Assembly: GCF_000024225.1 (NCBI RefSeq)
Contig: NC_013203.1
Coordinates: forward strand, 558,001 to 622,000
Length of the DNA stretch: 64,000 nt
From: Lancefieldella parvula DSM 20469
Lineage (GTDB): Bacteria; Actinomycetota; Coriobacteriia; Coriobacteriales; Atopobiaceae
Direction: 5' to 3'
Numbering within the stretch: the stretch's first letter is position 1; each line of letters starts with the position of its first letter. A model generated the notes under the pieces. That model was not told the origin of the DNA, did not search any database, and saw nothing but the letters and a program-made list of their open reading frames with translations. Position numbers and translations under genes: made by a program. Below are positions 1 through 64,000 of the stretch, piece after piece.

Positions 1-388
1 TCGCTATACTACGTTTGCTCCAGATGAGATTATTCTTGAGACGACGTTTGCGCTAACACCGTCTGATCGCTCTAAAGTTGCCTTAGGTATGGATACTCTT
101 TTGCAGCGCAGAAGAAATACCCAGCCAACTGGTCAGCTTTGCTGTGGTTCTGTTTTTAAGAACCCAGGCAGTAGGTCTGCTGGTGCGCTTATTGAAGAGT
201 GTGGTCTTAAAGGCACCACTGAAGGTGGAGCTCAGATTTCTGATATCCATGCAAACTTTATTGTGAATACCGGCAATGCCACTGCTGCAGATGTTATTGC
301 GCTTATGCGCAGGGCACATGATGCGGTGCAAGAAAAGTTTGACATTGATCTTCAACCAGAGGTTAAGCTTCTGGGTTTTGGGGCATAG
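1..388 (+). CDS. murB: UDP-N-acetylenolpyruvoylglucosamine reductase, C-terminal part
   Basis: Partial at the window edge; the frame is open from base 2 and stops at TAG 386-388. It is the C-terminal part (about 128 residues) of MurB, the flavoenzyme that uses NADPH to reduce UDP-GlcNAc-enolpyruvate to UDP-MurNAc in cytoplasmic peptidoglycan precursor synthesis. Visible hallmarks are the RRNTQP segment, GSVFKNP (carrying the proton-donating serine of the family), SDIHANFIVN, and a terminal PEVKLLG containing the expected late catalytic glutamate. The next gene, ftsQ, starts 8 bases after the stop, so the two are almost certainly cotranscribed, as is usual in division and cell-wall clusters. 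The N-terminal FAD-binding part lies outside the window. Confidence 0.93.
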   Translation, partial: RYTTFAPDEIILETTFALTPSDRSKVALGMDTLLQRRRNTQPTGQLCCGSVFKNPGSRSAGALIEECGLKGTTEGGAQISDIHANFIVNTGNATAADVIALMRRAHDAVQEKFDIDLQPEVKLLGFGA

Positions 389-395
389 GGAAGAT

Positions 396-1484
396 ATGGC
401 AGAAGATACTTCAAAGCAAAAAACACGCCGTAAGGGCACAAAGAGGGAGCCTTTATCGTCTGGCGCTGCTCAGACAGCTGGGGAAGCTAAGCCTTCTTTT
501 ATGAGTAAGGCTTTTAAGCCTAAACCAAAGGCTGAGACTACAGCTTCTGATGCCAAGATTTCTACTAAAAAGACTTCTACTAAAAAGACTTCTACTAAAA
601 AGGCTTCTGATAAAAAACCGAATAACGCTACAAAAACTGCGGATCAAGCTCGTGCGGAGCGTATTAAACACAGCAGAAAAGTATCTTTTAAGACTGTACG
701 GACAGTTTTTATTGTTTTGTTGAGTCTAGCCATTTTTGCTGGTATTGCTTTTCTCGTCTTACGCTCTTCTTCGATCTTTGCTATTACTAACATTCAGGTT
801 GAGCCAACAGAGCATGTTACTAATGAGCAGATTCAAAAGCTTATTGCAGTAGAAGAGGGAACAACTCTGCTTAATATGGACGAGTCCCTCATTACTGAGG
901 AGCTCCAGAAAGACCCTTGGGTAGCATCTGCAACGTATGAGAGGCAGTTCCCCAATACGCTGCGCATTACTATTATAGAGCGTAAGGTTACGGCCATAGT
1001 GACGCTTTCTTCTGGTCCTGTTGCATGGTATTTGGGTGAGGATAATGTTTGGCTCGAGGCTGATCAGCTTACTGTTCCAGAAGGAAAAACTACCGCGACA
1101 GTAGCGCTTGAGAAGGCAACATCAGAGGGAAAGTTGCTTATTACCGATGTTCCTGCAACGGTTTCTCCTGTAGCAGGTACCACGGCAACAGATGCAGAAA
1201 TTCAAGCGGTTATGCAGTATCAGTCTACGTTCTCGTCAGAGCTTACTTCACAGATTGTGAGCTACTCGGCCAGTAGTGTTGATGCTATTTCCGTCACCCT
1301 AACCAATGGCGTACAGGTTGCTTTAGGCTCTCCAACACAGATTACAGATAAAGAAAAAGTGATTCTGGCAATGCTTAAGCAGTTCCCAGGAGAGCTTACT
1401 TACTTGAATGTAAGAACGCCTGCAAGCCCAACCTACAGACGAGTTTCTACTGGAAACGTTCAGTCTGGTTCTGGTGTTTCATAG
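396..1484 (+). CDS. ftsQ: Cell division protein FtsQ/DivIB
   Basis: Bitopic membrane protein of the divisome; in known systems FtsQ/DivIB links FtsB and FtsL to septal synthesis. I place the start at ATG 396, just after the murB stop and behind a short AGGGA element; an in-frame ATG at 276 lies inside murB and is rejected. The 362-residue protein has a long basic, disordered cytoplasmic N-terminus (about residues 1-99), one membrane helix (about 100-122), a POTRA domain directly after it (about 127-200), and a C-terminal beta-rich domain. The N-terminal tail contains tandem KTST repeats encoded by a 15-bp DNA repeat. Position between murB and ftsZ supports the call; ftsA is absent, as expected for actinobacterial-type clusters. 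Confidence 0.9.
   Translation: MAEDTSKQKTRRKGTKREPLSSGAAQTAGEAKPSFMSKAFKPKPKAETTASDAKISTKKTSTKKTSTKKASDKKPNNATKTADQARAERIKHSRKVSFKTVRTVFIVLLSLAIFAGIAFLVLRSSSIFAITNIQVEPTEHVTNEQIQKLIAVEEGTTLLNMDESLITEELQKDPWVASATYERQFPNTLRITIIERKVTAIVTLSSGPVAWYLGEDNVWLEADQLTVPEGKTTATVALEKATSEGKLLITDVPATVSPVAGTTATDAEIQAVMQYQSTFSSELTSQIVSYSASSVDAISVTLTNGVQVALGSPTQITDKEKVILAMLKQFPGELTYLNVRTPASPTYRRVSTGNVQSGSGVS
561..620 (+). repeat. 15-bp tandem repeat inside ftsQ
   Basis: Three near-identical copies of tctactaaaaagact start at 561, 576 and 591, followed by a degenerate fourth copy at 606. They encode STKKT units in the basic cytoplasmic tail of FtsQ. Because the unit is 15 bp, gain or loss of copies would lengthen or shorten the tail without a frameshift. 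Confidence 0.85.
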
Positions 1485-1564
1485 GCAATCGTTGTGGTAA
1501 TACGTGCCGTTAGGGAATCTTTTCCTACCGTTCACCAGCTTTCTTCACAATTTCTTCATATTAT

Positions 1565-1594
1565 TTGACTTGCATGGGTGAGTTGTGCAAATAT
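1565..1594 (+). promoter_or_regulatory. Possible ftsZ promoter
   Basis: TTGACT at 1565-1570 resembles a -35 box, followed after 18 bases by AAATAT at 1589-1594 as a weak -10. It lies in the 247-bp gap between ftsQ and ftsZ, about 140 bases before the ftsZ start. The -35 match is good and the -10 match is poor, so this is tentative. Confidence 0.3.
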
Positions 1595-1731
1595 ACCCCG
1601 CTTTGCATGAAGCGTAAGCCTTAACTTGAGGTTTAGGGTTTTATACAGCGGTTCTGCGAGCGCATAAACGTAGCCTAAGCGCAGTCGCGCTCCGGGACAA
1701 ACGGGCACAAGCGTGCCTCAAGGAGGAAGAC

Positions 1732-2868
1732 ATGATTAAGGACACCGATACCCTTAACAACTATCTTGCTGTTATCAAGGTTGTTGGCGTTGGTGGCGGC
1801 GGAACTAACGCTGTCAACCGCATGATTGAAGAAGGCATCCGTGGTGTTGAGTTCGTTGCTGTAAACACTGATGCACAAGCTCTTGCAATTTCCGATGCTG
1901 ACATTAAGGTTCACATTGGTACTGACATTACCAAGGGTCTTGGTGCTGGTGCTAACCCTGAGGTGGGTAAAGAGGCAGCAGAGGATAGCCGTGACGAGAT
2001 TAAGGCTGCCCTTGCTGGCGCTGATATGGTCTTCATCACTGCTGGTGAAGGTGGCGGTACTGGTACCGGCGCTGCTCCAGTTGTTGCTGACATTGCAAAG
2101 AATGATGTTGGCGCACTGACTGTTGGTGTTGTTACCAAGCCATTCTCCTTCGAGGGTCGCCGTCGTTATGGTTCTGCAGCTGACGGAATCAAGACTCTTT
2201 CCGAGAATGTCGATACACTCATTGTTATTCCAAACGATCGTCTGCTTGATCTTTCTGAGAAGAAGACCACCATGCTTGAGGCATTCCGCATGGCTGACGA
2301 CGTTCTATGCCAAGGTACCCAGGGTATTACCGACCTCATCACTGTTCCTGGTCTGATTAACCTCGACTTTGCAGACGTCTGCACCATTATGAAGGGTGCA
2401 GGTAGCGCAATGATGGGCATCGGTATTGCTGCTGGCGATAACCGTGCTGCTGATGCTGCAACCGAGGCAATTTCTAGCCGTCTGCTTGAAAGCTCTATTG
2501 AGGGCGCAACCCGCGTTCTTCTCTCTATTGCTGGTAATAAAGATCTTGGTATTCAGGAGATTAACGAGGCGGCTGACCTGGTTGCTAAGAACGTTGACGC
2601 TGATGCAAACATCATCTTTGGTACTGTTGTTGATGAGTCCCTAGGCGATCAGGTTCGCGTAACCGTTATTGCAACTGGTTTTAATGACGCTAACGTTCAG
2701 CAGCAGCTCCCAACTTTGAGCACTCAGAGCACCAGCCGTCCAAGCCGTCCTGCTCAGCCACAGCCAACTCGTCCTGCAAGTGCTCAGCCACAGCCTGCTC
2801 GCAGCAATAACTCTTCGAATGAGAAAGAGTTTGATATTCCAGACTTCCTTAAGCGTAGTCGCATCTAA
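1732..2868 (+). CDS. ftsZ: Cell division GTPase FtsZ
   Basis: Tubulin-like GTPase that polymerises into the Z ring at midcell. The 378-residue protein shows the N-terminal [13 protein letters not shown] nucleotide-binding loop (about residues 19-31), the tubulin signature GGGTGTG (107-113), and the T7-loop region with NLDFAD. A Pro/Gln-rich linker (about residues 325-360) follows, then the conserved C-terminal peptide DIPDFLKR that docks partners, here most likely SepF since sepF lies downstream and ftsA is not seen. A strong AAGGAGG ribosome-binding site precedes ATG 1732. Length is typical of the family. The pgeF gene starts 2 bases after the stop. Confidence 0.98.
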
Positions 2869-2870
2869 AT

Positions 2871-3680
2871 ATGTGCGCGCTGAATAGACAGTGCTTACAC
2901 GGCGTGACCCTGCTCATGGATCCTGAGGTTCCATGCGGGGTCACGCTCGCATTTACTGAGCGTACGGGTGGTTTTTCAAAAGGGGAGTTTGCTTCCCTTA
3001 ATTTAGGCGGTAGATGCGGGGACAATCTGCAACATGTGCAGAAGAATCGCCAGCTGGTTCTAGAAGCTCTTGGAGCGGGCGAGCACTTCTCGCGACTCCT
3101 TATTCCTCATCAGGTACACGGAAGCACTGTTGTCTGTTTGTCTTCCGATACATCAGAGGCTTTTGAACAGGCTAAGACTGAGGCAGAAGCTGGTGCAGAC
3201 GCTATAGTGTGCACCGTGCAAAATACACCCGTGCTTTTGGCGTTTGCCGATTGTGTGCCGGTAATTCTAGTGGCTCCTGGTGGATTTGCGGTGGCGCATT
3301 CAGGTTGGAAAGGCACAATTGCTCGCATTTCAGCTTGCACAACAGAGACTCTTTGCCAGGCAACTGGCGCCAAACCTTCCGAGGTCAAAGCATATATTGG
3401 ACCACATATTGGCAGTGCTGACTACGAGGTTTCTTCTGAGCTTATTCAGATGTTTTCGCAAGAGTTTGGCCCCAATGTTGTGGACCGTGCATCTGGCGAG
3501 AGGTACCTTGATCTTGGATATGCTGTTAGAGCTGCGCTGATAGATGCTGGTGTACGTGAGTCTGCTATTGAAGAGGTAACTGACTCGACGGCCTCTACAA
3601 CAGAGCGGTTCTTCTCGTATCGTGCTGAGCATGGCAAGTGCGGAAGGCATGCGGCTGTTGCTTACATGGCTGCAAAGTAG
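2871..3680 (+). CDS. pgeF: PgeF/YfiH-type multicopper-oxidase-fold (laccase-domain) protein
   Basis: Member of the YfiH/RlmH-neighbour laccase-domain family (DUF152), a purine nucleoside phosphorylase/adenosine deaminase-type zinc enzyme also reported to hydrolyse mis-made peptidoglycan precursors (PgeF). The 269 residues carry the expected metal ligands in order: HQVHG (about residue 80-84), FADCVPV (C128) and AHSGWKGT (H143), then YIGPHIG. The ATG begins 2 bases after the ftsZ stop, so translation is probably coupled to ftsZ. Location directly after ftsZ and before yggS matches the conserved order in Gram-positive division clusters. Confidence 0.9.
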   Translation: MCALNRQCLHGVTLLMDPEVPCGVTLAFTERTGGFSKGEFASLNLGGRCGDNLQHVQKNRQLVLEALGAGEHFSRLLIPHQVHGSTVVCLSSDTSEAFEQAKTEAEAGADAIVCTVQNTPVLLAFADCVPVILVAPGGFAVAHSGWKGTIARISACTTETLCQATGAKPSEVKAYIGPHIGSADYEVSSELIQMFSQEFGPNVVDRASGERYLDLGYAVRAALIDAGVRESAIEEVTDSTASTTERFFSYRAEHGKCGRHAAVAYMAAK

Positions 3681-3710
3681 GGTAGAAGACGTTTAGCGTT
3701 ACGTAAGATA

Positions 3711-4475
3711 ATGATGTATTCACTGCAAGAGATGATGGCTATGACGTACGATTCAGATGAATATCTTGAGTTTATTAAGGCTCGCAAAGCTCAAATTGAG
3801 TCGCTCGTAGCAGACGCTGCAAAAAAGTCTGGCAGAAGTGCCTCTGAAATTGAAATTGTGGCCGTCTCTAAAACTGTTCCTGTTGAGGCTGTTCTAGCAG
3901 CTTACAAGGCAGGCTATAGGGTTTTTGGCGAGAATCGTCCACAAGAACTGACACATAAACTAACATGTTTATCTGAAACTTCTTTTGGATCTGAAATAAC
4001 TTTTGACATGATTGGTAATCTTCAGAAGAACAAGATTAACCAAGTAGTTGGTAAGGTTCGTTATATTCATTCAATTTCTTCTGAGCATCTTGCAGAGGCG
4101 GTTTCAAAGCGTGCGGAAGCAAAGGGCTCTCAGGAGTCTGTTTTACTTGAGGTAAATGTTTCCGCTGAAGCTTCAAAATCGGGCTTCTCGCCAGAAGAAG
4201 TTTCTGAGTCTATTCAAAAGGTTGTGGAACTTTCTCATATTTCTGTTGTAGGACTTATGACTATGGCACCAAGGGATGACCCAGAGCGTGCAAAGAGGAC
4301 ATTTGCAGGATTACGAGAATTGCGTGATCGTTTAAGCCAACAAGTTGGTTTGAAGTTAGATGTTCTTTCTTGTGGTATGAGTGATGACTTTACGTATGCC
4401 ATTGAAGAAGGTTCTACCACTATTCGTCTGGGCCGGATATTGTTTGATCCAGCCTATACGTTGAGTGAACGCTAA
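3711..4475 (+). CDS. yggS: YggS/YlmE-family PLP homeostasis protein
   Basis: PLP-binding protein of the alanine-racemase-fold YggS/PROSC family that regulates cytoplasmic vitamin B6 pools and amino/keto acid balance. AVSKTVP holds the lysine (about K54) that forms the PLP Schiff base; FGENRPQEL, DMIGNLQKNK, LEVNVSAEASKSGF, GLMTMAP and LSCGMSDDF are family blocks. The start is uncertain: ATG 3711 and 3714 lack a good ribosome-binding site, and ATGs at 3732, 3735 and 3741 follow a short AAGAG. The family core begins about 20 residues in, so any of these would keep the domain intact. It lies between pgeF and sepF, as in many actinobacteria. Confidence 0.92.
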   Translation: MMYSLQEMMAMTYDSDEYLEFIKARKAQIESLVADAAKKSGRSASEIEIVAVSKTVPVEAVLAAYKAGYRVFGENRPQELTHKLTCLSETSFGSEITFDMIGNLQKNKINQVVGKVRYIHSISSEHLAEAVSKRAEAKGSQESVLLEVNVSAEASKSGFSPEEVSESIQKVVELSHISVVGLMTMAPRDDPERAKRTFAGLRELRDRLSQQVGLKLDVLSCGMSDDFTYAIEEGSTTIRLGRILFDPAYTLSER

Positions 4476-4532
4476 AATAGTTGCAAGTTTTGATACAGTA
4501 GTAAGAAGTTACGTGCGTTTTAGAAAGGCACA

Positions 4533-5216
4533 ATGATGAGCATTCTTGATACGCTAAGAGCAAAGCTTCGTGGTGGTCAGGACGACGAGTACTACGACGA
4601 TGAGTATTATGGTGAAGACGGCTATGACGAGCTAGATGGAACACCTTCTCGCTCGTACGATGACCGCGCACAGCAGGGTTCTTCTAGTAGATTACTGGGT
4701 AATCCATCTAGGCCAGAGGCGGAGAGTGTCTCTGTTTACACTCGTTCCGGTAAACCAATTAGTACCAATCCAGCTGCTTCTTACAATCCTCAGCAGGATA
4801 TGCGCCCTCGTGCTTCTGCGTATGCATCTCGTCAGGAGCCTTCTGGGTACACTCCTTCTTATGAGCATACAGTGAGCCCAAATCTACCAACTCCTGGTGA
4901 TATTGGTCTTCGTCCTGTGAGCCGTACAAGTTATTCTGGACAGCTACCACCATACATTCTTCGTCCTGTTTCTTATGATGATGTTCAGTCAGTAGTTCGC
5001 CGTGTTCGTACTGGTCAGCCAGTTGTCCTTATCTTTAAGAACACTAACATTGAAGTTGCTAAGAGAATTTTGGACTTCAGTTTTGGTCTTTCTTATGGTC
5101 TTGATGGAGCTGTTGAAGAAGTTGCTGATCGCGTTTTTGTTGTACTTCCTCATGGCGTTTCTTTGACGCAAGCTGATCTTGATAAGCTTGCTGATGAGGG
5201 CGAGATTACCAGGTAA
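4533..5216 (+). CDS. sepF: Cell division protein SepF
   Basis: FtsZ-bundling protein that tethers the Z ring to the membrane, replacing FtsA in many Gram-positive bacteria. The first residues (MSILDTLRAKLRGG) can form an amphipathic membrane-binding helix. An acidic and Tyr-rich linker and a long disordered Ser/Pro-rich stretch (about residues 15-135) follow. The C-terminal SepF domain (about 140-222) includes LRPVSYDDVQ, GQPVVLIF, AKRILDFSFG and VFVVLPHG. At 227 residues it is longer than Bacillus SepF because of the linker. ATG 4533 and the in-frame ATG 4536 both follow GAAAGG. yggT starts 12 bases downstream. Confidence 0.95.
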   Translation: MMSILDTLRAKLRGGQDDEYYDDEYYGEDGYDELDGTPSRSYDDRAQQGSSSRLLGNPSRPEAESVSVYTRSGKPISTNPAASYNPQQDMRPRASAYASRQEPSGYTPSYEHTVSPNLPTPGDIGLRPVSRTSYSGQLPPYILRPVSYDDVQSVVRRVRTGQPVVLIFKNTNIEVAKRILDFSFGLSYGLDGAVEEVADRVFVVLPHGVSLTQADLDKLADEGEITR

Positions 5217-5228
5217 CTGGAGGTTTTT

Positions 5229-5507
5229 GTGTTTTCGTCTTATATCTTGAACGTGCTCTATACTTTGTTAAGGATTTATAGCTTCTGCATTGTGGTATGG
5301 TGCCTATCCTCTTGGATTACCGTCTCAAATGACTCGTTTAATCGTATTCTTGAGGGAATTGGCAAAATTGTTGAGCCATACCTTAGTGTGTTTAGGCGTG
5401 TAATTCCTCCAATTTCTGGCATTGATCTTTCACCAATTGTTGCACTTTTTGTGCTTAATCTTGTGGGACGTTTTGCCATTTCGACGCTGGGCCTTATACT
5501 AATATAG
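5229..5507 (+). CDS. yggT: YggT-family membrane protein
   Basis: Small integral membrane protein (92 residues) with two hydrophobic helices separated by a conserved segment containing PYLSVFRRVIPP and GIDLSPIVALFVL, diagnostic of the YggT family (PF02325). It starts with GTG 5229 behind a clear GGAGG. The family is linked to division and shape clusters and to osmotic or ion resistance, but its biochemical role is unsettled. Its place between sepF and divIVA is the standard order in actinobacteria and firmicutes. Confidence 0.9.
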   Translation: MFSSYILNVLYTLLRIYSFCIVVWCLSSWITVSNDSFNRILEGIGKIVEPYLSVFRRVIPPISGIDLSPIVALFVLNLVGRFAISTLGLILI

Positions 5508-5586
5508 GAAACTAGTTTGTTTTTAATTACAAACTGAGTAGTTATGATGTGTGGTACGTCTACTCGCAGACTGAAAGGGAACAAAG

Positions 5587-6222
5587 ATGGCAATCACACC
5601 AGCAGACATTGAGCAGCAGACATTCTCTCCTGCTGAGACCGGCTACAATCCAGAGGAAGTCGACGCATTTCTTGAGCAGCTATCTTCTGAGGTTGATGCA
5701 ATGCTTCAAAAGATCGCTGATCTTAAGGGCCGTCTGACCAGCACTGAGCGGCAGCTTGCTGCAGCACAGGCACAGGTTGCAAGCCTTGAGGAGAACGCAA
5801 GCGTTCCTTCTGTTGAGGAGACAAACGCTGCAGCTGTTGCTGCATCTGAGCACCAGATTTCTCAGGTCCTCATTGTTGCTCAGCAGAGTGCAGATAAGCT
5901 TGTTGCAGATGCTCGTGCAAATGCAGAGCGTATTCGCAATGAAGCAGATCAGAAGGCTCGTGAGGTTATCCGCCAGGCTCTTGCAGAGAAGCAGACTGAG
6001 CTTGACGAGATTGATCGTCTCAAGCAGTCTCGTGAGGATTTCCGCGCTGAGTACCGCAAGCTTCTCCAGCACTTCCTGGACGATGCAGATTCTGTTTTCC
6101 CAGAGACTGTCCTTACCAATAATGCTCCAACTGGTTCCCAGAATGCTGCACAGTCTACAGCTAACCAGACTCAGATTTCTACATCTGCACCTGCAGCTGG
6201 TGACTTTAACGATCTTGACTAA
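5587..6222 (+). CDS. divIVA: DivIVA-domain cell pole/septum protein
   Basis: Coiled-coil scaffold that binds negatively curved membrane at poles and septa (DivIVA/Wag31 family). The N-terminal domain is recognisable from ITPADIEQQTFSPAETGYN and EVDAFLEQL (about residues 3-30). Coiled-coil segments cover about 30-65 and 95-160, with a run rich in Ala, Glu and Arg; the last 45 residues are Ser/Thr/Asn/Gln-rich and likely disordered. ATG 5587 follows AAAGGGA. The gene ends the division cluster and is followed by a strong hairpin terminator at 6251. It may have its own weak promoter near 5517-5548 (TTGTTT and TATGAT with a long spacer). Confidence 0.92.
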   Translation: MAITPADIEQQTFSPAETGYNPEEVDAFLEQLSSEVDAMLQKIADLKGRLTSTERQLAAAQAQVASLEENASVPSVEETNAAAVAASEHQISQVLIVAQQSADKLVADARANAERIRNEADQKAREVIRQALAEKQTELDEIDRLKQSREDFRAEYRKLLQHFLDDADSVFPETVLTNNAPTGSQNAAQSTANQTQISTSAPAAGDFNDLD

Positions 6223-6250
6223 GTCTTAGACCATTACATTTGAACTGATA

Positions 6251-6278
6251 AGCGTCCAGCTTTGCTGGGCGCTTTTTT
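6251..6278 (+). terminator. Rho-independent terminator after divIVA
   Basis: A 10-bp stem, agcgtccagc against gctgggcgct (one G-T pair), with a 3-base loop, followed by a run of six T. It closes the division operon and sits between convergent genes. Confidence 0.88.
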
Positions 6279-6298
6279 ATTTTGTGCTGAAAATTACC

Positions 6299-7378
6299 TT
6301 AAGTAATCGGCTCCTGAGTAATTGCTTTAGAACTCAGAGATAAGTTCTTTGAGAAATGCTGCTTTTGTTCTATATGAGGAATATCCTTTCTATCTTCTCG
6401 GCCTTGATAACGAGTAGGTATACCTTGGCTACGTGCTGCTTCTGCACTTGTGCTTGCGATAAGTTCAGGAAGTTCTTGCCATACGCGCTTTGGCATCAAA
6501 TGAGCACGTAGGTCATATCCTCTTTCTGTTGGTCCGCGTCCCTTTAGGCTAACTCCATCATAGAAACGTCTCCACATGGCTTGCACGTATTTTTCATCAG
6601 TTGCAAGGTCTGTTCTAGAGAGCAGTTCTTTCAAAGACGTGTCATCGAGTTGAATTGTTCCAAATGTCTTCATTTCTGGTGTATAAAAACTGGCTATATG
6701 GTGAGCTGGGTCAACAATAAAAAACCGTTCGGTGCTCATCCGTTTAACAAAGTAATTGCAGGTTAGGGGCACTACATTTGCGTTAGGGTGAAATACAGAC
6801 ATAAAAGAGCCATCTGACATGCGAGAAAACCGTATAAATTGACGTGTGTGCTCTCGCTCAGTTTCTACTTGTCGAGCCAGCGCATTAAATTCTGCTACGG
6901 TTGGATCAGCAATATCTTCAAGGGCTCCTATCCCGTACAAGAATGCGAGACGGATATACCTATGCACAATCTCTGGCATAGTATGAGCATCTGAAGCACA
7001 TGCTAGAACAATGCGACGTGTTATCTCTTTTGTGCCTACTTTCTTTTCTAATCCAGTTAGAACTCGTCTAGCTAAGGCTACTACTGAATCATCAGAGGGA
7101 TCTGGTACGCAGAGCATGTACTCCTCAAGGCCGGGCTGACAAAAGCTCTCTCTAACAAGACGTACGTGTGTTGGGTTAGCATGTGAGAGATAAGTGAGTC
7201 CCACAGTTCCTACAACGCCTTCTAAGCTTGGATTGCAGGAGATAACAACCTTCTGAGACTTGGAGAGTCTTGTAAGTCTCTCAACAAGTGAGACAAGGTC
7301 TACGCTTTGATTAGAAGAGTCTGAGTTGAGAGGATTCAATGCGACGTCTTGTTTTGTTGTATGAACTTGCTTTAGCAT
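6299..7378 (-). CDS. DUF4130 / TIGR03915-type putative DNA metabolism protein
   Basis: About 359 residues. The protein resembles the DUF4130 family that in other bacteria is fused to, or next to, a uracil-DNA-glycosylase-like UdgX domain and is almost always paired with a radical SAM partner, as here. Visible blocks include SCNPSLEGVVGTVGLTY near the N-terminus, RFSRMSDGSFMSVFHPNANV, YFVKRM, RFFIVDPAHHIASFY and the C-terminal AMWRRFYDG and PKRVWQELPE. No glycosylase domain is present, so this is the stand-alone form. I prefer ATG 7378 (AGAGAG nine bases upstream) over TTG 7384. The gene overlaps the end of the radical SAM gene by about 68 bases, implying coupled translation. The reaction is unknown. 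Confidence 0.8.
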   Translation of the reverse strand: MLKQVHTTKQDVALNPLNSDSSNQSVDLVSLVERLTRLSKSQKVVISCNPSLEGVVGTVGLTYLSHANPTHVRLVRESFCQPGLEEYMLCVPDPSDDSVVALARRVLTGLEKKVGTKEITRRIVLACASDAHTMPEIVHRYIRLAFLYGIGALEDIADPTVAEFNALARQVETEREHTRQFIRFSRMSDGSFMSVFHPNANVVPLTCNYFVKRMSTERFFIVDPAHHIASFYTPEMKTFGTIQLDDTSLKELLSRTDLATDEKYVQAMWRRFYDGVSLKGRGPTERGYDLRAHLMPKRVWQELPELIASTSAEAARSQGIPTRYQGREDRKDIPHIEQKQHFSKNLSLSSKAITQEPIT

Positions 7379-8720
7379 CAGCAATTACTCTCTGTTTAAT
7401 TAGTTCTTGGTCAAGTGGGGCTGTAGCATCTCTTACTCCGCAGCAGGTGAGAAAGTGATGGGATCGTTTGAGCTGTATTCCCAGCCGTTTAAGATCATCA
7501 AAAGTAAGACGAGATCGTCTTCTTGCGGCAATGATTCTTCGTGCACCGGTAGGGCCAATTCCGGGCACTCGTAAAAGTATTTCTAGTGGTGCATCCATAA
7601 TTTCTATAGGAAATTGATCAAGATGAGCCAATGCCCATCCAAGCTTTGGGTCAACTTCTAAATCAAGCCAAGGCGCTTCTGGAGAAACAAGTTCATCAGG
7701 AGAAAATGCATAGTAGCGCATAAGCCAATCAGCTTGGTAAAGGCGATGCTCTCTACGGAGGGGAACAGGGGTATCTAACTCAGGAAGACGATCATCTTCC
7801 ATAACAGGAATATAGGCAGAAAAAAATACTCGTTTTAACTCAAATTGTTGGTAAAGCGCTTGTGATAAATGCAATATTTGATTATCTGACTCTGGAGAAG
7901 CCCCAATAATAATTTGTGTTGACTGCCCAGCAGGCGAGAAAGACCTTTTACTCGAAGACACCCTTGATGAATGCATAAAAGTGTTCTTCAAACAATTAGA
8001 ACGTAAGGCTAAACCTTCTTTTATAATCTGCTTCTGACTTGGAATAATAATACCTTTAGATTTGCCAGCAGACTTCACAATACTCTTTGACGTATTTTTA
8101 GCTTCGAGTAATTGTCTTTCTTCAGAGACGCGTAGGTGGTGAATAAAAGACATGGGTTTAGTAACCGTTTCAGCATTTTTGTGCGGGCAAAGTTTAGTAA
8201 GTGAGGTTGAGCTAGGTAATTCCAGGTTGACGGAGAGTCTGTCTGCCAAACGGCCAATAGCGTCAATAAGATCTGAGTCTGTTCCGGGAATTACCTTCGC
8301 ATGAATATAGCCGTTGAATAGCAGTTCATTTCTAAGGTAGGAGAGACATTCAATCATGAGTTCCGTGGTGTGATCCGGCGACCCTATAACACCTGAGGAA
8401 AGAAAAAGTCCTTCTATGTAGTTTCTTTTATAGAAATCTACGGTAAGTTCTGCTAACTCTTGTGGTGTAAAGGTAGCACGTTTAGTTTGAGCAGACGATC
8501 TATTGACGCAGTAAGCGCAGTCATAGCAACAAGCATTAGAAAGCAAAACTTTTAGCAGCGTAATGCAGCGGCCGTCAGGAGTAAATGAATGGCAACAACC
8601 CGCCGTCGAAGCCATGCCTATCTTTCCTGCCTGCGGATCTCTGTCTACACCAGAGGAGGTACATGCCGCGTCAAATTTGGCCGCATCTGCAAGTATGGTG
8701 AGTTTATCAAGAGTATCCAT
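7311..8720 (-). CDS. Putative DNA modification/repair radical SAM protein (TIGR03916-like)
   Basis: 469-residue radical SAM enzyme. The [4Fe-4S]-binding CxxxCxxC is seen as CCYDCAYC (C64, C68, C71), and a C-terminal helix-hairpin-helix DNA-binding motif is seen at LLRVPGIGPTGARRIIAARR. The combination of radical SAM core and terminal HhH is characteristic of the 'radical SAM linked to uracil-DNA glycosylase' family, whose substrate is unknown but thought to be DNA. Additional Cys/His near the N-terminus (GCCHSF) may bind a second metal. A low-complexity insert rich in Lys and Ser (about residues 210-260) looks specific to this lineage. The partner DUF4130 gene follows with a long overlap. Confidence 0.85.
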   Translation of the reverse strand: MDTLDKLTILADAAKFDAACTSSGVDRDPQAGKIGMASTAGCCHSFTPDGRCITLLKVLLSNACCYDCAYCVNRSSAQTKRATFTPQELAELTVDFYKRNYIEGLFLSSGVIGSPDHTTELMIECLSYLRNELLFNGYIHAKVIPGTDSDLIDAIGRLADRLSVNLELPSSTSLTKLCPHKNAETVTKPMSFIHHLRVSEERQLLEAKNTSKSIVKSAGKSKGIIIPSQKQIIKEGLALRSNCLKNTFMHSSRVSSSKRSFSPAGQSTQIIIGASPESDNQILHLSQALYQQFELKRVFFSAYIPVMEDDRLPELDTPVPLRREHRLYQADWLMRYYAFSPDELVSPEAPWLDLEVDPKLGWALAHLDQFPIEIMDAPLEILLRVPGIGPTGARRIIAARRRSRLTFDDLKRLGIQLKRSHHFLTCCGVRDATAPLDQELIKQRVIADAKASSYNKTRRRIESSQLRLF

Positions 8721-8844
8721 ATGGACAACTTTCTACTTGAAAACAGAACGTCTGTTCGTATACTTAGACTATCACGAATAAAAAAGAAGTAAAGAAAAAT
8801 TTAGAACAAATGTTTGTCATTTTAAAACCGTAGAAAGGATGTGA

Positions 8845-10323
8845 ATGACGTGTGAAGGATGTATACTTTTCTCATTAGTAGTAGCGGAAGGAATGGTCGT
8901 GGGCATAGAGAAAAACAGCTCTTCACCATGTCTTTCTCGTCCTGTGGATTTACAAGTTCCCACGTATGCTTTACGCGTATTAGAAGTTCTCGAAAATGCT
9001 GGGTTTGAGGCATGGATTGTTGGCGGCTGGGTACGAGACGCCCTGCGGGGTTCATTTGCTCATGATATTGACATCACAACTTTAGCTACTTGGCAGCAGA
9101 GTAAGGCGGCCTTTGTAGCTGCAGGTATTCCTGTACATGAGACGGGTATTGCATACGGAACTGTTACTGCTGTTGTTGAGCAACATCCCATTGAAGTTAC
9201 AACGTATCGCTGTGACGGAGAATATCTGGATGGTCGTCGTCCTGATTCTGTGCAGTTTGTCTCTTGTATAGAGAAAGATCTTGCTCGTAGAGACTTCACC
9301 ATAAACGCAATGGCATATCATCCTAAGAGGGGACTGCTAGATCTTTATGGCGGTCAAGAAGATTTATCTGCACATGTGATTCGCTCTGTTGGGGAGCCAA
9401 AAGCTCGCTTCACTGAGGATGCATTGCGTATGCTACGTGCATTAAGGTTTGCGTGCAGATTCTCGTTTTCAGTTGAGGAGAAAACACATCAAGCGCTCAT
9501 TGAATGTGCGCCGTTGCTCTCACAAGTTGCTTCTGAGCGTATTGGCTTAGAAGTGGCTCAAATTGTTGAAGGGGGTCATATTGCTCATGCTATCAAGTTG
9601 GGTTTCTCTGTTTTAGCAGTAGCAATTCCAGAACTCTTACTGCTACAAAACTTTGATCAAAGGAGCCCTTATCACGCCTATGATGTATTGAAGCACACTG
9701 CTCGGGTGTGCTCTGCAACAGAGGCATTTACGGTAGGTTGTGCTACTCCGATACTTAGGTGGGCTGCGCTTCTACACGATATTGCAAAGCCGGAAATGTT
9801 TAGCGTTGATGCAGATGGTAGAGGTCATTTTTATGGTCATCCAGAAAAGGGTGCAGATGTAGCAAAAGTCCTGCTTAAACGCTTAGCTTTACCGCAGCGC
9901 TTGATTAATGAGATTTGTGCCCTTGTGGCTCTGCATGACTATGACGTGGATGTTACAACGGCGTCGCTTAGGCATATGGTTGCCCTGTTAGCCGAGGTAA
10001 GTAAATCAGACGGCATCACCCTTGCGTATGATCTTTTGACGTTAAAGCAGGCAGATGCCTTGGCAAAAGCGGTTCCATATCGCGGATATGCTGTTGCTTT
10101 AGAGCGTATGTTTAGCTTATTGAAGAACGAAGCTAAGAAAGGTATCGCTCAAAGACCTCAGGACTTGTGTATTTCGGGAGCCGATATTATGCAGGCACTC
10201 TCAATTACTCCTGGTCCTATTGTTGGTGCATATCAACATAAGCTTTTTGAGGCATATCTTATTGGAACGGTAGAAAATAGGCGAGAAGAGCTGCTTGCCC
10301 TTCTCGCCCAATTAGCCAAATAA
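8845..10323 (+). CDS. cca: CCA tRNA nucleotidyltransferase with HD domain
   Basis: Class II nucleotidyltransferase that adds or repairs the 3' CCA of tRNA. The catalytic fold is marked by IVGGWVRDALRG (about residues 58-69) and DIDITT (D74 and D76, metal-binding), then RRDFTINAMA and the RFTEDALRMLRALRF helix. A C-terminal HD-type phosphohydrolase segment (LLHDIAKPEMF, then FYGHPEKGADVA) is also present, as in many actinobacterial enzymes. The 492-residue length fits. ATG 8845 has GAAAGGATG just upstream; in-frame ATG at about 8893 is an alternative that would remove a non-conserved leader. All encoded tRNAs in this window that I could check already carry genomic CCA, so a repair role is likely. 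Confidence 0.95.
   Translation: MTCEGCILFSLVVAEGMVVGIEKNSSSPCLSRPVDLQVPTYALRVLEVLENAGFEAWIVGGWVRDALRGSFAHDIDITTLATWQQSKAAFVAAGIPVHETGIAYGTVTAVVEQHPIEVTTYRCDGEYLDGRRPDSVQFVSCIEKDLARRDFTINAMAYHPKRGLLDLYGGQEDLSAHVIRSVGEPKARFTEDALRMLRALRFACRFSFSVEEKTHQALIECAPLLSQVASERIGLEVAQIVEGGHIAHAIKLGFSVLAVAIPELLLLQNFDQRSPYHAYDVLKHTARVCSATEAFTVGCATPILRWAALLHDIAKPEMFSVDADGRGHFYGHPEKGADVAKVLLKRLALPQRLINEICALVALHDYDVDVTTASLRHMVALLAEVSKSDGITLAYDLLTLKQADALAKAVPYRGYAVALERMFSLLKNEAKKGIAQRPQDLCISGADIMQALSITPGPIVGAYQHKLFEAYLIGTVENRREELLALLAQLAK
10280..10308. repeat. Inverted pair of GGCGAGAAG at the end of cca
   Basis: GGCGAGAAG at 10280-10288 and CTTCTCGCC at 10300-10308 form a perfect 9-bp inverted repeat with an 11-base loop inside the last codons of cca. 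The arm is the core of the 12-mer repeated throughout the window. Confidence 0.75.
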
Positions 10324-10366
10324 GTATTGCGCTTATAAAGCATATAGATTGAGGAAATTCCTCCGG

Positions 10367-12547
10367 TTACATAATCTTAGTATCCTCAAGTTTTTCTATA
10401 ATCCAGGCATTAAGTTTTGCAGTTGGCTTTCTAAGAACAAGGCCAAGCATAAGGGAGGCTGCAAGGAAGATAGATAATGCACCAAGTTCAGAAATCCATA
10501 CGTTGCTATAGTATCCTGCTATGTTTTCGTGCATTGCTGCAATGGCATGAACAAAGGGAAGAAGTGGATTTATAACTTGGAAAGATTCAGGAAGCATTTG
10601 GACGGGGAAGCTTCCGCCTGCACCTGCAACTTGGATAACAAGTAAGAAGACACAAATTGCTTTTCCAATATCACCAAACGCATAGGTAAATGCGTACATG
10701 ATGTTGACAAATACAAGTGAGGTAAACCAAACACTTATCATAAAACGTACAGGGTCAACACATTGAATCTGCAGATAGAAAAGATCGCCCAGTCCAACTA
10801 ACGTGGACTGTAAGAAGCCTAGTACGCTAAAGGTAAGCAATCTTCCAAGATATGCATGACGTGGTTTTGCGTCAGTTTTCTTAAGGAGACTCTCAGTAAT
10901 CCCTGTGTTAAGCATGGCAACTAAAATGATGCCACCTACCCACAAAGAAAGTGTGGTGTAGAAACCCGCCATGGCCGATCCGTTGTTTTCAATAGGGTAT
11001 ACGGCAGTTCGCTTGAGTGTTGTAGGCGCAGCAATAAATTCTGCAAGATCAGATGAACTTGCAGATAGAATCTGCCTGACAGTTTTTATATCTTTGCTGG
11101 AAAGTGCCTCAGAGAGTTGAGCGTGTATTAAATCAAGCTTGTCGGCAAGATCAGTAAGCTGATTTTTAGACTTAGAAAGAGTGCTGGAGAATGCTGAGAG
11201 GTTGTTTGCTGTTGAATTTGCGATGTTTTGAATGTCTTGAAGTGTTTGAGTTAAAGATTCAGAAAGAGTAGAAGTGGTATTAGAAACATCAGTTAGAGAT
11301 GTAGAGATTGATGTGAGGCTTGTTTTAAGAGCTGTTTGGAGGTCTGAACGTGTAGTACTCAAGTCAGAAGATGCTTGTGATAGGAGCGCATTGATTTGAG
11401 CTCTTTGTGTTGCAGAGACGGATATACCATCATTAATACTTTGGGCAGCATTTGTTAGCTCATCTTGAAGATTTTGGAGGGTGGCAATGCTCCCCTGAAG
11501 CCTGGCAATTGGAGCATCAAGAAGTCCTTGTAGGTTTGTTGGAAGGGCTGCTTTAACTGACTGAAGAGAGGTAAGAAGCGATTCATAACCACTCTTTACT
11601 TGCTCGATTCTACTTGCAGCATCTTGAATATTAGAAGCGGCATGGCCTGCAGTTGTCGAAGCATTATCAAGCGCATCATTAATAGAAGTATTAAGCGTAT
11701 CAAAGCTTGCAGAAGTTTGGGCAAGTGCGCTATCTACTGCTTGAGTAGCGCTTGTTGCTGCGTCATTCATGCGTTGCGTTCCATCAGCTGCTTGTAGAAG
11801 TGTTTCTTGTGCTGAGGAGAGTGTATTACTTGAGCTTGAGGATAAATCAGATGTGCTCTCAATAATTTGTTGAGCTGAATCAACAAGTCCCTGATATACA
11901 CCAATATGATTAGCAGCAATTCTGAGCTCATTAGATCCATGAACAAGAGTCTCATCAAGCTTGGTTACTACAGAAGAAAGATTAGAATCATCCGCGTTAT
12001 TAGTGAGTTCACCAATAAGACCTGCGCCTACTTCAGTAACTGACTCTGCAAAAGATCGTTCAATCTCTGTACGTGCAGATTCTGCAGCTTTATCGGTAAC
12101 AATAGGTGCGATTGCTCCCAGTTTTTGATTGCTTAGATAGGTAATACTGGCATCATTTTCTTGGCCAGAAAGTGAAGCAAGTAACTCTTGCGAAAAATTC
12201 TCTGGAATGAGGAGCGCTGCGTAATATGCGCCGGACTGCACACCGTGTTCAGCGTCTTCTTTTGAAGTAATAACATAGTGAATAGTGGTGCTTTCACTAA
12301 GTTTAGATACCATACGTTCACCAATGTTGACGCGTACAGGAATAAGATCGCTTTGATATCCTGCGTCATTGTTAGCAACAGCAATTTTTATTTCATTGGT
12401 GTGTCCGTATGGATCCCAACTACCCTCAATATTAAGCCATGCATATAAAGATGGCAGTATTACTAGCCCCACGCATACAACAAGAGCAATGGTGTTGTGT
12501 GCAACAGCCTTAAAATCAGCAAGAAAAATAGTCCAAATTTTTTTCAT
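10367..12547 (-). CDS. YhgE/Pip-family membrane protein (second of pair)
   Basis: About 726 residues. One N-terminal membrane helix precedes the family motif LYAWLNIEGSWDPYGHT (about residues 37-53). A long extracytoplasmic coiled-coil region rich in Ser, Thr, Ala and Gln with phased heptads (about 200-500) follows, then five or so C-terminal membrane helices of the ABC-2-like permease type. This is the YhgE/Pip architecture (phage infection protein, related to EsaA of type VII secretion). ATG 12547 follows AAGGTGAG; GTG 12556 is too close to it to be used. It starts 1 base after the stop of the paralogous upstream gene, so the two products probably act together. The substrate is unknown. Confidence 0.88.
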   Translation of the reverse strand: MKKIWTIFLADFKAVAHNTIALVVCVGLVILPSLYAWLNIEGSWDPYGHTNEIKIAVANNDAGYQSDLIPVRVNIGERMVSKLSESTTIHYVITSKEDAEHGVQSGAYYAALLIPENFSQELLASLSGQENDASITYLSNQKLGAIAPIVTDKAAESARTEIERSFAESVTEVGAGLIGELTNNADDSNLSSVVTKLDETLVHGSNELRIAANHIGVYQGLVDSAQQIIESTSDLSSSSSNTLSSAQETLLQAADGTQRMNDAATSATQAVDSALAQTSASFDTLNTSINDALDNASTTAGHAASNIQDAASRIEQVKSGYESLLTSLQSVKAALPTNLQGLLDAPIARLQGSIATLQNLQDELTNAAQSINDGISVSATQRAQINALLSQASSDLSTTRSDLQTALKTSLTSISTSLTDVSNTTSTLSESLTQTLQDIQNIANSTANNLSAFSSTLSKSKNQLTDLADKLDLIHAQLSEALSSKDIKTVRQILSASSSDLAEFIAAPTTLKRTAVYPIENNGSAMAGFYTTLSLWVGGIILVAMLNTGITESLLKKTDAKPRHAYLGRLLTFSVLGFLQSTLVGLGDLFYLQIQCVDPVRFMISVWFTSLVFVNIMYAFTYAFGDIGKAICVFLLVIQVAGAGGSFPVQMLPESFQVINPLLPFVHAIAAMHENIAGYYSNVWISELGALSIFLAASLMLGLVLRKPTAKLNAWIIEKLEDTKIM

Positions 12548-12548
12548 G

Positions 12549-15179
12549 TTACTCACCTTGCTTTGAAGTAGCTGATGTGTTGGGGCTACTCATAGATGAG
12601 TTGTCATCTGCAATAGAAGAATTTATAAAACTTCTTTGAGCACCGTTTTCAGAGCCATATTCTTCCTGCAAGAGTACAAGCATCTCGTTTTTAGAAAGTT
12701 CAGACATCGAATTTTTATAATTTATACTCTCGTTGATGTATTCAATAACAATGAGATAGGTAAGGCCAATAACAATTGAAATAACCCAGACAATAAGCCA
12801 CGAGAGCTTTTGAGAGGCTCCAAACATAATAACAGTCAAGATAAGGGGAAGTGCTAATAGGTATACAATTCCTGCACGTTTAAGCGCGGGATACTTTGTA
12901 CGGAATTTCTCGCCATTTTTCTGTACTTGGACAGTCGTAATGTCGGACTGAGCAAGCGCTGATGTAATAGTGGATAGAGAAAGATGTCTTTTTGTGAGTG
13001 GTTTCTGCTCGTGAATCATAAAGCCAGTTTCAGAGAGTTTCTTGTCAAAGAGTGCATTGATATTAAGCAGGTGTCGACGCAGGACCACTCCAATGATGAG
13101 GGCTGGAATAATAAAGCAGGCGAGAAGTGCTAGCTGCGTTGCATAGGTGGTCTCAAAGTATCCACCAACAGACTCGCGCATGGCTGCAATTCCATAGGTG
13201 AACGGAAGCCATGGATGAATAGCTTGAAAGAATCCAGGCATCATTTCAATAGGGTAGAGACCGGAAGTGCCAGGAATTTGCAAAATGACAAAAAGCACGC
13301 AGAGGCCTTTACCAATGTGCTTAAAAGCGATAGAGAATGCGTAAATAATGTTGACATATACGATGGATTCAATAATTCCTGCAAAGATAAAGCCAGCAGG
13401 ACTGACACATTGAATTCCCATAGCTAAGTCTCCTATAGTGCAAATAAGTGCTTGGGATATGCCAAGAATCATGAAAAGAATCCAACGTCCAAAGTATGCT
13501 TGCCAGGGCGTAACAATACCTATTTCTTTGTCCGCAACCTCAAGCTTATAAATGGCAATGAGAACAAAGCCGCCTACCCATAGAGCAAGATTGGTATAAA
13601 ACGGAGCAACGCTTGATCCATAGTTGGCAACTGGATAGACAACTTGATTGGTAAGAGTTACTGGTTTTGCCATGTACGCTGCAATATCGCTTGGTTCCAG
13701 AGTCATGGTGTTTTGCAAAAGCTTCATAAACTCTGAGCTCTGAATAAGACTTGCATCTGCGGCAAGATTGCTAAACGTCTTCGCGCTATTGGAGAGCGAA
13801 TTCTGCGTTAGTTGAGAAGCGTCTTGAGCTTGTGCAAGAGCGTTCTCCAGTTGGGAAAGAATAGCTTTTATTTGAAGAAGCGTAGGCTTAATGCTTGCGG
13901 TAGTGCTAGAGAGCGTGTTTGCAGCTCCCCAGAATGAGTCATAGGCGGCATTGAGGCCAGGGATGGTTGTTGTAGCAAGAGTATTTTGCGCGTCAGCTGC
14001 TGCAGAGACACTTGTAGTAATAGTGTTATTCAGTGAGTTAGAGACAGAAGAGAGTGAGTTGTTGTTTGCTTCAAGATCACTAACTGCAACTTGGACTCGT
14101 ACAAGAGCGGCTTGTTCATTGGATACTTGCGTTGTGAGGGTAGATATCACGGAATCAAATTGACTTTGTTGAAACGTAGGAACTAGCGGTCTTAAGGCTA
14201 AAAGTTCCTGGAGAAGTTGTTGATGTGATTGAACTAGCGACTGAGCTGAGGTAACGCTTCCTTCTGCCGTGCTTAAGGCGGTAGATACACGTCCTGTTAT
14301 GACACCTACTGCAGTGTTTGCTTTATTTGATGCATCGGTGAGCTGTGTTGAACCAACGGCAAGTGCACTAGAGAGTTTTGATGCAAGGGTAGTAGTGTCA
14401 TTTCTTGCCTGAGTCAGCTGACTTGTAATGTCATCGAGCGTTTGATGAGAACTGTCAGATGTCTTAATGAGAATATCAAGCGTTGATTGTGTATGTGCAA
14501 GGGTTGTTTGAGCATCTGCAAGAGCGGTGCTTGTTTGTGCAAGGTTAGAAGAAATCTCGTTTAAGTTATTGCTTGTCTGAGCAAGATCGCCAGCAAGTCC
14601 AGTTTCAGAAGAAATTACTTGTGAAGAGATAGTTCCAGCAAGGTCAACAACATGTTCAGAAATTACTTCAGCAACTTTTGATAAGAATTGCTCATTTATC
14701 TGTGTTTCAATAGTCTTTGCTCCCGAGTCCGTGACTTTGGGTGCAACTGGATTGAGTTTCTCGTTTACAAAATATTCAATCTGAGGACGTTCAAGATTTC
14801 CAGAAATAACGCTTGCCAGACTTTGCGTAAAGTTTGAAGGAATAACTACTGCTGCATAAAAACGACCTGAATACACTCCATCTAATGCTTCTTCCTTTGA
14901 AACAAAAGTCCACTGCAGCTGATTATTGTCTTTAAGCTTGTCTACTACTAAGTCTCCCGCATTAATGTGTCCTTGGCTGCCTACTTCAGCGCCTACATCT
15001 TCAGAAACTACAGCAATAGGCATTGTTTGTGTGTTTTTATAGGGGTCCCAGTTTGCGGCAATATTGAACCACGCATAGAGCGAGGGAATTATACAAACAC
15101 CAATAGTTACAAGGACGGCTATGGGATTTTTTAGGATACGTTTTATGTCGTGTAGGAATATATTCCAAACCACGTTCAT
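12549..15179 (-). CDS. YhgE/Pip-family membrane protein (first of pair)
   Basis: 876 residues with the same plan as its downstream paralog: N-terminal helix, SLYAWFNIAANWDPYKNT motif (about residues 34-51), extracytoplasmic coiled-coil (about 190-500), and a C-terminal membrane domain with the family segment GLYPIEMMPGFFQAIHPWLPFTYG interrupted here for brevity at about residues 650-675. It carries an extra C-terminal extension of about 150 residues with two further membrane helices and a Glu/Ser-rich cytoplasmic tail that the paralog lacks. ATG 15179 has AAGGAG six bases upstream. The gene is divergent from a tetR regulator, with a perfect palindrome between, so it is probably repressed by that regulator. 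Function is inferred as an export-linked or envelope complex. Confidence 0.88.
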   Translation of the reverse strand: MNVVWNIFLHDIKRILKNPIAVLVTIGVCIIPSLYAWFNIAANWDPYKNTQTMPIAVVSEDVGAEVGSQGHINAGDLVVDKLKDNNQLQWTFVSKEEALDGVYSGRFYAAVVIPSNFTQSLASVISGNLERPQIEYFVNEKLNPVAPKVTDSGAKTIETQINEQFLSKVAEVISEHVVDLAGTISSQVISSETGLAGDLAQTSNNLNEISSNLAQTSTALADAQTTLAHTQSTLDILIKTSDSSHQTLDDITSQLTQARNDTTTLASKLSSALAVGSTQLTDASNKANTAVGVITGRVSTALSTAEGSVTSAQSLVQSHQQLLQELLALRPLVPTFQQSQFDSVISTLTTQVSNEQAALVRVQVAVSDLEANNNSLSSVSNSLNNTITTSVSAAADAQNTLATTTIPGLNAAYDSFWGAANTLSSTTASIKPTLLQIKAILSQLENALAQAQDASQLTQNSLSNSAKTFSNLAADASLIQSSEFMKLLQNTMTLEPSDIAAYMAKPVTLTNQVVYPVANYGSSVAPFYTNLALWVGGFVLIAIYKLEVADKEIGIVTPWQAYFGRWILFMILGISQALICTIGDLAMGIQCVSPAGFIFAGIIESIVYVNIIYAFSIAFKHIGKGLCVLFVILQIPGTSGLYPIEMMPGFFQAIHPWLPFTYGIAAMRESVGGYFETTYATQLALLACFIIPALIIGVVLRRHLLNINALFDKKLSETGFMIHEQKPLTKRHLSLSTITSALAQSDITTVQVQKNGEKFRTKYPALKRAGIVYLLALPLILTVIMFGASQKLSWLIVWVISIVIGLTYLIVIEYINESINYKNSMSELSKNEMLVLLQEEYGSENGAQRSFINSSIADDNSSMSSPNTSATSKQGE

Positions 15180-15245
15180 GAGTACTCCTTATATAGATCT
15201 ACAAGCATTCTCTAGGTGTTTGTGCGGACAAGCTTCTTGTTCCCA

Positions 15246-15270
15246 GATTTTTGAACACTATTCAAAAATC
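15246..15270. promoter_or_regulatory. Palindrome, likely TetR operator
   Basis: GATTTTTGAA and TTCAAAAATC form a perfect 10-bp inverted repeat with a 5-base centre, in the 225-bp gap between the yhgE pair and tetR, about 67 bases before the yhgE start. Divergent placement suggests it is the binding site of the adjacent TetR-family regulator. Confidence 0.6.
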
Positions 15271-15404
15271 GAGAAAGTAGCATAGTATTTCTTGTATGTA
15301 GAAACATAATTAACTTGATATTTTTTGTTTTTCACATAAACGTTATAGTGATACATAGGAATTAAATTATTGTTTTTGCTGGTATCTGATGTAATGGGGG
15401 ATTT

Positions 15405-16130
15405 ATGAGCGAGAAAAACACAGATGTTGTAGCCGATGTAATGACCTATCTTGCTCACGCGCATAACCACACACAGGAAGTTGTGGGCACAGTAGCTGCA
15501 TCAGTATCACACATAAGAGCTGAAGCTCGCACTAAAAAGAGTGCTACTACACGTAAGCGTATTATGCATGAAACTACAGAACTTATGCTTGCACGTGGAA
15601 ATACTAATTTCAAAATGAGTGAAATTTCTCAGCGCGCACATCTCTCTAAAGGGGCGCTCTATTACTATTTTTCTGATAGAGAAGCACTTTTGCAAGCAAT
15701 CTTTGATGAAAGTGTTGATGAACTTGCAAAAGACATTGCACGTTCAATTGAAAATAAGCCTGCCTCGGTAGAGACACTTCATGCAATTGTCACAGAGCTT
15801 GCATCCCATATTTTGCCAGACTCACCTTTGGTATTGGCGCTTATTAATAAGCTTGCTAGTTCAGAACAAGCCCTTATCACTAATATTGAGGGCCCTCTTT
15901 CAAGGGTGGTGGTTTTACTTGTGAGTCAGCTTGAGCTTGGAAAAGAGCGAGGATTTGTTCGCAAAGACATTAATTCAAGACTTGCTGCATGTTCTATTAC
16001 AGGAGCTCTTGTGCTTTCTGCCATTGGTTTAATGGGAGAACGTCGCGGAGCAGAAGATTCTTCTCAACTTTCGCAGGACCTTCTCAGTCTTATGCTTACC
16101 GGCATTGGTTTAGATGCCAAGACGCATTAA
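15405..16130 (+). CDS. TetR/AcrR-family transcriptional regulator
   Basis: 241-residue regulator. The helix-turn-helix is visible at FKMSEISQRAHLSKGALYYYF (about residues 65-85; shown 20 residues from the second helix on), preceded by RKRIMHETTELMLARG. An unusual N-terminal extension of about 45 residues rich in Ala, His and Val comes before the canonical TetR start; the ATG 15405 is supported by GGGGGA nine bases upstream. The C-terminal two-thirds is helical with hydrophobic segments typical of ligand-binding domains. It is divergent from the YhgE/Pip pair, which it most likely controls; many YhgE/Pip loci carry such a regulator. The inducer is unknown. Confidence 0.88.
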   Translation: MSEKNTDVVADVMTYLAHAHNHTQEVVGTVAASVSHIRAEARTKKSATTRKRIMHETTELMLARGNTNFKMSEISQRAHLSKGALYYYFSDREALLQAIFDESVDELAKDIARSIENKPASVETLHAIVTELASHILPDSPLVLALINKLASSEQALITNIEGPLSRVVVLLVSQLELGKERGFVRKDINSRLAACSITGALVLSAIGLMGERRGAEDSSQLSQDLLSLMLTGIGLDAKTH

Positions 16131-16247
16131 TAGAGGGTATTTTTACTATTTACCACCTTATCCGCGTACGTCTGGGTATAGTAGTACTAATTGCGCGTAG
16201 AAAAACGCAAGGTTTATTCCTAGAAGCCATGTGTGAAAGGACAGTTC

Positions 16248-17510
16248 ATGGCACACAAAAACTATTTGTTCACTTCAGAGAGTGTTACTGAGGGACATCC
16301 AGACAAGGTTTGCGATCAGATTTCTGATGCAATTCTTGATGCAATCTTGGCAAAAGAGGCAGAGCTTGAAGAGCGTGGATACGTTTCTCCAAGCGGCGTT
16401 CCAGCTTGTCTGGATAACGTCCGTTGTGCATGCGAGACTTTTGCTACTACAGGAACTATTGTGGTAGCAGGAGAAATTCGTACTCAATCCTACGTTGATG
16501 TTCAAGAGATTGTTCGTAACACCCTCAGAAATATTGGCTACGACCGTGCTAAATATGGTTTTGATTGCGAGACCTGCGGTGTCTTGAGCCTTATCCATGA
16601 GCAGAGTCCAGATATTGCTCAAGGTGTTGACCAGTCTTTTGATACTCAGGCGGGACGTACTACTGATCCGCTTGATCTTATCGGTGCAGGCGATCAGGGT
16701 ATGATGTTTGGTTTTGCATCTGATGAGACCGATGTTCTTATGCCGATGCCTGCTTATCTTGCTCAGCGTCTTGCTCAGCGTCTCTCAGAGGTACGTAAGT
16801 CTGGTGAGGTTGAGTACTTGCGTCCAGACGGCAAGACTCAGGTTACCGTTCGCTATGAGGACGAGAAACCCGTCGAGGTTACAGCCATTGTTGTTTCCAC
16901 GCAGCATGCTCCAGAGATTGAGGACATGTCCATCATCAAGCAGGACATGATCGACTATGTTATTGCTCCTGTAATGGGTGAGGTCAACATTGCTTGGGAT
17001 AACGCCGATATTTACGTTAATCCAACTGGTCGCTTTGTTGTTGGTGGACCTATGGGAGACACTGGTCTGACCGGTAGAAAAATTATTGTTGATACTTACG
17101 GCGGCATGGGTCGTCATGGCGGCGGCGCTTTCTCTGGTAAGGATTGCACCAAGGTTGACCGCTCAGCAGCGTATGCGGCTCGTTGGGTTGCTAAGAATGT
17201 TGTTGCAGCTGGTCTCGCAAAGAAGTGCGAAGTTCAACTTGCCTACGCTATTGGTGTTTCTCATCCACTGTCTATTATGGTTGATACCTTTGGTACTGGT
17301 ATTGTTGACGATGCTGTTATTGAGCAGGCCATCGAGAAGGTCTTTGACCTTCGTCCTGGTGCCATTATTAGAGATCTTAAGTTGCGTCGTCCGATCTTCT
17401 TTAAGACAGCAGCATATGGTCACTTTGGCCGTAAAGACCCAGACTTCACTTGGGAAGCAACTGATCGTGTTCAAGAGCTCAAGAACGCAGTTTCTGCACT
17501 TCAGGCATAG
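16248..17510 (+). CDS. metK: S-adenosylmethionine synthetase
   Basis: Makes S-adenosylmethionine from methionine and ATP. Family blocks are clear: [20 protein letters not shown] at the N-terminus (binding ATP and metal), [46 protein letters not shown], and AYGHFGR near the end. The start is ATG 16248 with GAAAGG eight bases upstream; an in-frame GTG at 16233 precedes the ribosome-binding site and is rejected. The product is 420 residues, slightly longer than E. coli MetK. I see no SAM riboswitch in the 117-base leader. A one-mismatch copy of the 12-mer repeat lies at 16860-16871 in the coding sequence. Confidence 0.98.
16860..16871 (+). repeat. One-mismatch 12-mer site in metK
   Basis: GACGAGAAACCC, one mismatch from GGCGAGAAACCC. 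Confidence 0.6.
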
Positions 17511-17515
17511 CGTTC

Positions 17516-19771
17516 TTACAAGGTAATCTTGTACAACCTCATTGAACCTTCTTCCAGCACCACCTCAAAACCTGGGGTGGTGTTTGTTATTTGTGTGATA
17601 CCTCTAAAAGTTCCAGGTTTGTAGGTACTGGTAACAGCATTAGAGTAATCAACAACGTTGTTTAGAATAAGGACGTACTGCACATTAAGATCATGCGCCG
17701 TCTGAAGTACCTCAGGGTCGCTCGCAATGCGATTAAGGCGCTTACGAAGAATTGCACTTGCGGGACGTTCTGAGGCGTCATAGCCGTTAGGGAAGCGCCA
17801 AAGCACATGTATGTTGTTAGTGCCATATGCCCAGAGACTGCCGTCTTGAGGTAGATTTGCAATAACAGCACCTGAAGGAACGGTAAGCTCAACACGGCGT
17901 AAAAACTCTAGTTCCTCTGATGTCAAAATGTAATGGTCACCATAGGCCTTCTCGGAAGCCTGCTTAAAGGCAAGAGCTGCAGGAATTGGTTCTTCTGATT
18001 TAAGGTTAGGCATAGGAATTACATAGTTGAGTGCAACTACGCACGCAATAACTGCACCTGCAATTAGGGGTTTTGCCCAAATGTTATAAAAGACACAGGT
18101 CTGCGTTTTAGCCTGGTTCTTAGCCTGACCTTGACCCTGACTTTGGTACTGAGAGAGCTTTTCTCTACAGGTGCTAAATGTTTCCAGCGCAGCTTCAACA
18201 AGGGTCGCAAGACCAAGTGCTGCAAGTGGAATTGCCATAATGATGCAGCTGGCGGCAATGCGGAATGGATCGGTATACCAGAATCCTGAGAGGTATCCTT
18301 TCAGCGGAACATCAAACGTAATAATAAAAATGCAGAGGATGGATAGGTACAAAAAGGCAGATACCATCCAGCGAGCTTGTTTATGCTTGAATGTCCATAC
18401 TGCGCCTACTAGTACGCAGATTGAAAGTATAGGCTGTGGAGAAACAACCTCTCCACCCGCATACGATTGCCCAATAAAGTCCATGCCAAGGGCGTGCAAA
18501 ATGGCATCTTGTAAGCTTGAGTAAGCACTCCACCAGAAATTGAGCGCGACGCCTCGAATAATTAAAACATAGTAGAAAACAGACCATATAACCAGCGCAA
18601 AGATAAAGAATGCATACGCTAGTGTGACAGGCTTGACTCTTTTTCCAAAGAGAACAACTTTGCGCTTGGATTCTCCAATACGTGCAAAACTCCAAGGCAA
18701 AAGAACCACAATTGACGAAAAAATCGTGGAAGGATGCAAGACAAAAAGGGTAATGCAACCAAGAATAAATATGATAACAAGCCAGATAAGGTCATGCTTT
18801 GGAGTCTTTGAACGAGTCATCTGCATAAAAATCCACCAAATAGAGGGCATTACACAGAAGGCTACAGTGTTAGGGAAAATTGGTCCGTAGATTAAAAGCG
18901 ACCACGGGAAAACAAAAAATGCTAAACAAACAAAAGCTCCGCTTGTAAGCGCAATGCGGTGTTTGGGAAGAACTTTGGCAATAAGCGAGCAGATTGAGAG
19001 TGGAAAGATAATTGCAGCACTAACAAAGTTGAGTGCATTTCCTGCAATAGGAACTGTTGTAGAAACAAGTTGTGTCGTCAAGGCAACAATGATGTTCCAG
19101 CCGGAAGGATAAAATCCCGAAGCCCCCGGCTCCCAAGGGGTAATTGAGGCTTCTATGGTGCTGTAGAAGTCATAGTGAATGGATGAGTATTTTTGAGACT
19201 CGATCATTGCTTGCGTAACATCTAAGTGATGCACAATATCCCAGCCCTGCACAAAAGAGCTAGCAGATGGCAGGGTGGGTAAGAAAAGAAGTCCCACAGT
19301 AAGAAGACCAATTGTTACATACAGAAGAGGAATCCAGAAGGGGAGCTCTTCACAGACAAATGAGGGCATGCGGTAAGTTGGTTGTTTGACCGCTCGCGAT
19401 GCCTTGGATTTGATGGGTTTCTCGCCCCTGTGATCTTCTTTGTTTTTTGATGCAACGTAATAAACGTAGCCATTGACTAGAGCTGCGATAAGCAGTGGAA
19501 CAAGAATCATTACAGCTAAGGGAACAGGGATGTTAAGTGCACTAAAGATTTCTCCCTCAATAAAGTAGAGAGCGCAGCTTACTAAAGGAGCAGTAACAAA
19601 TGCCCAAGGCTTTGACATACCAGAGGCGTGCAGCAAAATGACGCCCGGCACATAGAGTAGGGCAACAATTACAACTGCACTTTGGAAGAACTCAAGCCAC
19701 ATCCTGATCCAATCAAGGTGCCAGTAAAAATTTTTATACTTCATGGTCGCATTAGTGAGTGCGACAACCAC
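17516..19771 (-). CDS. Large polytopic membrane protein, DUF6541-like
   Basis: 751 residues with about a dozen predicted membrane helices across residues 30-480 and a C-terminal, mostly soluble domain (about 590-751). The block GASGFYPSGWNIIVALTTQL (about 216-235) and the acidic HHLDVTQAMIES before it suggest a GT-C-like glycosyltransferase fold, where early loop acidic residues act on a lipid-linked sugar; the family resembles actinobacterial DUF6541. I cannot assign a substrate. Start is uncertain: GTG 19771 and ATG 19744 both lack a good ribosome-binding site. It is convergent with metK (5-base gap) and lies downstream of the tRNA terminator. A Gln/Lys/Ala repeat (about 540-555) is a low-complexity insert. 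Confidence 0.7.
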   Translation of the reverse strand: MVVALTNATMKYKNFYWHLDWIRMWLEFFQSAVVIVALLYVPGVILLHASGMSKPWAFVTAPLVSCALYFIEGEIFSALNIPVPLAVMILVPLLIAALVNGYVYYVASKNKEDHRGEKPIKSKASRAVKQPTYRMPSFVCEELPFWIPLLYVTIGLLTVGLLFLPTLPSASSFVQGWDIVHHLDVTQAMIESQKYSSIHYDFYSTIEASITPWEPGASGFYPSGWNIIVALTTQLVSTTVPIAGNALNFVSAAIIFPLSICSLIAKVLPKHRIALTSGAFVCLAFFVFPWSLLIYGPIFPNTVAFCVMPSIWWIFMQMTRSKTPKHDLIWLVIIFILGCITLFVLHPSTIFSSIVVLLPWSFARIGESKRKVVLFGKRVKPVTLAYAFFIFALVIWSVFYYVLIIRGVALNFWWSAYSSLQDAILHALGMDFIGQSYAGGEVVSPQPILSICVLVGAVWTFKHKQARWMVSAFLYLSILCIFIITFDVPLKGYLSGFWYTDPFRIAASCIIMAIPLAALGLATLVEAALETFSTCREKLSQYQSQGQGQAKNQAKTQTCVFYNIWAKPLIAGAVIACVVALNYVIPMPNLKSEEPIPAALAFKQASEKAYGDHYILTSEELEFLRRVELTVPSGAVIANLPQDGSLWAYGTNNIHVLWRFPNGYDASERPASAILRKRLNRIASDPEVLQTAHDLNVQYVLILNNVVDYSNAVTSTYKPGTFRGITQITNTTPGFEVVLEEGSMRLYKITL
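19415..19426 (-). repeat. Exact GGCGAGAAACCC site (reverse) in the membrane-protein gene
   Basis: GGGTTTCTCGCC, exact reverse copy of the 12-mer, in the coding part of the DUF6541-like gene. Confidence 0.85.
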
Positions 19772-19821
19772 TTAAAACAGACTGGTCTATTTTACGATAG
19801 AAGTAAAAGTAGCGTTGAGAT

Positions 19822-19850
19822 AAACAAAAAGGACTTCCGAAGAAGTCCTT
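19822..19850 (-). terminator. Terminator of the tRNA-Gln/tRNA-Glu operon
   Basis: On the minus strand AAGGACTTC pairs with GAAGTCCTT around a stable TTCG tetraloop, followed by TTTGTTT. It begins 8 bases beyond the tRNA-Glu 3' end. Confidence 0.9.
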
Positions 19851-19857
19851 GAACTTT

Positions 19858-19934
19858 TGGTAGCCCGTACCAGATTCGAACTGGTGATCTCCGCCTTGAG
19901 AGGGCGGCGTCCTGAACCGCTAGACGAACGGGCC
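19858..19934 (-). tRNA. tRNA-Glu (anticodon CTC)
   Basis: 77-base cloverleaf with acceptor stem GGCCCGT/ACGGGCT, D-arm GTCTAGCGGTTCAGGAC, anticodon stem CCGCC/GGCGG around the loop CTCTCAA (anticodon CTC, reading GAG), T-arm with GTTCGAATC, and encoded CCA. It closely parallels E. coli tRNA-Glu. Second gene of a two-tRNA operon. Confidence 0.95.
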
Positions 19935-19953
19935 ATATATGACTGGGAGGACA

Positions 19954-20027
19954 TGGCTGGGATAGAGAGAGTCGAACTCCCGTTGACGGAACCAGAATCC
20001 GCTGTCCTACCACTAGACGATATCCCA
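19954..20027 (-). tRNA. tRNA-Gln (anticodon CTG)
   Basis: 74-base cloverleaf beginning TGGGATA and ending TATCCCAGCCA, with anticodon stem GCGGA/TCCGT around TTCTGGT (anticodon CTG, reading CAG) and GTTCGACTC T-loop. The unusual U1 start is typical of tRNA-Gln. It is transcribed before tRNA-Glu, 19 bases apart. Confidence 0.95.
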
Positions 20028-20060
20028 AGATGTCATCCGTACGCATCAGCGCGAGAAATA

Positions 20061-20089
20061 ACTATAAAGGAGACTTGTCAGAGATGCAA
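20061..20089 (-). promoter_or_regulatory. Promoter of the tRNA-Gln/tRNA-Glu operon
   Basis: Reading the minus strand, TTGCAT (20089-20084), a 17-base spacer and TATAGT (20066-20061) make a good sigma-70-type promoter, with the expected start about 27 bases before the tRNA-Gln 5' end. Confidence 0.7.
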
Positions 20090-20143
20090 GCAATAATTTC
20101 AAGAAATTCAGTTTGCAGCAAAAATAGTATATAGAATGTGTCT

Positions 20144-21793
20144 TTAAGCACAAGGAACGTCTTTGTTGTTTGCGTTGAGTATGCGCTCTGCATCAAGAAG
20201 TGTCTGGTCTAGAGAAACACAACCCGTACAGCTTGCACATGCGGTAGGAGCGCTTGGAGTAGCTGCAAGACCGCCTTTAGCTGTTTCTCTGAGTGAAACG
20301 GGGAGTGCGGCACCTACTTCTGCCATAGCATGAGCAACCTCATCAAACGGGATTGGGTTACCAACGCCTGCAAGAGCAAGCTGAGAAGAACTTATAGCTG
20401 CGGCTACACCAATGGCGTTTCTATCCTGACAAGGATACTCAACCAATCCTCTGACAGGGTCACAGATTAGTCCTAAAAGGTTAGAGATAGCAATGGAAGC
20501 TGCGTCTAAGCATTGCTGAGGAGTGCCGCCCAAAAGCTCGGTTAGTGCAGATGCACTCATCGCGGCAGCAGATCCGACCTCTGCTTGACAGCCGCCTTCA
20601 GCACCAGAAACACTTGCGTTGGTGGTCAAGATGGCACCAATAGCACTTGCATTCCAAAGCGCAGAGATAACTTGCTCATCTGTGGCGCCAATCTCTTCTG
20701 CAACAGAGATGAGCGATCCCGGTACAACACCAGATGCTCCTGCGGTAGGAGCAGCAACAATAACGCCCATGGTTGCCGAGCGCTCAAGAACAGCCATAGC
20801 GTATGCAATAGCTCGCGTTTGTGTGGTGCCCATAAGCGTGTTCGAGATTGCAGGCGGGGTATTGGCTACGGTTTTGGCTTGGCCATTGAGCAGGCCACCA
20901 ATTGACTGACGAGGCGTCTTGATGGTGTCGTGAACCTCATCACGCATAATTTCAAGAACGTGAGTCATCTCTGCGTCTACGTTAGCATTTGGTCGCAAGC
21001 CCTTCTCGCGCTGGCGCATAATTTGGCCAATGGAGGCTCCCGTCTTGGAGCACCTGGCGAGAAGATCTGCGCCGTTGTCAAAGGCTCCCGAAAGTACGTC
21101 GTTTGTGACCTGTGGAGCTGCTCCTGGAATAGAAACTTGAGCAGCGTACGAAACATGAGGCGCTAGCTGAAAGAGGTCTAAGACTTTCTGCTCAATAGGC
21201 TCGTCAATCTCAAAGACGGTGTGAGCAAAGCCGCCGCGCTCTGAGCGGAAGGTGCGCATAGTTGCAACATTGATATTTTGCGTAGCCAAAATAGTAGTGA
21301 GAGCTGCAAGAACACCGGGTTTATCGCGATGCGAAACAAAGATAGTGGGCATATCACCGGACATGTGAATACGTGCTCCGTTAACGCCAGAGATGCGAAT
21401 ACGGCCACCACCAACAGACTCACCCATAACGGAGACGTGGGCGTTATCTGCGCCGTAGAGGTGAATTTCTACGGTGTTTGGGTGAAGGGTTTCGTCATCA
21501 CCCTTTTCAATAACGCTGTAGTTGAGGTGGGCTTCTTCTGCCAAGGCAAGTGCTTCACGGACGCGAGTATCGTCTGGCGCAAGGCCCAAGATGCCTGCAA
21601 TGAGAGCATAATCGGTGCCGTGGCCAAGATGGGTATGAGAGAAGGAGTTGTAGAGCCAAAACTCAACGTGCTCCAGCTGCTTTGGTGCAAGCGAGCGTGC
21701 AACTAGGGCAATGCGTAGGGCTCCTGCTGTGTGCGAGGAAGAAGGACCCACCATAATGGGGCCTAAAACCTCAAACGCAGACATAGAAATCAT
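20144..21793 (-). CDS. sdaA: L-serine dehydratase, single-chain iron-sulfur type
   Basis: Deaminates L-serine to pyruvate and ammonia using a [4Fe-4S] cluster. The chain (549 residues) holds the beta part (SAFEVLGPIMVGPSSSHTAG at residues 4-23) with an ACT-like segment (PTIFVSHRDKPGVLAALTTI), then the alpha part with GAEGGCQAEVGSA, CDPVRGLVEYPCQDRNA (cluster cysteines) and a late CASCTGCV. The start is ATG 21793, which has GGAG five bases upstream. The longer in-frame ATG at 21844 falls in the loop of the gltX terminator hairpin and is rejected. Fusion of alpha and beta into one chain is the usual arrangement in E. coli-type SdaA. Likely supports amino-acid fermentation. Confidence 0.95.
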   Translation of the reverse strand: MISMSAFEVLGPIMVGPSSSHTAGALRIALVARSLAPKQLEHVEFWLYNSFSHTHLGHGTDYALIAGILGLAPDDTRVREALALAEEAHLNYSVIEKGDDETLHPNTVEIHLYGADNAHVSVMGESVGGGRIRISGVNGARIHMSGDMPTIFVSHRDKPGVLAALTTILATQNINVATMRTFRSERGGFAHTVFEIDEPIEQKVLDLFQLAPHVSYAAQVSIPGAAPQVTNDVLSGAFDNGADLLARCSKTGASIGQIMRQREKGLRPNANVDAEMTHVLEIMRDEVHDTIKTPRQSIGGLLNGQAKTVANTPPAISNTLMGTTQTRAIAYAMAVLERSATMGVIVAAPTAGASGVVPGSLISVAEEIGATDEQVISALWNASAIGAILTTNASVSGAEGGCQAEVGSAAAMSASALTELLGGTPQQCLDAASIAISNLLGLICDPVRGLVEYPCQDRNAIGVAAAISSSQLALAGVGNPIPFDEVAHAMAEVGAALPVSLRETAKGGLAATPSAPTACASCTGCVSLDQTLLDAERILNANNKDVPCA

Positions 21794-21819
21794 AGTTACT
21801 CCAAAACTGAACAAACGGT

Positions 21820-21860
21820 AACGATAAAAGAGCTGCAAAACCATCTGTTTTACAGCTCTT
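21820..21860 (-). terminator. Terminator after gltX
   Basis: On the minus strand a 14-bp stem (AAGAGCTGTAAAAC with GTTTTGCAGCTCTT) with a 5-base loop is followed by TTTATCG. It lies between gltX and sdaA and separates their transcription at least partly. Confidence 0.82.
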
Positions 21861-21926
21861 GCGTGGTTTTACTTTTGATACCCACTTACGTTTGGAAGAA
21901 TACGCGGCAAACACGTATTCAGTGTG

Positions 21927-23441
21927 TTATTTGCAAAGCTCCATGGCGCGGTCAAGGCGAGCAAGGCAAACCTCACGGCCAAGAAGCTCCATAGACTCTC
22001 CAAGAGGAGGGGAGACCATGTTGCCACACTCAGCAACGCGAATGGACTGGAAGACAACGCGTTTCTTTAGGTCAAGCTGTTCTGGAAGCACCTCAAGGGC
22101 AGCATCAATCGCTGCAGCCTTCCACTCTTCCTCAGAAACGCCCTCAAGAGCAGTCTTTGCAGCAGTAAGAACAGTTGCACTTTGAGCAGCGTCTTTGGTA
22201 AGGCCCTTCTCAACACTCTTCTGATCAAAGGTGACGTTTGCACCTTCATACAAAAAGCGTGACTTCTCAATGACGTCTGGGCTTACTGTGGTACGAGGAC
22301 GAAGAATCTCGGAGAGCAGGTCATACCAACCTGGACGAGTTGCGTAAATCTCATCTGCGTCAGTTGCGTTGCCCTGAACAGGCTCAAGACCTGCGCTAAC
22401 AAGTTCTGGAATTAGAACAGTCTGTGCAAAGGTCTGATTGTCCATATTGGCAAGATAGGTAGCATTAATCCAGTTCAGACGTTCAGGATCGGACTTTGCA
22501 GGGTTTTTGGAAACGTGATCCAAAGAGAACTGAGATGCCAAAACGTCGCGAGGAACAATGGTTGTCTCGCCATCAAGTGACCAGCCGAGAAGAGCCAGGT
22601 AGTTGACAAAGGCATCTGCAAGATAGCCCTGGTCACGATACTCTTCAACAGAGGTTGCACCATGTCGCTTGGAGAGTTTCTTGCCGTCAGGACCCAAAAT
22701 CATGGAGATATGAGCGAAGGTTGGAACAGGTGCGCCAAGAGCTTCGTACACCATAATCTGGCGAGGAGTGTTAGACAGGTGATCGTCGCCACGGATGATG
22801 TGGGTAATGCCCATGTCAGCGTCATCAACAACGGTGGCAAAGTTATAGGTTGGGGTGCCATCAGATCGGAAGATGATAAAGTCATCAAGCTCGCGAGCGT
22901 TAAAGGTTACGTCACCGTGAACAGCATCGTGGACAATGACGTCGCCGCGGTCCAGAGGAACCTTAATGCGGATAGTATAAGGCTCGCCAGCATCAATGCG
23001 GCGTTGTGCCTCTGCAGGATCAATGTTTCTGCAGGTACGCTGATAGCCTTGGAAGGGGTCATGGCGCTCCTCAGCAGCTTTCTTATCTTCAGCAAGCTTC
23101 TCTGGTGTGCAGAAGCAAGGGTATGCCTTGCCCTCTGCCAGCAGTTTATTTGCTGCTTCACGATACAGGTCAAGGCGCTCGGTCTGGCTGTAAGGGCCAC
23201 AATCGCCGCCCTTATCTGGACCCTCGTCCCAATCAAGACCAAGCCACTTCATAGCACGAAGAATAATCTGAGTGTTCTCTTCAGTTGAGCGCGTAGGATC
23301 TGTGTCATCAATGCGAAGAATAAACTTGCCACCATTTGCACGAGCAAAAGCCCAGTTATAGATAGCAGTGCGCGCACCTCCAATGTGTAGCTTACCTGTT
23401 GGGGATGGTGCAAAACGTACCCTTACCTGCTTCTCTGACAA
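21927..23441 (-). CDS. gltX: Glutamyl-tRNA synthetase
   Basis: Class I aminoacyl-tRNA synthetase charging tRNA-Glu. The N-terminal FAPSPTGKLHIGGARTA holds the HIGH-type signature (HIGG), FILRIDDTDPTRS follows, and KLSKRHGA is the KMSKS-type loop at about residue 250-257. The 504-residue length and all-helical C-terminal anticodon-binding domain are normal. Translation starts with TTG 23441, six bases after a strong GGAGGAG; no better ATG or GTG lies near. Since a tRNA-Gln gene exists but no glnS is seen here, this enzyme may be non-discriminating with GatCAB elsewhere; that is inference only. Confidence 0.97.
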   Translation of the reverse strand: MSEKQVRVRFAPSPTGKLHIGGARTAIYNWAFARANGGKFILRIDDTDPTRSTEENTQIILRAMKWLGLDWDEGPDKGGDCGPYSQTERLDLYREAANKLLAEGKAYPCFCTPEKLAEDKKAAEERHDPFQGYQRTCRNIDPAEAQRRIDAGEPYTIRIKVPLDRGDVIVHDAVHGDVTFNARELDDFIIFRSDGTPTYNFATVVDDADMGITHIIRGDDHLSNTPRQIMVYEALGAPVPTFAHISMILGPDGKKLSKRHGATSVEEYRDQGYLADAFVNYLALLGWSLDGETTIVPRDVLASQFSLDHVSKNPAKSDPERLNWINATYLANMDNQTFAQTVLIPELVSAGLEPVQGNATDADEIYATRPGWYDLLSEILRPRTTVSPDVIEKSRFLYEGANVTFDQKSVEKGLTKDAAQSATVLTAAKTALEGVSEEEWKAAAIDAALEVLPEQLDLKKRVVFQSIRVAECGNMVSPPLGESMELLGREVCLARLDRAMELCK

Positions 23442-23533
23442 AACTCCTCCTTGGCAGTTATTTTCTAGCGAGAAAATCTAGTTTATGCACTCTTTAGTAT
23501 AAACGCTTGACCGTGCGTGACCGACAACGTTGT

Positions 23534-24502
23534 CTAGTCTTCAAACATATTGTGGTCTGCAAATTCTGCTTGAACGGTACGAATCATAAGGTCTACGTCT
23601 TCAAGTCCCAAGTGACGTTCCTTCTCGTCTGCTGCAAGTGTATGTCTACGACGTGCCCAGTTCTCAAGCGCGGCAGGGGAAGACTCGCGTGGAAGAGATC
23701 TAATTTCTGGGTCCAAACGACGGCAGATATCGCGGGAATCAATAACAATAATCTTGCCCGCTTTTCTGGCCTCTGCGTAGCCATCAATGTTGAACATGAA
23801 CCAAGAATCCTCAAAGGCGGCGTTATGGGCCATAAAAGGAATCTTTTTCATAGTTGTCAGCAGGGCTTCTTGGGCTTTTTTATCGTCTCTAAATGATTTT
23901 TTGCCTTCAACATCTTTCCAGGTAATTTGGTGAATATCGGCAAGTGGAACGCCTTTTTCTTTGTATATCTCTGGGATACCAAAATAGGCAGTATGAGGCT
24001 CTACCGGAACGGTATTGCGACCAAGATTCCAGAACTCAAAGCCAACGTTAACAATGTATCCTAGTTCAGGAAAGCGCGATGTAGTTTCAATATCAATGCC
24101 TAAGACCGTGCCAGAAACGCTCTTCTCGACATACGCAATTTGCAAGTCATTAAGAAGCGGGCCTGCGGTTTTGTAGACAGCCTTAGGACGACGACGCTGC
24201 ATTTTTGCTACAGCAGCTGCAAGGTCATCGTTAGAAAGACCGCGAGAAAGACCAACACCTCGATGGTTTCTGAGCCTCTCAACGCCGTAAGTGTCGCATA
24301 GTGAGCGCGTTCTATCAGCAAGCTGTTGAATGACAGAAAACTCTACAGGCTCTTGGCCCAGAGGTGCTTCCTTCCAGGCATCAAACAGCGTTTTAATAGC
24401 ATCACAGTTTTTGTTGATCTCGCCGATGATGGACTGATCATCAACAAGAAGACCAGGTATGACAAACGCATTAGCGTGCTCAATAGCTTGATTGATATCC
24501 AT
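23534..24502 (-). CDS. DEDDh-type 3'-5' exonuclease domain protein
   Basis: 322 residues with an exonuclease domain in the C-terminal two-thirds. Acidic motif I is GIDIETTSRFPE (about residues 134-145), motif II lies near AHNAAFEDSW, and motif III is HLGLEDVD with the His and Asp spaced as in DEDDh enzymes such as DnaQ epsilon or RNase T. The first 120 residues form a helical region without a recognised domain. It could proofread, trim RNA or act in repair; the sequence does not tell which. ATG 24502 has GAGAG close upstream. The gene is followed by gltX on the same strand after 92 bases. Confidence 0.75.
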   Translation of the reverse strand: MDINQAIEHANAFVIPGLLVDDQSIIGEINKNCDAIKTLFDAWKEAPLGQEPVEFSVIQQLADRTRSLCDTYGVERLRNHRGVGLSRGLSNDDLAAAVAKMQRRRPKAVYKTAGPLLNDLQIAYVEKSVSGTVLGIDIETTSRFPELGYIVNVGFEFWNLGRNTVPVEPHTAYFGIPEIYKEKGVPLADIHQITWKDVEGKKSFRDDKKAQEALLTTMKKIPFMAHNAAFEDSWFMFNIDGYAEARKAGKIIVIDSRDICRRLDPEIRSLPRESSPAALENWARRRHTLAADEKERHLGLEDVDLMIRTVQAEFADHNMFED

Positions 24503-24658
24503 ACACTCTCGCTTTGGTGGGTGAGAATTAGTTCAACATATAAGTATCTACCCTGAAGCGCATATTCTTTACGTCATTTTCTAGAAAGTATGGGCGCCTC
24601 ACTAAAAATGCGTGCTAGGCTGTTGAGTGCAACACAGTTTTATGAAAGGTTTTTAGTC

Positions 24659-26017
24659 ATGTCGGATTTACATGAGTCACTTGCTCTTTCTGAGGAGCTT
24701 CTTGCTTTTATTAAGCAGAGTCCTTCCATGTTTCATACTACACAAACTATCAAAGACTACCTGTTAGAGAACGGTTTCACTTACCTCTCTGAGGGTTCTT
24801 CTTGGGATGTTCAGCCAGGCGGCTCTTACTTTACAACACGCAACAATTCTTCAATTATTGCCTGGAAAGTTGGCGAGAAATACCGTGAGGCTCAAACCTC
24901 AAACGCTGATACTCCTTATCACTTCCAGCTTGCTGTTGCCCATGGCGATTCTCCAACTTACAAGGTAAAAGCCCAGCCAGAGCTTACTGGCGAGGGCAAC
25001 TCGCTTCGTCTGAACACTGAGGCATACGGCGGCATGCTTGACCACACGTGGTTTGACCGTCCTTTGGGTGTTGCTGGCCGTGTGCTGGTCAAGGTAGGAA
25101 ACAAGGTAGAGTCCAGGCTGGTCAACATCGAAGATGACGTTGTCATGATTCCAAGCTTGGCTATTCATCTTGAGCACAAAAATGGTCTCTCGCCAGAGTT
25201 CAACCGTGCTAAAGATCTGATGCCACTTTTCAGCGTTGGAGAGCTCAATCCCGGCGCCTTTAACGCCCTGGTAGCAGATGCAGCAGGTGCGTCTCAAGAG
25301 GACATTCTTTCTCGCGATCTCTTTTTGGTTGATCACACAGGTGGTCGTATTTGGGGCGCAAAGAAGGAGTTTGTTTCCGCTGGTCATCTGGATGACCTGC
25401 AGTGTGCCTTTGTAGCACTTAAAGCTTTCCTTGCGTCTTCAAATGAGCAGGACATCTCTGTGTACACCTGCTTTGACAACGAAGAAGTTGGCTCAAACAC
25501 TAAGCAGGGTGCTAAGTCTACGTTCCTTAAAGACACGCTACAGCGCGTAAACGCTACGCTTGGCTTTACGCAGGAAGATTACTACCGTGCGCTCTCGGCA
25601 TCTTTGCTAGTAAGCTGCGACAACGCTCATGCGGTGCATCCCAATTATCCTGAGAAGCACGATGCGGCCAACAAACCTTACCTCAACGGAGGTATGGTTA
25701 TCAAGGAAGCAGCACGTCAGTCATACTGCACGGATGCGTTTAGCCGCGCCATTGTCGAGGCAATTTGGAAGCAGCAAAACGTTCCATATCAGATTTTTGC
25801 TAATAGAAGCGATATGCCAGGTGGATCTACTTTGGGCAACCTCTCCAACATTCAGGCCAGCATGCATGCCGTTGACGTGGGTCTGCCTCAGCTTGCTATG
25901 CACTCTGTTTACGAAACCGCGGGCACTAAAGATACACTTTTGGGGTACCAGGCACTTAAGGCGTTCTATGACACCTGCGTCTGCATTACTGATGCCGATT
26001 CGTTTGAGTTGAGGTAA
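24659..26017 (+). CDS. M18-family aspartyl aminopeptidase
   Basis: Binuclear zinc aminopeptidase of family M18 (DNPEP/ApeB type), a cytoplasmic dodecameric peptidase preferring acidic N-termini. The metal and catalytic motifs appear in order: AVAHGDSPTYKVK, LDDLQCAF (bridging Asp), CFDNEEVGSNTKQGAKST (Glu-Glu) and CDNAHAVHPNYPEKHD, then a late His in PQLAMHSVYET. ATG 24659 follows GAAAGG by nine bases. The frame is open back to 24590 but that extension lacks both a ribosome-binding site and family similarity. 452 residues is the usual length. An exact 12-mer GGCGAGAAACCC lies just after the stop. Confidence 0.94.
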   Translation: MSDLHESLALSEELLAFIKQSPSMFHTTQTIKDYLLENGFTYLSEGSSWDVQPGGSYFTTRNNSSIIAWKVGEKYREAQTSNADTPYHFQLAVAHGDSPTYKVKAQPELTGEGNSLRLNTEAYGGMLDHTWFDRPLGVAGRVLVKVGNKVESRLVNIEDDVVMIPSLAIHLEHKNGLSPEFNRAKDLMPLFSVGELNPGAFNALVADAAGASQEDILSRDLFLVDHTGGRIWGAKKEFVSAGHLDDLQCAFVALKAFLASSNEQDISVYTCFDNEEVGSNTKQGAKSTFLKDTLQRVNATLGFTQEDYYRALSASLLVSCDNAHAVHPNYPEKHDAANKPYLNGGMVIKEAARQSYCTDAFSRAIVEAIWKQQNVPYQIFANRSDMPGGSTLGNLSNIQASMHAVDVGLPQLAMHSVYETAGTKDTLLGYQALKAFYDTCVCITDADSFELR

Positions 26018-26023
26018 ACGCTT

Positions 26024-26035
26024 GGCGAGAAACCC
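26024..26035 (+). repeat. Exact GGCGAGAAACCC site
   Basis: Exact 12-mer, 7 bases after the stop of the aminopeptidase gene. One of five exact copies in the window. Confidence 0.85.
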
Positions 26036-26090
26036 TGTGCACTAGGTATACTTAACTACAAAAACACAACACGTGACTTGAAGGAGTTCC

Positions 26091-26846
26091 ATGTCAGAAA
26101 AACAGCTTACTGCTCATGATATGGAGCTCCTAATCTGTGCAGGTATTTACGTTGAACCCCAGACGCTGAGTGGTCCTGCGTTGGTATTTCCTATCTCAGA
26201 TGGTGAAGGTGGAGAAATACGCGTGCTGTGGCAGGGCGGCGCCTATGAGAGTGCAACTTACACGGATTCAAGAAAGAATCAGCTGGTATTTCCTTATCTT
26301 GAATTGTATGACTTGCTGTTTGAAGCTGCCTGTCCTGTACACTCAGTTTTGATGATTGGTGCTGGCGGCTGCTCGTATCCTCGTTATTTAGTAGCTCACC
26401 ATCCAGAGGTTTCTTGCGATGCACTGGAGATTGATCCTAAAATTGCAGCTCTAGCTCGTAGCCACTTCTTTGTGGATGAGGCTATTAGAGAGAGCAACAA
26501 CAGACTTCAGCTACAGATAGCTGATGGCGTTGAGTATATAAAGAGCCTATCTACATCTAATAACAAGCACTATGACGCTATCCTAAACGACTGTTTTATC
26601 GGAGAAGCTCCACCTGCGGCTATGATGACCGTTGAGTGGATGAGCTTGGTAGCACAATGCCTTACTCCTGGCGGAAGATATCTCACAAATGTAGTTTCTG
26701 CACAAGTAGGAGAGGATGCGCATCAGCTTGAAGCGCTCATGGATGCTGCTCGCATGGTGTTTGAACAGGTAAAGGTTGTTCCCTTGGATCTAGAAGTAGA
26801 TCCAACAGAGCCAGATAACCTTATGCTCGTTTGTCAGCGCGCTTAA
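26091..26846 (+). CDS. Spermidine-synthase-like class I methyltransferase-fold protein
   Basis: 251 residues with the Rossmann glycine loop MIGAGGCSYPRYL (about residues 84-96) and the following acidic DALEIDPKIA, as in SpeE and related aminopropyl- or methyltransferases. The strand that normally ends in the catalytic DxxD of spermidine synthases reads YDAILNDCFIGEAPP, so the canonical aminopropyltransfer site is only partly kept and another nucleophile or methyl transfer is possible. ATG 26091 follows GAAGGAG. The last 45 bases of the gene belong to a 47-bp sequence duplicated 1.9 kb downstream, around an AT-rich insert. Confidence 0.8.
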   Translation: MSEKQLTAHDMELLICAGIYVEPQTLSGPALVFPISDGEGGEIRVLWQGGAYESATYTDSRKNQLVFPYLELYDLLFEAACPVHSVLMIGAGGCSYPRYLVAHHPEVSCDALEIDPKIAALARSHFFVDEAIRESNNRLQLQIADGVEYIKSLSTSNNKHYDAILNDCFIGEAPPAAMMTVEWMSLVAQCLTPGGRYLTNVVSAQVGEDAHQLEALMDAARMVFEQVKVVPLDLEVDPTEPDNLMLVCQRA

Positions 26847-26848
26847 GT
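26802..26848 (+). repeat. 47-bp direct repeat, left copy
   Basis: Identical to 28718-28764. It contains the last codons and TAA of the SpeE-like gene. Together the two copies bound an AT-rich segment with one ABC transporter. One mismatch before the left edge (GAT against GAC) then allows a further GA match. Confidence 0.95.
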
Positions 26849-26855
26849 ATTAGTA

Positions 26856-26905
26856 TTTGACTATTTATTAGTCAAAAGTTTTAGTGATGTTAATGAATTA
26901 ACATC
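26856..26905 (+). promoter_or_regulatory. Hairpin and palindrome upstream of the ABC gene
   Basis: TTTGACTA and TAGTCAAA (26856-26876) make an 8-bp hairpin that may end SpeE-like gene transcription. Next, GATGTTAAT and ATTAACATC (26886-26905) form a perfect 9-bp palindrome with a 2-base centre, operator-like, about 134 bases before the ABC start. A TGTAAAAT -10-like element is at 26931-26938. Confidence 0.5.
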
Positions 26906-27038
26906 GATAGAAAATTAAAAAACAATGAAGTGTAAAATTAAAGTCGCTGATTTTAGTTTTTGAATGATTCTCGTTTGGACACAGCATAAATTGAATTCTT
27001 TAGTCCAGTTCAGTGCACTTGATTGGAGATATAAATAT

Positions 27039-28670
27039 ATGAAAGAATCGTTTTTATCAATAAAAGAAATCTTTCATATTGGTAATGGAAAAATTAATGT
27101 ACTAGTTTTTCTTGCTGTTTTAGCGGTTATATCATCATTTCTTGAAATTTATTCGATTCAATATATGCAGTCACTTTCAAAAGTTTTTAGCACAACGGTT
27201 TCAAATGATCTTTTTCAAATTGGTTTTATTTGTGCTAAGTTTTTGATGTTAATTGTGCTTTCAACAATAGTTAGAAATTACTTTTGCTTTAGAGTTTCCG
27301 TCTTTTCAAACGACATCATTAAAAACGTAAGAGATAAAGCGTATTCGAAACTTACTGATACGGAATATGAATTAGCGATAATTCACGATAATGCGTTTTA
27401 TATTAATTTGATAGACAATAACGTAAATAAATTGAGCTTAATTTTTTCAACAAGTTTTTTTACTTTGTGCTCAGATATATTCGATACAGTGTGGATTTGC
27501 TTTTTTATGATACAAATAAATATTACATCGTTACTTATTTTAATAGTTGGCATATTACCATTAGTTTTAATCGGTAATATATCAGCATCCGAGCAAAAGA
27601 AGTTTGCAGAAAATACAATCAAACTCAATGAGGATTTGATTGAAAAGATTAATGAAACTAATGATAACTTTTCATATATTAAATTGTTTAAAGGTAAGGA
27701 GAGAGAGGCTAATCGTTTTAACCGTATAAATATTGATATTTTGGAGAATGATAATTTATCGAGTGCAGCACTTAGTATTTTCTTTGTAATAGAAAAAAGT
27801 ATTCGATACTTATTTGTTGCGATTTCATTATTCTTTTTATGTAAAGATGTACTAGCGCAAGATGGGAATTGGATGATTCTTATCCCATTTTTGCTCTATG
27901 TACAAAGATTTTATAATCCATTTTCAAATTTGAATAAATATTCTCAGTTAATTCAAAAATCCGTTTCAAGTGCAGACAAGCTTATAGATTTTATAATCTC
28001 AAAGCCAACTGAGGAAATTTCAACTATTCAATTTATTTCTGATTCATCTGAATCAGAAATAGTTTTGTCTGGTATATCAAAGAATTATGAATCTGAAACA
28101 ATTCTTGAAGATGTTACTTTTAGTTTTAAAGAAGGAATCAACTTAATTGACGGAAAAAGCGGTGTAGGTAAATCCACTTTGTTAAAAATACTTTTAGGCT
28201 TAATTAAATCTTCGAGTGGGAAAGTGACTATTTATTCTCGAGCAGATGACTTGAATTTGTATGCATATTCAGGACAATCAAATAAACTGTTTAATTTATC
28301 TGTGATAGAAAATTTAATATATCCAAAAACCGTAGACCATCTTTCATCATCGGAAAGAATGAAATTAGAGAGTCTACTAGATGAATTTGGATTCAGAAAA
28401 AGCATATTGAATAAAGATATTGCTAAAGAAGGTGAAAATCTTTCTGGAGGTGAAAGAAAAAGACTGTCTATTCTTAGAGCACTGATTCGTCCGTCAAAAG
28501 TTGTGATACTTGATGAACCATTTGCAAACTTAGATTCGAACAATATTGAAATTATCGCTCGGAAAATACAGGATCTTTCCAAGAACAGAATTGTTATTAT
28601 TGTTTCTCACGAAACGTCATTTCCTGATTCTTTAAAATTTAATACGCACTTGACTATTAGCGGCACCTAA
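27039..28670 (+). CDS. ABC transporter, membrane and ATPase domains fused
   Basis: About 543 residues. A six-helix exporter-type membrane domain (about residues 15-300) is followed by an ATPase with Walker A GKSGVGKSTL, Q-loop YSGQSNKLFN, signature LSGGERKR, Walker B VVILDEPF and H-loop IVSHE. It is a half-transporter that should work as a dimer, of the type that exports peptides, lipids or drugs. ATG 27039 has GGAG ten bases upstream; ATG 26964 lacks one. Codon use is strikingly AT-rich (many ATA, AAA, TTA) compared with both flanks, and the gene stands alone between 47-bp direct repeats, so it is probably acquired. No substrate gene or partner is adjacent. Confidence 0.88.
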   Translation: MKESFLSIKEIFHIGNGKINVLVFLAVLAVISSFLEIYSIQYMQSLSKVFSTTVSNDLFQIGFICAKFLMLIVLSTIVRNYFCFRVSVFSNDIIKNVRDKAYSKLTDTEYELAIIHDNAFYINLIDNNVNKLSLIFSTSFFTLCSDIFDTVWICFFMIQINITSLLILIVGILPLVLIGNISASEQKKFAENTIKLNEDLIEKINETNDNFSYIKLFKGKEREANRFNRINIDILENDNLSSAALSIFFVIEKSIRYLFVAISLFFLCKDVLAQDGNWMILIPFLLYVQRFYNPFSNLNKYSQLIQKSVSSADKLIDFIISKPTEEISTIQFISDSSESEIVLSGISKNYESETILEDVTFSFKEGINLIDGKSGVGKSTLLKILLGLIKSSSGKVTIYSRADDLNLYAYSGQSNKLFNLSVIENLIYPKTVDHLSSSERMKLESLLDEFGFRKSILNKDIAKEGENLSGGERKRLSILRALIRPSKVVILDEPFANLDSNNIEIIARKIQDLSKNRIVIIVSHETSFPDSLKFNTHLTISGT

Positions 28671-28717
28671 AGTTTTCTTTTGTTTTAATCATCCTTCCTC
28701 AAAATCCAGAAACAGAC

Positions 28718-28764
28718 CCAACAGAGCCAGATAACCTTATGCTCGTTTGTCAGCGCGCTTAAGT
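28718..28764 (+). repeat. 47-bp direct repeat, right copy
   Basis: Identical to 26802-26848. This copy contains the last codons and stop (TAA on the minus strand, 28739-28737) of the MFS gene. On the plus strand it is a non-functional duplicate of the end of the SpeE-like gene. Confidence 0.95.
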
Positions 28765-29999
28765 GCGGTGAGCGCAAGCGCAAGGCATGTACTCATAAGT
28801 ACAATGCCTATGCCAAAGAGAACCAAGAAACCGTGGGCTGAACCGTCAACAATCAAGCTCCAAATAATGAGCGCACAGGCAGAGACAAAGCAGCTTACAC
28901 CTGCAATTCTTGAGTAGATAAGAGTGGAATCTTTTTTTCCAAAGACTGTGCGTACCAAAAGAGGTGAGCCGACTGTTGTAAGGGCGTAGGCAATTCCAAA
29001 AAGGAAGGTTCCTGCCAGCAAGAGCGGCAATATTGGAAGCTTAATTCCCAACATAAGTAAGCTAACAATACCCGAGAAAATTCCTACAAAGCAGGCAAGT
29101 TTTACCGAAATATCACTTAACGCGCCTAGAAGTACCTTTCCAATTGCTTGGCCAAGCATAGTTGCTCCGGCAAGAAGGCCCGTAGCCGCAGCAATTGCAG
29201 GAGCGGTTTCTGCAAACGTTGCAGCATAGCTAGGGAAGTACTGAGAAATTTGCTGGTTAAGAGTAATGAGTGCATAAAACGCTGCAACCATATAAAACTC
29301 TGGATATTTCATTGCGTCATCAGCAGAGATGTCGGTTGAAGTAGTTTCTTCAACTTCAACGTTTTTCTCGCCAATAGAGGAGAAGGTAAGAGGCGTAAGG
29401 CCAAGGTCTTGGGGTTTCTCGCGTATTACAAAAAGGGTAAAGGGGAGTGTTCCCACTAGCATGACTAGGGCAAAAATAAGATAACAAGCACGCCAACCTT
29501 CAGGACTAGAGGAGATAATGGCAGATCCGATGGGGTTAAAGACAGTGCCGCCGATGCCGGTAAATGCAAAGCAGAGACCCATAAAAGTACCAACGCGCTG
29601 GTCAAACCAATCGTTGATAAGGGCAGGGACGCACAAGAACATGAGTGCAGGTACGCCAATACCAAGTCCCACCGCGCAGAGATAGAAATGCCATATCTCT
29701 TGAGCGGCTGACATGGCTCCGTATGAAGCTGCGCAGATGATAACGCTTGCAGAAAGCACCAGGCGAGTGTCGTGTGATTTATAGAACTTGCCTATGAACG
29801 GCAAAGCTATCGTCATAGCAATGCAGAGTACCGAGAAGACCGCAGAGAAGGCAACGCGGGGAACGCCAAAATAGTTTGAAACAGGTGTAATAAAAATTCC
29901 AAAGCAGGTCAAAATAATTGCACAGGGCAAAAACATGATGACAATACAAGTTGCAACGATGGCATATGCATACTTAGTGCCTAGTAAACGTTGTAGCAC
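28737..29999 (-). CDS. MFS transporter, OxlT/oxalate-formate antiporter-like
   Basis: Twelve-helix major facilitator of 420 residues. The N-terminal half contains VPRVAFSAVFSVLCIAM and the Gly-rich GLCFAFTGIGGTVFNPIG helix; a charged central loop (about 190-225) separates it from the second half with QISQYFPSYAATFAE. The pattern resembles OxlT-like monocarboxylate/oxalate antiporters; substrate cannot be read. I place the start at GTG 29999, five bases after GAGGAG; the frame is open to TTG 30077 but that would run through a leader hairpin. Its last codons lie within the 47-bp repeat and originally overlapped the end of the convergent SpeE-like gene. Confidence 0.85.
   Translation of the reverse strand: MLQRLLGTKYAYAIVATCIVIMFLPCAIILTCFGIFITPVSNYFGVPRVAFSAVFSVLCIAMTIALPFIGKFYKSHDTRLVLSASVIICAASYGAMSAAQEIWHFYLCAVGLGIGVPALMFLCVPALINDWFDQRVGTFMGLCFAFTGIGGTVFNPIGSAIISSSPEGWRACYLIFALVMLVGTLPFTLFVIREKPQDLGLTPLTFSSIGEKNVEVEETTSTDISADDAMKYPEFYMVAAFYALITLNQQISQYFPSYAATFAETAPAIAAATGLLAGATMLGQAIGKVLLGALSDISVKLACFVGIFSGIVSLLMLGIKLPILPLLLAGTFLFGIAYALTTVGSPLLVRTVFGKKDSTLIYSRIAGVSCFVSACALIIWSLIVDGSAHGFLVLFGIGIVLMSTCLALALTALKRADKRA
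29412..29423 (-). repeat. One-mismatch 12-mer site in the MFS gene
   Basis: GGGTTTCTCGCG, one mismatch from the reverse complement of GGCGAGAAACCC. Confidence 0.7.
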
Positions 30000-30030
30000 T
30001 GAGGCTCCTCTCTTTTGACCAGAAATAGTG

Positions 30031-30064
30031 TAGGCGATGTGCCGTAAAAAGGACACATCGCCTA
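30031..30064 (-). promoter_or_regulatory. Leader hairpin upstream of the MFS gene
   Basis: A perfect 11-bp inverted repeat (TAGGCGATGTG with CACATCGCCTA, 12-base loop) lies between the hemerythrin gene and the MFS start, about 32 bases before the GTG. It is not followed by a T-run on the minus strand, so it is either an mRNA leader structure or a protein-binding palindrome. Confidence 0.55.
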
Positions 30065-30152
30065 CCGAGTCGTACAAAATTTTTAGAGCTAAAAAGCCTT
30101 TGTGAGTGCGTTTTGCTTACTTTTTTACGCGCTATTTTGCGAACATGAGACC

Positions 30153-31751
30153 TTAACTGTCAGAGCCTCTGCGGTTTTCTCCCTCAAGGGCACGGATTGG
30201 TCCGATGTCTTGAGTGGTCTCAAGAGCGCCCAGGTAGTTGCCCTTTTCATCGCGGACAGCAAAGTAACGGACATAGAGGAACTTGTCTTTGACTTCAAAC
30301 CAGAACTCAGAGCAATCACGCTTGCCGCTCTTGAACTCGGTGAGGATACGGCGAACAGCTTCTTGGCTCTTTGGTGGATGACAATCGTAGACGTCGCGAC
30401 CAAGGCAACTCTTTGGACGAGGGAAGGCGCGGGTGTCGCCGTGGCTGAAGTAACGGGTTTTATCGTCTGCATCAACAAAGGTAATGTCAAGCGGAATGGT
30501 TGCAAAAACAGCCTCAAGCTGAGGAATGGTGAACTCACCGGTAGAGAGTTTAACCTTTCCATCAGCAGAAATTGCTTCCTCTTCTGCCTCAGCGTTATTC
30601 TCGCCCATAGCACCTGCAGCTTCCATTTCTTTGAGTTTGTCATTTGCAAGCTCAAGAGGATCTGCATGCCATGAAGGTGGATTGACGCCAAATGCGTGGC
30701 CAAACTCGTTCTCTTCAGCAGCAATTTGGGTCCACTGGGTGGCAGTTAGGTGCTCAAGGGAAAGTGGAATAAGGACGTTCTCTTCCTTGGAAGCCATGGA
30801 CTCAGCGCCTTCAATAGCTTCATCCAGATAGTCAGCAACGCCTGCCATAAGACCAGCATCATACTGACCATAAGCAGTCTCAAGCAGAGCCTCTGCGCCG
30901 TTAACGGCGTTTCTTACTTCGTCGTCTTTGCCCCACATAACCTTTGAAGGACCGGTAATATCGTGACGCTCCAGGTGAGGGAAGAGCAGCTCTTCCTTGC
31001 GTTTGTAGTGAACAAAGACCTCGTCAAAGGCGTCCATATCAGCCTTTAGAATTGCTGCAACACCAGCGCACTCTTCATTGCTGGAAGACTCGTTAAGCGT
31101 GCGAGCACGTCTTACATCTGGAGCAACGCGGTCGTGAATAAAGGCAAGAATGCGGTCGTTTTCTTGGCGCATGGTCCAAACAGGATGTCCAGGAGTCTCT
31201 TCAGCAGCGCCTGTTGGTGCACAAGAGACCTTTCCTTCAAAGAGAGCAGCGTGAACGTCGCAGAGCTTCAAGACCTTCTCCATAGGAACACCGCCAGCGA
31301 TAAGCTCCTGCTCAGCGGTAGAGATCTCAGATCCAGAGACATCCTTGAAGTTACGAGCAAAGTCCTCACGAACAGCCTCGATGTCCTCACCGTCGTTGAG
31401 GCGCTCAAGATACTGGGCGATAAGAGCTTTGCGCTCCTTAGGGGTTTGTGCAATAGGTGCGTCAGTTGCCTCTGTGTCTGCGGGTTTCTCGTCAGATGGA
31501 GTGTCTGCAGCTATAGGCTCCTCATCACCAAGAATAGTAAAGCCGTGAGAGCGGAAAATTGCCTTGAGCTCCTCAAGGTCTACGCCTTTGTGGTCACAGC
31601 CTTTAGGAATGGTCATAAAACGGCCCATGGTCTGAAGGCGGCCTGGCTCGGTAATCTCGGCAAAGCCGTTTTCTGCCATAAGGCCTTTAATGACGGGAAA
31701 CTTAGTGCAAATCTCATAAACGGATTTGCTTAAATCAAGAACCTGTGCCAT
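30153..31751 (-). CDS. Hemerythrin/DUF438/PAS-domain protein
   Basis: 532-residue multidomain cytoplasmic protein. Order by eye: DUF1858-like N-terminus (about residues 1-70; KFPVIKGLMAENGF), an Asp/Ala/Glu-rich linker, DUF438 segment (about 105-180; LIAQYLERLNDGEDIEAVR), hemerythrin-like HHE helices (about 190-340; HPVWTMRQENDRILAFIHD and RKEELLFPHLERHDI), and a C-terminal PAS domain (about 405-520; AVFATIPLDITFVDADDKTR). Such proteins are seen in anaerobes as redox, nitric-oxide or oxygen sensors with a di-iron site; no output domain is attached. ATG 31751 follows AGAGGAG. A one-mismatch 12-mer lies at 31482. Confidence 0.88.
   Translation of the reverse strand: MAQVLDLSKSVYEICTKFPVIKGLMAENGFAEITEPGRLQTMGRFMTIPKGCDHKGVDLEELKAIFRSHGFTILGDEEPIAADTPSDEKPADTEATDAPIAQTPKERKALIAQYLERLNDGEDIEAVREDFARNFKDVSGSEISTAEQELIAGGVPMEKVLKLCDVHAALFEGKVSCAPTGAAEETPGHPVWTMRQENDRILAFIHDRVAPDVRRARTLNESSSNEECAGVAAILKADMDAFDEVFVHYKRKEELLFPHLERHDITGPSKVMWGKDDEVRNAVNGAEALLETAYGQYDAGLMAGVADYLDEAIEGAESMASKEENVLIPLSLEHLTATQWTQIAAEENEFGHAFGVNPPSWHADPLELANDKLKEMEAAGAMGENNAEAEEEAISADGKVKLSTGEFTIPQLEAVFATIPLDITFVDADDKTRYFSHGDTRAFPRPKSCLGRDVYDCHPPKSQEAVRRILTEFKSGKRDCSEFWFEVKDKFLYVRYFAVRDEKGNYLGALETTQDIGPIRALEGENRRGSDS
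31482..31493 (-). repeat. One-mismatch 12-mer site
   Basis: GGGTTTCTCGTC, one mismatch from the reverse complement of GGCGAGAAACCC, inside the hemerythrin-PAS gene. Confidence 0.65.
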
Positions 31752-31910
31752 ACGGGCTCCTCTCGGATAAGTTTAGAAAGTCTACTTAGGCTTACTTTAT
31801 ACCCAAAGTGTGACAGGAGTTCCATGTGGCTTTTGTTGTGGTTACAACAAAACAGAAATTATTCTTTAGTTTTAAAAGAGATCAGAATGAGAACCGGTTC
31901 TAAAAAGATT

Positions 31911-32189
31911 TCAAGCATCTAGGACCTCCGACATTGCGTCGGAGAACGAGGCGTAGTGCTTGTAATTTTCTGGGTGCTCTTTCATGTTTGAGTATTCATT
32001 AAGAGCCTCTATAGTTTGAGCATTGGGAATTTCTCGTTTAATTTCAAAAGGAATTCCCTGCTCACGAACAGTCTGACGAAGAAAAATGGTAATAGCAGTA
32101 GTAAGATCCATGCCTAAATCTCTGAGAAGCTCCTGAGCATTCTTTTTGAGCGTTGGATCCAAATTTATATTTGTGCTTACTTTTGCCAT
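31911..32189 (-). CDS. RelB/DinJ-family antitoxin, apparently without its toxin
   Basis: 92-residue ribbon-helix-helix antitoxin. The N-terminus AKVSTNINLDPTLKKNAQEL is the DNA-binding beta strand and first helix, DLGMDLTTAITIFLRQTV is the second helix with the family TTAITIFL block, and the C-terminus (YASFSDAMSEVL) is the toxin-binding tail. ATG 32189 is preceded by AAGAAAGGCGGG; the frame continues upstream to 32243 through the promoter, which is rejected. A partner YafQ/RelE toxin would be expected immediately downstream, but only 159 bases separate it from the hemerythrin gene's start and no toxin-like frame is there. Confidence 0.85.
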   Translation of the reverse strand: MAKVSTNINLDPTLKKNAQELLRDLGMDLTTAITIFLRQTVREQGIPFEIKREIPNAQTIEALNEYSNMKEHPENYKHYASFSDAMSEVLDA

Positions 32190-32214
32190 GATTACCCGCC
32201 TTTCTTGTAGTTTT

Positions 32215-32243
32215 GTTATACAAGATATAGGCAACAAAGTCAA
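32215..32243 (-). promoter_or_regulatory. Promoter of the antitoxin gene
   Basis: Minus-strand TTGACT (32243-32238), a 17-base spacer and TATAAC (32220-32215): near-consensus. The predicted start is about 20 bases before the antitoxin ATG. Confidence 0.8.
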
Positions 32244-32245
32244 TT

Positions 32246-32281
32246 AATATGTGCGTATTATAGGTATAACACGCACATATT
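32246..32281. promoter_or_regulatory. Palindrome next to the antitoxin promoter
   Basis: AATATGTGCGT and ACGCACATATT form a perfect 11-bp inverted repeat with a 14-base centre, directly upstream of the -35 box. Antitoxins of this family bind such sites to regulate their own promoter. Confidence 0.6.
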
Positions 32282-32307
32282 GTGGACATGTATTACTAAC
32301 TTCTATT

Positions 32308-33483
32308 CTACTCTGCGCTCTTTAATGTGAAAGACAGTAGAACCGGGTTGTGATCAGAGTAGGCAAACTGCGTGTCAACATTTTTAGCGGTTGCAACAAC
32401 GTTGTCCGAGACAATCCAGCCATCAACAGTGGTGGTGTATGTTTTGTCTTTCTCGTAAGGAATGTCATCTCCGCGGCAGGTAGGAACGTTGTTAAGGTTG
32501 TCTGGAGCCACAACAGTAAAGCCTTCTGGCAAATCAGATTTTTTGAGTTCCGCTACCCAGTCAGGTACTTGCTGGATGGAAGGATAAAGAGTAAGCGAGC
32601 CTAAAATTGCATGGTTCCAGTCGCCGCCCGCAATAACGTAATTACCCTTAGCGCGCTCTTCGGACATAACTTTGGTGAGAAGTGCAAGCTGCTGAGCTCG
32701 GCTGGTGCCACCTTTATCATAAGCAGACATGTGGCTGTTAATAAGTACCAGCTCATGACCATCACTTGTGGGGTAGCGTGTAATCATGAAGCAACGGTCT
32801 AGATCAAAGAATTTTGTTGGGAATGACTCGTCAATGGGATAGGTGCGACGAGTAGCGCTTGAAGCAAGTACGTTTGAAAGCGTAAGAATTCCCGAGTTAG
32901 AGGTTCCGTGGAATTCAGTGAGTGGATAGGCGAGAAACGCGGTGTGGAAGTTTTGAGCAAAATATGACGCATAAGAACTAAAGCGGTTCTCTGCTTCAGA
33001 AACCTGATTAACATGCCAGCTTCTATCAGATGAAGTATCAATTTCTTGGAAGAGAATAAAGTCAGGTGCAGCTCCACCATTGAGAGAAGAAACGGTGGTG
33101 AGAGCACCGTTTGTGGTGTATAGAACGGAGTTTCTGCTTACTGCGCGCCCGTGAGTTCCCACGGTACGTGTGCCATCCTGCATGATGCCTTCATCCATAA
33201 AGAAGGTGTAATCAGGTGTGTAAGCGCCAAAGCCAATGTTATAGGTTGAGGCTGTGTAAGTTTGGCCTACCTGCACCGTTGTAGCTTCAGGTGAGGCGCC
33301 TTGATTGGATATAGAGGTATTGTCAGGAATGCGGTAGTAAGTAAACTGCAGGTAGAGGACATACCCACCAAGAACTAGCAAAGCTAGAATAAATAGTCCG
33401 CCTACAAATTTAAAAAGGGGCGCAAGAACCCTTTTTAGTAGGCCAGTAATAAATTTAAGGCTAAGAGACAAAACTCTTTTCAT
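32308..33483 (-). CDS. Endonuclease/exonuclease/phosphatase-family protein, membrane-anchored
   Basis: 391 residues. An N-terminal basic segment and one membrane helix (about residues 25-50) anchor an extracytoplasmic EEP hydrolase domain. The catalytic pattern is present: FQEID (metal-binding Glu), INSHMSAYDKGG, AGGDWNHA and a terminal YSDHNPVLL with the Asp-His pair. Such enzymes hydrolyse phosphodiesters of nucleic acids, lipids or sphingomyelin, so a secreted or surface nuclease or phospholipase is plausible; the substrate cannot be inferred. ATG 33483 follows GAGGT. A one-mismatch 12-mer lies at 32929. The gene is divergent from the aminotransferase gene with a 77-base gap. Confidence 0.85.
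   Translation of the reverse strand: MKRVLSLSLKFITGLLKRVLAPLFKFVGGLFILALLVLGGYVLYLQFTYYRIPDNTSISNQGASPEATTVQVGQTYTASTYNIGFGAYTPDYTFFMDEGIMQDGTRTVGTHGRAVSRNSVLYTTNGALTTVSSLNGGAAPDFILFQEIDTSSDRSWHVNQVSEAENRFSSYASYFAQNFHTAFLAYPLTEFHGTSNSGILTLSNVLASSATRRTYPIDESFPTKFFDLDRCFMITRYPTSDGHELVLINSHMSAYDKGGTSRAQQLALLTKVMSEERAKGNYVIAGGDWNHAILGSLTLYPSIQQVPDWVAELKKSDLPEGFTVVAPDNLNNVPTCRGDDIPYEKDKTYTTTVDGWIVSDNVVATAKNVDTQFAYSDHNPVLLSFTLKSAE
32929..32940 (+). repeat. One-mismatch 12-mer site
   Basis: GGCGAGAAACGC, one mismatch from GGCGAGAAACCC, inside the EEP gene. Confidence 0.65.
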
Positions 33484-33560
33484 GCAGACCTCATATCAGT
33501 TAAGTGTCGTATGATTTAAATGATAACTATTATGGATTGAAATTACGTTGAGGAGTTTGT

Positions 33561-34712
33561 ATGTCGCTATTAAGAAATACAACACTAGAGCTTTTCAAAC
33601 TCTCTGGCATTAGGCGTTTCTCGGCACTTGCTGCTGCAACACCGGGTTGTATTTCTTTAACCATTGGAGAGCCAGGAGAAGACACTCCATCCTCCATTTG
33701 CAATCAAGTAGACAAAGAGCTTGCGGCTGGAAACACTCACTACCCACCTAACATTGGTACTCCTGAGCTTAGAAGTGCGATTGCTGCTTGGGAGTCAGCT
33801 CGTGGAATGAAGGTCAGTCCAGACGGCATTGTGGTTACCGTGGGAGCAACAGAGGCTATTTCTGCTGCCATGTTGACGCTTATGAATCCAGATGATGAAG
33901 TTATCATCCCTGAACCAGCGTATTTGGTATATAGAACGCTTTGCCAGCTTAATCGTGGTGTTGTTGTGCCGCTTGATACCAGTGGTAATCATTTCCAGAT
34001 TGATTCAGAGCAGCTTAAGTCAAAGATTTCCGAGAAGACAAAGCTCATGGTGCTGACTTCTCCAAATAATCCTACGGGATGTGTGTATACAAAAGAGTCG
34101 CTTGATGCGGTGGCAGAGCTTGCTCGCAAGCACGGCTTTTATGTTTTGTGCGATGACGTTTATAGAGAGCTTACGTACGTTCAGAATGTCCCTCGTTTTG
34201 CTGAGCTCTATCCAGATTTGGCTGATAGATGCATTGTGACAAATAGTTTCTCCAAACCATGGGCAATGACAGGTTGGAGACTTGGCTGGGTTGCCACCTC
34301 TGATGAGCTTGCGGCAGATATTGGAAAGGTCCACGCTCAGCTGGTCTCTTCCGTTCCTTCTTTTTTACAGCCAGCTGCTTTGTATGCACTTTCCTACGAT
34401 GTCACGCCTATGCGCACAAATTATCAAAAGCGCAGGAAGATTGTTCTTTCTGCACTTGAAGACATGAAGCTTCCTGTTGAAGAGCCAGAAGGCGCCTTCT
34501 ATGCATTTCCTTCAATCAAGGAATTTGCCATTGATTCTGAGGCGTTTTGTGAGCGAGCAATTAAAGAGTTTGGTGTTGCATTGGTGCCTGGTGTTTTCTT
34601 TGGCGCTGAGGGGTATGTGCGTATCAGTTATGCTGCTTCTGACAAGAATCTGACAGAAGGTCTTTCTCGCCTTAAGATTTTTGTTAATACTTTGCGAGAA
34701 GAACAAAACTAA
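33561..34712 (+). CDS. PLP-dependent aminotransferase, probably in diaminopimelate synthesis
   Basis: 383-residue fold-type I aminotransferase of the AspC/PatA group. TVGATEAISAAMLTLM forms part of the cofactor pocket, SPNNPTGCVYT holds the Asn and Pro of the PLP site, LCDDVYREL contains the Asp-Tyr that contact the ring, and NSFSKPWAMTGWRLGW carries the Schiff-base lysine. A conserved Arg near the end (YVRISYA) should bind the substrate carboxylate. It immediately precedes the lysine riboswitch and the lysA-dapA-dapB-dapH genes. With DapH the pathway needs an N-acetyl-LL-diaminopimelate aminotransferase (PatA), which this probably supplies. ATG 33561 follows GAGGAG. Aspartate or alanine aminotransfer remains possible. 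Confidence 0.88.
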   Translation: MSLLRNTTLELFKLSGIRRFSALAAATPGCISLTIGEPGEDTPSSICNQVDKELAAGNTHYPPNIGTPELRSAIAAWESARGMKVSPDGIVVTVGATEAISAAMLTLMNPDDEVIIPEPAYLVYRTLCQLNRGVVVPLDTSGNHFQIDSEQLKSKISEKTKLMVLTSPNNPTGCVYTKESLDAVAELARKHGFYVLCDDVYRELTYVQNVPRFAELYPDLADRCIVTNSFSKPWAMTGWRLGWVATSDELAADIGKVHAQLVSSVPSFLQPAALYALSYDVTPMRTNYQKRRKIVLSALEDMKLPVEEPEGAFYAFPSIKEFAIDSEAFCERAIKEFGVALVPGVFFGAEGYVRISYAASDKNLTEGLSRLKIFVNTLREEQN

Positions 34713-34744
34713 CTCAAATACAGAGCTTTCTGTGGTAGGGTTTT

Positions 34745-34911
34745 ACTGTCAATAGAGGAGCGAGCACGATGGGTTCTGGGTTAGCCGGCAGGCAGTGACC
34801 CCAGAAGGAGGCGAGGTTCGCCGAACTTGGCAATCAGGCGTGGTTGTCAGGTGGGCTTGTATGAAATACATGCAAGACTGTCCGAGATTTCGGGGGTGCT
34901 ACTTTGACGGT
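34745..34911 (+). ncRNA. Lysine riboswitch (L-box)
   Basis: The leader of lysA matches the L-box architecture. P1 is ACTGTCAA (34745-34752) pairing with TTGACGGT (34904-34911). The core AGAGGAGCGAG follows, then GGAGGCGAGGTTCGCCGAAC (near 34817-34836), a long arm with TTGTATGAAATACATGCAAG, the block GACTGTCCG, and GGTGCTAC just before P1 closes. It senses cytoplasmic lysine and should turn lysA and the dap genes down when lysine is plentiful. The absence of a T-tract and the hairpin over the ribosome-binding site point to translational control. Confidence 0.87.
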
Positions 34912-34919
34912 GTATTGCG

Positions 34920-34938
34920 CCCCCAATTTGAGGGGGAG
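34920..34938 (+). promoter_or_regulatory. Ribosome-binding-site-sequestering hairpin of lysA
   Basis: CCCCC (34920-34924) pairs with GGGGG (34932-34936) around AATTTGA. GGGGGAG is the ribosome-binding site of lysA, so this stem would block initiation; the lysine-bound riboswitch presumably favours it, while an alternative pairing frees it. Confidence 0.7.
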
Positions 34939-34940
34939 CT

Positions 34941-36245
34941 TTGAGTAAGAAACCGTTTGTTTCTGCAGATGCCCTAGAGGTAATTACTAAGACGTATCCA
35001 ACGCCATTTCACTTGTATAACAAGGCAGAGATTGTTCGCCGAGCAAAGCTTTTGCAAGAGGCTTTTAGTTGGAATACTGGCTTTAAAGAGTACTTTGCCG
35101 TGAAGGCCACGCCAAACCCTTACATTGTGAAGTTGCTGGCAGAGCTTGGTTGCGGCTGTGACTGCGCAAATGCTACAGAGCTTACCCTTGCAAAAGCCTG
35201 TGGAGTTACAGGTCAAAACATTATGCTCTCGTCAAACGACACTACGGTGCTTGACTTTGCACGCGCTCATGAGCTGGGAGCCATTATCAACTTAGATGCT
35301 GGCGGCGATATGCTTACAACGCTTGAAGATGCGGTGGGAAGTACTATGCCTCAGGTTATGTGCGCACGTCTTAATCCTGGCGGTGTGTTTGAGTCGCAAA
35401 ACGGCATTATTGGAAATCCCGATGATGCTAAGTTTGGCATGACAGAAGAGCAGCTTTTCCAGACGTTTGCGTACCTTAAGACTAAAGGTGTTACTGAGTT
35501 TGGTCTTCATGCATTCCTGGCTAGTAATGCTCAAGAAGAAGATTACTATCCAAACCTTGCGCGCGTTCTCTTTGAGCTGGCTGTTAAGCTGCATAGAGAA
35601 CTTGATATTCATATTGGATTTATTGATCTTTCTGGTGGCATTGGCGTGGCGTATGAGCCAAATCAGGTTGAGCCTGATGTCTTGGCCATTGGTCAGGGCG
35701 TAAAGTGTGCTTTTGAAGAGGTCTTGGTTCCCGCTGGCATGGGCGACGTTTCCATTTACACCGAGCTTGGTCGTTGGCTTTTGGGTCCCGCTGGCGCACT
35801 TGTTACCCGCGTTTTGCACCAAAAAGAGACATATCGTCACTACCTTGGCGTGGACGCTTGTGCGGCAAATCTCATGCGTCCTGCAATCTACGACGCCTAC
35901 CACCACATCACCGTTATGGGCAAAGAGGATGCTCCTGCAACACATACGTACAACGTTGTGGGTGGACTTTGCGAGAATAACGATCAGTTTGCAAAGAATC
36001 GCCAGCTCCCAAAGGTGGCTGTGGGTGACCTCTTGTTTATCCACGATACCGGCGCACATGGTTTCTCGATGGGCTATAACTACAACGGTCGTCTTCGCTC
36101 CGCTGAGCTGCTGCTTCTAGAAGATGGATCTGTGCAACTCATTCGTCGCGCTGAGACAGAGGCTGATTACTTTGCAACGCTTGCATTTGACGGCTCAGAC
36201 TTTTCAGATCTTGCACAACAAACATCTATAAACACCACACGTTAG
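34941..36245 (+). CDS. lysA: Diaminopimelate decarboxylase
   Basis: Fold-type III PLP enzyme that decarboxylates meso-diaminopimelate to lysine, last step of the pathway. KEYFAVKATPNPYIVKLL has the PLP lysine, GCGCDCANATEL follows, FIDLSGGIGVAYEP contains the Gly-rich phosphate-binding block, and HDTGAHGFSMGYNYNGRLR provides the C-terminal substrate-binding residues. The protein has 434 residues. Translation starts at TTG 34941, four bases after GGGGGAG, which is partly locked in a hairpin below a lysine riboswitch. A weak start codon behind a sequestered site fits tight lysine control. dapA follows after 15 bases. Confidence 0.95.
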   Translation: MSKKPFVSADALEVITKTYPTPFHLYNKAEIVRRAKLLQEAFSWNTGFKEYFAVKATPNPYIVKLLAELGCGCDCANATELTLAKACGVTGQNIMLSSNDTTVLDFARAHELGAIINLDAGGDMLTTLEDAVGSTMPQVMCARLNPGGVFESQNGIIGNPDDAKFGMTEEQLFQTFAYLKTKGVTEFGLHAFLASNAQEEDYYPNLARVLFELAVKLHRELDIHIGFIDLSGGIGVAYEPNQVEPDVLAIGQGVKCAFEEVLVPAGMGDVSIYTELGRWLLGPAGALVTRVLHQKETYRHYLGVDACAANLMRPAIYDAYHHITVMGKEDAPATHTYNVVGGLCENNDQFAKNRQLPKVAVGDLLFIHDTGAHGFSMGYNYNGRLRSAELLLLEDGSVQLIRRAETEADYFATLAFDGSDFSDLAQQTSINTTR

Positions 36246-36260
36246 AGGGCGAGAAAAACT

Positions 36261-37154
36261 ATGGATATGAAGAACATAACTGGTGCAATTACCGCATTAG
36301 TAACCCCATTTGATGCTCAAGGAAATGTTGATTTTGAGGCACTTGAGCACTTTGTTGACTTCCAGATTGAACAGGGAATTGACGGTATTCTCGCTCTAGG
36401 CACTACCGGAGAGTCCTCAACCATGACAGACGAGGAGGACATCGAGGTAGTCAAGACAATTCTTGCACGAGCCCAGGGTAGAGTCCCTGTTATCGGTGGT
36501 GCTGGTTCCAACTCTTCTGCTGAGTCTTTGCGCAAAGCAGAAGCTCTTGAGAAGGCAGGTGTTGATGGTCTGCTACTGATTACTCCTTACTACAATAAGA
36601 GTAATGAAGAGGGCATCTACCAGCACTTCTCGTATGTACTAGACCGCGTTGATGTCCCTTGTATCTTGTATAATATCCCCGGTAGAACGGGCTGCTCAAT
36701 TTCTGAACGCAACGTTCAGAGACTTGCAGCACATCCAAATGCATGGGGTATTAAAGAGGCTTCTGGAGACATTGCATATGCAACAAGGGTTGCTCGTTAT
36801 TTGAGCGATGACTTTACTATGTGGTCAGGAAATGACGACATGATTGTGCCTTTGCTTTCTCTTGGTGCTTCCGGTGTTATTTCTGTTTGGTCTAACCTTG
36901 ATCCAAAGATGGTTCATGACCTGGTAGCTGCGTGGCATCGCGGAGAGATTTCTCTTGCCCGTGAGCTGCAACTTCAGTATCTTGACCTGGTCCATGCACT
37001 TTTCTGCGAGGTTAATCCAATTCCTGTAAAAGCCGCGCTGGCTCGTATGGGACTTATGGAAGAGAATTATCGTCTGCCTCTGTGGAAGATGACGGAAGAG
37101 CACGCTGAGGTGCTTGAAAATGCTATGAGAAAGGCTGGTCTTCTTGATGCCTAG
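36261..37154 (+). CDS. dapA: 4-hydroxy-tetrahydrodipicolinate synthase
   Basis: Condenses pyruvate and aspartate semialdehyde to start diaminopimelate synthesis. The 297-residue TIM barrel shows LGTTGESSTM, LLITPYYNKSNEEGIYQHF, LYNIPGRTG and AWGIKEASGD, the last holding the Schiff-base lysine. ATG 36261 follows GAGGG; the in-frame ATG at 36267 is an alternative. The stop codon overlaps the dapB start in ATGCCTAG, indicating coupled translation. Being in the same run as lysA, it should be affected by the riboswitch if cotranscribed. Confidence 0.96.
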   Translation: MDMKNITGAITALVTPFDAQGNVDFEALEHFVDFQIEQGIDGILALGTTGESSTMTDEEDIEVVKTILARAQGRVPVIGGAGSNSSAESLRKAEALEKAGVDGLLLITPYYNKSNEEGIYQHFSYVLDRVDVPCILYNIPGRTGCSISERNVQRLAAHPNAWGIKEASGDIAYATRVARYLSDDFTMWSGNDDMIVPLLSLGASGVISVWSNLDPKMVHDLVAAWHRGEISLARELQLQYLDLVHALFCEVNPIPVKAALARMGLMEENYRLPLWKMTEEHAEVLENAMRKAGLLDA

Positions 37155-37863
37155 TGCAGTAGTTATTGGTACCGGCAAGATGGGAAAGCTCATTGAGCAA
37201 ACCCTGATTGATCACGGCTTTGAAGTGCTTGGTGCTTTTGGTCACGAGAATATCAATCAGCTGAATACCGTTGTGCAGACGCCTGATGTGGTTGTGGATT
37301 TCTCTGGCGTTGCTGCCTTTGATGCTGTTGTCGGCTTTGTACGTGAGCGCGGGTGTGCGTTGGTTTCTGGCACCACGGGTTTCTCGCCAGAGCAACTTTC
37401 AGAGCTGAAGCAGCTGGGAGAGAGTGCGCCTGTGATCCACGCGGCAAACTATTCGGTGGGTGTTGCTGTGCTGAGGCGTGCGGTGACCATGGCTGCTGAA
37501 GCACTTAACGGCTGGGATACAGAAATTGTGGAGACGCACCACAACCAGAAGGTTGATGCTCCGTCCGGCACAGCAAAACTGCTTTTAGCTGCTATTGACC
37601 CAGAGGGAACTCGTCCCGTTGTTTCTGGTCGCGAGGGTTTCTGTGGAGCTCGCACTAAAGACGAGATTGGCGTGTTTGCACTGAGAGGCGGCACAGTGGC
37701 TGGCACTCATGAGGTGCACTTCTTTGGACAGGATGAGGAAGTGTGTCTGATGCATCGCGCAACATCTCGTCAGATTTTTGTGAACGGTGCCGTTGCTTGT
37801 GCTGAGAAATTGCTTACAAAAGCTCCAGGTTTTTATACCTTCGAAGATTTAATTTTTGGATAA
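37147..37863 (+). CDS. dapB: 4-hydroxy-tetrahydrodipicolinate reductase
   Basis: Reduces dihydrodipicolinate with NAD(P)H. The N-terminal VVIGTGKMGKLIEQTL contains the Rossmann glycines, VSGTTGFSPEQ follows, and ETHHNQKVDAPSGTAK holds the catalytic His and Lys. ATG 37147 overlaps the dapA stop by 8 bases; the TTG at 37144 is not needed. 238 residues, a normal but compact form. It contains an exact reverse-complement copy of the 12-mer at 37377. dapH follows after 54 bases. Confidence 0.95.
   Translation: MPSAVVIGTGKMGKLIEQTLIDHGFEVLGAFGHENINQLNTVVQTPDVVVDFSGVAAFDAVVGFVRERGCALVSGTTGFSPEQLSELKQLGESAPVIHAANYSVGVAVLRRAVTMAAEALNGWDTEIVETHHNQKVDAPSGTAKLLLAAIDPEGTRPVVSGREGFCGARTKDEIGVFALRGGTVAGTHEVHFFGQDEEVCLMHRATSRQIFVNGAVACAEKLLTKAPGFYTFEDLIFG
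37377..37388 (-). repeat. Exact GGCGAGAAACCC site (reverse) in dapB
   Basis: GGGTTTCTCGCC, an exact reverse copy of the 12-mer, encoding GFSP within dapB. Confidence 0.85.
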
Positions 37864-37917
37864 AAGCATGCGCTGGCTTGTAAGAGTCGACGCCTGTTTG
37901 TTTAAGAAAGGACGCGC

Positions 37918-38619
37918 ATGGACGCCCAGGAAATTATCAATTACATTGCCACTTCTGAGAAGAAAACTCCCGTTAAGCTGTATGTTAAAGAGCGTGAGGA
38001 TGCTTCTGTGTCTTATGGATCTTCTCGCGTTTATGGCGAGGGCACTTCAAAGGTTGTCTTTGGCGACTGGTCTGAGCTCAAGAGCGTTGTTGAGCAAAAC
38101 GCAGACGCATTTGAGTATTTTGACATCGAGAATGACCGTCGAAACTCCAGCGTTCCCCTGCTTAATATGAAAGATGTAAATGCTCGTATTGAACCAGGTG
38201 CGTTGATTCGTGAGCGTGTTGAGATTGGCGATAATGCTGTCATTATGATGGGTGCCGTTATTAACATCGGCGCTGTAATTGGCGAAGGCACCATGATTGA
38301 CATGGGTGCTGTTCTAGGTGGTCGTGCAACTGTTGGTAAGAACTGTCACATTGGCGCTGGTACCGTTCTTGCGGGTGTTGTTGAGCCTGCTTCTGCTACT
38401 CCAGTTATTGTTGAGGATAACGTTCTAATTGGCGCAAACGCTGTGGTTATTGAGGGTATTCGTGTTGGAGAGGGTGCTGTTGTAGCAGCAGGCGCCGTGG
38501 TAGTTGAGGACGTTCCAGCAAACGCCGTGGTAGCAGGATGCCCTGCACGTGTGATAAAAATGAAGGATCAGAAAACAGAGGGCAAGACAGCACTGGTCGA
38601 TGCTCTTCGTACGTTGTAA
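37918..38619 (+). CDS. dapH: Tetrahydrodipicolinate N-acetyltransferase
   Basis: Acetylates tetrahydrodipicolinate in the acetyl branch of diaminopimelate synthesis. The 233-residue protein has the DapH N-terminal domain ([20 protein letters not shown]) and a long left-handed beta-helix of hexapeptide repeats (about residues 85-205), for example [34 protein letters not shown], and [13 protein letters not shown]. It is closer to DapH than to the succinyl enzyme DapD, so this organism probably uses acetylated intermediates and pairs it with the upstream aminotransferase. ATG 37918 follows AAGGACG. Confidence 0.94.
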
Positions 38620-38629
38620 TCGAGGTTTC

Positions 38630-39847
38630 ATGCCAGACGGCTCCAAAAAAGCACAGGGTTTTACCACCAAAATTTCTTGCGTATATACAGAAAATTGGGC
38701 AGAGAAAAAAGAAGATTCTTGGTTTACTTACGAACTTCTCGCTGAAGATCCTAAGACGCATGCGCGCGCCGGTGTCTTCCACACACCTCATGGTGATATT
38801 CCAACGCCTATTTTTATGCCGGTAGGAACTAAGGCAACTGTTAAAGGTTTGATGACTGATACCGTCCGTGACCTTGGCGCTAAGATTATTCTGGCAAATA
38901 CGTATCATCTGTCTCAGCGCCCGGGTGATGAGCTGGTGGCGCAGATGGGCGGCTTGCATGACTTTATGCAGTGGCATGGTCCTATCTTGACGGATTCTGG
39001 CGGATTCCAGGTCTTTAGTCACGAAGAGTTCATGAAGCTCTCTGATGAGGGCGTTAAATTTCGTGCAGTTGATTATGACGGCGCATGGTCGTATTGGACT
39101 CCAGAAACTAACATGCAGATTGCCCAGAACCTTGGTGCAGACATTGTTATGCAGCTAGATCAGTGCGTAGGTTATCCTGCAGAGCGTAAAAAAGTTGAGC
39201 GCGGTGTTGAGCTTTCAAGTGCATGGGCCGAGAGGTGCTTCAAGGCTCATACCCGTCCTGATCAGGCGCTCTTCGGTATCGTTCAAGGTGGCATGCATCT
39301 TGATTTGCGCAAGCGCTCAATTGAGCACCTTGAGTCTATTGGTGATTTCCCTGGTTATGGCATTGGTGGTTATTCTGTTGGTGAGCCTCATGAGCTTATG
39401 TTTGAGACACTAGCTCCACTGTGCGCAGATTACATGCCTCGCAATAAGCCCCGTTATCTGATGGGCGTTGGTAATCCGTCTACGCTTATTCGCGGCGTTG
39501 CTTGCGGCATTGATATGTTTGACTGCGTACTTCCAACGCGCACCGCCCGTATGGGTACCGCGTTTTCCCATGAGGGCCGTATGAACCTCAAGAACGCTAA
39601 GTACTTTGCTGATGCAGGTCCTATTGACGTTAAGTGCACCTGTCCTGTTTGTACGGGCGGTTATTCTCGTGCGTATATCAATCACCTGGTCAAACAGCAT
39701 GAGATGTTAGGTGGACAGCTGCTCTCTATGCATAATATTTACTTCCTGCTTGAGCTAATGCGTCAGGCACGAGAAGCAATTCTCGCAGGTACTTATAGCG
39801 ACTTTGTTGAGGAATGGGAAAATTCGGAAGGTGTGGTTGATTTTTAA
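38630..39847 (+). CDS. tgt: tRNA-guanine (queuine) transglycosylase
   Basis: Exchanges the wobble guanine of GUN-anticodon tRNAs for preQ1 or queuine. DSGGFQVFS (substrate-binding Asp), GGYSVGEPHELM, MGVGNPSTLIRGV with FDCVLPTRTARMG, and the zinc site CTCPVCTGGYSRAYINHL are all present. ATG 38630 has GAGG five bases upstream. The 405-residue protein carries about 32 residues before the usual family N-terminus (FTYELLAED), so a downstream start is possible, but none has a better ribosome-binding site. The gene starts 11 bases after dapH. A strong terminator follows. Confidence 0.94.
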   Translation: MPDGSKKAQGFTTKISCVYTENWAEKKEDSWFTYELLAEDPKTHARAGVFHTPHGDIPTPIFMPVGTKATVKGLMTDTVRDLGAKIILANTYHLSQRPGDELVAQMGGLHDFMQWHGPILTDSGGFQVFSHEEFMKLSDEGVKFRAVDYDGAWSYWTPETNMQIAQNLGADIVMQLDQCVGYPAERKKVERGVELSSAWAERCFKAHTRPDQALFGIVQGGMHLDLRKRSIEHLESIGDFPGYGIGGYSVGEPHELMFETLAPLCADYMPRNKPRYLMGVGNPSTLIRGVACGIDMFDCVLPTRTARMGTAFSHEGRMNLKNAKYFADAGPIDVKCTCPVCTGGYSRAYINHLVKQHEMLGGQLLSMHNIYFLLELMRQAREAILAGTYSDFVEEWENSEGVVDF

Positions 39848-39855
39848 GTTCTTCT

Positions 39856-39867
39856 GGCGAGAAACCC
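39856..39867 (+). repeat. Exact GGCGAGAAACCC site after tgt
   Basis: Exact 12-mer 9 bases after the tgt stop and upstream of the terminator. Confidence 0.85.
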
Positions 39868-39912
39868 GTCCTCTTGATAGATTTTCGCAAGCAACATTGA
39901 TTTAAATTTTTT

Positions 39913-39949
39913 ATGACTAGCTCACTAATTTGCGAGCTAGTCATTTTTT
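39913..39949 (+). terminator. Terminator after tgt
   Basis: An 11-bp perfect stem, ATGACTAGCTC with GAGCTAGTCAT, 10-base loop, followed by TTTTTTG. A run of T before the stem could make it act in both directions. Confidence 0.9.
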
Positions 39950-40041
39950 GTCCGGTGACATGGGTAAAATGAAAGAGATAAACATTCGCGGGTACCCAAG
40001 GTGCCCCTGGCTGGCTCTGCCGCCACAGAAAAGAGGACATG

Positions 40042-43000
40042 ATGCCCGGCATCGAGAAAAGCACTCGCTGGAGTGTTCTTACGCAAGACGTATATCTAGA
40101 GTCATTGTTTGAAAAAGAATTGCACGTTACCCCACTTGTTGCTCGTGTGTTGGTAGCACGTGGATTTACCGATGTAGCTGAAGCTCAAGAGTTTCTCTCA
40201 CCATCCCTGCAAAGAGATTGGCTTGATCCACAGTGTATTCCAGGAATGGCTGAGGTTGCCAATCGTGTTCAAAAGGCCATTGTTGAACAGCAAAAGATTG
40301 CTGTTTTTGGTGACTTTGACGTTGATGGAATGAGTTCAACTTGTTTGCTCACCTTGGCTTTGCGCCGATTGGGTGCTGATGTTTTGCCGTATATTCCACA
40401 TCGATTTGGTGAAGGATACGGACTTTCTAAAGAGGCTTTAGCAAGAGTTTTACTAGATAGAAAGCCTGATTTAATTATTACGGTAGACAATGGTATTGCT
40501 GCTGCTCAAGAGGTTGCATGGCTTTTGGAACAGGGGATTGATGTTGTTATTACCGATCACCATGAACCCGCAGATTTGGTGCCCCAGGGTGTCCCTGTAA
40601 CTGATCCAAAACTTATTGAGGATTGTCCTTCCAGAGAGCTTGCTGGTGCAGGCGTTGCCCTTAAGCTAGTACAAGTTTTAGGGCAACTTCAAAATCAGCC
40701 TCAGCTTTGGCTTGATTACATTGATGTTGCCATGTTGGGCACGCTGTCTGACATGATGATGCTCAATAAAGAAAATCGTGCACTGGTCTCTGAAGGTGTT
40801 AAACGTCTACAGAAAGGCCTTCGTCCTGGTCTGGTGGCTCTTGCTGCTGTTGCCGGTCAAGATATTGCACAAATTTCTGCAGATAATCTGCCATTTTCTA
40901 TTATTCCACGTCTTAACGCGGCAGGTCGTATGGGTACTACCGATATTGCCCTTGACCTTCTTCTCACAGAAGATGCAGAGGAGGCAACTATTCTGGCTGG
41001 CAAGCTGGAAGAGATTAATGCTGAACGTCGTGCTATTGAGGCAAAACTCACTGATGAAGCCCTTGAGCAGGCAAAAGAAATCTACGACGGTGGTCACGCT
41101 ATTGTGCTTGCCAAAGAGGGTTGGCACGAGGGTGTAAAGGGTATTGTTGCTTCAAGAATTGTTAATCGCTATCACGTACCTTGCATTCTGTTTACCATCC
41201 AAGATGGCGTAGCTCGTGGTTCTGGACGCTCAGTTGGCTCCGTTGATTTATTCCATGCGGTAGAGCAGTGTGCAGATCTTACTGTTCGTTTTGGTGGTCA
41301 CCAGGGTGCTGTTGGCGTAACGGTAGAAACATCAAAGATTGATGCATTTAGAAAGCGCTTATCTGAGGTTATGGCAGAGCTTCCAGAAGAAGAGTTTGAG
41401 TCTTCAGGAGAAGTAACTGCCTTGGTAAACCTTGACGAGATTACTATTAACTCTATTGATGCACTTGAGGCGCTGCAGCCTTTTGGTCAGGGTAACAAAA
41501 AACCGCTCTTTGGCGTTAAGGGCGTAGTGATGAAGAATCGTTCGCGCGTTGGCGCAGGCGGAGCTCATCTTTGTTTTATGGCTTCAAATGGCATCTCTTC
41601 AATTTCATCCATTATGTTCAGAACACCTCATGTAGAGGCGGCAGCTGAGTATGACGGTGCTGTTGATTTGATTTTTGAGGCAGTTAACGAGACTTGGCAA
41701 GGTAGAACCAAACCAAAACTCATGGTTAGAGACATTCTCTACAGAGACTTTACCGATGAAGATGATGGTCCCATTGAAGCGGACCTTCTCGGCAGTGCTG
41801 TTGACTTGCCACTTGTGGTTACCAAAGAGGCTACAGAGACTGAAGAAGCGTCTCAAGAACAGTCGCAACAAAAACGCCATGAGCTGGAGAGCCTGCCTTA
41901 TGAGGAGCTCACTCAGACCCTGGTTACATCCATGATTGGTTCAAGAGAACTCTTGCCTCTACAAAAGAAAACATTAGAGGTTCTCTCTCAAGGAGAATCC
42001 TGTCTCTCTGTTATGGCAACAGGTAGAGGTAAATCACTCATTTTCCAAGTTTACGCTGCTTGTGTTGCACTTCTGCAACACAAGATGAGCGTATTTGTTT
42101 ACCCACTGCGTGCCCTCATCAACGACCAGGTTCAAAGTATGAAGAATACCTTTGAGCCTCTGGGAATTTCTGTTGAGGTGCTTAACGGAGAAACAGACCT
42201 TACCAGTCGAGAAGACCTGTTTGCTCGCATGGCAAACAATGAGCTTGATATTGTGCTGACTACACCAGAGTTTTTCTCGCTCCATGCTGATCAGTTTGCT
42301 GCAGCGCATAACATTTCGTTTGTGGTGTTTGACGAGGCCCATCACGTGGGAATGAATGCTTCTGAGGGCAGACTCGCCTACGCACAGATGCCACAGGTAC
42401 TTAAGATGCTTGGAAATCCTCAGGTACTTGCCACAACGGCTACGGCTACCACGCAGGTAGCCCAGCGTATCTGTGAACTTCTCTCTATTGATGCAGACCA
42501 CGTATATAAAGACAAAACTGCTCGTACTAACCTTGAACTTAAGGATCTTCGTAGTGCAAAAGATAGAGAGTGTGCTCTACTTTCTCTTGTGTCTGATGGC
42601 ACAAAGACGGTTGTCTACGTTAATTCAAGGGAGCAAGCGCAGGCTTTGACGCGCATGCTGCGTCATCGCATTCCAGAAATTGGTCATAAGGTTGCGTTTT
42701 ATCATGCGGGTTTAACGCCTCAGATACGTAAGAACGTTGAACGTGCATTTAGACGCGGTGACGTTTGCTGCATTATTGCTACAAGTGCGTTTGGCGAGGG
42801 CGTTAATATCTCCGATATTCGCCAGGTCATTTTGTATCACCTGCCGTTTGGTCGTGTTGCATTTAATCAGATGAGTGGACGTGCAGGTAGAGATGGCAAG
42901 CCTTCTAAGATTTATATGCTTTTTGATGCACATGATATGCGCGTTAACGAGCGTATTCTTTCTTCTCGTGCGCCTCAGCGAGAGGCCCTTGTTGCAGTTT

Positions 43001-43404
43001 ATCGTGCGCTTACTGCATTGCAACCAAAGCTTGTCGCACAGCCAACTAATCCCGCACTTACTGATGAAGATATTGCACAGATGGCGCTTGAAATTGATCC
43101 AAGATCTAAGGCCGATGAACAAATCGTTCGTGTTGCACTTGACGTTTTTGTTGAGCTAGGGTTTATTAGCATTGAGGGATTTGATCAAACACGAGTAATT
43201 TCCGTCAATAGTCAAGCTTCGCACATGGACTTGTTGGAGTCTGCTCGCTACGCTGAAGGACTTAAAGCGCACACTGAGTTTGAATCATTTGCTCAGTGGG
43301 TCTTTTCTGCTTCACTAGATGAGCTGGCAGATGCTATAACAAAACCCATCGTTCCAGAGATTGGTCCAATATTTGATGGGGGGAGGGAGTCCTCTAATGA
43401 GTGA
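40042..43404 (+). CDS. RecJ-RecQ fusion: ssDNA exonuclease joined to a RecQ-like helicase
   Basis: 1120 residues joining two repair enzymes. Residues about 1-570 are RecJ: GDFDVDGMSS (motif I, near 90-99), TVDNGI, ITDHHEP (DHH, near 170), and the DHHA1 block with GRSVGSVDLFHA and FGGHQGAVG. Residues about 615-1000 are a superfamily 2 helicase of RecQ type: MATGRGKSLIFQ (Walker A, near 655), VFDEAHHVG (DEAH), TTATATTQV, ATSAFGEGVN and NQMSGRAGRDG (motif VI, near 945). The C-terminal 120 residues form a helical or winged region without the usual RecQ zinc cysteines. Start ATG 40042 has AGAGG five bases before. Its stop overlaps the relA start. In E. coli RecJ and RecQ cooperate in replication restart and gap repair, so fusion is mechanistically sensible. 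Confidence 0.9.
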   Translation: MPGIEKSTRWSVLTQDVYLESLFEKELHVTPLVARVLVARGFTDVAEAQEFLSPSLQRDWLDPQCIPGMAEVANRVQKAIVEQQKIAVFGDFDVDGMSSTCLLTLALRRLGADVLPYIPHRFGEGYGLSKEALARVLLDRKPDLIITVDNGIAAAQEVAWLLEQGIDVVITDHHEPADLVPQGVPVTDPKLIEDCPSRELAGAGVALKLVQVLGQLQNQPQLWLDYIDVAMLGTLSDMMMLNKENRALVSEGVKRLQKGLRPGLVALAAVAGQDIAQISADNLPFSIIPRLNAAGRMGTTDIALDLLLTEDAEEATILAGKLEEINAERRAIEAKLTDEALEQAKEIYDGGHAIVLAKEGWHEGVKGIVASRIVNRYHVPCILFTIQDGVARGSGRSVGSVDLFHAVEQCADLTVRFGGHQGAVGVTVETSKIDAFRKRLSEVMAELPEEEFESSGEVTALVNLDEITINSIDALEALQPFGQGNKKPLFGVKGVVMKNRSRVGAGGAHLCFMASNGISSISSIMFRTPHVEAAAEYDGAVDLIFEAVNETWQGRTKPKLMVRDILYRDFTDEDDGPIEADLLGSAVDLPLVVTKEATETEEASQEQSQQKRHELESLPYEELTQTLVTSMIGSRELLPLQKKTLEVLSQGESCLSVMATGRGKSLIFQVYAACVALLQHKMSVFVYPLRALINDQVQSMKNTFEPLGISVEVLNGETDLTSREDLFARMANNELDIVLTTPEFFSLHADQFAAAHNISFVVFDEAHHVGMNASEGRLAYAQMPQVLKMLGNPQVLATTATATTQVAQRICELLSIDADHVYKDKTARTNLELKDLRSAKDRECALLSLVSDGTKTVVYVNSREQAQALTRMLRHRIPEIGHKVAFYHAGLTPQIRKNVERAFRRGDVCCIIATSAFGEGVNISDIRQVILYHLPFGRVAFNQMSGRAGRDGKPSKIYMLFDAHDMRVNERILSSRAPQREALVAVYRALTALQPKLVAQPTNPALTDEDIAQMALEIDPRSKADEQIVRVALDVFVELGFISIEGFDQTRVISVNSQASHMDLLESARYAEGLKAHTEFESFAQWVFSASLDELADAITKPIVPEIGPIFDGGRESSNE

Positions 43405-45742
43405 CGAGAGGACCAAAAAAGAGGTTAAGGCACCAGGAGCAGATAATTACCGTCTGCTTGAGGGCGCCGTGCGCTCATATTTGCCTGAGGAGGCTCAGAC
43501 TAAGATTGCTGCTGCGTATACCTTTGCCGCTGACTACCACAAAGACCAGCGCCGCCGTTCCGGCGAGCCCTATATCAACCATCCAGTTGAAGTAGCTCTT
43601 ATTCTTGCACACGATCTTCACATGGACGAGGACACCATCTGCGCTGCTCTTATGCATGATACCGTAGAAGATACATCTGCCTCACTCGATGAAATTTCTT
43701 CTCGCTTTGGTAAGTCAGTTGCTGAGCTTGTTGACGGCGTTACCAAGCTTACGTCTATTGAGGTTAGCTCAATGGACGAGAAGCAAGCACTTAACTTGCG
43801 CAAAATGTTTCTTGCTATGTCAAAGGACATCCGTGTTGTTATTATCAAGCTTGCTGACCGTCTTCATAATATGCGTACGCTTGCGGCACTTCCACCGGAT
43901 CGTCGCCTGTTTAAGGCGCGAGAAACCATGGATGTGTATGCACCACTTGCTGATCGCCTAGGTATCTCTTCGGTTAAGTGGGAGCTTGAAGACTTGTCCT
44001 TCTTTTGGCTTGAGCCAGAGGAATACCAGCGTGTTGCTCGTATGGTCTCTGACTCTCGTGCGCAAAGAGAGAATGATCTCAACAACGCTAAGAAGACTTT
44101 GACTGACGAGCTCAACGCTGCAGGAATTACTGACTTTCAGATTACGGGTCGTCCTAAGCACCTGTGGTCCATCTACCAAAAGATGGTCCGTAAGGGCAGG
44201 GAGTTCTCCAACATCTACGATCTTATCGCCCTGCGCGTTATTACCAAGAACGTAGGCGATTGTTACTCAGCGCTTGGTGCTATCCATGCACTTTGGCATC
44301 CAATGCCTGGTCGTTTTAAGGACTACATTGCAACGCCTAAGGCAAACCTTTATCAGTCTCTACATACAACGGTCATTGGCCCTGATGGTCGTCCTATTGA
44401 GATTCAGATTAGAACAGCTGAGATGCATGAAGCATCTGAGTACGGTATTGCTGCCCACTGGCTCTACAAGGAAGAGGGCAATTCAAAGGGCAAGATGTCC
44501 TCTGAGGATAAGCTTATTGACTCTACTATCAACTGGATTCGTCGCAGTCTTGACTGGGCTGTCGAAGACGATATTGATGATCCTCATGAGTTCTTGGACA
44601 ACCTGCGTGTAGACCTCTTTGAGCATGAGATTTTTGTCTTTACTCCAAAGGGTGAGGTCATGAGCTTGCGTGTTAACTCGACACCTTTAGACTTTGCCTA
44701 TGCCGTTCACACTGAGGTAGGTAATCACTGCGTTGGCGCGCGTGTTAACGGCTCCGTTGTTCCGCTGACGCATACGCTTCAGATGGGCGATCGCATTGAG
44801 ATCTTAACTAACAAGAACGCCCGTCCTTCTCGCGACTGGATGACGCTGGTAAAGACTCCGTCTGCTCGTGCAAAGATTCGTAAGTATTTCTCGCAAGAGA
44901 ACAAGTCTGATGATGCAGAGCGCGGTCGTTCTGAACTTGCAAAAGAGTTGCGTAAGCATGGCTATGGTATCAGCGCCACGCGCACCATTAAGGCGCTTGA
45001 TCAGCTCATTGAACAGTTTGATTATCGCAGCGTAGATGACCTGTTTGCGGGTATTGGTGCGGGTAATCAATCTGTCAAACAGGTTGTTAATCGTGTGAGC
45101 GAGATTTTGGAAGAGAAGAATCCTGAGATAGTTACTGAGCAAGAGCGCAACGCAGCACGCCTTCAGGAGAAGAACAAGGCCATTGCAAACGATCAGCCCT
45201 TGGTTCGCTCGTACGTTATTTCTCGTACTGCTAAGGGAAGTCGTCCTAAGAAGTCTAACTGCGGCGTTGTGGTAAACGGCGATCCAGATTTACTTGTTCA
45301 TCTTGCACATTGCTGCAATCCTGTTGCAGGAGACGATATTGTGGGCTTTATCACACGTGGCCGCGGTGTTTCAGTTCACCGTGCCAACTGCCCTAATGTT
45401 AAAGACCTGTCCAACGATCCAAAACGTATCATTCCTGTTTCTTGGGATGCGAGCGGCGCTACTGAATTTAGAGTTGAGATTGTCGTTGAGGCAACAGACC
45501 GCATGGGTCTTCTTAAAGACGTTACGGTTGCTTTGTCTGATGCTGGCGCAAATATTCTTTCTGCTGCTACACAAGTTGGCGAGCAGGGCGTGGTGCGTAT
45601 GCGTTTTCTTGTTTCAATCTCCGATACTAGCTTACTTGACACCTTATTTGCATTTGTGACTCGCGTGCCTTCTGTCTACGACGCTCGTCGTATTATGCCA
45701 GGTGAAGGCGCTAATCAGATGAGAAGGAGACTTTATGGCTAA
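43397..45742 (+). CDS. rel: Bifunctional (p)ppGpp synthetase/hydrolase
   Basis: Long Rel/SpoT-type alarmone enzyme, 781 residues. In order: HD hydrolase domain (HDTVEDT near residue 85-91; conserved His-Asp), synthetase domain with GRPKHLWSIYQKM and YDLIALRVI then YKDYIATPK-like FKDYIATPKANLYQSLHT, a TGS domain (VFTPKGEVMSLRVNSTPLDF), a helical and zinc-finger-like part with CGVVVNGDPDLLVHLAHCC and a C-terminal ACT domain (ATDRMGLLKDVTVALSDAG). Both catalytic parts look intact, so it should make and degrade ppGpp. ATG 43397 has GGGAGG upstream and overlaps the recJ-recQ stop by 8 bases (ATGAGTGA). Confidence 0.97.
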   Translation: MSDERTKKEVKAPGADNYRLLEGAVRSYLPEEAQTKIAAAYTFAADYHKDQRRRSGEPYINHPVEVALILAHDLHMDEDTICAALMHDTVEDTSASLDEISSRFGKSVAELVDGVTKLTSIEVSSMDEKQALNLRKMFLAMSKDIRVVIIKLADRLHNMRTLAALPPDRRLFKARETMDVYAPLADRLGISSVKWELEDLSFFWLEPEEYQRVARMVSDSRAQRENDLNNAKKTLTDELNAAGITDFQITGRPKHLWSIYQKMVRKGREFSNIYDLIALRVITKNVGDCYSALGAIHALWHPMPGRFKDYIATPKANLYQSLHTTVIGPDGRPIEIQIRTAEMHEASEYGIAAHWLYKEEGNSKGKMSSEDKLIDSTINWIRRSLDWAVEDDIDDPHEFLDNLRVDLFEHEIFVFTPKGEVMSLRVNSTPLDFAYAVHTEVGNHCVGARVNGSVVPLTHTLQMGDRIEILTNKNARPSRDWMTLVKTPSARAKIRKYFSQENKSDDAERGRSELAKELRKHGYGISATRTIKALDQLIEQFDYRSVDDLFAGIGAGNQSVKQVVNRVSEILEEKNPEIVTEQERNAARLQEKNKAIANDQPLVRSYVISRTAKGSRPKKSNCGVVVNGDPDLLVHLAHCCNPVAGDDIVGFITRGRGVSVHRANCPNVKDLSNDPKRIIPVSWDASGATEFRVEIVVEATDRMGLLKDVTVALSDAGANILSAATQVGEQGVVRMRFLVSISDTSLLDTLFAFVTRVPSVYDARRIMPGEGANQMRRRLYG

Positions 45743-46511
45743 TCAGAACGAAGGCTGCTCTTGCGGTCATAACCACGAGGAAGAGCATGGCAGACACGGC
45801 GGTTGCTGTGGTCATCATGGCGAGCACGGCCATGGTGAGCATGGACACGAAGGCTGCTGCGGTCATCACGGTCACGGCGGATGTCATCACGCAAAAGACC
45901 AGATTGGTATTTTTAAGGTAGGCCCTCTTGAAACTAACTGCTACATCTATGTTTCTGGCAATGAGTGCATGATTATAGACCCCGGTGCATCGGGCGCAGA
46001 GATTGCTGCACAGTTATTAAATCTTGAACTTAAGTATATTGTCGCCACTCACGGTCATGCAGACCATGTTGGCGGCGTTAAGGCTTTGAAGCTTGCAGTT
46101 TCAAGTGCTCAATATCTGATTAACGAGGCAGACAATGAGCTTGCACAGAGGGCTCACAACTCAAACGACATTTATGATGATGCTCCAGAGCCAGATGGTA
46201 TTCTCCATGAGGGAGATGTTCTTTCCGTTGGAACAGCACAGTTCAAGATTATGGAAACTCCTGGTCATACTCCTGGTGGCATTATTTTGGTGGGAGAGGG
46301 AACAGCTTCCGGCGCCGTTTTTGTAGGTGACACACTCTTCCAGGGTTCTGCTGGAAGAACAGATCTCCCAGGCGGCGATTTTGACACGCTCAAAGTATCT
46401 TTAAATCGCATTAAGACAGAGCTTGATCCAACCTCTATCATTTTATCAGGGCACGGAAATCAAACGTCTTTAGAGGCAGAGCTTGCAACCAATCCGTTCT
46501 TGCAGGATTAA
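45735..46511 (+). CDS. Metallo-beta-lactamase-fold hydrolase with His/Cys/Gly-rich N-terminus
   Basis: 258 residues. The C-terminal 200 residues are a glyoxalase-II-like MBL hydrolase: THGHADHVGG (zinc-binding HxHxDH), GHTPGG, FVGDTLF and a final SGHG. The first ~53 residues are a low-complexity metal-binding tail: about twenty His, several CC or CGHH pairs and many Gly, repeating motifs such as CCGHHGEHGHGEHGHEG. This resembles nickel, zinc or copper storage and chaperone tails of metallochaperones rather than ordinary MBL proteins. The start ATG 45735 overlaps the relA stop by 8 bases (ATGGCTAA), so it is coupled to stringent-response translation. The substrate of the hydrolase is unknown. 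Confidence 0.88.
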   Translation: MANQNEGCSCGHNHEEEHGRHGGCCGHHGEHGHGEHGHEGCCGHHGHGGCHHAKDQIGIFKVGPLETNCYIYVSGNECMIIDPGASGAEIAAQLLNLELKYIVATHGHADHVGGVKALKLAVSSAQYLINEADNELAQRAHNSNDIYDDAPEPDGILHEGDVLSVGTAQFKIMETPGHTPGGIILVGEGTASGAVFVGDTLFQGSAGRTDLPGGDFDTLKVSLNRIKTELDPTSIILSGHGNQTSLEAELATNPFLQD

Positions 46512-46537
46512 ATTAGCTACAACTTTGATGATTTAGC

Positions 46538-46584
46538 AAGACAGATTTGCATAGGTGCGGTATAGTACCTATGCAAACTTTTTT
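46538..46584 (+). terminator. Terminator hairpin with an embedded promoter, upstream of tRNA-Leu
   Basis: TTTGCATAGGT (46546-46556) pairs perfectly with ACCTATGCAAA (46567-46577) and is followed by CTTTTTT, a terminator for the relA-MBL operon. The T-run abuts the tRNA-Leu 5' end at 46585. The hairpin loop contains TATAGT (46561-46566), which with AAGACA at 46538-46543 and a 17-base spacer forms a plausible promoter for the tRNA. Confidence 0.78.
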
Positions 46585-46668
46585 GCCCGAGTGGCGGAAT
46601 GGCAGACGCGGAGGTCTCAAAAACCTTTGAGGAAACTCGTGTGGGTTCAAGTCCCACCTCGGGCACCA
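46585..46668 (+). tRNA. tRNA-Leu (anticodon CAA)
   Basis: 84-base class II cloverleaf: acceptor GCCCGAG/CTCGGGC, anticodon stem GAGGT/ACCTT around CTCAAAA (anticodon CAA, reading TTG), a long variable arm, T-loop GTTCAAGTC, and encoded ACCA end. Confidence 0.95.
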
Positions 46669-46925
46669 GTTAAAAGTTTAAGCTAGATGTGAATTTCTCG
46701 TCATATCTAACTTGGCACTTGTAATGTTTTCTCGTTGGAGGTAACCTTACAAGGTATTTTTGAAGTGGGATTGAACGTGAGTCCCCACCTACACAGCGCA
46801 AAAGCAGCTGTCTGGTCAGACAATTTAATTATCGCACGCTATATGTGCGTATTGTCTCCCAGTTGCTTATGCACTGGGTTTTTTATTGGCGGACAAGCAA
46901 TTGTCCAAGAGGGAAGGTGTACAAG
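46669..46925 (+). other. infC leader region
   Basis: 257 bases with no gene. It holds several inverted repeats: CTTGTAA with TTACAAG (46718-46753), CGCAC with GTGCG, a terminator-like stem at 46858-46886, and GGACAA with TTGTCC (46891-46906) immediately before the ribosome-binding site. The layout fits an attenuated leader like the L20-controlled infC-rpmI-rplT leader of Bacillus, although I see no shared sequence with it. Confidence 0.6.
46858..46886 (+). terminator. Attenuator in the infC leader
   Basis: CCCAG-TGC pairs with GCA-CTGGG (one bulged T, TTAT loop), followed by TTTTTTATT. It precedes infC by about 40 bases and is likely a regulated terminator. Confidence 0.72.
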
Positions 46926-47498
46926 ATAGCCAAGAACGATGGTCCTCGCATTAATGAGGAAATCACTGCTCGCACGTGCCGTCTTATTGACGCTGATGGT
47001 AGTCAGCTTGGTCTTTTTGGCGTCAATGATGCAATGAAGAGAGCTCGTGAGCATGGTCTTGATCTCGTAGAGATTGCTCCAAATGCCGAGCCTCCTGTAT
47101 GCAAGATTCTTGATTACAGTAAGTTCAAGTATGAGCAGGCTCGCAAAGCCAAGGCAGCTCGTAAGAACCAGGTCAAGATTGAAGTCAAAGAGATGAAGTT
47201 CCGCCCAAAGATTGATGTGGGCGATTACGAGACCAAGAAGGGTCACGTGCTTCGTTTTCTTAAGAAGGGAGCACGCGTCAAGATTACCATCATGTTCCGT
47301 GGACGCGAGATGGCTCACCCAGAGCAGGGTCGTATTGTACTTGATCGCCTTGCTGAAGATTTGAAGCCTTATGCCACAATTGAGCAAAAACCGCTCATTG
47401 AAGGCCGTAACATGCACATGCTCGTTGCTCCAATCAAGGGAGCGTTTGACGAGAAGCCCGAGGGTGCTGAGGATAGCACCACACAGGAGGAGAAGTAG
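46926..47498 (+). CDS. infC: Translation initiation factor IF-3, probable ATA start
   Basis: About 190 residues with standard IF-3 blocks: [53 protein letters not shown], and the C-domain [18 protein letters not shown]. Homology begins at about AKNDGPRIN. No ATG lies at the right place: ATG 46845 is before the leader terminator, and GTG 46917 would leave only three bases after its purine-rich site. ATA 46926 has AAGG (46914-46917) eight bases upstream and gives the expected N-terminus ([10 protein letters not shown]). IF-3 genes in other bacteria use rare AUU or AUC starts so that IF-3 can control its own translation, so a rare start here is credible but not proved. Confidence 0.9.
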
Positions 47499-47499
47499 T

Positions 47500-47700
47500 A
47501 TGCCTAAGATGAAGACGCACAAGGGTTCGGCTAAGCGTTTCCGCCGCACCGGTACTGGCAAGATTATGCGTGCTAAGGCTTTTAAGAGCCACATTCTTAC
47601 TAAGAAGTCTCAGAAGCGTATCCGCGGCTTCCGTAAAGAAGCTGTTCTTTCCGCTGGCGATGCAGCAGTAGTTTCTCAGCGTATGGGCGCTAAGAATTAA
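47500..47700 (+). CDS. rpmI: Ribosomal protein L35
   Basis: 66-residue basic 50S protein. [20 protein letters not shown] is the diagnostic L35 N-terminus, then [20 protein letters not shown]. The ATG 47500 begins one base after the infC stop with AGGAGG upstream. Too short for its frame's longer upstream opening, which lies over infC and is not real. Part of the classical infC-rpmI-rplT operon. Confidence 0.97.
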
Positions 47701-47741
47701 GCGCGCCACCCACCAGATCAAATAACAAGGAGTGATTAGAT

Positions 47742-48101
47742 ATGGCAAGAGTTAAGCGCGCAGTTGCTGGCCGCAAGAAGCGTCAGACGCTCGTCGAGCG
47801 CACAAAGGGTTATTACGGAACTTCTTCTCGTACTTTCCGTGGTATGAAGGAGCAGTCACAGCATTCTGGTCAGTATGCTTACCGCGACCGTCGCAACAAG
47901 AAGCGTGATTTCCGCGCACTATGGATTCAGCGTATCAACGCTGCAGCACGCATCAATGACCTTTCTTACAGCAAGTTTATGCACGGCCTTAAGCTTGCTG
48001 GCGTCGAGCTTGATCGCAAGGTTCTCGCAGAGATTGCTTACTCTGACGAGCAGGGCTTTGCAGATCTTGCAGAGATTGCTAAGAAGGCACTTGCTGAGTA
48101 G
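47742..48101 (+). CDS. rplT: Ribosomal protein L20
   Basis: 119-residue 50S protein with the conserved N-terminal [20 protein letters not shown] and [14 protein letters not shown] central helix. L20 binds 23S rRNA early in assembly and, in Bacillus, represses its own operon through the leader, which matches the structured infC leader here. ATG 47742 has AAGGAG eight bases upstream. It ends the operon; a strong terminator starts 63 bases later. Confidence 0.98.
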
Positions 48102-48164
48102 TTTCAGTATACGCTGAGCGATTTCATCGCAGTTTTACTTTGGACTGCGTATCTCGTGCATATG

Positions 48165-48199
48165 AACCCCGTACATCTTGCATGTACGGGGTTTTCTTT
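48165..48199 (+). terminator. Terminator after rplT
   Basis: A 12-bp perfect stem, AACCCCGTACAT with ATGTACGGGGTT, 5-base loop, then TTCTTTT. Confidence 0.92.
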
Positions 48200-48200
48200 T

Positions 48201-48315
48201 GGCAAGAAACCCGGATGGAATGCGTCGCGCGGTTGATCTTCCGGCGTGCTTGCTAGCGTCCACCCGGCTCCCGACGGACCCCGGTCTGGCCCTGGTGAGC
48301 CTGATTTTTCTCGCC
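48201..48315. repeat. Structured 115-bp element bounded by inverted 12-mer cores
   Basis: It begins GGCAAGAAACCC (one mismatch from the 12-mer) and ends TTTCTCGCC, so its ends can pair. Inside, CCCGGATGGA (48210-48219) and a later TCCACCCGG (48258-48266) can pair around a GC-rich interior with more complementary runs. It is GC-rich against its AT-rich surroundings and encodes nothing recognisable on either strand. It lies in the gap between the convergent rplT and wecA-like genes. Confidence 0.5.
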
Positions 48316-48403
48316 ATGTCTAAGTAAATTTACTCAGATGTGACGCACGTTTCAAGCTCAGAAAATATGTTTCAGCTAAGGTCGGTTGCTTTAGCTACTA
48401 CGC

Positions 48404-48492
48404 GCCTGATTTCATTAAAGAATCGGTAGATTTTGCCTAATAACATCAAAGAATCTGTGGATTTGCCTGATTTTGTTAGAGAATCGGTGTCT
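48404..48492 (+). repeat. Three tandem ~30-bp degenerate repeats
   Basis: Copies at 48404-48434, 48435-48464 and 48465 onward share gcct-atttcatNaaagaatcggt-like bodies. With one base removed, copies 1 to 3 would all read P(D/N)(F/N)(I/V)(K/R)ESV(D/S), suggesting remnants of a coding repeat. No repeat is separated by unique spacers, so it is not a CRISPR array. Confidence 0.6.
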
Positions 48493-48519
48493 CAAATACA
48501 GAATCTTTGCACTTTTCAG

Positions 48520-48574
48520 GCGCACTTAGCGAGAGAAGCGCGCTGGAGTCTGCGCACTTGGCGAGAAGAACGCG
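48520..48574 (+). repeat. Two 23-bp repeats carrying the GCGAGA core
   Basis: Copies at 48520-48542 and 48552-48574 match at 20 of 23 positions (GCGCACTT, then GCGAGA or GCGAGAA, ending CGCG), period 32. The second contains the GGCGAGAAG core. Part of the 573-bp gene-free gap 48102-48674. Confidence 0.6.
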
Positions 48575-48674
48575 TTACTGCAAGGTATCTGCCGAGAAAT
48601 CCATGCAGCTGTATCTGTGTGGCGAGGACCGTAGGTCGCACAGAAAGCTGATTTTGAGCAGCTAGTTGCCCTAG

Positions 48675-49895
48675 TTATTCGTTCTTGTAATCTCCATGGA
48701 TGAGCTCTTCGAAATGCTCGTGCTCTTCTTCGTGGAACTGTTTAATTTCTTTATCGAAGTCCGGGTCTTTTGGATCAATGAGCTCGTCTTCGCCAGTCTT
48801 TGGGTCAGTGTGGTGCAGCAAAACGGGCTCAAATAAATGTAGATATTTTGCAAAGAGCGCAGACATGGTAAGCAGTAGAACAAAAATTGCAATACGAGGT
48901 ATCGTGTTGACCTGCGTCATAATGAGCGAGCCAACGCACAAGAGGGAAGTCCAGCCATACATCAAAAGAACTGCTTGGCGCTGGTTGTATCCGTGCGCCA
49001 TCAGGCGATGATGGATGTGTCCGCGGTCGGCGGTGGCAAAACTGACGTGTGCGCGTGTACGGCGGACGATTGCCGAGAAGGTATCAATGATTGGAATACC
49101 TGCAACGACGAGAGGAACAATGATGGTTGTGAGTCCTGCCCAGCGGGTGACGGACAAAAGCGAAATTGTTCCTAAAGCAAATCCTAAGGTCAGGGAACCA
49201 GAATCGCCCATGAAGATAGTTGCAGGGTACGAGTTATGAACCAAAAATCCTAGCGTAGTGCCTGCGATCGCTGCACTTAAAAGTGCAGCATCAAATCGTC
49301 CTGCCCAAATAGAAAGTACAAACATTGTGGTAGAGGCAATGCAAGTAATTCCTGAAGAAAGTCCATCAAGACCATCGATAAGATTAATGATATTAGCGTA
49401 AGCAACCAAGTAGATGACAGTTGCTGGATAGGCAAGCCAGCCAAGATCTACAAAGCCATACGCGGTAAATGGATCAACGACATTACCGATAATCAGACCG
49501 TCTGCTGCTGCAATGCTTGCGGCAATAAACTGACCAGCAAGTTTTTGGATAGGCTTGAGAGAAAAAATGTCGTCAAGTAAGCCGGTTAAGAAAATGACAA
49601 CAAACGCAGCACCAACAATCCAGAAGTTGACGTTGAGATAGTAGTGGGAAGAGAAGGTAATCTCGGCATGTCCAAGAATTGCTTCAACGCCATAACGTAC
49701 CAGCATAGCAACGGCTAGTCCAAAGAAAATGGCTACGCCACCCATGCGAGGGACAGGTTTTTTATTAACTCGACGTGCAGAGGGTTTATCGACAACTCCA
49801 AGTTTCCAGGCCAGCTGACGAACGGCAGGGGTAATCAGCGCTGAACCAAGACCAGCTGAGAGGAAAACACAAAACATGGTTACCCAGAGGTTCAA
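48675..49895 (-). CDS. WecA/TagO-type UDP-GlcNAc:undecaprenyl-phosphate GlcNAc-1-phosphate transferase
   Basis: 406-residue polytopic enzyme that starts lipid-linked synthesis of teichoic acids, arabinogalactan-like or other cell-wall glycans. VDKPSARRVNKKPVPRMGG near the N-terminus, FLTGLLDDIFSLKP (metal-binding Asp pair), NLIDGLDGLSSG, FMGDSGSLTLGFALG, and the late ADRGHIHHRLMAHG are typical of the MraY/WecA superfamily; the HIHH block favours WecA/TagO over MraY. A cytoplasmic acidic, His-rich tail follows the last helix. TTG 49895 has GGAGGG eight bases upstream; ATG 49877 is possible. It is convergent with the rplT operon. Confidence 0.92.
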   Translation of the reverse strand: MNLWVTMFCVFLSAGLGSALITPAVRQLAWKLGVVDKPSARRVNKKPVPRMGGVAIFFGLAVAMLVRYGVEAILGHAEITFSSHYYLNVNFWIVGAAFVVIFLTGLLDDIFSLKPIQKLAGQFIAASIAAADGLIIGNVVDPFTAYGFVDLGWLAYPATVIYLVAYANIINLIDGLDGLSSGITCIASTTMFVLSIWAGRFDAALLSAAIAGTTLGFLVHNSYPATIFMGDSGSLTLGFALGTISLLSVTRWAGLTTIIVPLVVAGIPIIDTFSAIVRRTRAHVSFATADRGHIHHRLMAHGYNQRQAVLLMYGWTSLLCVGSLIMTQVNTIPRIAIFVLLLTMSALFAKYLHLFEPVLLHHTDPKTGEDELIDPKDPDFDKEIKQFHEEEHEHFEELIHGDYKNE

Positions 49896-50013
49896 GCCGT
49901 ATACCCTCCAATAAAACAGTATTTAACTGCTAAAATCCATACCGTTTAATTGTGCTGCTCATTAAAAAACAAGTCAAGACTTTAATCTTTTTATAATTTC
50001 TTTATAGTAAGAA

Positions 50014-50180
50014 TTGTCCTTTCCCGCAGTCTAAACTGGGTGAACCGACAAGTTTTTTCAGGGAGCCTAATCTCGTGTTCAGTACAGGCATCCTTCGTTG
50101 TTAAGGAAGCTGGAACGCCCGAGTGCGGCACCCACCTTATGAAGGTGGGTTCATAGATGACTGCGGGGGAGGATATTTTC
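50014..50180 (+). ncRNA. ssrS: Probable 6S RNA
   Basis: The 413-bp gap between wecA and tRNA-Ala contains an RNA-like fold: a 14-bp closing stem (50018-50031 with 50159-50172, including CCCGCAGTC and GACTGCGGG), a large internal bubble, a second stem (CTCG and GTTC with GAAC and CGAG near 50072 and 50113), and a terminal hairpin TCCTT/AAGGA. CCCACCTT/AAGGTGGG at 50131-50149 can form an alternative hairpin, as 6S RNAs do on release. TATAAT (49992-49997) and TATAGT (50003-50008) lie just upstream. 6S RNA mimics an open promoter and binds sigma-70 RNA polymerase. Recognition is by architecture and remembered motifs, not a model search. Confidence 0.6.
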
Positions 50181-50267
50181 TGCTGCAAGGTTCTGTAGAA
50201 GAGTCACAGAAGAGCCGCGGAGGGTCAGCAGAAGGCTGCAGGTCGTCTCGTTTCACCCGCATAATCA

Positions 50268-50296
50268 TTGACATACCTGCCCCTGATTGCCACAAT
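50268..50296 (+). promoter_or_regulatory. Promoter of tRNA-Ala
   Basis: TTGACA (50268-50273), 17-base spacer, CACAAT (50291-50296). The -35 is perfect and the -10 is partial. The tRNA starts 13 bases later. Confidence 0.7.
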
Positions 50297-50308
50297 AAGT
50301 ACCGCAAC

Positions 50309-50384
50309 GGGGATATAGCTCAGTTGGGAGAGCGCTGCCTTCGCAAGGCAGAGGCCGAGGGTTCGAATCCCTTTATCTCCACCA
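50309..50384 (+). tRNA. tRNA-Ala (anticodon CGC)
   Basis: 76-base cloverleaf: acceptor GGGGATA/TATCTCC, D-arm with GCTCAGTTGGGAGAGC, anticodon stem CTGCC/GGCAG around TTCGCAA (anticodon CGC, reading GCG), T-loop GTTCGAATC, encoded ACCA. Confidence 0.95.
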
Positions 50385-50395
50385 TGACTTTGACG

Positions 50396-50420
50396 CGCGC
50401 AGAGATCCTGCGCGTTTTTT
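50396..50420 (+). terminator. Terminator after tRNA-Ala
   Basis: CGCGCAG pairs with CTGCGCG around AGATC, then TTTTTT. Confidence 0.9.
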
Positions 50421-50444
50421 ATACGTACATCTGCTTGGGCAGAT

Positions 50445-51500
50445 ATGACGGGAGGCGAGAAACCCTTGGGTAGTGCACCATCACCTAATGCCCTTACGTT
50501 TTCTGCCTACGACGTCTGTGAATTGTGTCCAAGGCGTTGCCGCGCTCAAAGAAACGCTGGCAAAGCAGGTCTTTGTGGGGCTTCAAACACCATTCGTGTA
50601 GCTCGTTCTGCACTTCACTTCTGGGAGGAGCCTCCCATCTCGGGCGAGGCTGGATCAGGTGCTATTTTTTTCACAGGCTGTCCACTTAGATGTGTATTTT
50701 GCCAGAACCATCAGATCTCGCAGGAGGGCTTTGGCAAGCCAGTTACAACCGAGCGCCTTGCTCAGATGATGCTTGAACTACAAGCTCAAGGTGCACTCAA
50801 CATTAACCTTGTAACCCCACTGCACTTCTCGCCACATATTATTGAAGCGGTAACGCTAGCAAAAGAGGCGGGTCTTACGCTCCCGGTTGTGTGCAATACC
50901 TCGGGATATGAGTTGCCAGAGGTGGTTCAGAAAGTTTCGAGCGTCATTGACATTTGGCTGACGGACGTTAAGTATGCAGATCCCAAGCTGGCAAAAGAGC
51001 TCTCGTATGCAGCGGATTATCCAGAGATGTCCATGGCTGCACTTGAGGTTATGTACAATTCGGTTATGAGTCGTGGTGGCCGCAAGTTTGACGATGACGG
51101 TCGCATGCTACAGGGTATTATCGTGCGTCACTTGGTCATGCCCACGCACGCGGATGATTCCTGCGAGGTGCTTAACCGCGTTTGGAATCTTTGTCATAAT
51201 GATGTAGACGTATCAATCATGAATCAGTACACACCTAACGAGCGCATGCGTGCGACTGGCGGACCGCTTTCTAAAACGCTTTCTGACGAGGAGTACGAGT
51301 TGGTGCTCTGTCATGCGGATGATTTGGGCTTTGAAAACCTGTGGTGGCAGGAGGGCGGAACCGTCTCTGAGAGTTTTGTTCCAGCCTTTGATGCAACGGG
51401 AGTTGAAGGTCCTGCGCTCAAGCCTCGTGCTGCTTACGGTAGCAATGCTGACGACGGCTACATTGCTACAAGCATCTCCAATACACAAACTGAGGAGTAA
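50445..51500 (+). CDS. PflX-like radical SAM protein
   Basis: 351-residue radical SAM protein related to pyruvate formate-lyase-activating enzymes (the PflX/COG1313 group). The cluster motif is FFTGCPLRCVFCQNHQISQ (CxxxCxxC near residues 79-86), preceded by an extra Cys-rich block CELCPRRCRAQRNAGKAGLC (residues 25-44) that could bind another cluster. TPLHFSPHI and VVCNTSGYE follow in the barrel. The protein activated is unknown. The start is uncertain: ATG 50445 has a weak GGGCAG, while in-frame TTG 50466 has GGGAGG ten bases upstream; the exact 12-mer lies between that site and TTG. The tail after about residue 300 is variable. Confidence 0.85.
   Translation: MTGGEKPLGSAPSPNALTFSAYDVCELCPRRCRAQRNAGKAGLCGASNTIRVARSALHFWEEPPISGEAGSGAIFFTGCPLRCVFCQNHQISQEGFGKPVTTERLAQMMLELQAQGALNINLVTPLHFSPHIIEAVTLAKEAGLTLPVVCNTSGYELPEVVQKVSSVIDIWLTDVKYADPKLAKELSYAADYPEMSMAALEVMYNSVMSRGGRKFDDDGRMLQGIIVRHLVMPTHADDSCEVLNRVWNLCHNDVDVSIMNQYTPNERMRATGGPLSKTLSDEEYELVLCHADDLGFENLWWQEGGTVSESFVPAFDATGVEGPALKPRAAYGSNADDGYIATSISNTQTEE
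50454..50465 (+). repeat. Exact GGCGAGAAACCC site
   Basis: Exact 12-mer at the very start of the PflX-like gene. Confidence 0.85.
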
Positions 51501-51502
51501 CC

Positions 51503-51922
51503 ATGTCTGTCGAGAAACCCGAAGAGCTCAAAACTACCCCAGTGCTACAGACAGCCGCTCTAACGGACGCAGAGCGCGCTGAGCTTGAGGCGTTGCGTGC
51601 AGAGAAGGAACGCAGGGAGCTCGAGGCATTGCGTGCCGAGAAGACCCGTACAACTCAAGTAAAAACTGCAGCTCAAGTAGAGGCGCCTGCCGTTGCCGAA
51701 GATGCTCAGCTTCGAGCGGCTCAGCAGCGTGCTGCACACCAAGCAGCTCAGCAGGAAGCTGAGCAAATTCGTCGCATTCAGGAGCAACGCGCAAAAGGCC
51801 GCGCTCTCATGGAGCCAGATGAGGACGATGAAGATATTAAGATGCCTCTGGGGCAAAAAATTGTTATTGGAACTGTGGTAATTCTCGCAGTTATTTTTGT
51901 TGTAAGCCAATTTATTTTGTAG
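51503..51922 (+). CDS. Small tail-anchored coiled-coil protein of unknown function
   Basis: 139 residues. A Glu/Ala/Arg-rich coiled-coil (about 15-105) with an internal repeat of ELEALRAEKERR, then an acidic patch and one C-terminal membrane helix (IVIGTVVILAVIFVVSQFIL). The arrangement implies a cytoplasmic coil anchored by its tail. I do not recognise a family. ATG 51503 lies 2 bases after the preceding stop behind GAGGAG, so it is coupled to the radical SAM gene. A one-mismatch 12-mer (GTCGAGAAACCC) spans its first codons. Confidence 0.7.
   Translation: MSVEKPEELKTTPVLQTAALTDAERAELEALRAEKERRELEALRAEKTRTTQVKTAAQVEAPAVAEDAQLRAAQQRAAHQAAQQEAEQIRRIQEQRAKGRALMEPDEDDEDIKMPLGQKIVIGTVVILAVIFVVSQFIL
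51509..51520 (+). repeat. One-mismatch 12-mer site in the tail-anchored protein gene
   Basis: GTCGAGAAACCC, one mismatch from GGCGAGAAACCC, at codons 3-6. Confidence 0.65.
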
Positions 51923-51982
51923 GACTGCTACTCTAGATATATCGTCTCACTGTCAGTTTTTGACCAATCGAAAAGAGCAAAC

Positions 51983-53479
51983 ATGTCACTCACTGATCGT
52001 ACCAAGCCTTCGGATGTAAGTCTTAATACAGATTTGTATGAGCTCACGATGGCTCAGGGTTATTGGGAAGCCGGTCTTGTTGATACTGAAGCATGCTTTA
52101 CCGCATTCTTCCGCGAGAATCCCTTTAATGGTGGATTTGCTATTTCCTGTGGTACCGGTCAGATTGCTGATTTAGTTGAGAACTTTATCTTTGAAGATGA
52201 TGATATCGACTATCTAGCAAGCATTAACTCTCCTGGTGGTGGCCGTCTTTTTAAGCCAGCGTTTCTCGAGTTTTTGCGTAATCACAAGCTTAATGTAACC
52301 ATTGATGCAATCCCAGAAGGAGAGCTTGTATTCCCACGTGAGCCTATGGTTCGAGTTGAAGGCTCTATTGTTGACTGTCAGCTCATCGAGACTGCTCTGC
52401 TTAACTTGGTTAACTTCCAAACGCTGGCTGCAACTAAGTGTGCTCGCGTTATCAAGGCAGCTCAGGGCAATCCTGTTTCTGACTTCGGTCTGCGCCGAGC
52501 ACAGGGTCCAGATGGTGGATTGGCGGTTGCTCGCGCCTCTTATATTGCAGGTGCTTCAAGCACTTCAAATGTCCTTGCTGGCAAAATCTACAGCATTCCT
52601 GTCTTTGGTACCCACGCACACTCTTGGGTTATGTCCTTTGATACTGAGCTTGATGCATTTAGGGCATTTGCAAAATCCAGCCCAACCAACTGCTCACTTC
52701 TGCTTGACACCTACGATGTTCATGAGGGCATTAAGAACGCTATCATTGTGGCAAAAGAGATGGAAGAGCGTGGCGAGCGTTTAAGTGCCATTCGCATTGA
52801 CTCTGGAGATTTGGCACGTCTTTCCAAGGAAGCGCGCAAGGCGTTTGATGAAGCTGGTCTTCCATACATAAAGATTTCTGTTTCAAATGATCTTGACGAG
52901 TACACTATTCAGTCGCTCTTTGCTCAAGGCGCACCTATAGATGCTTTTGGTGTAGGTACTAAGCTTGCTACCTGCGATCCTCAGCCTTCTCTTGGTGGTG
53001 TCTATAAGCTGACCGCTCGTCGTCAGTCTGCAAATGAGCCTTGGACTCCTGTTATCAAGCTGTCTGAGATGGCATACAAGCGCACCGTTCCTGGCATTCA
53101 ACACATCCGTCGTTTTTATGATGCAAACGGCTGCCCTGCGGGTGATATGATTTTTGATCCAGATTACCTGGTCACCAAGAATCCAGAATCTAAGGCAACT
53201 GTTGTAGATATCATTGATCCATACTCAACTCACAAACTTGAGGGAACTTCTCGCGAATTGATGATTCGACTGGTAGAAGATGGCAAGCGCGTAGGGGAGA
53301 GCGAGTCCATTGAGGTTGCTCGCGATCGTTGTCATGCGGCGCTCATGCGTCTGGACGCGGCGTATACACGCTTCCTAAACCCTCAAATTTATCCTGTGGG
53401 TCTTGAGCGTGGTTTGGCTCATTTGCGTCACGAACTTGCTGCTCAACATCAGGTAAAATCTTCCGAGGAAACTGAGTAG
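51983..53479 (+). CDS. pncB: Nicotinate phosphoribosyltransferase
   Basis: Makes nicotinate mononucleotide from nicotinate and PRPP with ATP, for NAD salvage. The 498-residue protein shows LNTDLYELTMAQGYWEAG at the N-terminus, FGLRRAQGPDGG (nicotinate site), FGTHAHSW (catalytic His that is phosphorylated), RIDSGDLARLS and DAFGVGTKLAT. ATG 51983 follows AAAAGAG. Lack of nadA/nadB nearby hints that the organism depends on salvage, but this window cannot prove it. argS follows after 71 bases. Confidence 0.96.
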   Translation: MSLTDRTKPSDVSLNTDLYELTMAQGYWEAGLVDTEACFTAFFRENPFNGGFAISCGTGQIADLVENFIFEDDDIDYLASINSPGGGRLFKPAFLEFLRNHKLNVTIDAIPEGELVFPREPMVRVEGSIVDCQLIETALLNLVNFQTLAATKCARVIKAAQGNPVSDFGLRRAQGPDGGLAVARASYIAGASSTSNVLAGKIYSIPVFGTHAHSWVMSFDTELDAFRAFAKSSPTNCSLLLDTYDVHEGIKNAIIVAKEMEERGERLSAIRIDSGDLARLSKEARKAFDEAGLPYIKISVSNDLDEYTIQSLFAQGAPIDAFGVGTKLATCDPQPSLGGVYKLTARRQSANEPWTPVIKLSEMAYKRTVPGIQHIRRFYDANGCPAGDMIFDPDYLVTKNPESKATVVDIIDPYSTHKLEGTSRELMIRLVEDGKRVGESESIEVARDRCHAALMRLDAAYTRFLNPQIYPVGLERGLAHLRHELAAQHQVKSSEETE

Positions 53480-53550
53480 CGTCTCTTAGGAACTACACAA
53501 CTTCACTACGTAATTGCGCTGCACATGTGCACTGAATTTAAAGGAGAACA

Positions 53551-55395
53551 ATGCGCGAGAAGATCGAGGAACTTGTACGTCAAGCCTTGGCGGAAGCCCA
53601 GGCTGCGGGTGAGTTACCTGAATTCCAGATTGATGACGTGGGACTGGAGCGCCCACAGGATTCATCAAATGGCGATTGGTCTTCTACAGTTGCAATGCGT
53701 TCTGCAAAGTTGGCACACAAGGCTCCTCGTGATATTGCTGCAGCTCTTGTAGCTCATATTGTCAAGGATGCTCAGATTGAGCGCGTTGAGGTTGCGGGTC
53801 CTGGTTTTGTAAACTTCTACCTGTCTACTGCTGCAGGCAATGAGATTTTTAACACCGTACGTAAGCAGGGCGCAGACTTTGGACGCTCTTCTTTTGGCTC
53901 TGGTCAGAAAGTTCAGGTTGAGTACGTTTCTGCAAACCCTGTTGGACCTCTCCATATTGGTCATGGTCGTTGGGCGGCACTCGGAGATTCTCTGAGCCGC
54001 ATTCTTGCGTTTGCGGGTTATGAGGTTGAGCGCGAGTACTACGTAAACGATCACGGCTCTCAGATGGACGTATTTGGCCACTCTATCTCTAAGCGCTACC
54101 TGCAGCTTATTGACATTATGCAGAAGCGCGGCATTGACGCCGATACAGCTGCACAGGTGCTTGCTGAAGACCGCAATGCTTACGTTGCAGATGAAGATGA
54201 TGCTCATCCAGAGGAGCATCCGTTTACTGACGAGTTTATTAACTCTCTTGGCGGTAATGCATACGCTGGAGATTATATTGTTGACCTGGGACTTTTCTTC
54301 CTCAAAAATGATGGAGAGCTCTGGGCAAATAAGTCTGAAGACGAGCGTATGGTTGAGTTCCGCGAGCGCGGCTACAAGATGATGCTTGAATCCATTAAAA
54401 AAACCTGCCATAACGCTCGTGCTGATTTTGACGTTTGGTTCTCCGAGCGTTCTCTGTACGTTAAGGATAGCCAGGGTAAAGATGCTGTTGATCGTGCACT
54501 TGATGCTCTTGATAAGCTTGGCTACCTCTATCGTTCTGACGAGGGCGCACTGTTCTTCCGTTCTACTGATTTTGGTGACGATAAAGACCGCGTACTTATT
54601 AAGACAAACGGCGAGTATACCTATTTTGCTTCTGATGTTGCGTACCACTGGAATAAGTTCCAGCGCGTAGATCACGTTATTGATATTTGGGGAGCAGATC
54701 ATCACGGATATATTCAACGTGTTCGCTCTGCTGCGACTGCGCTTGGTTACCCAACCCAGTTTGAGGTTTTGCTTGGTCAGCTGGTTAACCTCCTGAGAAA
54801 CGGTGTTGCTGTTAGAATGTCTAAGCGCAAGGGAACTGGTATCCACTTTGACGAGCTTCTCGCTGAGGTTGGTGTTGATGCAACGCGCTACACTCTTGTT
54901 TCAAAGTCTTCCAACCAGATGATTGACTTTGATATTGAGCAAGTAAAGCGTCAGGACAGTTCTAATCCTGTGTATTACGTTCAGTATGCTCACGCTCGTA
55001 TTTGTTCTATTTTGCGCCGCGCTGCTGGCATTGACCTTGAAGAAGCAAAGACGCTTGGCATGGATGCTGTTGCAAGTAAGGCTATTGGCTCTGTAGTTGA
55101 TCTTGGACTTCTTTCTGATGCAGCCGAGCAAGCACTTGCCCGTAAGCTTTTTGAGTTTCCAGGACTTATTGAGAGCTGTGCTCGTGATAGGGCGCCATTC
55201 CGCATTACGCACTATATTGAAGAACTTGCTGGTCAGTTCCATGCGTTTTATACAGTTTGCCAGGTACTTCCTTCTGAAGGACGTCCATTAGACACAGAGC
55301 TTTCTAAGGCTCGTCTTGCGGCTTGTGACGCAACTCGTCGCGTGCTTGCAATTGCCCTCAACTTAATTGGTGTTTCTGCTCCTGAGGTAATGTAA
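53551..55395 (+). CDS. argS: Arginyl-tRNA synthetase
   Basis: Class I synthetase, 614 residues. The N-terminal Add1 domain (about 1-100) is followed by VSANPVGPLHIGHGRWAALG (HIGH motif near residues 131-147) and RMSKRKGTGI as the KMSKS-like loop near 415. The C-terminal helical domain with DALRV-type ends in SLINLVAI-like ATRRVLAIALNLIGV, characteristic of the DALR anticodon-binding domain. ATG 53551 has AAGGAG six bases upstream. Confidence 0.97.
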   Translation: MREKIEELVRQALAEAQAAGELPEFQIDDVGLERPQDSSNGDWSSTVAMRSAKLAHKAPRDIAAALVAHIVKDAQIERVEVAGPGFVNFYLSTAAGNEIFNTVRKQGADFGRSSFGSGQKVQVEYVSANPVGPLHIGHGRWAALGDSLSRILAFAGYEVEREYYVNDHGSQMDVFGHSISKRYLQLIDIMQKRGIDADTAAQVLAEDRNAYVADEDDAHPEEHPFTDEFINSLGGNAYAGDYIVDLGLFFLKNDGELWANKSEDERMVEFRERGYKMMLESIKKTCHNARADFDVWFSERSLYVKDSQGKDAVDRALDALDKLGYLYRSDEGALFFRSTDFGDDKDRVLIKTNGEYTYFASDVAYHWNKFQRVDHVIDIWGADHHGYIQRVRSAATALGYPTQFEVLLGQLVNLLRNGVAVRMSKRKGTGIHFDELLAEVGVDATRYTLVSKSSNQMIDFDIEQVKRQDSSNPVYYVQYAHARICSILRRAAGIDLEEAKTLGMDAVASKAIGSVVDLGLLSDAAEQALARKLFEFPGLIESCARDRAPFRITHYIEELAGQFHAFYTVCQVLPSEGRPLDTELSKARLAACDATRRVLAIALNLIGVSAPEVM

Positions 55396-55424
55396 ATTGT
55401 TATCTAACTATGTTGTTTTGTCAT

Positions 55425-55463
55425 GATACCGTGCAAGTATTGAATACCTGCACGGTATCTTTA
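55425..55463 (+). terminator. Likely terminator after argS
   Basis: GATACCGTGCA pairs with TGCACGGTATC (11 bp) around an inner stem-loop, followed by TTTAGTG. The T-run is short, so its efficiency is uncertain. Confidence 0.65.
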
Positions 55464-55725
55464 GTGAATTTCTCCAGATAATTTACACATTTTTTCGTTG
55501 TGTAAAAAATTTTTTAATGTATAAAAGAGATAATAAAATTAATTTTTATTTCTTAAATTTTATATTACAGCATATAAATGGCTATATTGATGTCATATAT
55601 TCGCTATTTTCTAACATATTATTGACTAACTATTGTTTTTTCTCCACGTTAATACGTATTTTTTAAGGGTATACTCACTGTGCGAGCAAATAGTAAACGG
55701 TTCGGGCATAAGAGTGGAGGTCTCT
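55464..55725 (+). other. AT-rich gap upstream of the tandem wHTH gene
   Basis: 262 bases, extremely AT-rich (55495-55640 is nearly all A and T), with no gene. It probably holds the promoter of the regulator and may bind nucleoid proteins or the regulator itself. No perfect palindrome was noticed. Confidence 0.4.
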
Positions 55726-56406
55726 ATGGAACTTCGCGAGTACATGTCCATTCGCAGGTCTTACAACTTGGTTAGAAGAGTGGTGCCTGCTAACAGACGA
55801 CTCACATTTGAAGAGTTTGCTATTTTGTGTCGTCTTAATGTGAAGGGTGCTTCTGTTAAGACTTCAGAAATTGCCGAGTATCAGAGTGCTCTTCGTCCTA
55901 CGATTACTCATCGTACCTCGCACTTGGCAAGGCTTGGTTTCATCAAGAGAGATGAAGGCACTATTGATCGACGCAACGTAGTGTGCATTATTACAGAAAA
56001 AGGTGTAGAAGCAGTAGAGGAGCTTTCTAAACTCACTTGTGCTCGTATTGCACCCGGTCAGGCACTTTCCCGCACTTCGTTTGAACGTATTGTTATGTAT
56101 GTTAACGCTATGGGAGCTCTGTATTGCCGAGCTGCAGATATGGTGCTTCTTGCAATTTTAGATTCTCCTAAAGACGCTCTTTCAATTACAGAGATTGTCG
56201 ATGCGCTTGGACTACTACAACCAACTGTCTCTATGTCTCTTACTGCTTTGGCAGAAAGTGGTTTGGTACAGCGCAAACATGACGATGTCCTTTCAAGAAG
56301 GGTAACCATGGTTGAGCTCACACCTGCAGGTAAAACGTATACCAAAGAAATTGTTCAGCAAATTGAAGATATCATTGTTAAAAGAAAGAGTCGTACAGCT
56401 GTTTAA
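55726..56406 (+). CDS. Transcriptional regulator with two MarR-type winged helices
   Basis: 226 residues that appear to be two MarR-like winged-helix domains in tandem. The first (about 1-105) shows TSEIAEYQSALRPTITHRTS, HLARLGFIKRDEGTIDRRN and ITEKGVEAVEEL. The second (about 115-226) shows LSITEIVDALGLLQPTVSMS, LAESGLVQRKHDDVLSRR and LTPAGKTYTKEI. MarR proteins are normally single-domain dimers; a covalent pair would act as a pseudo-dimer, which could let the halves diverge. ATG 55726 has GGAGG five bases upstream; the frame is open upstream but lacks support. The target is unknown; rho is next. Confidence 0.82.
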   Translation: MELREYMSIRRSYNLVRRVVPANRRLTFEEFAILCRLNVKGASVKTSEIAEYQSALRPTITHRTSHLARLGFIKRDEGTIDRRNVVCIITEKGVEAVEELSKLTCARIAPGQALSRTSFERIVMYVNAMGALYCRAADMVLLAILDSPKDALSITEIVDALGLLQPTVSMSLTALAESGLVQRKHDDVLSRRVTMVELTPAGKTYTKEIVQQIEDIIVKRKSRTAV

Positions 56407-56646
56407 ATGATTTATGTAGATTATAGAGCTATAGAAGATGGGTCTTTGACGTATAAGATTTAACGGCTATAAATCCCCATTTGCTCGTTTTATGGTGAAT
56501 TTTATTATTTTTTCATCATAAGGCGAGCATTTTCGTGGTATATTCCTTTTTGGATTTGCACCTATTTGATTTTGTTTGTTATCTCTTCATCATATTTCTC
56601 ATATTTTTTTCAGATTATTTTGATGAGCAAACAGAGAGGTTTGTAC

Positions 56647-58752
56647 ATGTCGGACGAAACATCTTCGGTCCAAAATGATTCTTTAAACGATGTAGAAATT
56701 ACTCCAGCACCACGTAGACGTGGTAGACCTCGCAAGAGTAAAAATATTAATTCGGAAAATACTACTTCTGAAAATAACAATTCTGATACAACTGAAGAAA
56801 AGACATCTAATTCGTCAGCTGTGAAGCGTCGTCGTGGTCGTCCTACTAAAAAGGAGACTGAAGCTCGTCGTGCAGTAGAGGCAGTTATGGTTGAAGCTTT
56901 AAATGCAGCTGGCGTTGCAGAGCCTCCTAAGCGTCGTCGCGGTCGTCCAAGCAAAGAAGAGATGGAGGAGCGCGCTTTACGGGAGCAGACTCTTGAGGCT
57001 CTTCAAGCGGAAGTTTTGGCTCAGGTCCAGGCAGGCGGCAAGGTCTCTTCTGACGTTGTAGATACTGATCGACTTACCAAGATTGTTCAGGATGCAACTC
57101 AGCCTTCTGTAGAGGTAACCCCTGTTCCAGCTTTTACCAAAGCAGAGGCAGAAAGTACAGCGGACCAGAATGACAATGCATTCCAGAAGAGCATTGTTGA
57201 ACATCAAGACAGTGCTGAGCAGCAGGAAAGTCCAGTTCAAGAGCAGACTTCTGGCGCAGAGGCAGATGCTGAGGTAGCTCCAACAGGGCGTCTAGGACGT
57301 TCACGTACGGGAGTGGCACGTCGCCGGCACCGTAATGCTGAGCCAAAAGAAGCAGCTCAGGAGGGCGAGAAGACACAGGAAAACGCACACGCTAGCAATC
57401 AAGAGCATTCTTCTCGCGATCGTAGGCAGAACAACCAACGCAACAAGAATCGTAAGCAAGGTCAGGCAAGCAAACCTTCACTTTCCAAAGAAATGCTTCA
57501 AGAGATGAAGCTTTCGGAGCTTCGTGCTAAAGCAACTGAGTTGGGTATTGAGTATGCGGGCGTTCACAAGTCTGATTTGATTGAGCTTGTGTATGCTGCA
57601 TCTGCAGCCGCTGAAGGCTTCAAGACTGTTGAGGGTATTCTTCAGATTAGCAATGAAGGCTACGGCTGGATTCGTACAGGTAATTATATGGAAGGCGATA
57701 ACGACGCCTTTGTTCACCAGCAGATTATTAGAAATCTTGGTCTGCGTCCTGGCGATAGCGTTTTGGGTATGGTTGGACCTGCTCGCGTAAATAGTAAGTA
57801 TCCACCACTACTTCAAGTTACCCAGGTTAATGGTGGGGAAGTTGAGGGTCTTAAGGATCGTCCTCGTTTTAAAGACCTGACACCTATTTTCCCAAATCAA
57901 CCTCTCACTATGGAGCACGGCAAAGACTCCATTACGGGGCGTGCAATTGATTTAGTAGCTCCTATCGGTAAGGGTCAGCGTGGTTTGATTGTCTCGCCTC
58001 CAAAGGCAGGTAAGACCACTATTTTGAAGCGTATCTGCCAGTCCATTACCATCAACAATCCCGAAGTTCATCTCTTCTGCCTTTTGGTAGACGAGCGTCC
58101 TGAGGAAGTCACGGACATGGAGCGTTCCATTAAGGGTACTGTCGTTGCTTCAACTTTTGATATGCCAGCAGAGAATCACACTGTTGTTTCTGAGCTTGTC
58201 ATTGAGCGAGCAAAGCGTCTGGTTGAGATGGGTCAAGACGTTGTAGTTATTCTAGACTCCATCACACGTCTTGCTCGTGCGTATAACCTTGCCATCCCTG
58301 CATCTGGTCGTATTCTGTCTGGCGGTGTTGACTCCGCTGCTCTGTATCCACCAAAGAAGTTCTTAGGTGCAGCTCGAAATATCGAAAGCGGTGGCTCACT
58401 CACCATCATTGCTTCTGCTCTCGTAGATACGGGCTCCAAGATGGACGAGGTTATCTTCGAGGAGTTTAAGGGCACCGGTAATATGGAGCTCAAGCTTGAC
58501 CGTGATCTGGCAGACCGCCGAATCTTTCCAGCTATTGATCCCGTTTCTTCTGGTACCCGTAATGAGGATTTGCTTATTAAGCCAGAGCTTCAGCCTATGG
58601 TTTGGGGCGTTCGTCGTATTCTTGCAGGCTTTAACAACACTGAGCGAGCTACTACTGCTCTTATCAGTGGTCTTAAGCAGACCGACAATAACCAGGACTT
58701 CTTGATTAGATCTGCAAAGAAGGCCGCACAGTCTGACTATCTACAGAACTAG
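56647..58752 (+). CDS. rho: Transcription termination factor Rho with AT-hook-rich N-terminus
   Basis: 701 residues. Residues about 1-280 are a disordered basic and acidic region with three RRRGRP AT-hook-like motifs (near residues 20, 60 and 95). Next come the Rho N-terminal helical domain ([20 protein letters not shown]), the RNA-binding cold-shock-like domain ([20 protein letters not shown]), the ATPase with Walker A ([14 protein letters not shown]), Walker B region ([16 protein letters not shown]) and the Q- and R-loop segments ([20 protein letters not shown]). Rho is a hexameric RNA translocase that ends transcription. ATG 56647 follows GAGAGG; ATG 56620 and 56566 lack a good site. The extended N-terminus is known in actinobacterial Rho and helps RNA binding. 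Confidence 0.95.
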
Positions 58753-58835
58753 TTAGATTGAGGATTGTTACTGGTGTCATATAAGATTGAGTAATGTTGC
58801 ATAAGGCATTGCGAGTGCTGAACTAAGATTATTAA

Positions 58836-58874
58836 AAGTGTCTTCCAGCCATTGTTGGAAGGCACTTCTTTTTT
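58836..58874 (+). terminator. Terminator after rho
   Basis: A 12-bp stem, AAGTGTCTTCCA with TGGAAGGCACTT (one G-T pair), 8-base loop, followed by CTTTTTT. Confidence 0.9.
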
Positions 58875-59002
58875 CATATTAATTTTTTGTTGAATAACTG
58901 CCAAAGAATTATGAAAAAGTTTTAAAGACGCTGTAAAAAATAATAAATTACGCTATAGTCATTTCTAACAGCACAATTGTGTGTTGCAGCGGATTACACA
59001 AA

Positions 59003-59086
59003 GATGAAATGAAGCCCACCCGTTGCTCACGTCACCCGTATTGGGTCTAGTAGCATATGCAAATTTAGCGTGTGTCTTCATACATC
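59003..59086 (+). promoter_or_regulatory. Possible structured leader of the secreted protein gene
   Basis: GATG plus ATGAAG (59003-59014) pairs with CTTCAT plus CATC (59076-59086), closing a domain of about 60 bases that contains a small ACCC/GGGT hairpin (59033-59046). It lies 28 to 110 bases before the ATG at 59114 in a 361-bp gap that also has a TATAGT -10-like element at 58954-58959. It matches no riboswitch class I know. Confidence 0.35.
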
Positions 59087-59113
59087 TTCTTAGCGTTTGT
59101 AGGGGGAGTTTGT

Positions 59114-60496
59114 ATGACAGAAGGTAGGAATCCGGCAGTAGTCGCCGGCCTGCTCAGTGGACTGGTTCTTGTAGCAGAGCCAGCGTCTGCGCATGCCCTT
59201 ACAACTAATGTAATTCGCCAAACTCCACTTGGAGCAATTTTCACAGGCATCGGTATCGTACTTGCTGCGGTTGCTGTCATTTCTGGTACTGCATTCGTTG
59301 TTTCTCGTGTTGTAAATCGTGGCGAGAAAACCGATGGGACAGGAGAAGAGGTTCAGTCAGGTACGTCTTTCCAGAGTACAGACGAGGTTACATCTTCAAA
59401 GCAGATTCCAGCAGCATCAGACTTCTCGCCAGAGCAGAGCGTTGTGATTCCGCTGGATTCTTCAAGGCGCTCAATTGCTGCATATAAGCCAAAGCACATG
59501 AGAGTTTCTCAGTGGGATATGACTGGCTCTATCCGTGTTCAGTCTGCTAAGCCAGTTGTAAGAAAACCGCAGGTTGTAAGCGCAGATGCAGAAGGCGTTC
59601 TTCCAGTTCGCGCTAAGAAAGCACCTGCACACTCTACAAACGACTACGCGCAGATTGCAGAGAACTATACCAAGCTTATAAGTTGGCGTGAGCGCACTGT
59701 TGCTCGTGCAAAGGGCGCTGCTGCTGTACTTCTTGAGCGCCTAGGACAAGACCCTATGGATGGTCTGCCTATTATCGAGCGCGCTGATGGAACTGTTGGT
59801 GATGTTGGCACTGCTTGGTGGACTAAGGCCGTGGGCGAAGAGTCTATTACGCGCGATTTTGGCATTGCTGAGATTGGTGCTGAGGCTATTCCTGAAGACT
59901 TTACCAATCATGCTGCGGATATTTCTAGTCGTATCTCTTACGTTGATCAGGGAGTTTTCCCAGAGAAGCGCACGATTGATGAGCTTGAACACACTGATGA
60001 TTGGGCGCTTGCGCTGGCTGCTATGGATGAACATTTAGCTCGCCATGATAATTTGCAGATGCGCAAGTATCATCCAGTGCAGTTGCCAATTATTGGTCAG
60101 GCTGCTGCTGAGGCGGAAGTTACAAGTCCAGCGGAGTCGTCGGGTGCAAAACTCGCCGCATCTCACAAAGTTTCTACAGCTCAAGTACGTTCTTCTCGCG
60201 AGCCGAACTACGCTGGTGTTGTTGCGCAATCAACCGCAATGCCGCTGGTAAAGGCGACAAACGATACATCTTCGCATGTTCAGGACATCTTTGACGCGGT
60301 TGAGCGCGAAATGGCAGCTGAGCTTCAGGCGGCTGACGAAAGGCCAACGCGTGAGTTGCTACGCCTTATTGAGGGTGGCACCAGCAAGATGAAGAAGATC
60401 TCTTCACTTGATCTGGGCGAGAAGACCGCTTCAGATAAGGCTTCTTATAAGCCTCGTCACTTTGCAGGTGAGCTTCCTCTGGTACGCGAGGCGTAA
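59114..60496 (+). CDS. Secreted or membrane-anchored protein of unknown function
   Basis: 460 residues. The N-terminus (MTEGRNPAVVAGLLSGLVLV, then AEPASAHA) is a signal peptide-like segment with an AxA site near residue 26-28. A membrane helix (about 45-72; IFTGIGIVLAAVAVISGTAF) follows, then a long hydrophilic, partly disordered region with several Trp/Gly motifs and no recognised domain. Two topologies are possible: signal peptide plus one anchor, or two helices. ATG 59114 has GGGGGAG six bases upstream; ATG 59072 has none. A one-mismatch 12-mer (59321) and several GCGAGAAG cores lie in the gene. I do not recognise the family. Confidence 0.7.
   Translation: MTEGRNPAVVAGLLSGLVLVAEPASAHALTTNVIRQTPLGAIFTGIGIVLAAVAVISGTAFVVSRVVNRGEKTDGTGEEVQSGTSFQSTDEVTSSKQIPAASDFSPEQSVVIPLDSSRRSIAAYKPKHMRVSQWDMTGSIRVQSAKPVVRKPQVVSADAEGVLPVRAKKAPAHSTNDYAQIAENYTKLISWRERTVARAKGAAAVLLERLGQDPMDGLPIIERADGTVGDVGTAWWTKAVGEESITRDFGIAEIGAEAIPEDFTNHAADISSRISYVDQGVFPEKRTIDELEHTDDWALALAAMDEHLARHDNLQMRKYHPVQLPIIGQAAAEAEVTSPAESSGAKLAASHKVSTAQVRSSREPNYAGVVAQSTAMPLVKATNDTSSHVQDIFDAVEREMAAELQAADERPTRELLRLIEGGTSKMKKISSLDLGEKTASDKASYKPRHFAGELPLVREA
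59321..59332 (+). repeat. One-mismatch 12-mer site in the secreted-protein gene
   Basis: GGCGAGAAAACC, one mismatch from GGCGAGAAACCC. Confidence 0.65.
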
Positions 60497-60608
60497 GCAG
60501 AAGCGTACAGGGTAGCTTGTAAGTCAAAGGCGCAATCGTCACGTCAGGCTGGAACTAGCAGAAACATCCGATATCTCTAAAATTATTTCAAGTTAGATAA
60601 CATTTTTT

Positions 60609-60638
60609 GGCTGTGGTTCTTTTTTAAGAGCTGCAGCC
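60609..60638 (+). promoter_or_regulatory. Hairpin in the livJ leader
   Basis: GGCTGTGGTTCTT pairs with AAGAGCTGCAGCC (13 bp with G-T pairs, TTTT loop), about 50 bases before the livJ start. No T-run follows, so it is not an ordinary terminator; an mRNA leader or operator is possible. Confidence 0.4.
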
Positions 60639-60687
60639 ATATTGTGTTATGTCACATATTCAACGCTATGGAGAAAAGGAGATGAAT

Positions 60688-61869
60688 ATGGCACACAAGC
60701 TAACGCGACGACGCTTTTTGGAGGTGGCCGGGACCATTGCGGGGTCGTTTGCTTTAGCAGGCTGTTCGCCAAAGAACCAAGACCCTAACTCCATTTACGT
60801 TGGCGTGATGGGTCCATTTACCGGCGACGTTGCTCAGTATGGACTCGCTGTGCGAAGTGGCGTTCTTTTGTATCTTAAGGAGTTTAACAAGAAGGGCGGC
60901 GTTAACGGTCGTCAGATTGTTCCTGTTGTTGAGGACGAGAAGGGCGATTCAACTGAGGCTATTCTTGTTTACAACAAGCTTCTTGACGAGAATGTTTGTG
61001 CAATCCTTGGGGACGTTACCTCAACGCCAACCATTGCATTAGCACAGAAATCGGTACTGGACAACATTCCTTGTGTTACTGCATCTGCTACAGCAGAAGA
61101 TGTTGTAACACACGGTAATAACATGTTTCGTGCTACTGTTACGGACCCTTTTCAGGGCGTTGTTCTTGCAGAGTTTGCTAAAAAGCAGGGCTATCAGCGT
61201 GTGGGAACTATCTTTAACTCCGGTGGCGATTATGAGATTGGTGTAAATAACGCCTTTGTTCAGAAGGCTCGTGAGCTGGGCATTGAGGTTGTATCCCAGC
61301 AGGGCTATCCAACGGGAGCTGTTGACTTTAATGCCCAGCTTACCAGCATTATTGGTTTAGATCCTGATGTTATCTTGGCTCCCAACTATTATCAGGATAA
61401 CGGTAAGATTGTGACACAGGCTCGCCAGCTTGGCTGCAAGAAGCCTTTTATGGGTGCAGATGGTTGGGCAGGCATTATTGGCGGTGAGCAGGATTATGCT
61501 TCTGCTACTGATCTTGAAGGATGCTTCTATTGCTCCGCATTTGTTGCTTCAAATCCTGATGAAAAGGTGCAGCATTTTGTTACTGCTTACACCGAGGAAT
61601 ACGGTGAGGCTCCAACTAATTTCTGTTCTTTGGGGTATGACGCTGCAATGATTCTCTGCTCCGCTCTTGAGGTTGTCGAGAAACATGGCTATACCTATAA
61701 CTCTGATGCGTATAGACAGGCAATTATTGACGCTATTGCATCTGGTGTGGTCGAAGGTGTTACTGGAGCCCTTTCATATCAGGGAACAGGTGACCCAGTG
61801 AAGTCCACCTTGATTATTACCTTTAAAGATGGCAAAGAGTCCATCTATGACACAATCAATCCTTCATAG
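60688..61869 (+). CDS. livJ: Branched-chain amino acid ABC transporter substrate-binding lipoprotein
   Basis: 393-residue periplasm-like binding protein of the LivJ/LivK family. The N-terminus HKLTRRRFLEVAG has a Tat-like RRRFL, a hydrophobic stretch follows, and LAGC is the lipobox (Cys near residue 26), so it is a lipid-anchored extracellular protein, possibly Tat-exported. The type I binding fold is seen from IYVGVMGPFTGDVAQYG to GDVTSTPTIALAQ and FRATVTDPFQG. ATG 60688 has AAAGGAG upstream at suitable spacing; ATG 60682 is too close and 60649 lacks a site. First gene of a liv operon with livH, livM and livG following. Confidence 0.92.
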   Translation: MAHKLTRRRFLEVAGTIAGSFALAGCSPKNQDPNSIYVGVMGPFTGDVAQYGLAVRSGVLLYLKEFNKKGGVNGRQIVPVVEDEKGDSTEAILVYNKLLDENVCAILGDVTSTPTIALAQKSVLDNIPCVTASATAEDVVTHGNNMFRATVTDPFQGVVLAEFAKKQGYQRVGTIFNSGGDYEIGVNNAFVQKARELGIEVVSQQGYPTGAVDFNAQLTSIIGLDPDVILAPNYYQDNGKIVTQARQLGCKKPFMGADGWAGIIGGEQDYASATDLEGCFYCSAFVASNPDEKVQHFVTAYTEEYGEAPTNFCSLGYDAAMILCSALEVVEKHGYTYNSDAYRQAIIDAIASGVVEGVTGALSYQGTGDPVKSTLIITFKDGKESIYDTINPS

Positions 61870-61884
61870 AAAAGAGAGCCTCAG

Positions 61885-62757
61885 ATGTTTTTAACTCAGG
61901 TGCTCAATGGACTTCAATTGGGCAGTATTTATGCACTGGTGGCGCTTGGTTACACAATGGTGTACGGCATCATCTTGCTTCTTAACTTTGCACATGGTGA
62001 CATCATCATGTTTGGTTCCTACGTTGCATGGATTGCTCTTGTTCAGCTAGGACTTAATCCAGCAATCGCTGTTCTTCTCGCCATTTTTGGTTGTGTTGTA
62101 TTGGGTGTCCTTATTGATAAGGTTGCATACGCACCACTCAGAGAAGCTCCAAGGCTTTCTATTCTGATTACTGCAATTGGTGTTTCTTATTTGCTCGAGA
62201 ATGGCGTTCAGTTGCTTCTTGGCGCTGATGCTAAGGTTATTCCAAACATCATCGACCTGGGAACCGTTCAGGTATTTGGCTCAACGCTTTCTGGTACTGC
62301 ACTTTTAACAGTTGCTGTCACTACTTTAGCAACCGTTGCCCTGACCGTTTTGGTTCAGAAGACTCGTCTTGGTAAGGCAATGCGCGCCGTTTCGGAGGAC
62401 ATGGGTGCTGCTCGCCTGATGGGCGTTAATGTCAACAGTACTATCAGCTTTACCTTTGCGGTTGGTTCTGCGCTTGCAGGTATTGCTGCAATCTTGTATT
62501 CAATGGCATATCAGCAGGTTTCTCCAACCATGGGCGTTATGTTGGGAACTAAGGCATTTGTTGCAGCGGTTCTCGGCGGTATTGGCTCTATTCCAGGTGC
62601 TGTTATTGGTGGTCTTATTGTTGGCTTTTCCGAGGTCTTTGTTGCTGCCTTTGGCTTGTCTGTTTGGCAGGACGCAGTAGTCTTCTTACTCTTGATTCTT
62701 GTTCTTGTTGTCAAACCAACTGGCTTGCTTGGTCGACCAGTTACTGAGAAAGTGTAA
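61885..62757 (+). CDS. livH: Branched-chain amino acid ABC permease LivH
   Basis: 290-residue membrane permease with eight or so helices. LNGLQLGSIYALVALGYTMV (residues 8-27) is a LivH hallmark, then LLLNFAHGDIIMFGSYVAWI, and VGSALAGIAAILYSMAY with GTKAFVAAVLGGIGSIPGAV the coupling region that contacts the ATPases. It starts 15 bases after livJ and ends 10 bases before livM. Confidence 0.95.
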   Translation: MFLTQVLNGLQLGSIYALVALGYTMVYGIILLLNFAHGDIIMFGSYVAWIALVQLGLNPAIAVLLAIFGCVVLGVLIDKVAYAPLREAPRLSILITAIGVSYLLENGVQLLLGADAKVIPNIIDLGTVQVFGSTLSGTALLTVAVTTLATVALTVLVQKTRLGKAMRAVSEDMGAARLMGVNVNSTISFTFAVGSALAGIAAILYSMAYQQVSPTMGVMLGTKAFVAAVLGGIGSIPGAVIGGLIVGFSEVFVAAFGLSVWQDAVVFLLLILVLVVKPTGLLGRPVTEKV

Positions 62758-62767
62758 GGAGGCTCAC

Positions 62768-63973
62768 ATGACTAAAATGTATCCACGCGATAATAACCAC
62801 AACCCAGTAATTGTCACTGGTTTTGGTGGAAAAGATGGTCAGCGTCGTGAGCTTACTATGCCTGCTCGCTATGCTATCAATGCAATTCTTGTTGCACTTT
62901 TTGTTTTTGGTGGAAACTTCCTGGTAGGAGAGGGCCTTATTTCTCGCTATCAGACTGTTGTTTTTGAACAAATCGGCGTATATGTACTGATGACCGTTTC
63001 TCTGAATATTGTTACTGGATATTTGGGACAGCTTCCTTTAGGTCACGCTGGCTTCATGTCCATTGGTGGTTACGCCTGCGCAATTTTTATTATTCGCATG
63101 ATGCCGCTCTTTGGACTGGATGCTCAATCCATGGCTTCAGGCTCTACACCAGCAGTGATCCTCTTTGTTGTTGGTCTTTTGTTTGGTGGTATTTGCGCTG
63201 CTCTCATGGGTATGGTTATTGGTATTCCAGCACTTCGTCTTCGTGGCGATTATCTGGCCATCATTACCTTGGGCTTTGCAGAAATTATTCGTGTTGTCTT
63301 GGTGAACATTGACTCTGCTCTTGGCTTTAAACTTACTGGCGGTGCATCTGGTCTGACAGGTATTCCTGCCTATACGGGTTACCTGAATACTGCGATTGTT
63401 GTTTCACTTGCCATTTTTGCTATTCATACTCTCATGAAGTCCAGACACGGCCGCGCTATTCTCGCTATCCGCGATAACGAGATTGCAGCAGAGGCATCTG
63501 GCGTTAATACTACGTATTACAAGACTCTTGCCTTTGTTTTCTCAGCGTTCATTGCTGGTATTGCTGGCGGTCTTTACGCAGGCTGCATTGGCGTCATGGC
63601 ACCAGCAAAGTTTGGCTTCATGAAGTCTGTTGAAATTCTAGTTATGGTTGTTTTGGGTGGCATGGGTTCTATGTTTGGCTCCGTTGTGTCCGCAACTGTC
63701 CTGACCGTACTTCCAGAGGCTTTACGTGCCTTTGCAGACTACCGCATGGTTGCTTACGCAATCGTGTTGATTCTGGTCATGATTTTTAGGCCAGAGGGCC
63801 TGTTTGGCTCATATGACTTCTCGCTGTCTCGCATCATAGAGCGAATCATGAACAGGGATTTCCCTTGGAATAAAGATGACTCGGATGAGCAGGCGGGCGT
63901 ACAGGTCAACGCGCAGGCGGGTGTCCAGGCAGATACGCAGGCAGAGGTCTCAACTGATTCGAAGGAGGTGTAA
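62768..63973 (+). CDS. livM: Branched-chain amino acid ABC permease LivM
   Basis: 401-residue permease. FEQIGVYVLMTVSLNIVTGY then GQLPLGHAGFMSIGGYACAI mark the LivM core; RGDYLAIITLGFAEIIR and GGMGSMFGSVVSATVLTVLP carry the EAA-like coupling loop. ATG 62768 follows AAGGAGG; the 23-residue upstream opening overlaps livH and is rejected. The C-terminal 30 residues are a Gln/Ala/Val-rich repetitive tail (QAGVQ units) unlike the family. livG begins 5 bases later. Confidence 0.94.
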   Translation: MTKMYPRDNNHNPVIVTGFGGKDGQRRELTMPARYAINAILVALFVFGGNFLVGEGLISRYQTVVFEQIGVYVLMTVSLNIVTGYLGQLPLGHAGFMSIGGYACAIFIIRMMPLFGLDAQSMASGSTPAVILFVVGLLFGGICAALMGMVIGIPALRLRGDYLAIITLGFAEIIRVVLVNIDSALGFKLTGGASGLTGIPAYTGYLNTAIVVSLAIFAIHTLMKSRHGRAILAIRDNEIAAEASGVNTTYYKTLAFVFSAFIAGIAGGLYAGCIGVMAPAKFGFMKSVEILVMVVLGGMGSMFGSVVSATVLTVLPEALRAFADYRMVAYAIVLILVMIFRPEGLFGSYDFSLSRIIERIMNRDFPWNKDDSDEQAGVQVNAQAGVQADTQAEVSTDSKEV

Positions 63974-63978
63974 GAGCG

Positions 63979-64000
63979 ATGGCCACTAAAAATCCTACAA
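63979..64000 (+). CDS. livG: Start of next liv gene, probably LivG ATPase
   Basis: ATG 63979 behind GGAGG, seven codons before the window ends (MATKNPT). Only its position after livM suggests LivG; the sequence is too short to identify. Confidence 0.5.

Follow-up and report, generated by a model that had tools for sequence, protein, structure and literature searches.

A foreign, AT-rich ABC exporter gene between the duplicated ends of two convergent genes in Lancefieldella parvula

Lancefieldella parvula is a bacterium of the mouth. The window analyzed here, a stretch of 64,000 bp, runs from base 558001 to base 622000 of a genome that consists of one contig of 1,543,805 bp, the size reported for the type strain of L. 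parvula (Atopobium parvulum), whose GC content is 45.7% (PMC3035223). Positions given below are those of the window. Two convergent genes frame the locus: a SpeE-like gene with a spermidine synthase fold (26091-26846, plus strand, 251 aa; 89% to its orthologue in a sister species) and an MFS transporter gene recognized from its ORF and domain matches (28737-30077, minus strand). Between them lies an AT-rich insert of 1869 bp (26849-28717, plus strand) bounded by direct repeats, with the 3' end of the SpeE-like gene inside the left repeat and that of the MFS gene inside the right one.

The insert contains 28.6% GC, compared with 45.9% for the window and 46% for both flanks, and is the lowest-GC 1.87-kb stretch of the whole window. 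Its GC3 is also low (0.23, versus 0.39 and 0.44 in the flanks), in agreement with an earlier note on this DNA that had described the segment as much lower in GC and different in codon use; its composition is foreign. It holds one clear gene, an intact ABC exporter. Inspection of its repeats and ORFs turned up neither a transposase nor an integrase nor a terminal inverted repeat, again as the note had reported.

The exporter is a half-transporter of 543 aa, identified by domain and motif matches and encoded at 27039-28670 on the plus strand; its ORF is open from 26964, and the best start is the ATG at 27039, behind a GGAG. The protein has the ABC_membrane and ABC_tran domains of an ABC exporter and intact Walker A (GKSGVGKS), signature (LSGGE), Walker B (VVILDE) and H-loop motifs. 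Its best profile match is PHROG 2392, ABC transporter (E 4e-63); an MsbA model matches at E 3e-44, generic MsbA- and CydD-type models match as well, and solved exporter structures give E values of 1e-22 to 1e-30, while scores fall under the NCBIfam equivalog cut-offs shown. Like MsbA, BmrA, P-glycoprotein-type exporters and PHROG 2392, it is a one-chain half-transporter with its motifs intact, but its full-length matches are only 19-29% identical and it has no peptidase domain. Its cargo is probably a peptide, lipid or drug that is pumped out of the cell. We rejected a reading of the gene as a defence system, the matches being limited to the shared ATPase domain.

No close relative of the exporter was found in any collection searched, full-length matches being just 19-29% identical. 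Searches for a donor gave at best 29% in the class Coriobacteriia, segments of 19-40% among genome contigs, and about 20-25% in phages and plasmids; in 399 genomes of a Bacillus's class there was none at E 1e-36, a weak result obtained without a positive control. The low GC of the gene indicates an AT-rich source, and the exporter gene is a horizontal gain of AT-rich foreign DNA.

The direct repeats that bound the insert are identical over 47 bp (26802-26848 and 28718-28764), and both copies described in the earlier note were recovered; an exact match of 47 bases is far beyond chance. The similarity runs 14 bp further on the cassette side. The identity of the 47-mer therefore stands, but what the note had taken for an exact 47-bp duplication is better seen as one of about 61 bp (93%) with a diverged inner edge, its left copy spanning 26788-26848 and its right copy 28704-28764 on the plus strand. 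Only 23 of 20,000 shuffles did as well as this extension or better, and only 4-6 of 1,792 other insert offsets matched or exceeded it. All four differences between the copies fall within the 14 bp adjoining the cassette (28704-28717 in the right copy). A hypergeometric calculation by hand, restricted to the 33 right-copy bases outside coding sequence, gave p = 0.024 for four of four differences in the first 14. At one differing site, the right copy carries C, as does the sister species, and the left copy carries T. This clustering mildly favours donor alleles over later drift. Within the 47-mer, a weak inverted repeat (CTTATGCTCG / GCGCGCTTAAG) can be read by eye; the 47-mer was rejected as a hairpin site, its folding being no better than that of shuffles.

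The two genes overlap by 26 bp; the duplicated stretch reaches past this overlap by 2 bp at one end and by 33 bp at the other. As the note had claimed, the left copy supplies the end of the SpeE-like gene and the right copy that of the MFS gene, and ORFs and comparison with the sister agree that both reading frames are kept. With the overlap of these predicted genes duplicated, neither lost its end.

The comparison within the genus covered five genomes, with L. parvula represented by one strain. In the sister species (G002), the gene order is the same, a single repeat copy is present, and the SpeE-like and MFS genes overlap tail to tail; this is the empty site, with one copy of the 47-mer, that the earlier note had proposed to look for. 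When our flanks were joined without the insert and the second copy, 282 bp aligned to G002 at 90% without a gap, which bears out the note's prediction that such a removal restores the overlap. Synteny with the sister extends beyond 3.8 kb in both flanks, and the addition was clean, with no chromosomal loss. The note would have taken the ABC gene and both repeats in all relatives as a sign against insertion; none of the other four congeners has the exporter, their best matches being 25-29% paralogues. On gene order and alignment, these data demonstrate that, compared with the sister, the L. parvula lineage gained an insertion, and we consider it very likely indeed that the exporter gene was acquired in this way. 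If instead the locus with the exporter were ancestral, its loss in the sister through recombination between the repeats would yield exactly the arrangement seen there. We regard this history as very improbable: the gene has a low GC content and no close relative in the genus or class, and the duplication would still require an insertion.

The mechanism of insertion is not proven. The direct repeats on either side of the insert could point to transposition, with a target-site duplication of unusual length, but this is extremely improbable: there is neither a transposase nor a terminal inverted repeat, the repeat is far longer than usual target duplications, its copies differ at the edge, and the left end of the cassette does not recur elsewhere in five congeners.

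Integrative elements habitually enter the 3' ends of genes and restore each end with a carried copy. The insert could accordingly be the remnant or passenger of a site-specific (cis-mobilizable) element, with the repeats as attL and attR, a carried replacement 3' end, and a recombinase that has disappeared or works in trans. Cis-mobilizable elements and genomic islands likewise show direct repeats at the 3' end of a gene whose frame is restored, and the weak inverted repeat in the 47-mer is in keeping with such a site, its unremarkable folding notwithstanding. We nevertheless judge this origin unlikely. Here the very small insert carries a single gene and no integrase, two convergent genes are kept, one repeat edge is diverged, and no known element has the core. 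Even with up to three mismatches allowed, no further copy of the 47-mer exists in this genome, and the repeat core is absent from 398 Coriobacteriia except for this genome and the sister's empty site, so that the widespread repeat which the earlier note had weighed against insertion was not encountered. The core was also not found in viral contigs, and phages and plasmids yielded nothing at significance; neither flanking protein was present in viral contigs. A genome-wide search that covered tyrosine recombinases found none within 39 kb of the insert (585-587 kb); on the upstream side the nearest is ~40 kb away, at 545 kb, and on the downstream side ~46 kb away, at 633 kb. The note's suggestion of a mobile cassette or site-specific element thus gained no backing, as no second cassette, free attachment site or partner recombinase was found.

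Tentatively, and with somewhat less than even confidence, we favour a model in which the chromosome underwent a single crossover with a circular DNA that carried a diverged SpeE tail beside the exporter. The donor would have been a circular (or tandem) molecule in which the exporter adjoined a slightly diverged SpeE 3' end; its circularity we only infer. One RecA-type crossover within the ~47-61 bp of shared sequence (Campbell integration) would insert the whole molecule, so that the left copy links resident SpeE with donor DNA and the right copy links donor DNA with the resident end of MFS. The four cassette-edge differences in the right copy would then be donor alleles, and selection would have retained the product in which both genes were alive. 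Such an integration predicts the one-copy empty site and gap-free joined flanks (282 bp, 90%) seen in the sister, a prediction common to other insertion models. It also fits the clean addition without chromosomal loss, the confinement of the differences to the 14-bp edge (p 0.024) as expected of imported alleles, the sister's C in the right copy opposite T in the left, and insert ends free of any transposase, integrase or inverted repeat. Work in E. coli saw part of a gene duplicated after a single crossover with a circular molecule; illegitimate recombination facilitated by homology, by contrast, generally ends in a deletion (PMC3240628). Because laboratory duplications arose by circular single crossover while illegitimate events normally delete, single-crossover integration is favoured here over duplicative illegitimate joining and a degenerate site-specific element. 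Campbell integration via short homology, with duplicated lacZ ends, likewise produced direct repeats of the shared sequence without a recombinase; at our locus the homology is merely ~47-61 bp and no donor was identified (PMC3240628). Several points count against a single crossover. Neither the donor, the circle nor a second locus was found in searches of the genome, the class, viral contigs, phages and plasmids; a circle in which a SpeE tail already adjoins the AT-rich exporter requires a prior event; the four differences could be ordinary drift, the right copy being non-coding there; and homology of ~50 bp is less than RecA recombination needs to be efficient.

A duplicative illegitimate insertion, with the foreign DNA joined either at a staggered break or through a template switch in the course of repair, is possible, if somewhat doubtful. 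Fill-in would have duplicated ~61 bp, survivors would be those in which at least the gene overlap was duplicated, and the right inner edge would have drifted later. A duplication that exceeds the 26-bp overlap by 2 and 33 bp suits a random length under selection, the diverged 14 bp are needed by neither gene in the right copy, and, since comEC is present in the genus, linear DNA could be taken up. That every difference sits at one edge (0.024 when only unconstrained bases are counted) argues the other way, as does the tendency of homology-anchored events to delete rather than duplicate (PMC3240628). Homology-facilitated illegitimate recombination, proposed for Vibrio gene modules, similarly places a foreign module beside a conserved anchor, but it usually deletes resident DNA, which here was duplicated (PMC5361080).

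Together, these observations describe a well-bounded case in which a gene was added between overlapping convergent genes, with both unharmed and the site empty in a close relative. Gene gain without a recombinase, and the way in which selection shapes the length of a duplication, can be tested on it. The horizontal gain is clear but fairly ordinary, and no new mechanism or kind of element is required. New relative to the earlier note are the 61-bp repeat, the uniqueness of the 47-mer, but for the sister, in the collections searched, the congeners without SpeE, and the lack of a close relative of the exporter in those collections.

Convergent junctions contain no promoter to disrupt, so changes in their content are unsurprising. 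In three other Lancefieldella genomes (G001, G003 and G004), the SpeE-like gene (region 26017-26846 here) is missing: only 40-50 bp separate the M17 peptidase from the aligned end of MFS, and the C-terminal residues of MFS vary in line with the presence or absence of SpeE. Either SpeE was gained in the lineage of L. parvula and its sister or it was lost in the other congeners; by gene order, the content of the SpeE/MFS convergent junction has changed twice or more. That the junction is a recurrent hotspot at convergent gene ends, receiving recombinase-free cassettes with replacement tails (SpeE first, then the exporter), seems to us quite improbable.

Several smaller structures were also observed. 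A search against Rfam revealed no structured RNA. The left end of the insert includes a structured segment at 26856-26876 (plus strand; z -3.87 for an 82-nt stretch folded as DNA) and a second hairpin with a 9-bp stem at 26885-26906 (plus strand); these may be a terminator or operator. They are followed on the same strand by a putative, unproven 12-codon ORF (MKCKIKVADFSF, 26925-26963) that ends directly before the ATG at 26964. Within the exporter coding sequence, a 13-bp hairpin (TTATTTCTGATTC...GAATCAGAAATAG) at 28033-28062 precedes T-rich sequence. Lastly, on the minus strand, the first codons of the longest MFS ORF contain a strong 14-bp hairpin that resembles a terminator (30030-30065), so MFS probably has its true start further downstream.
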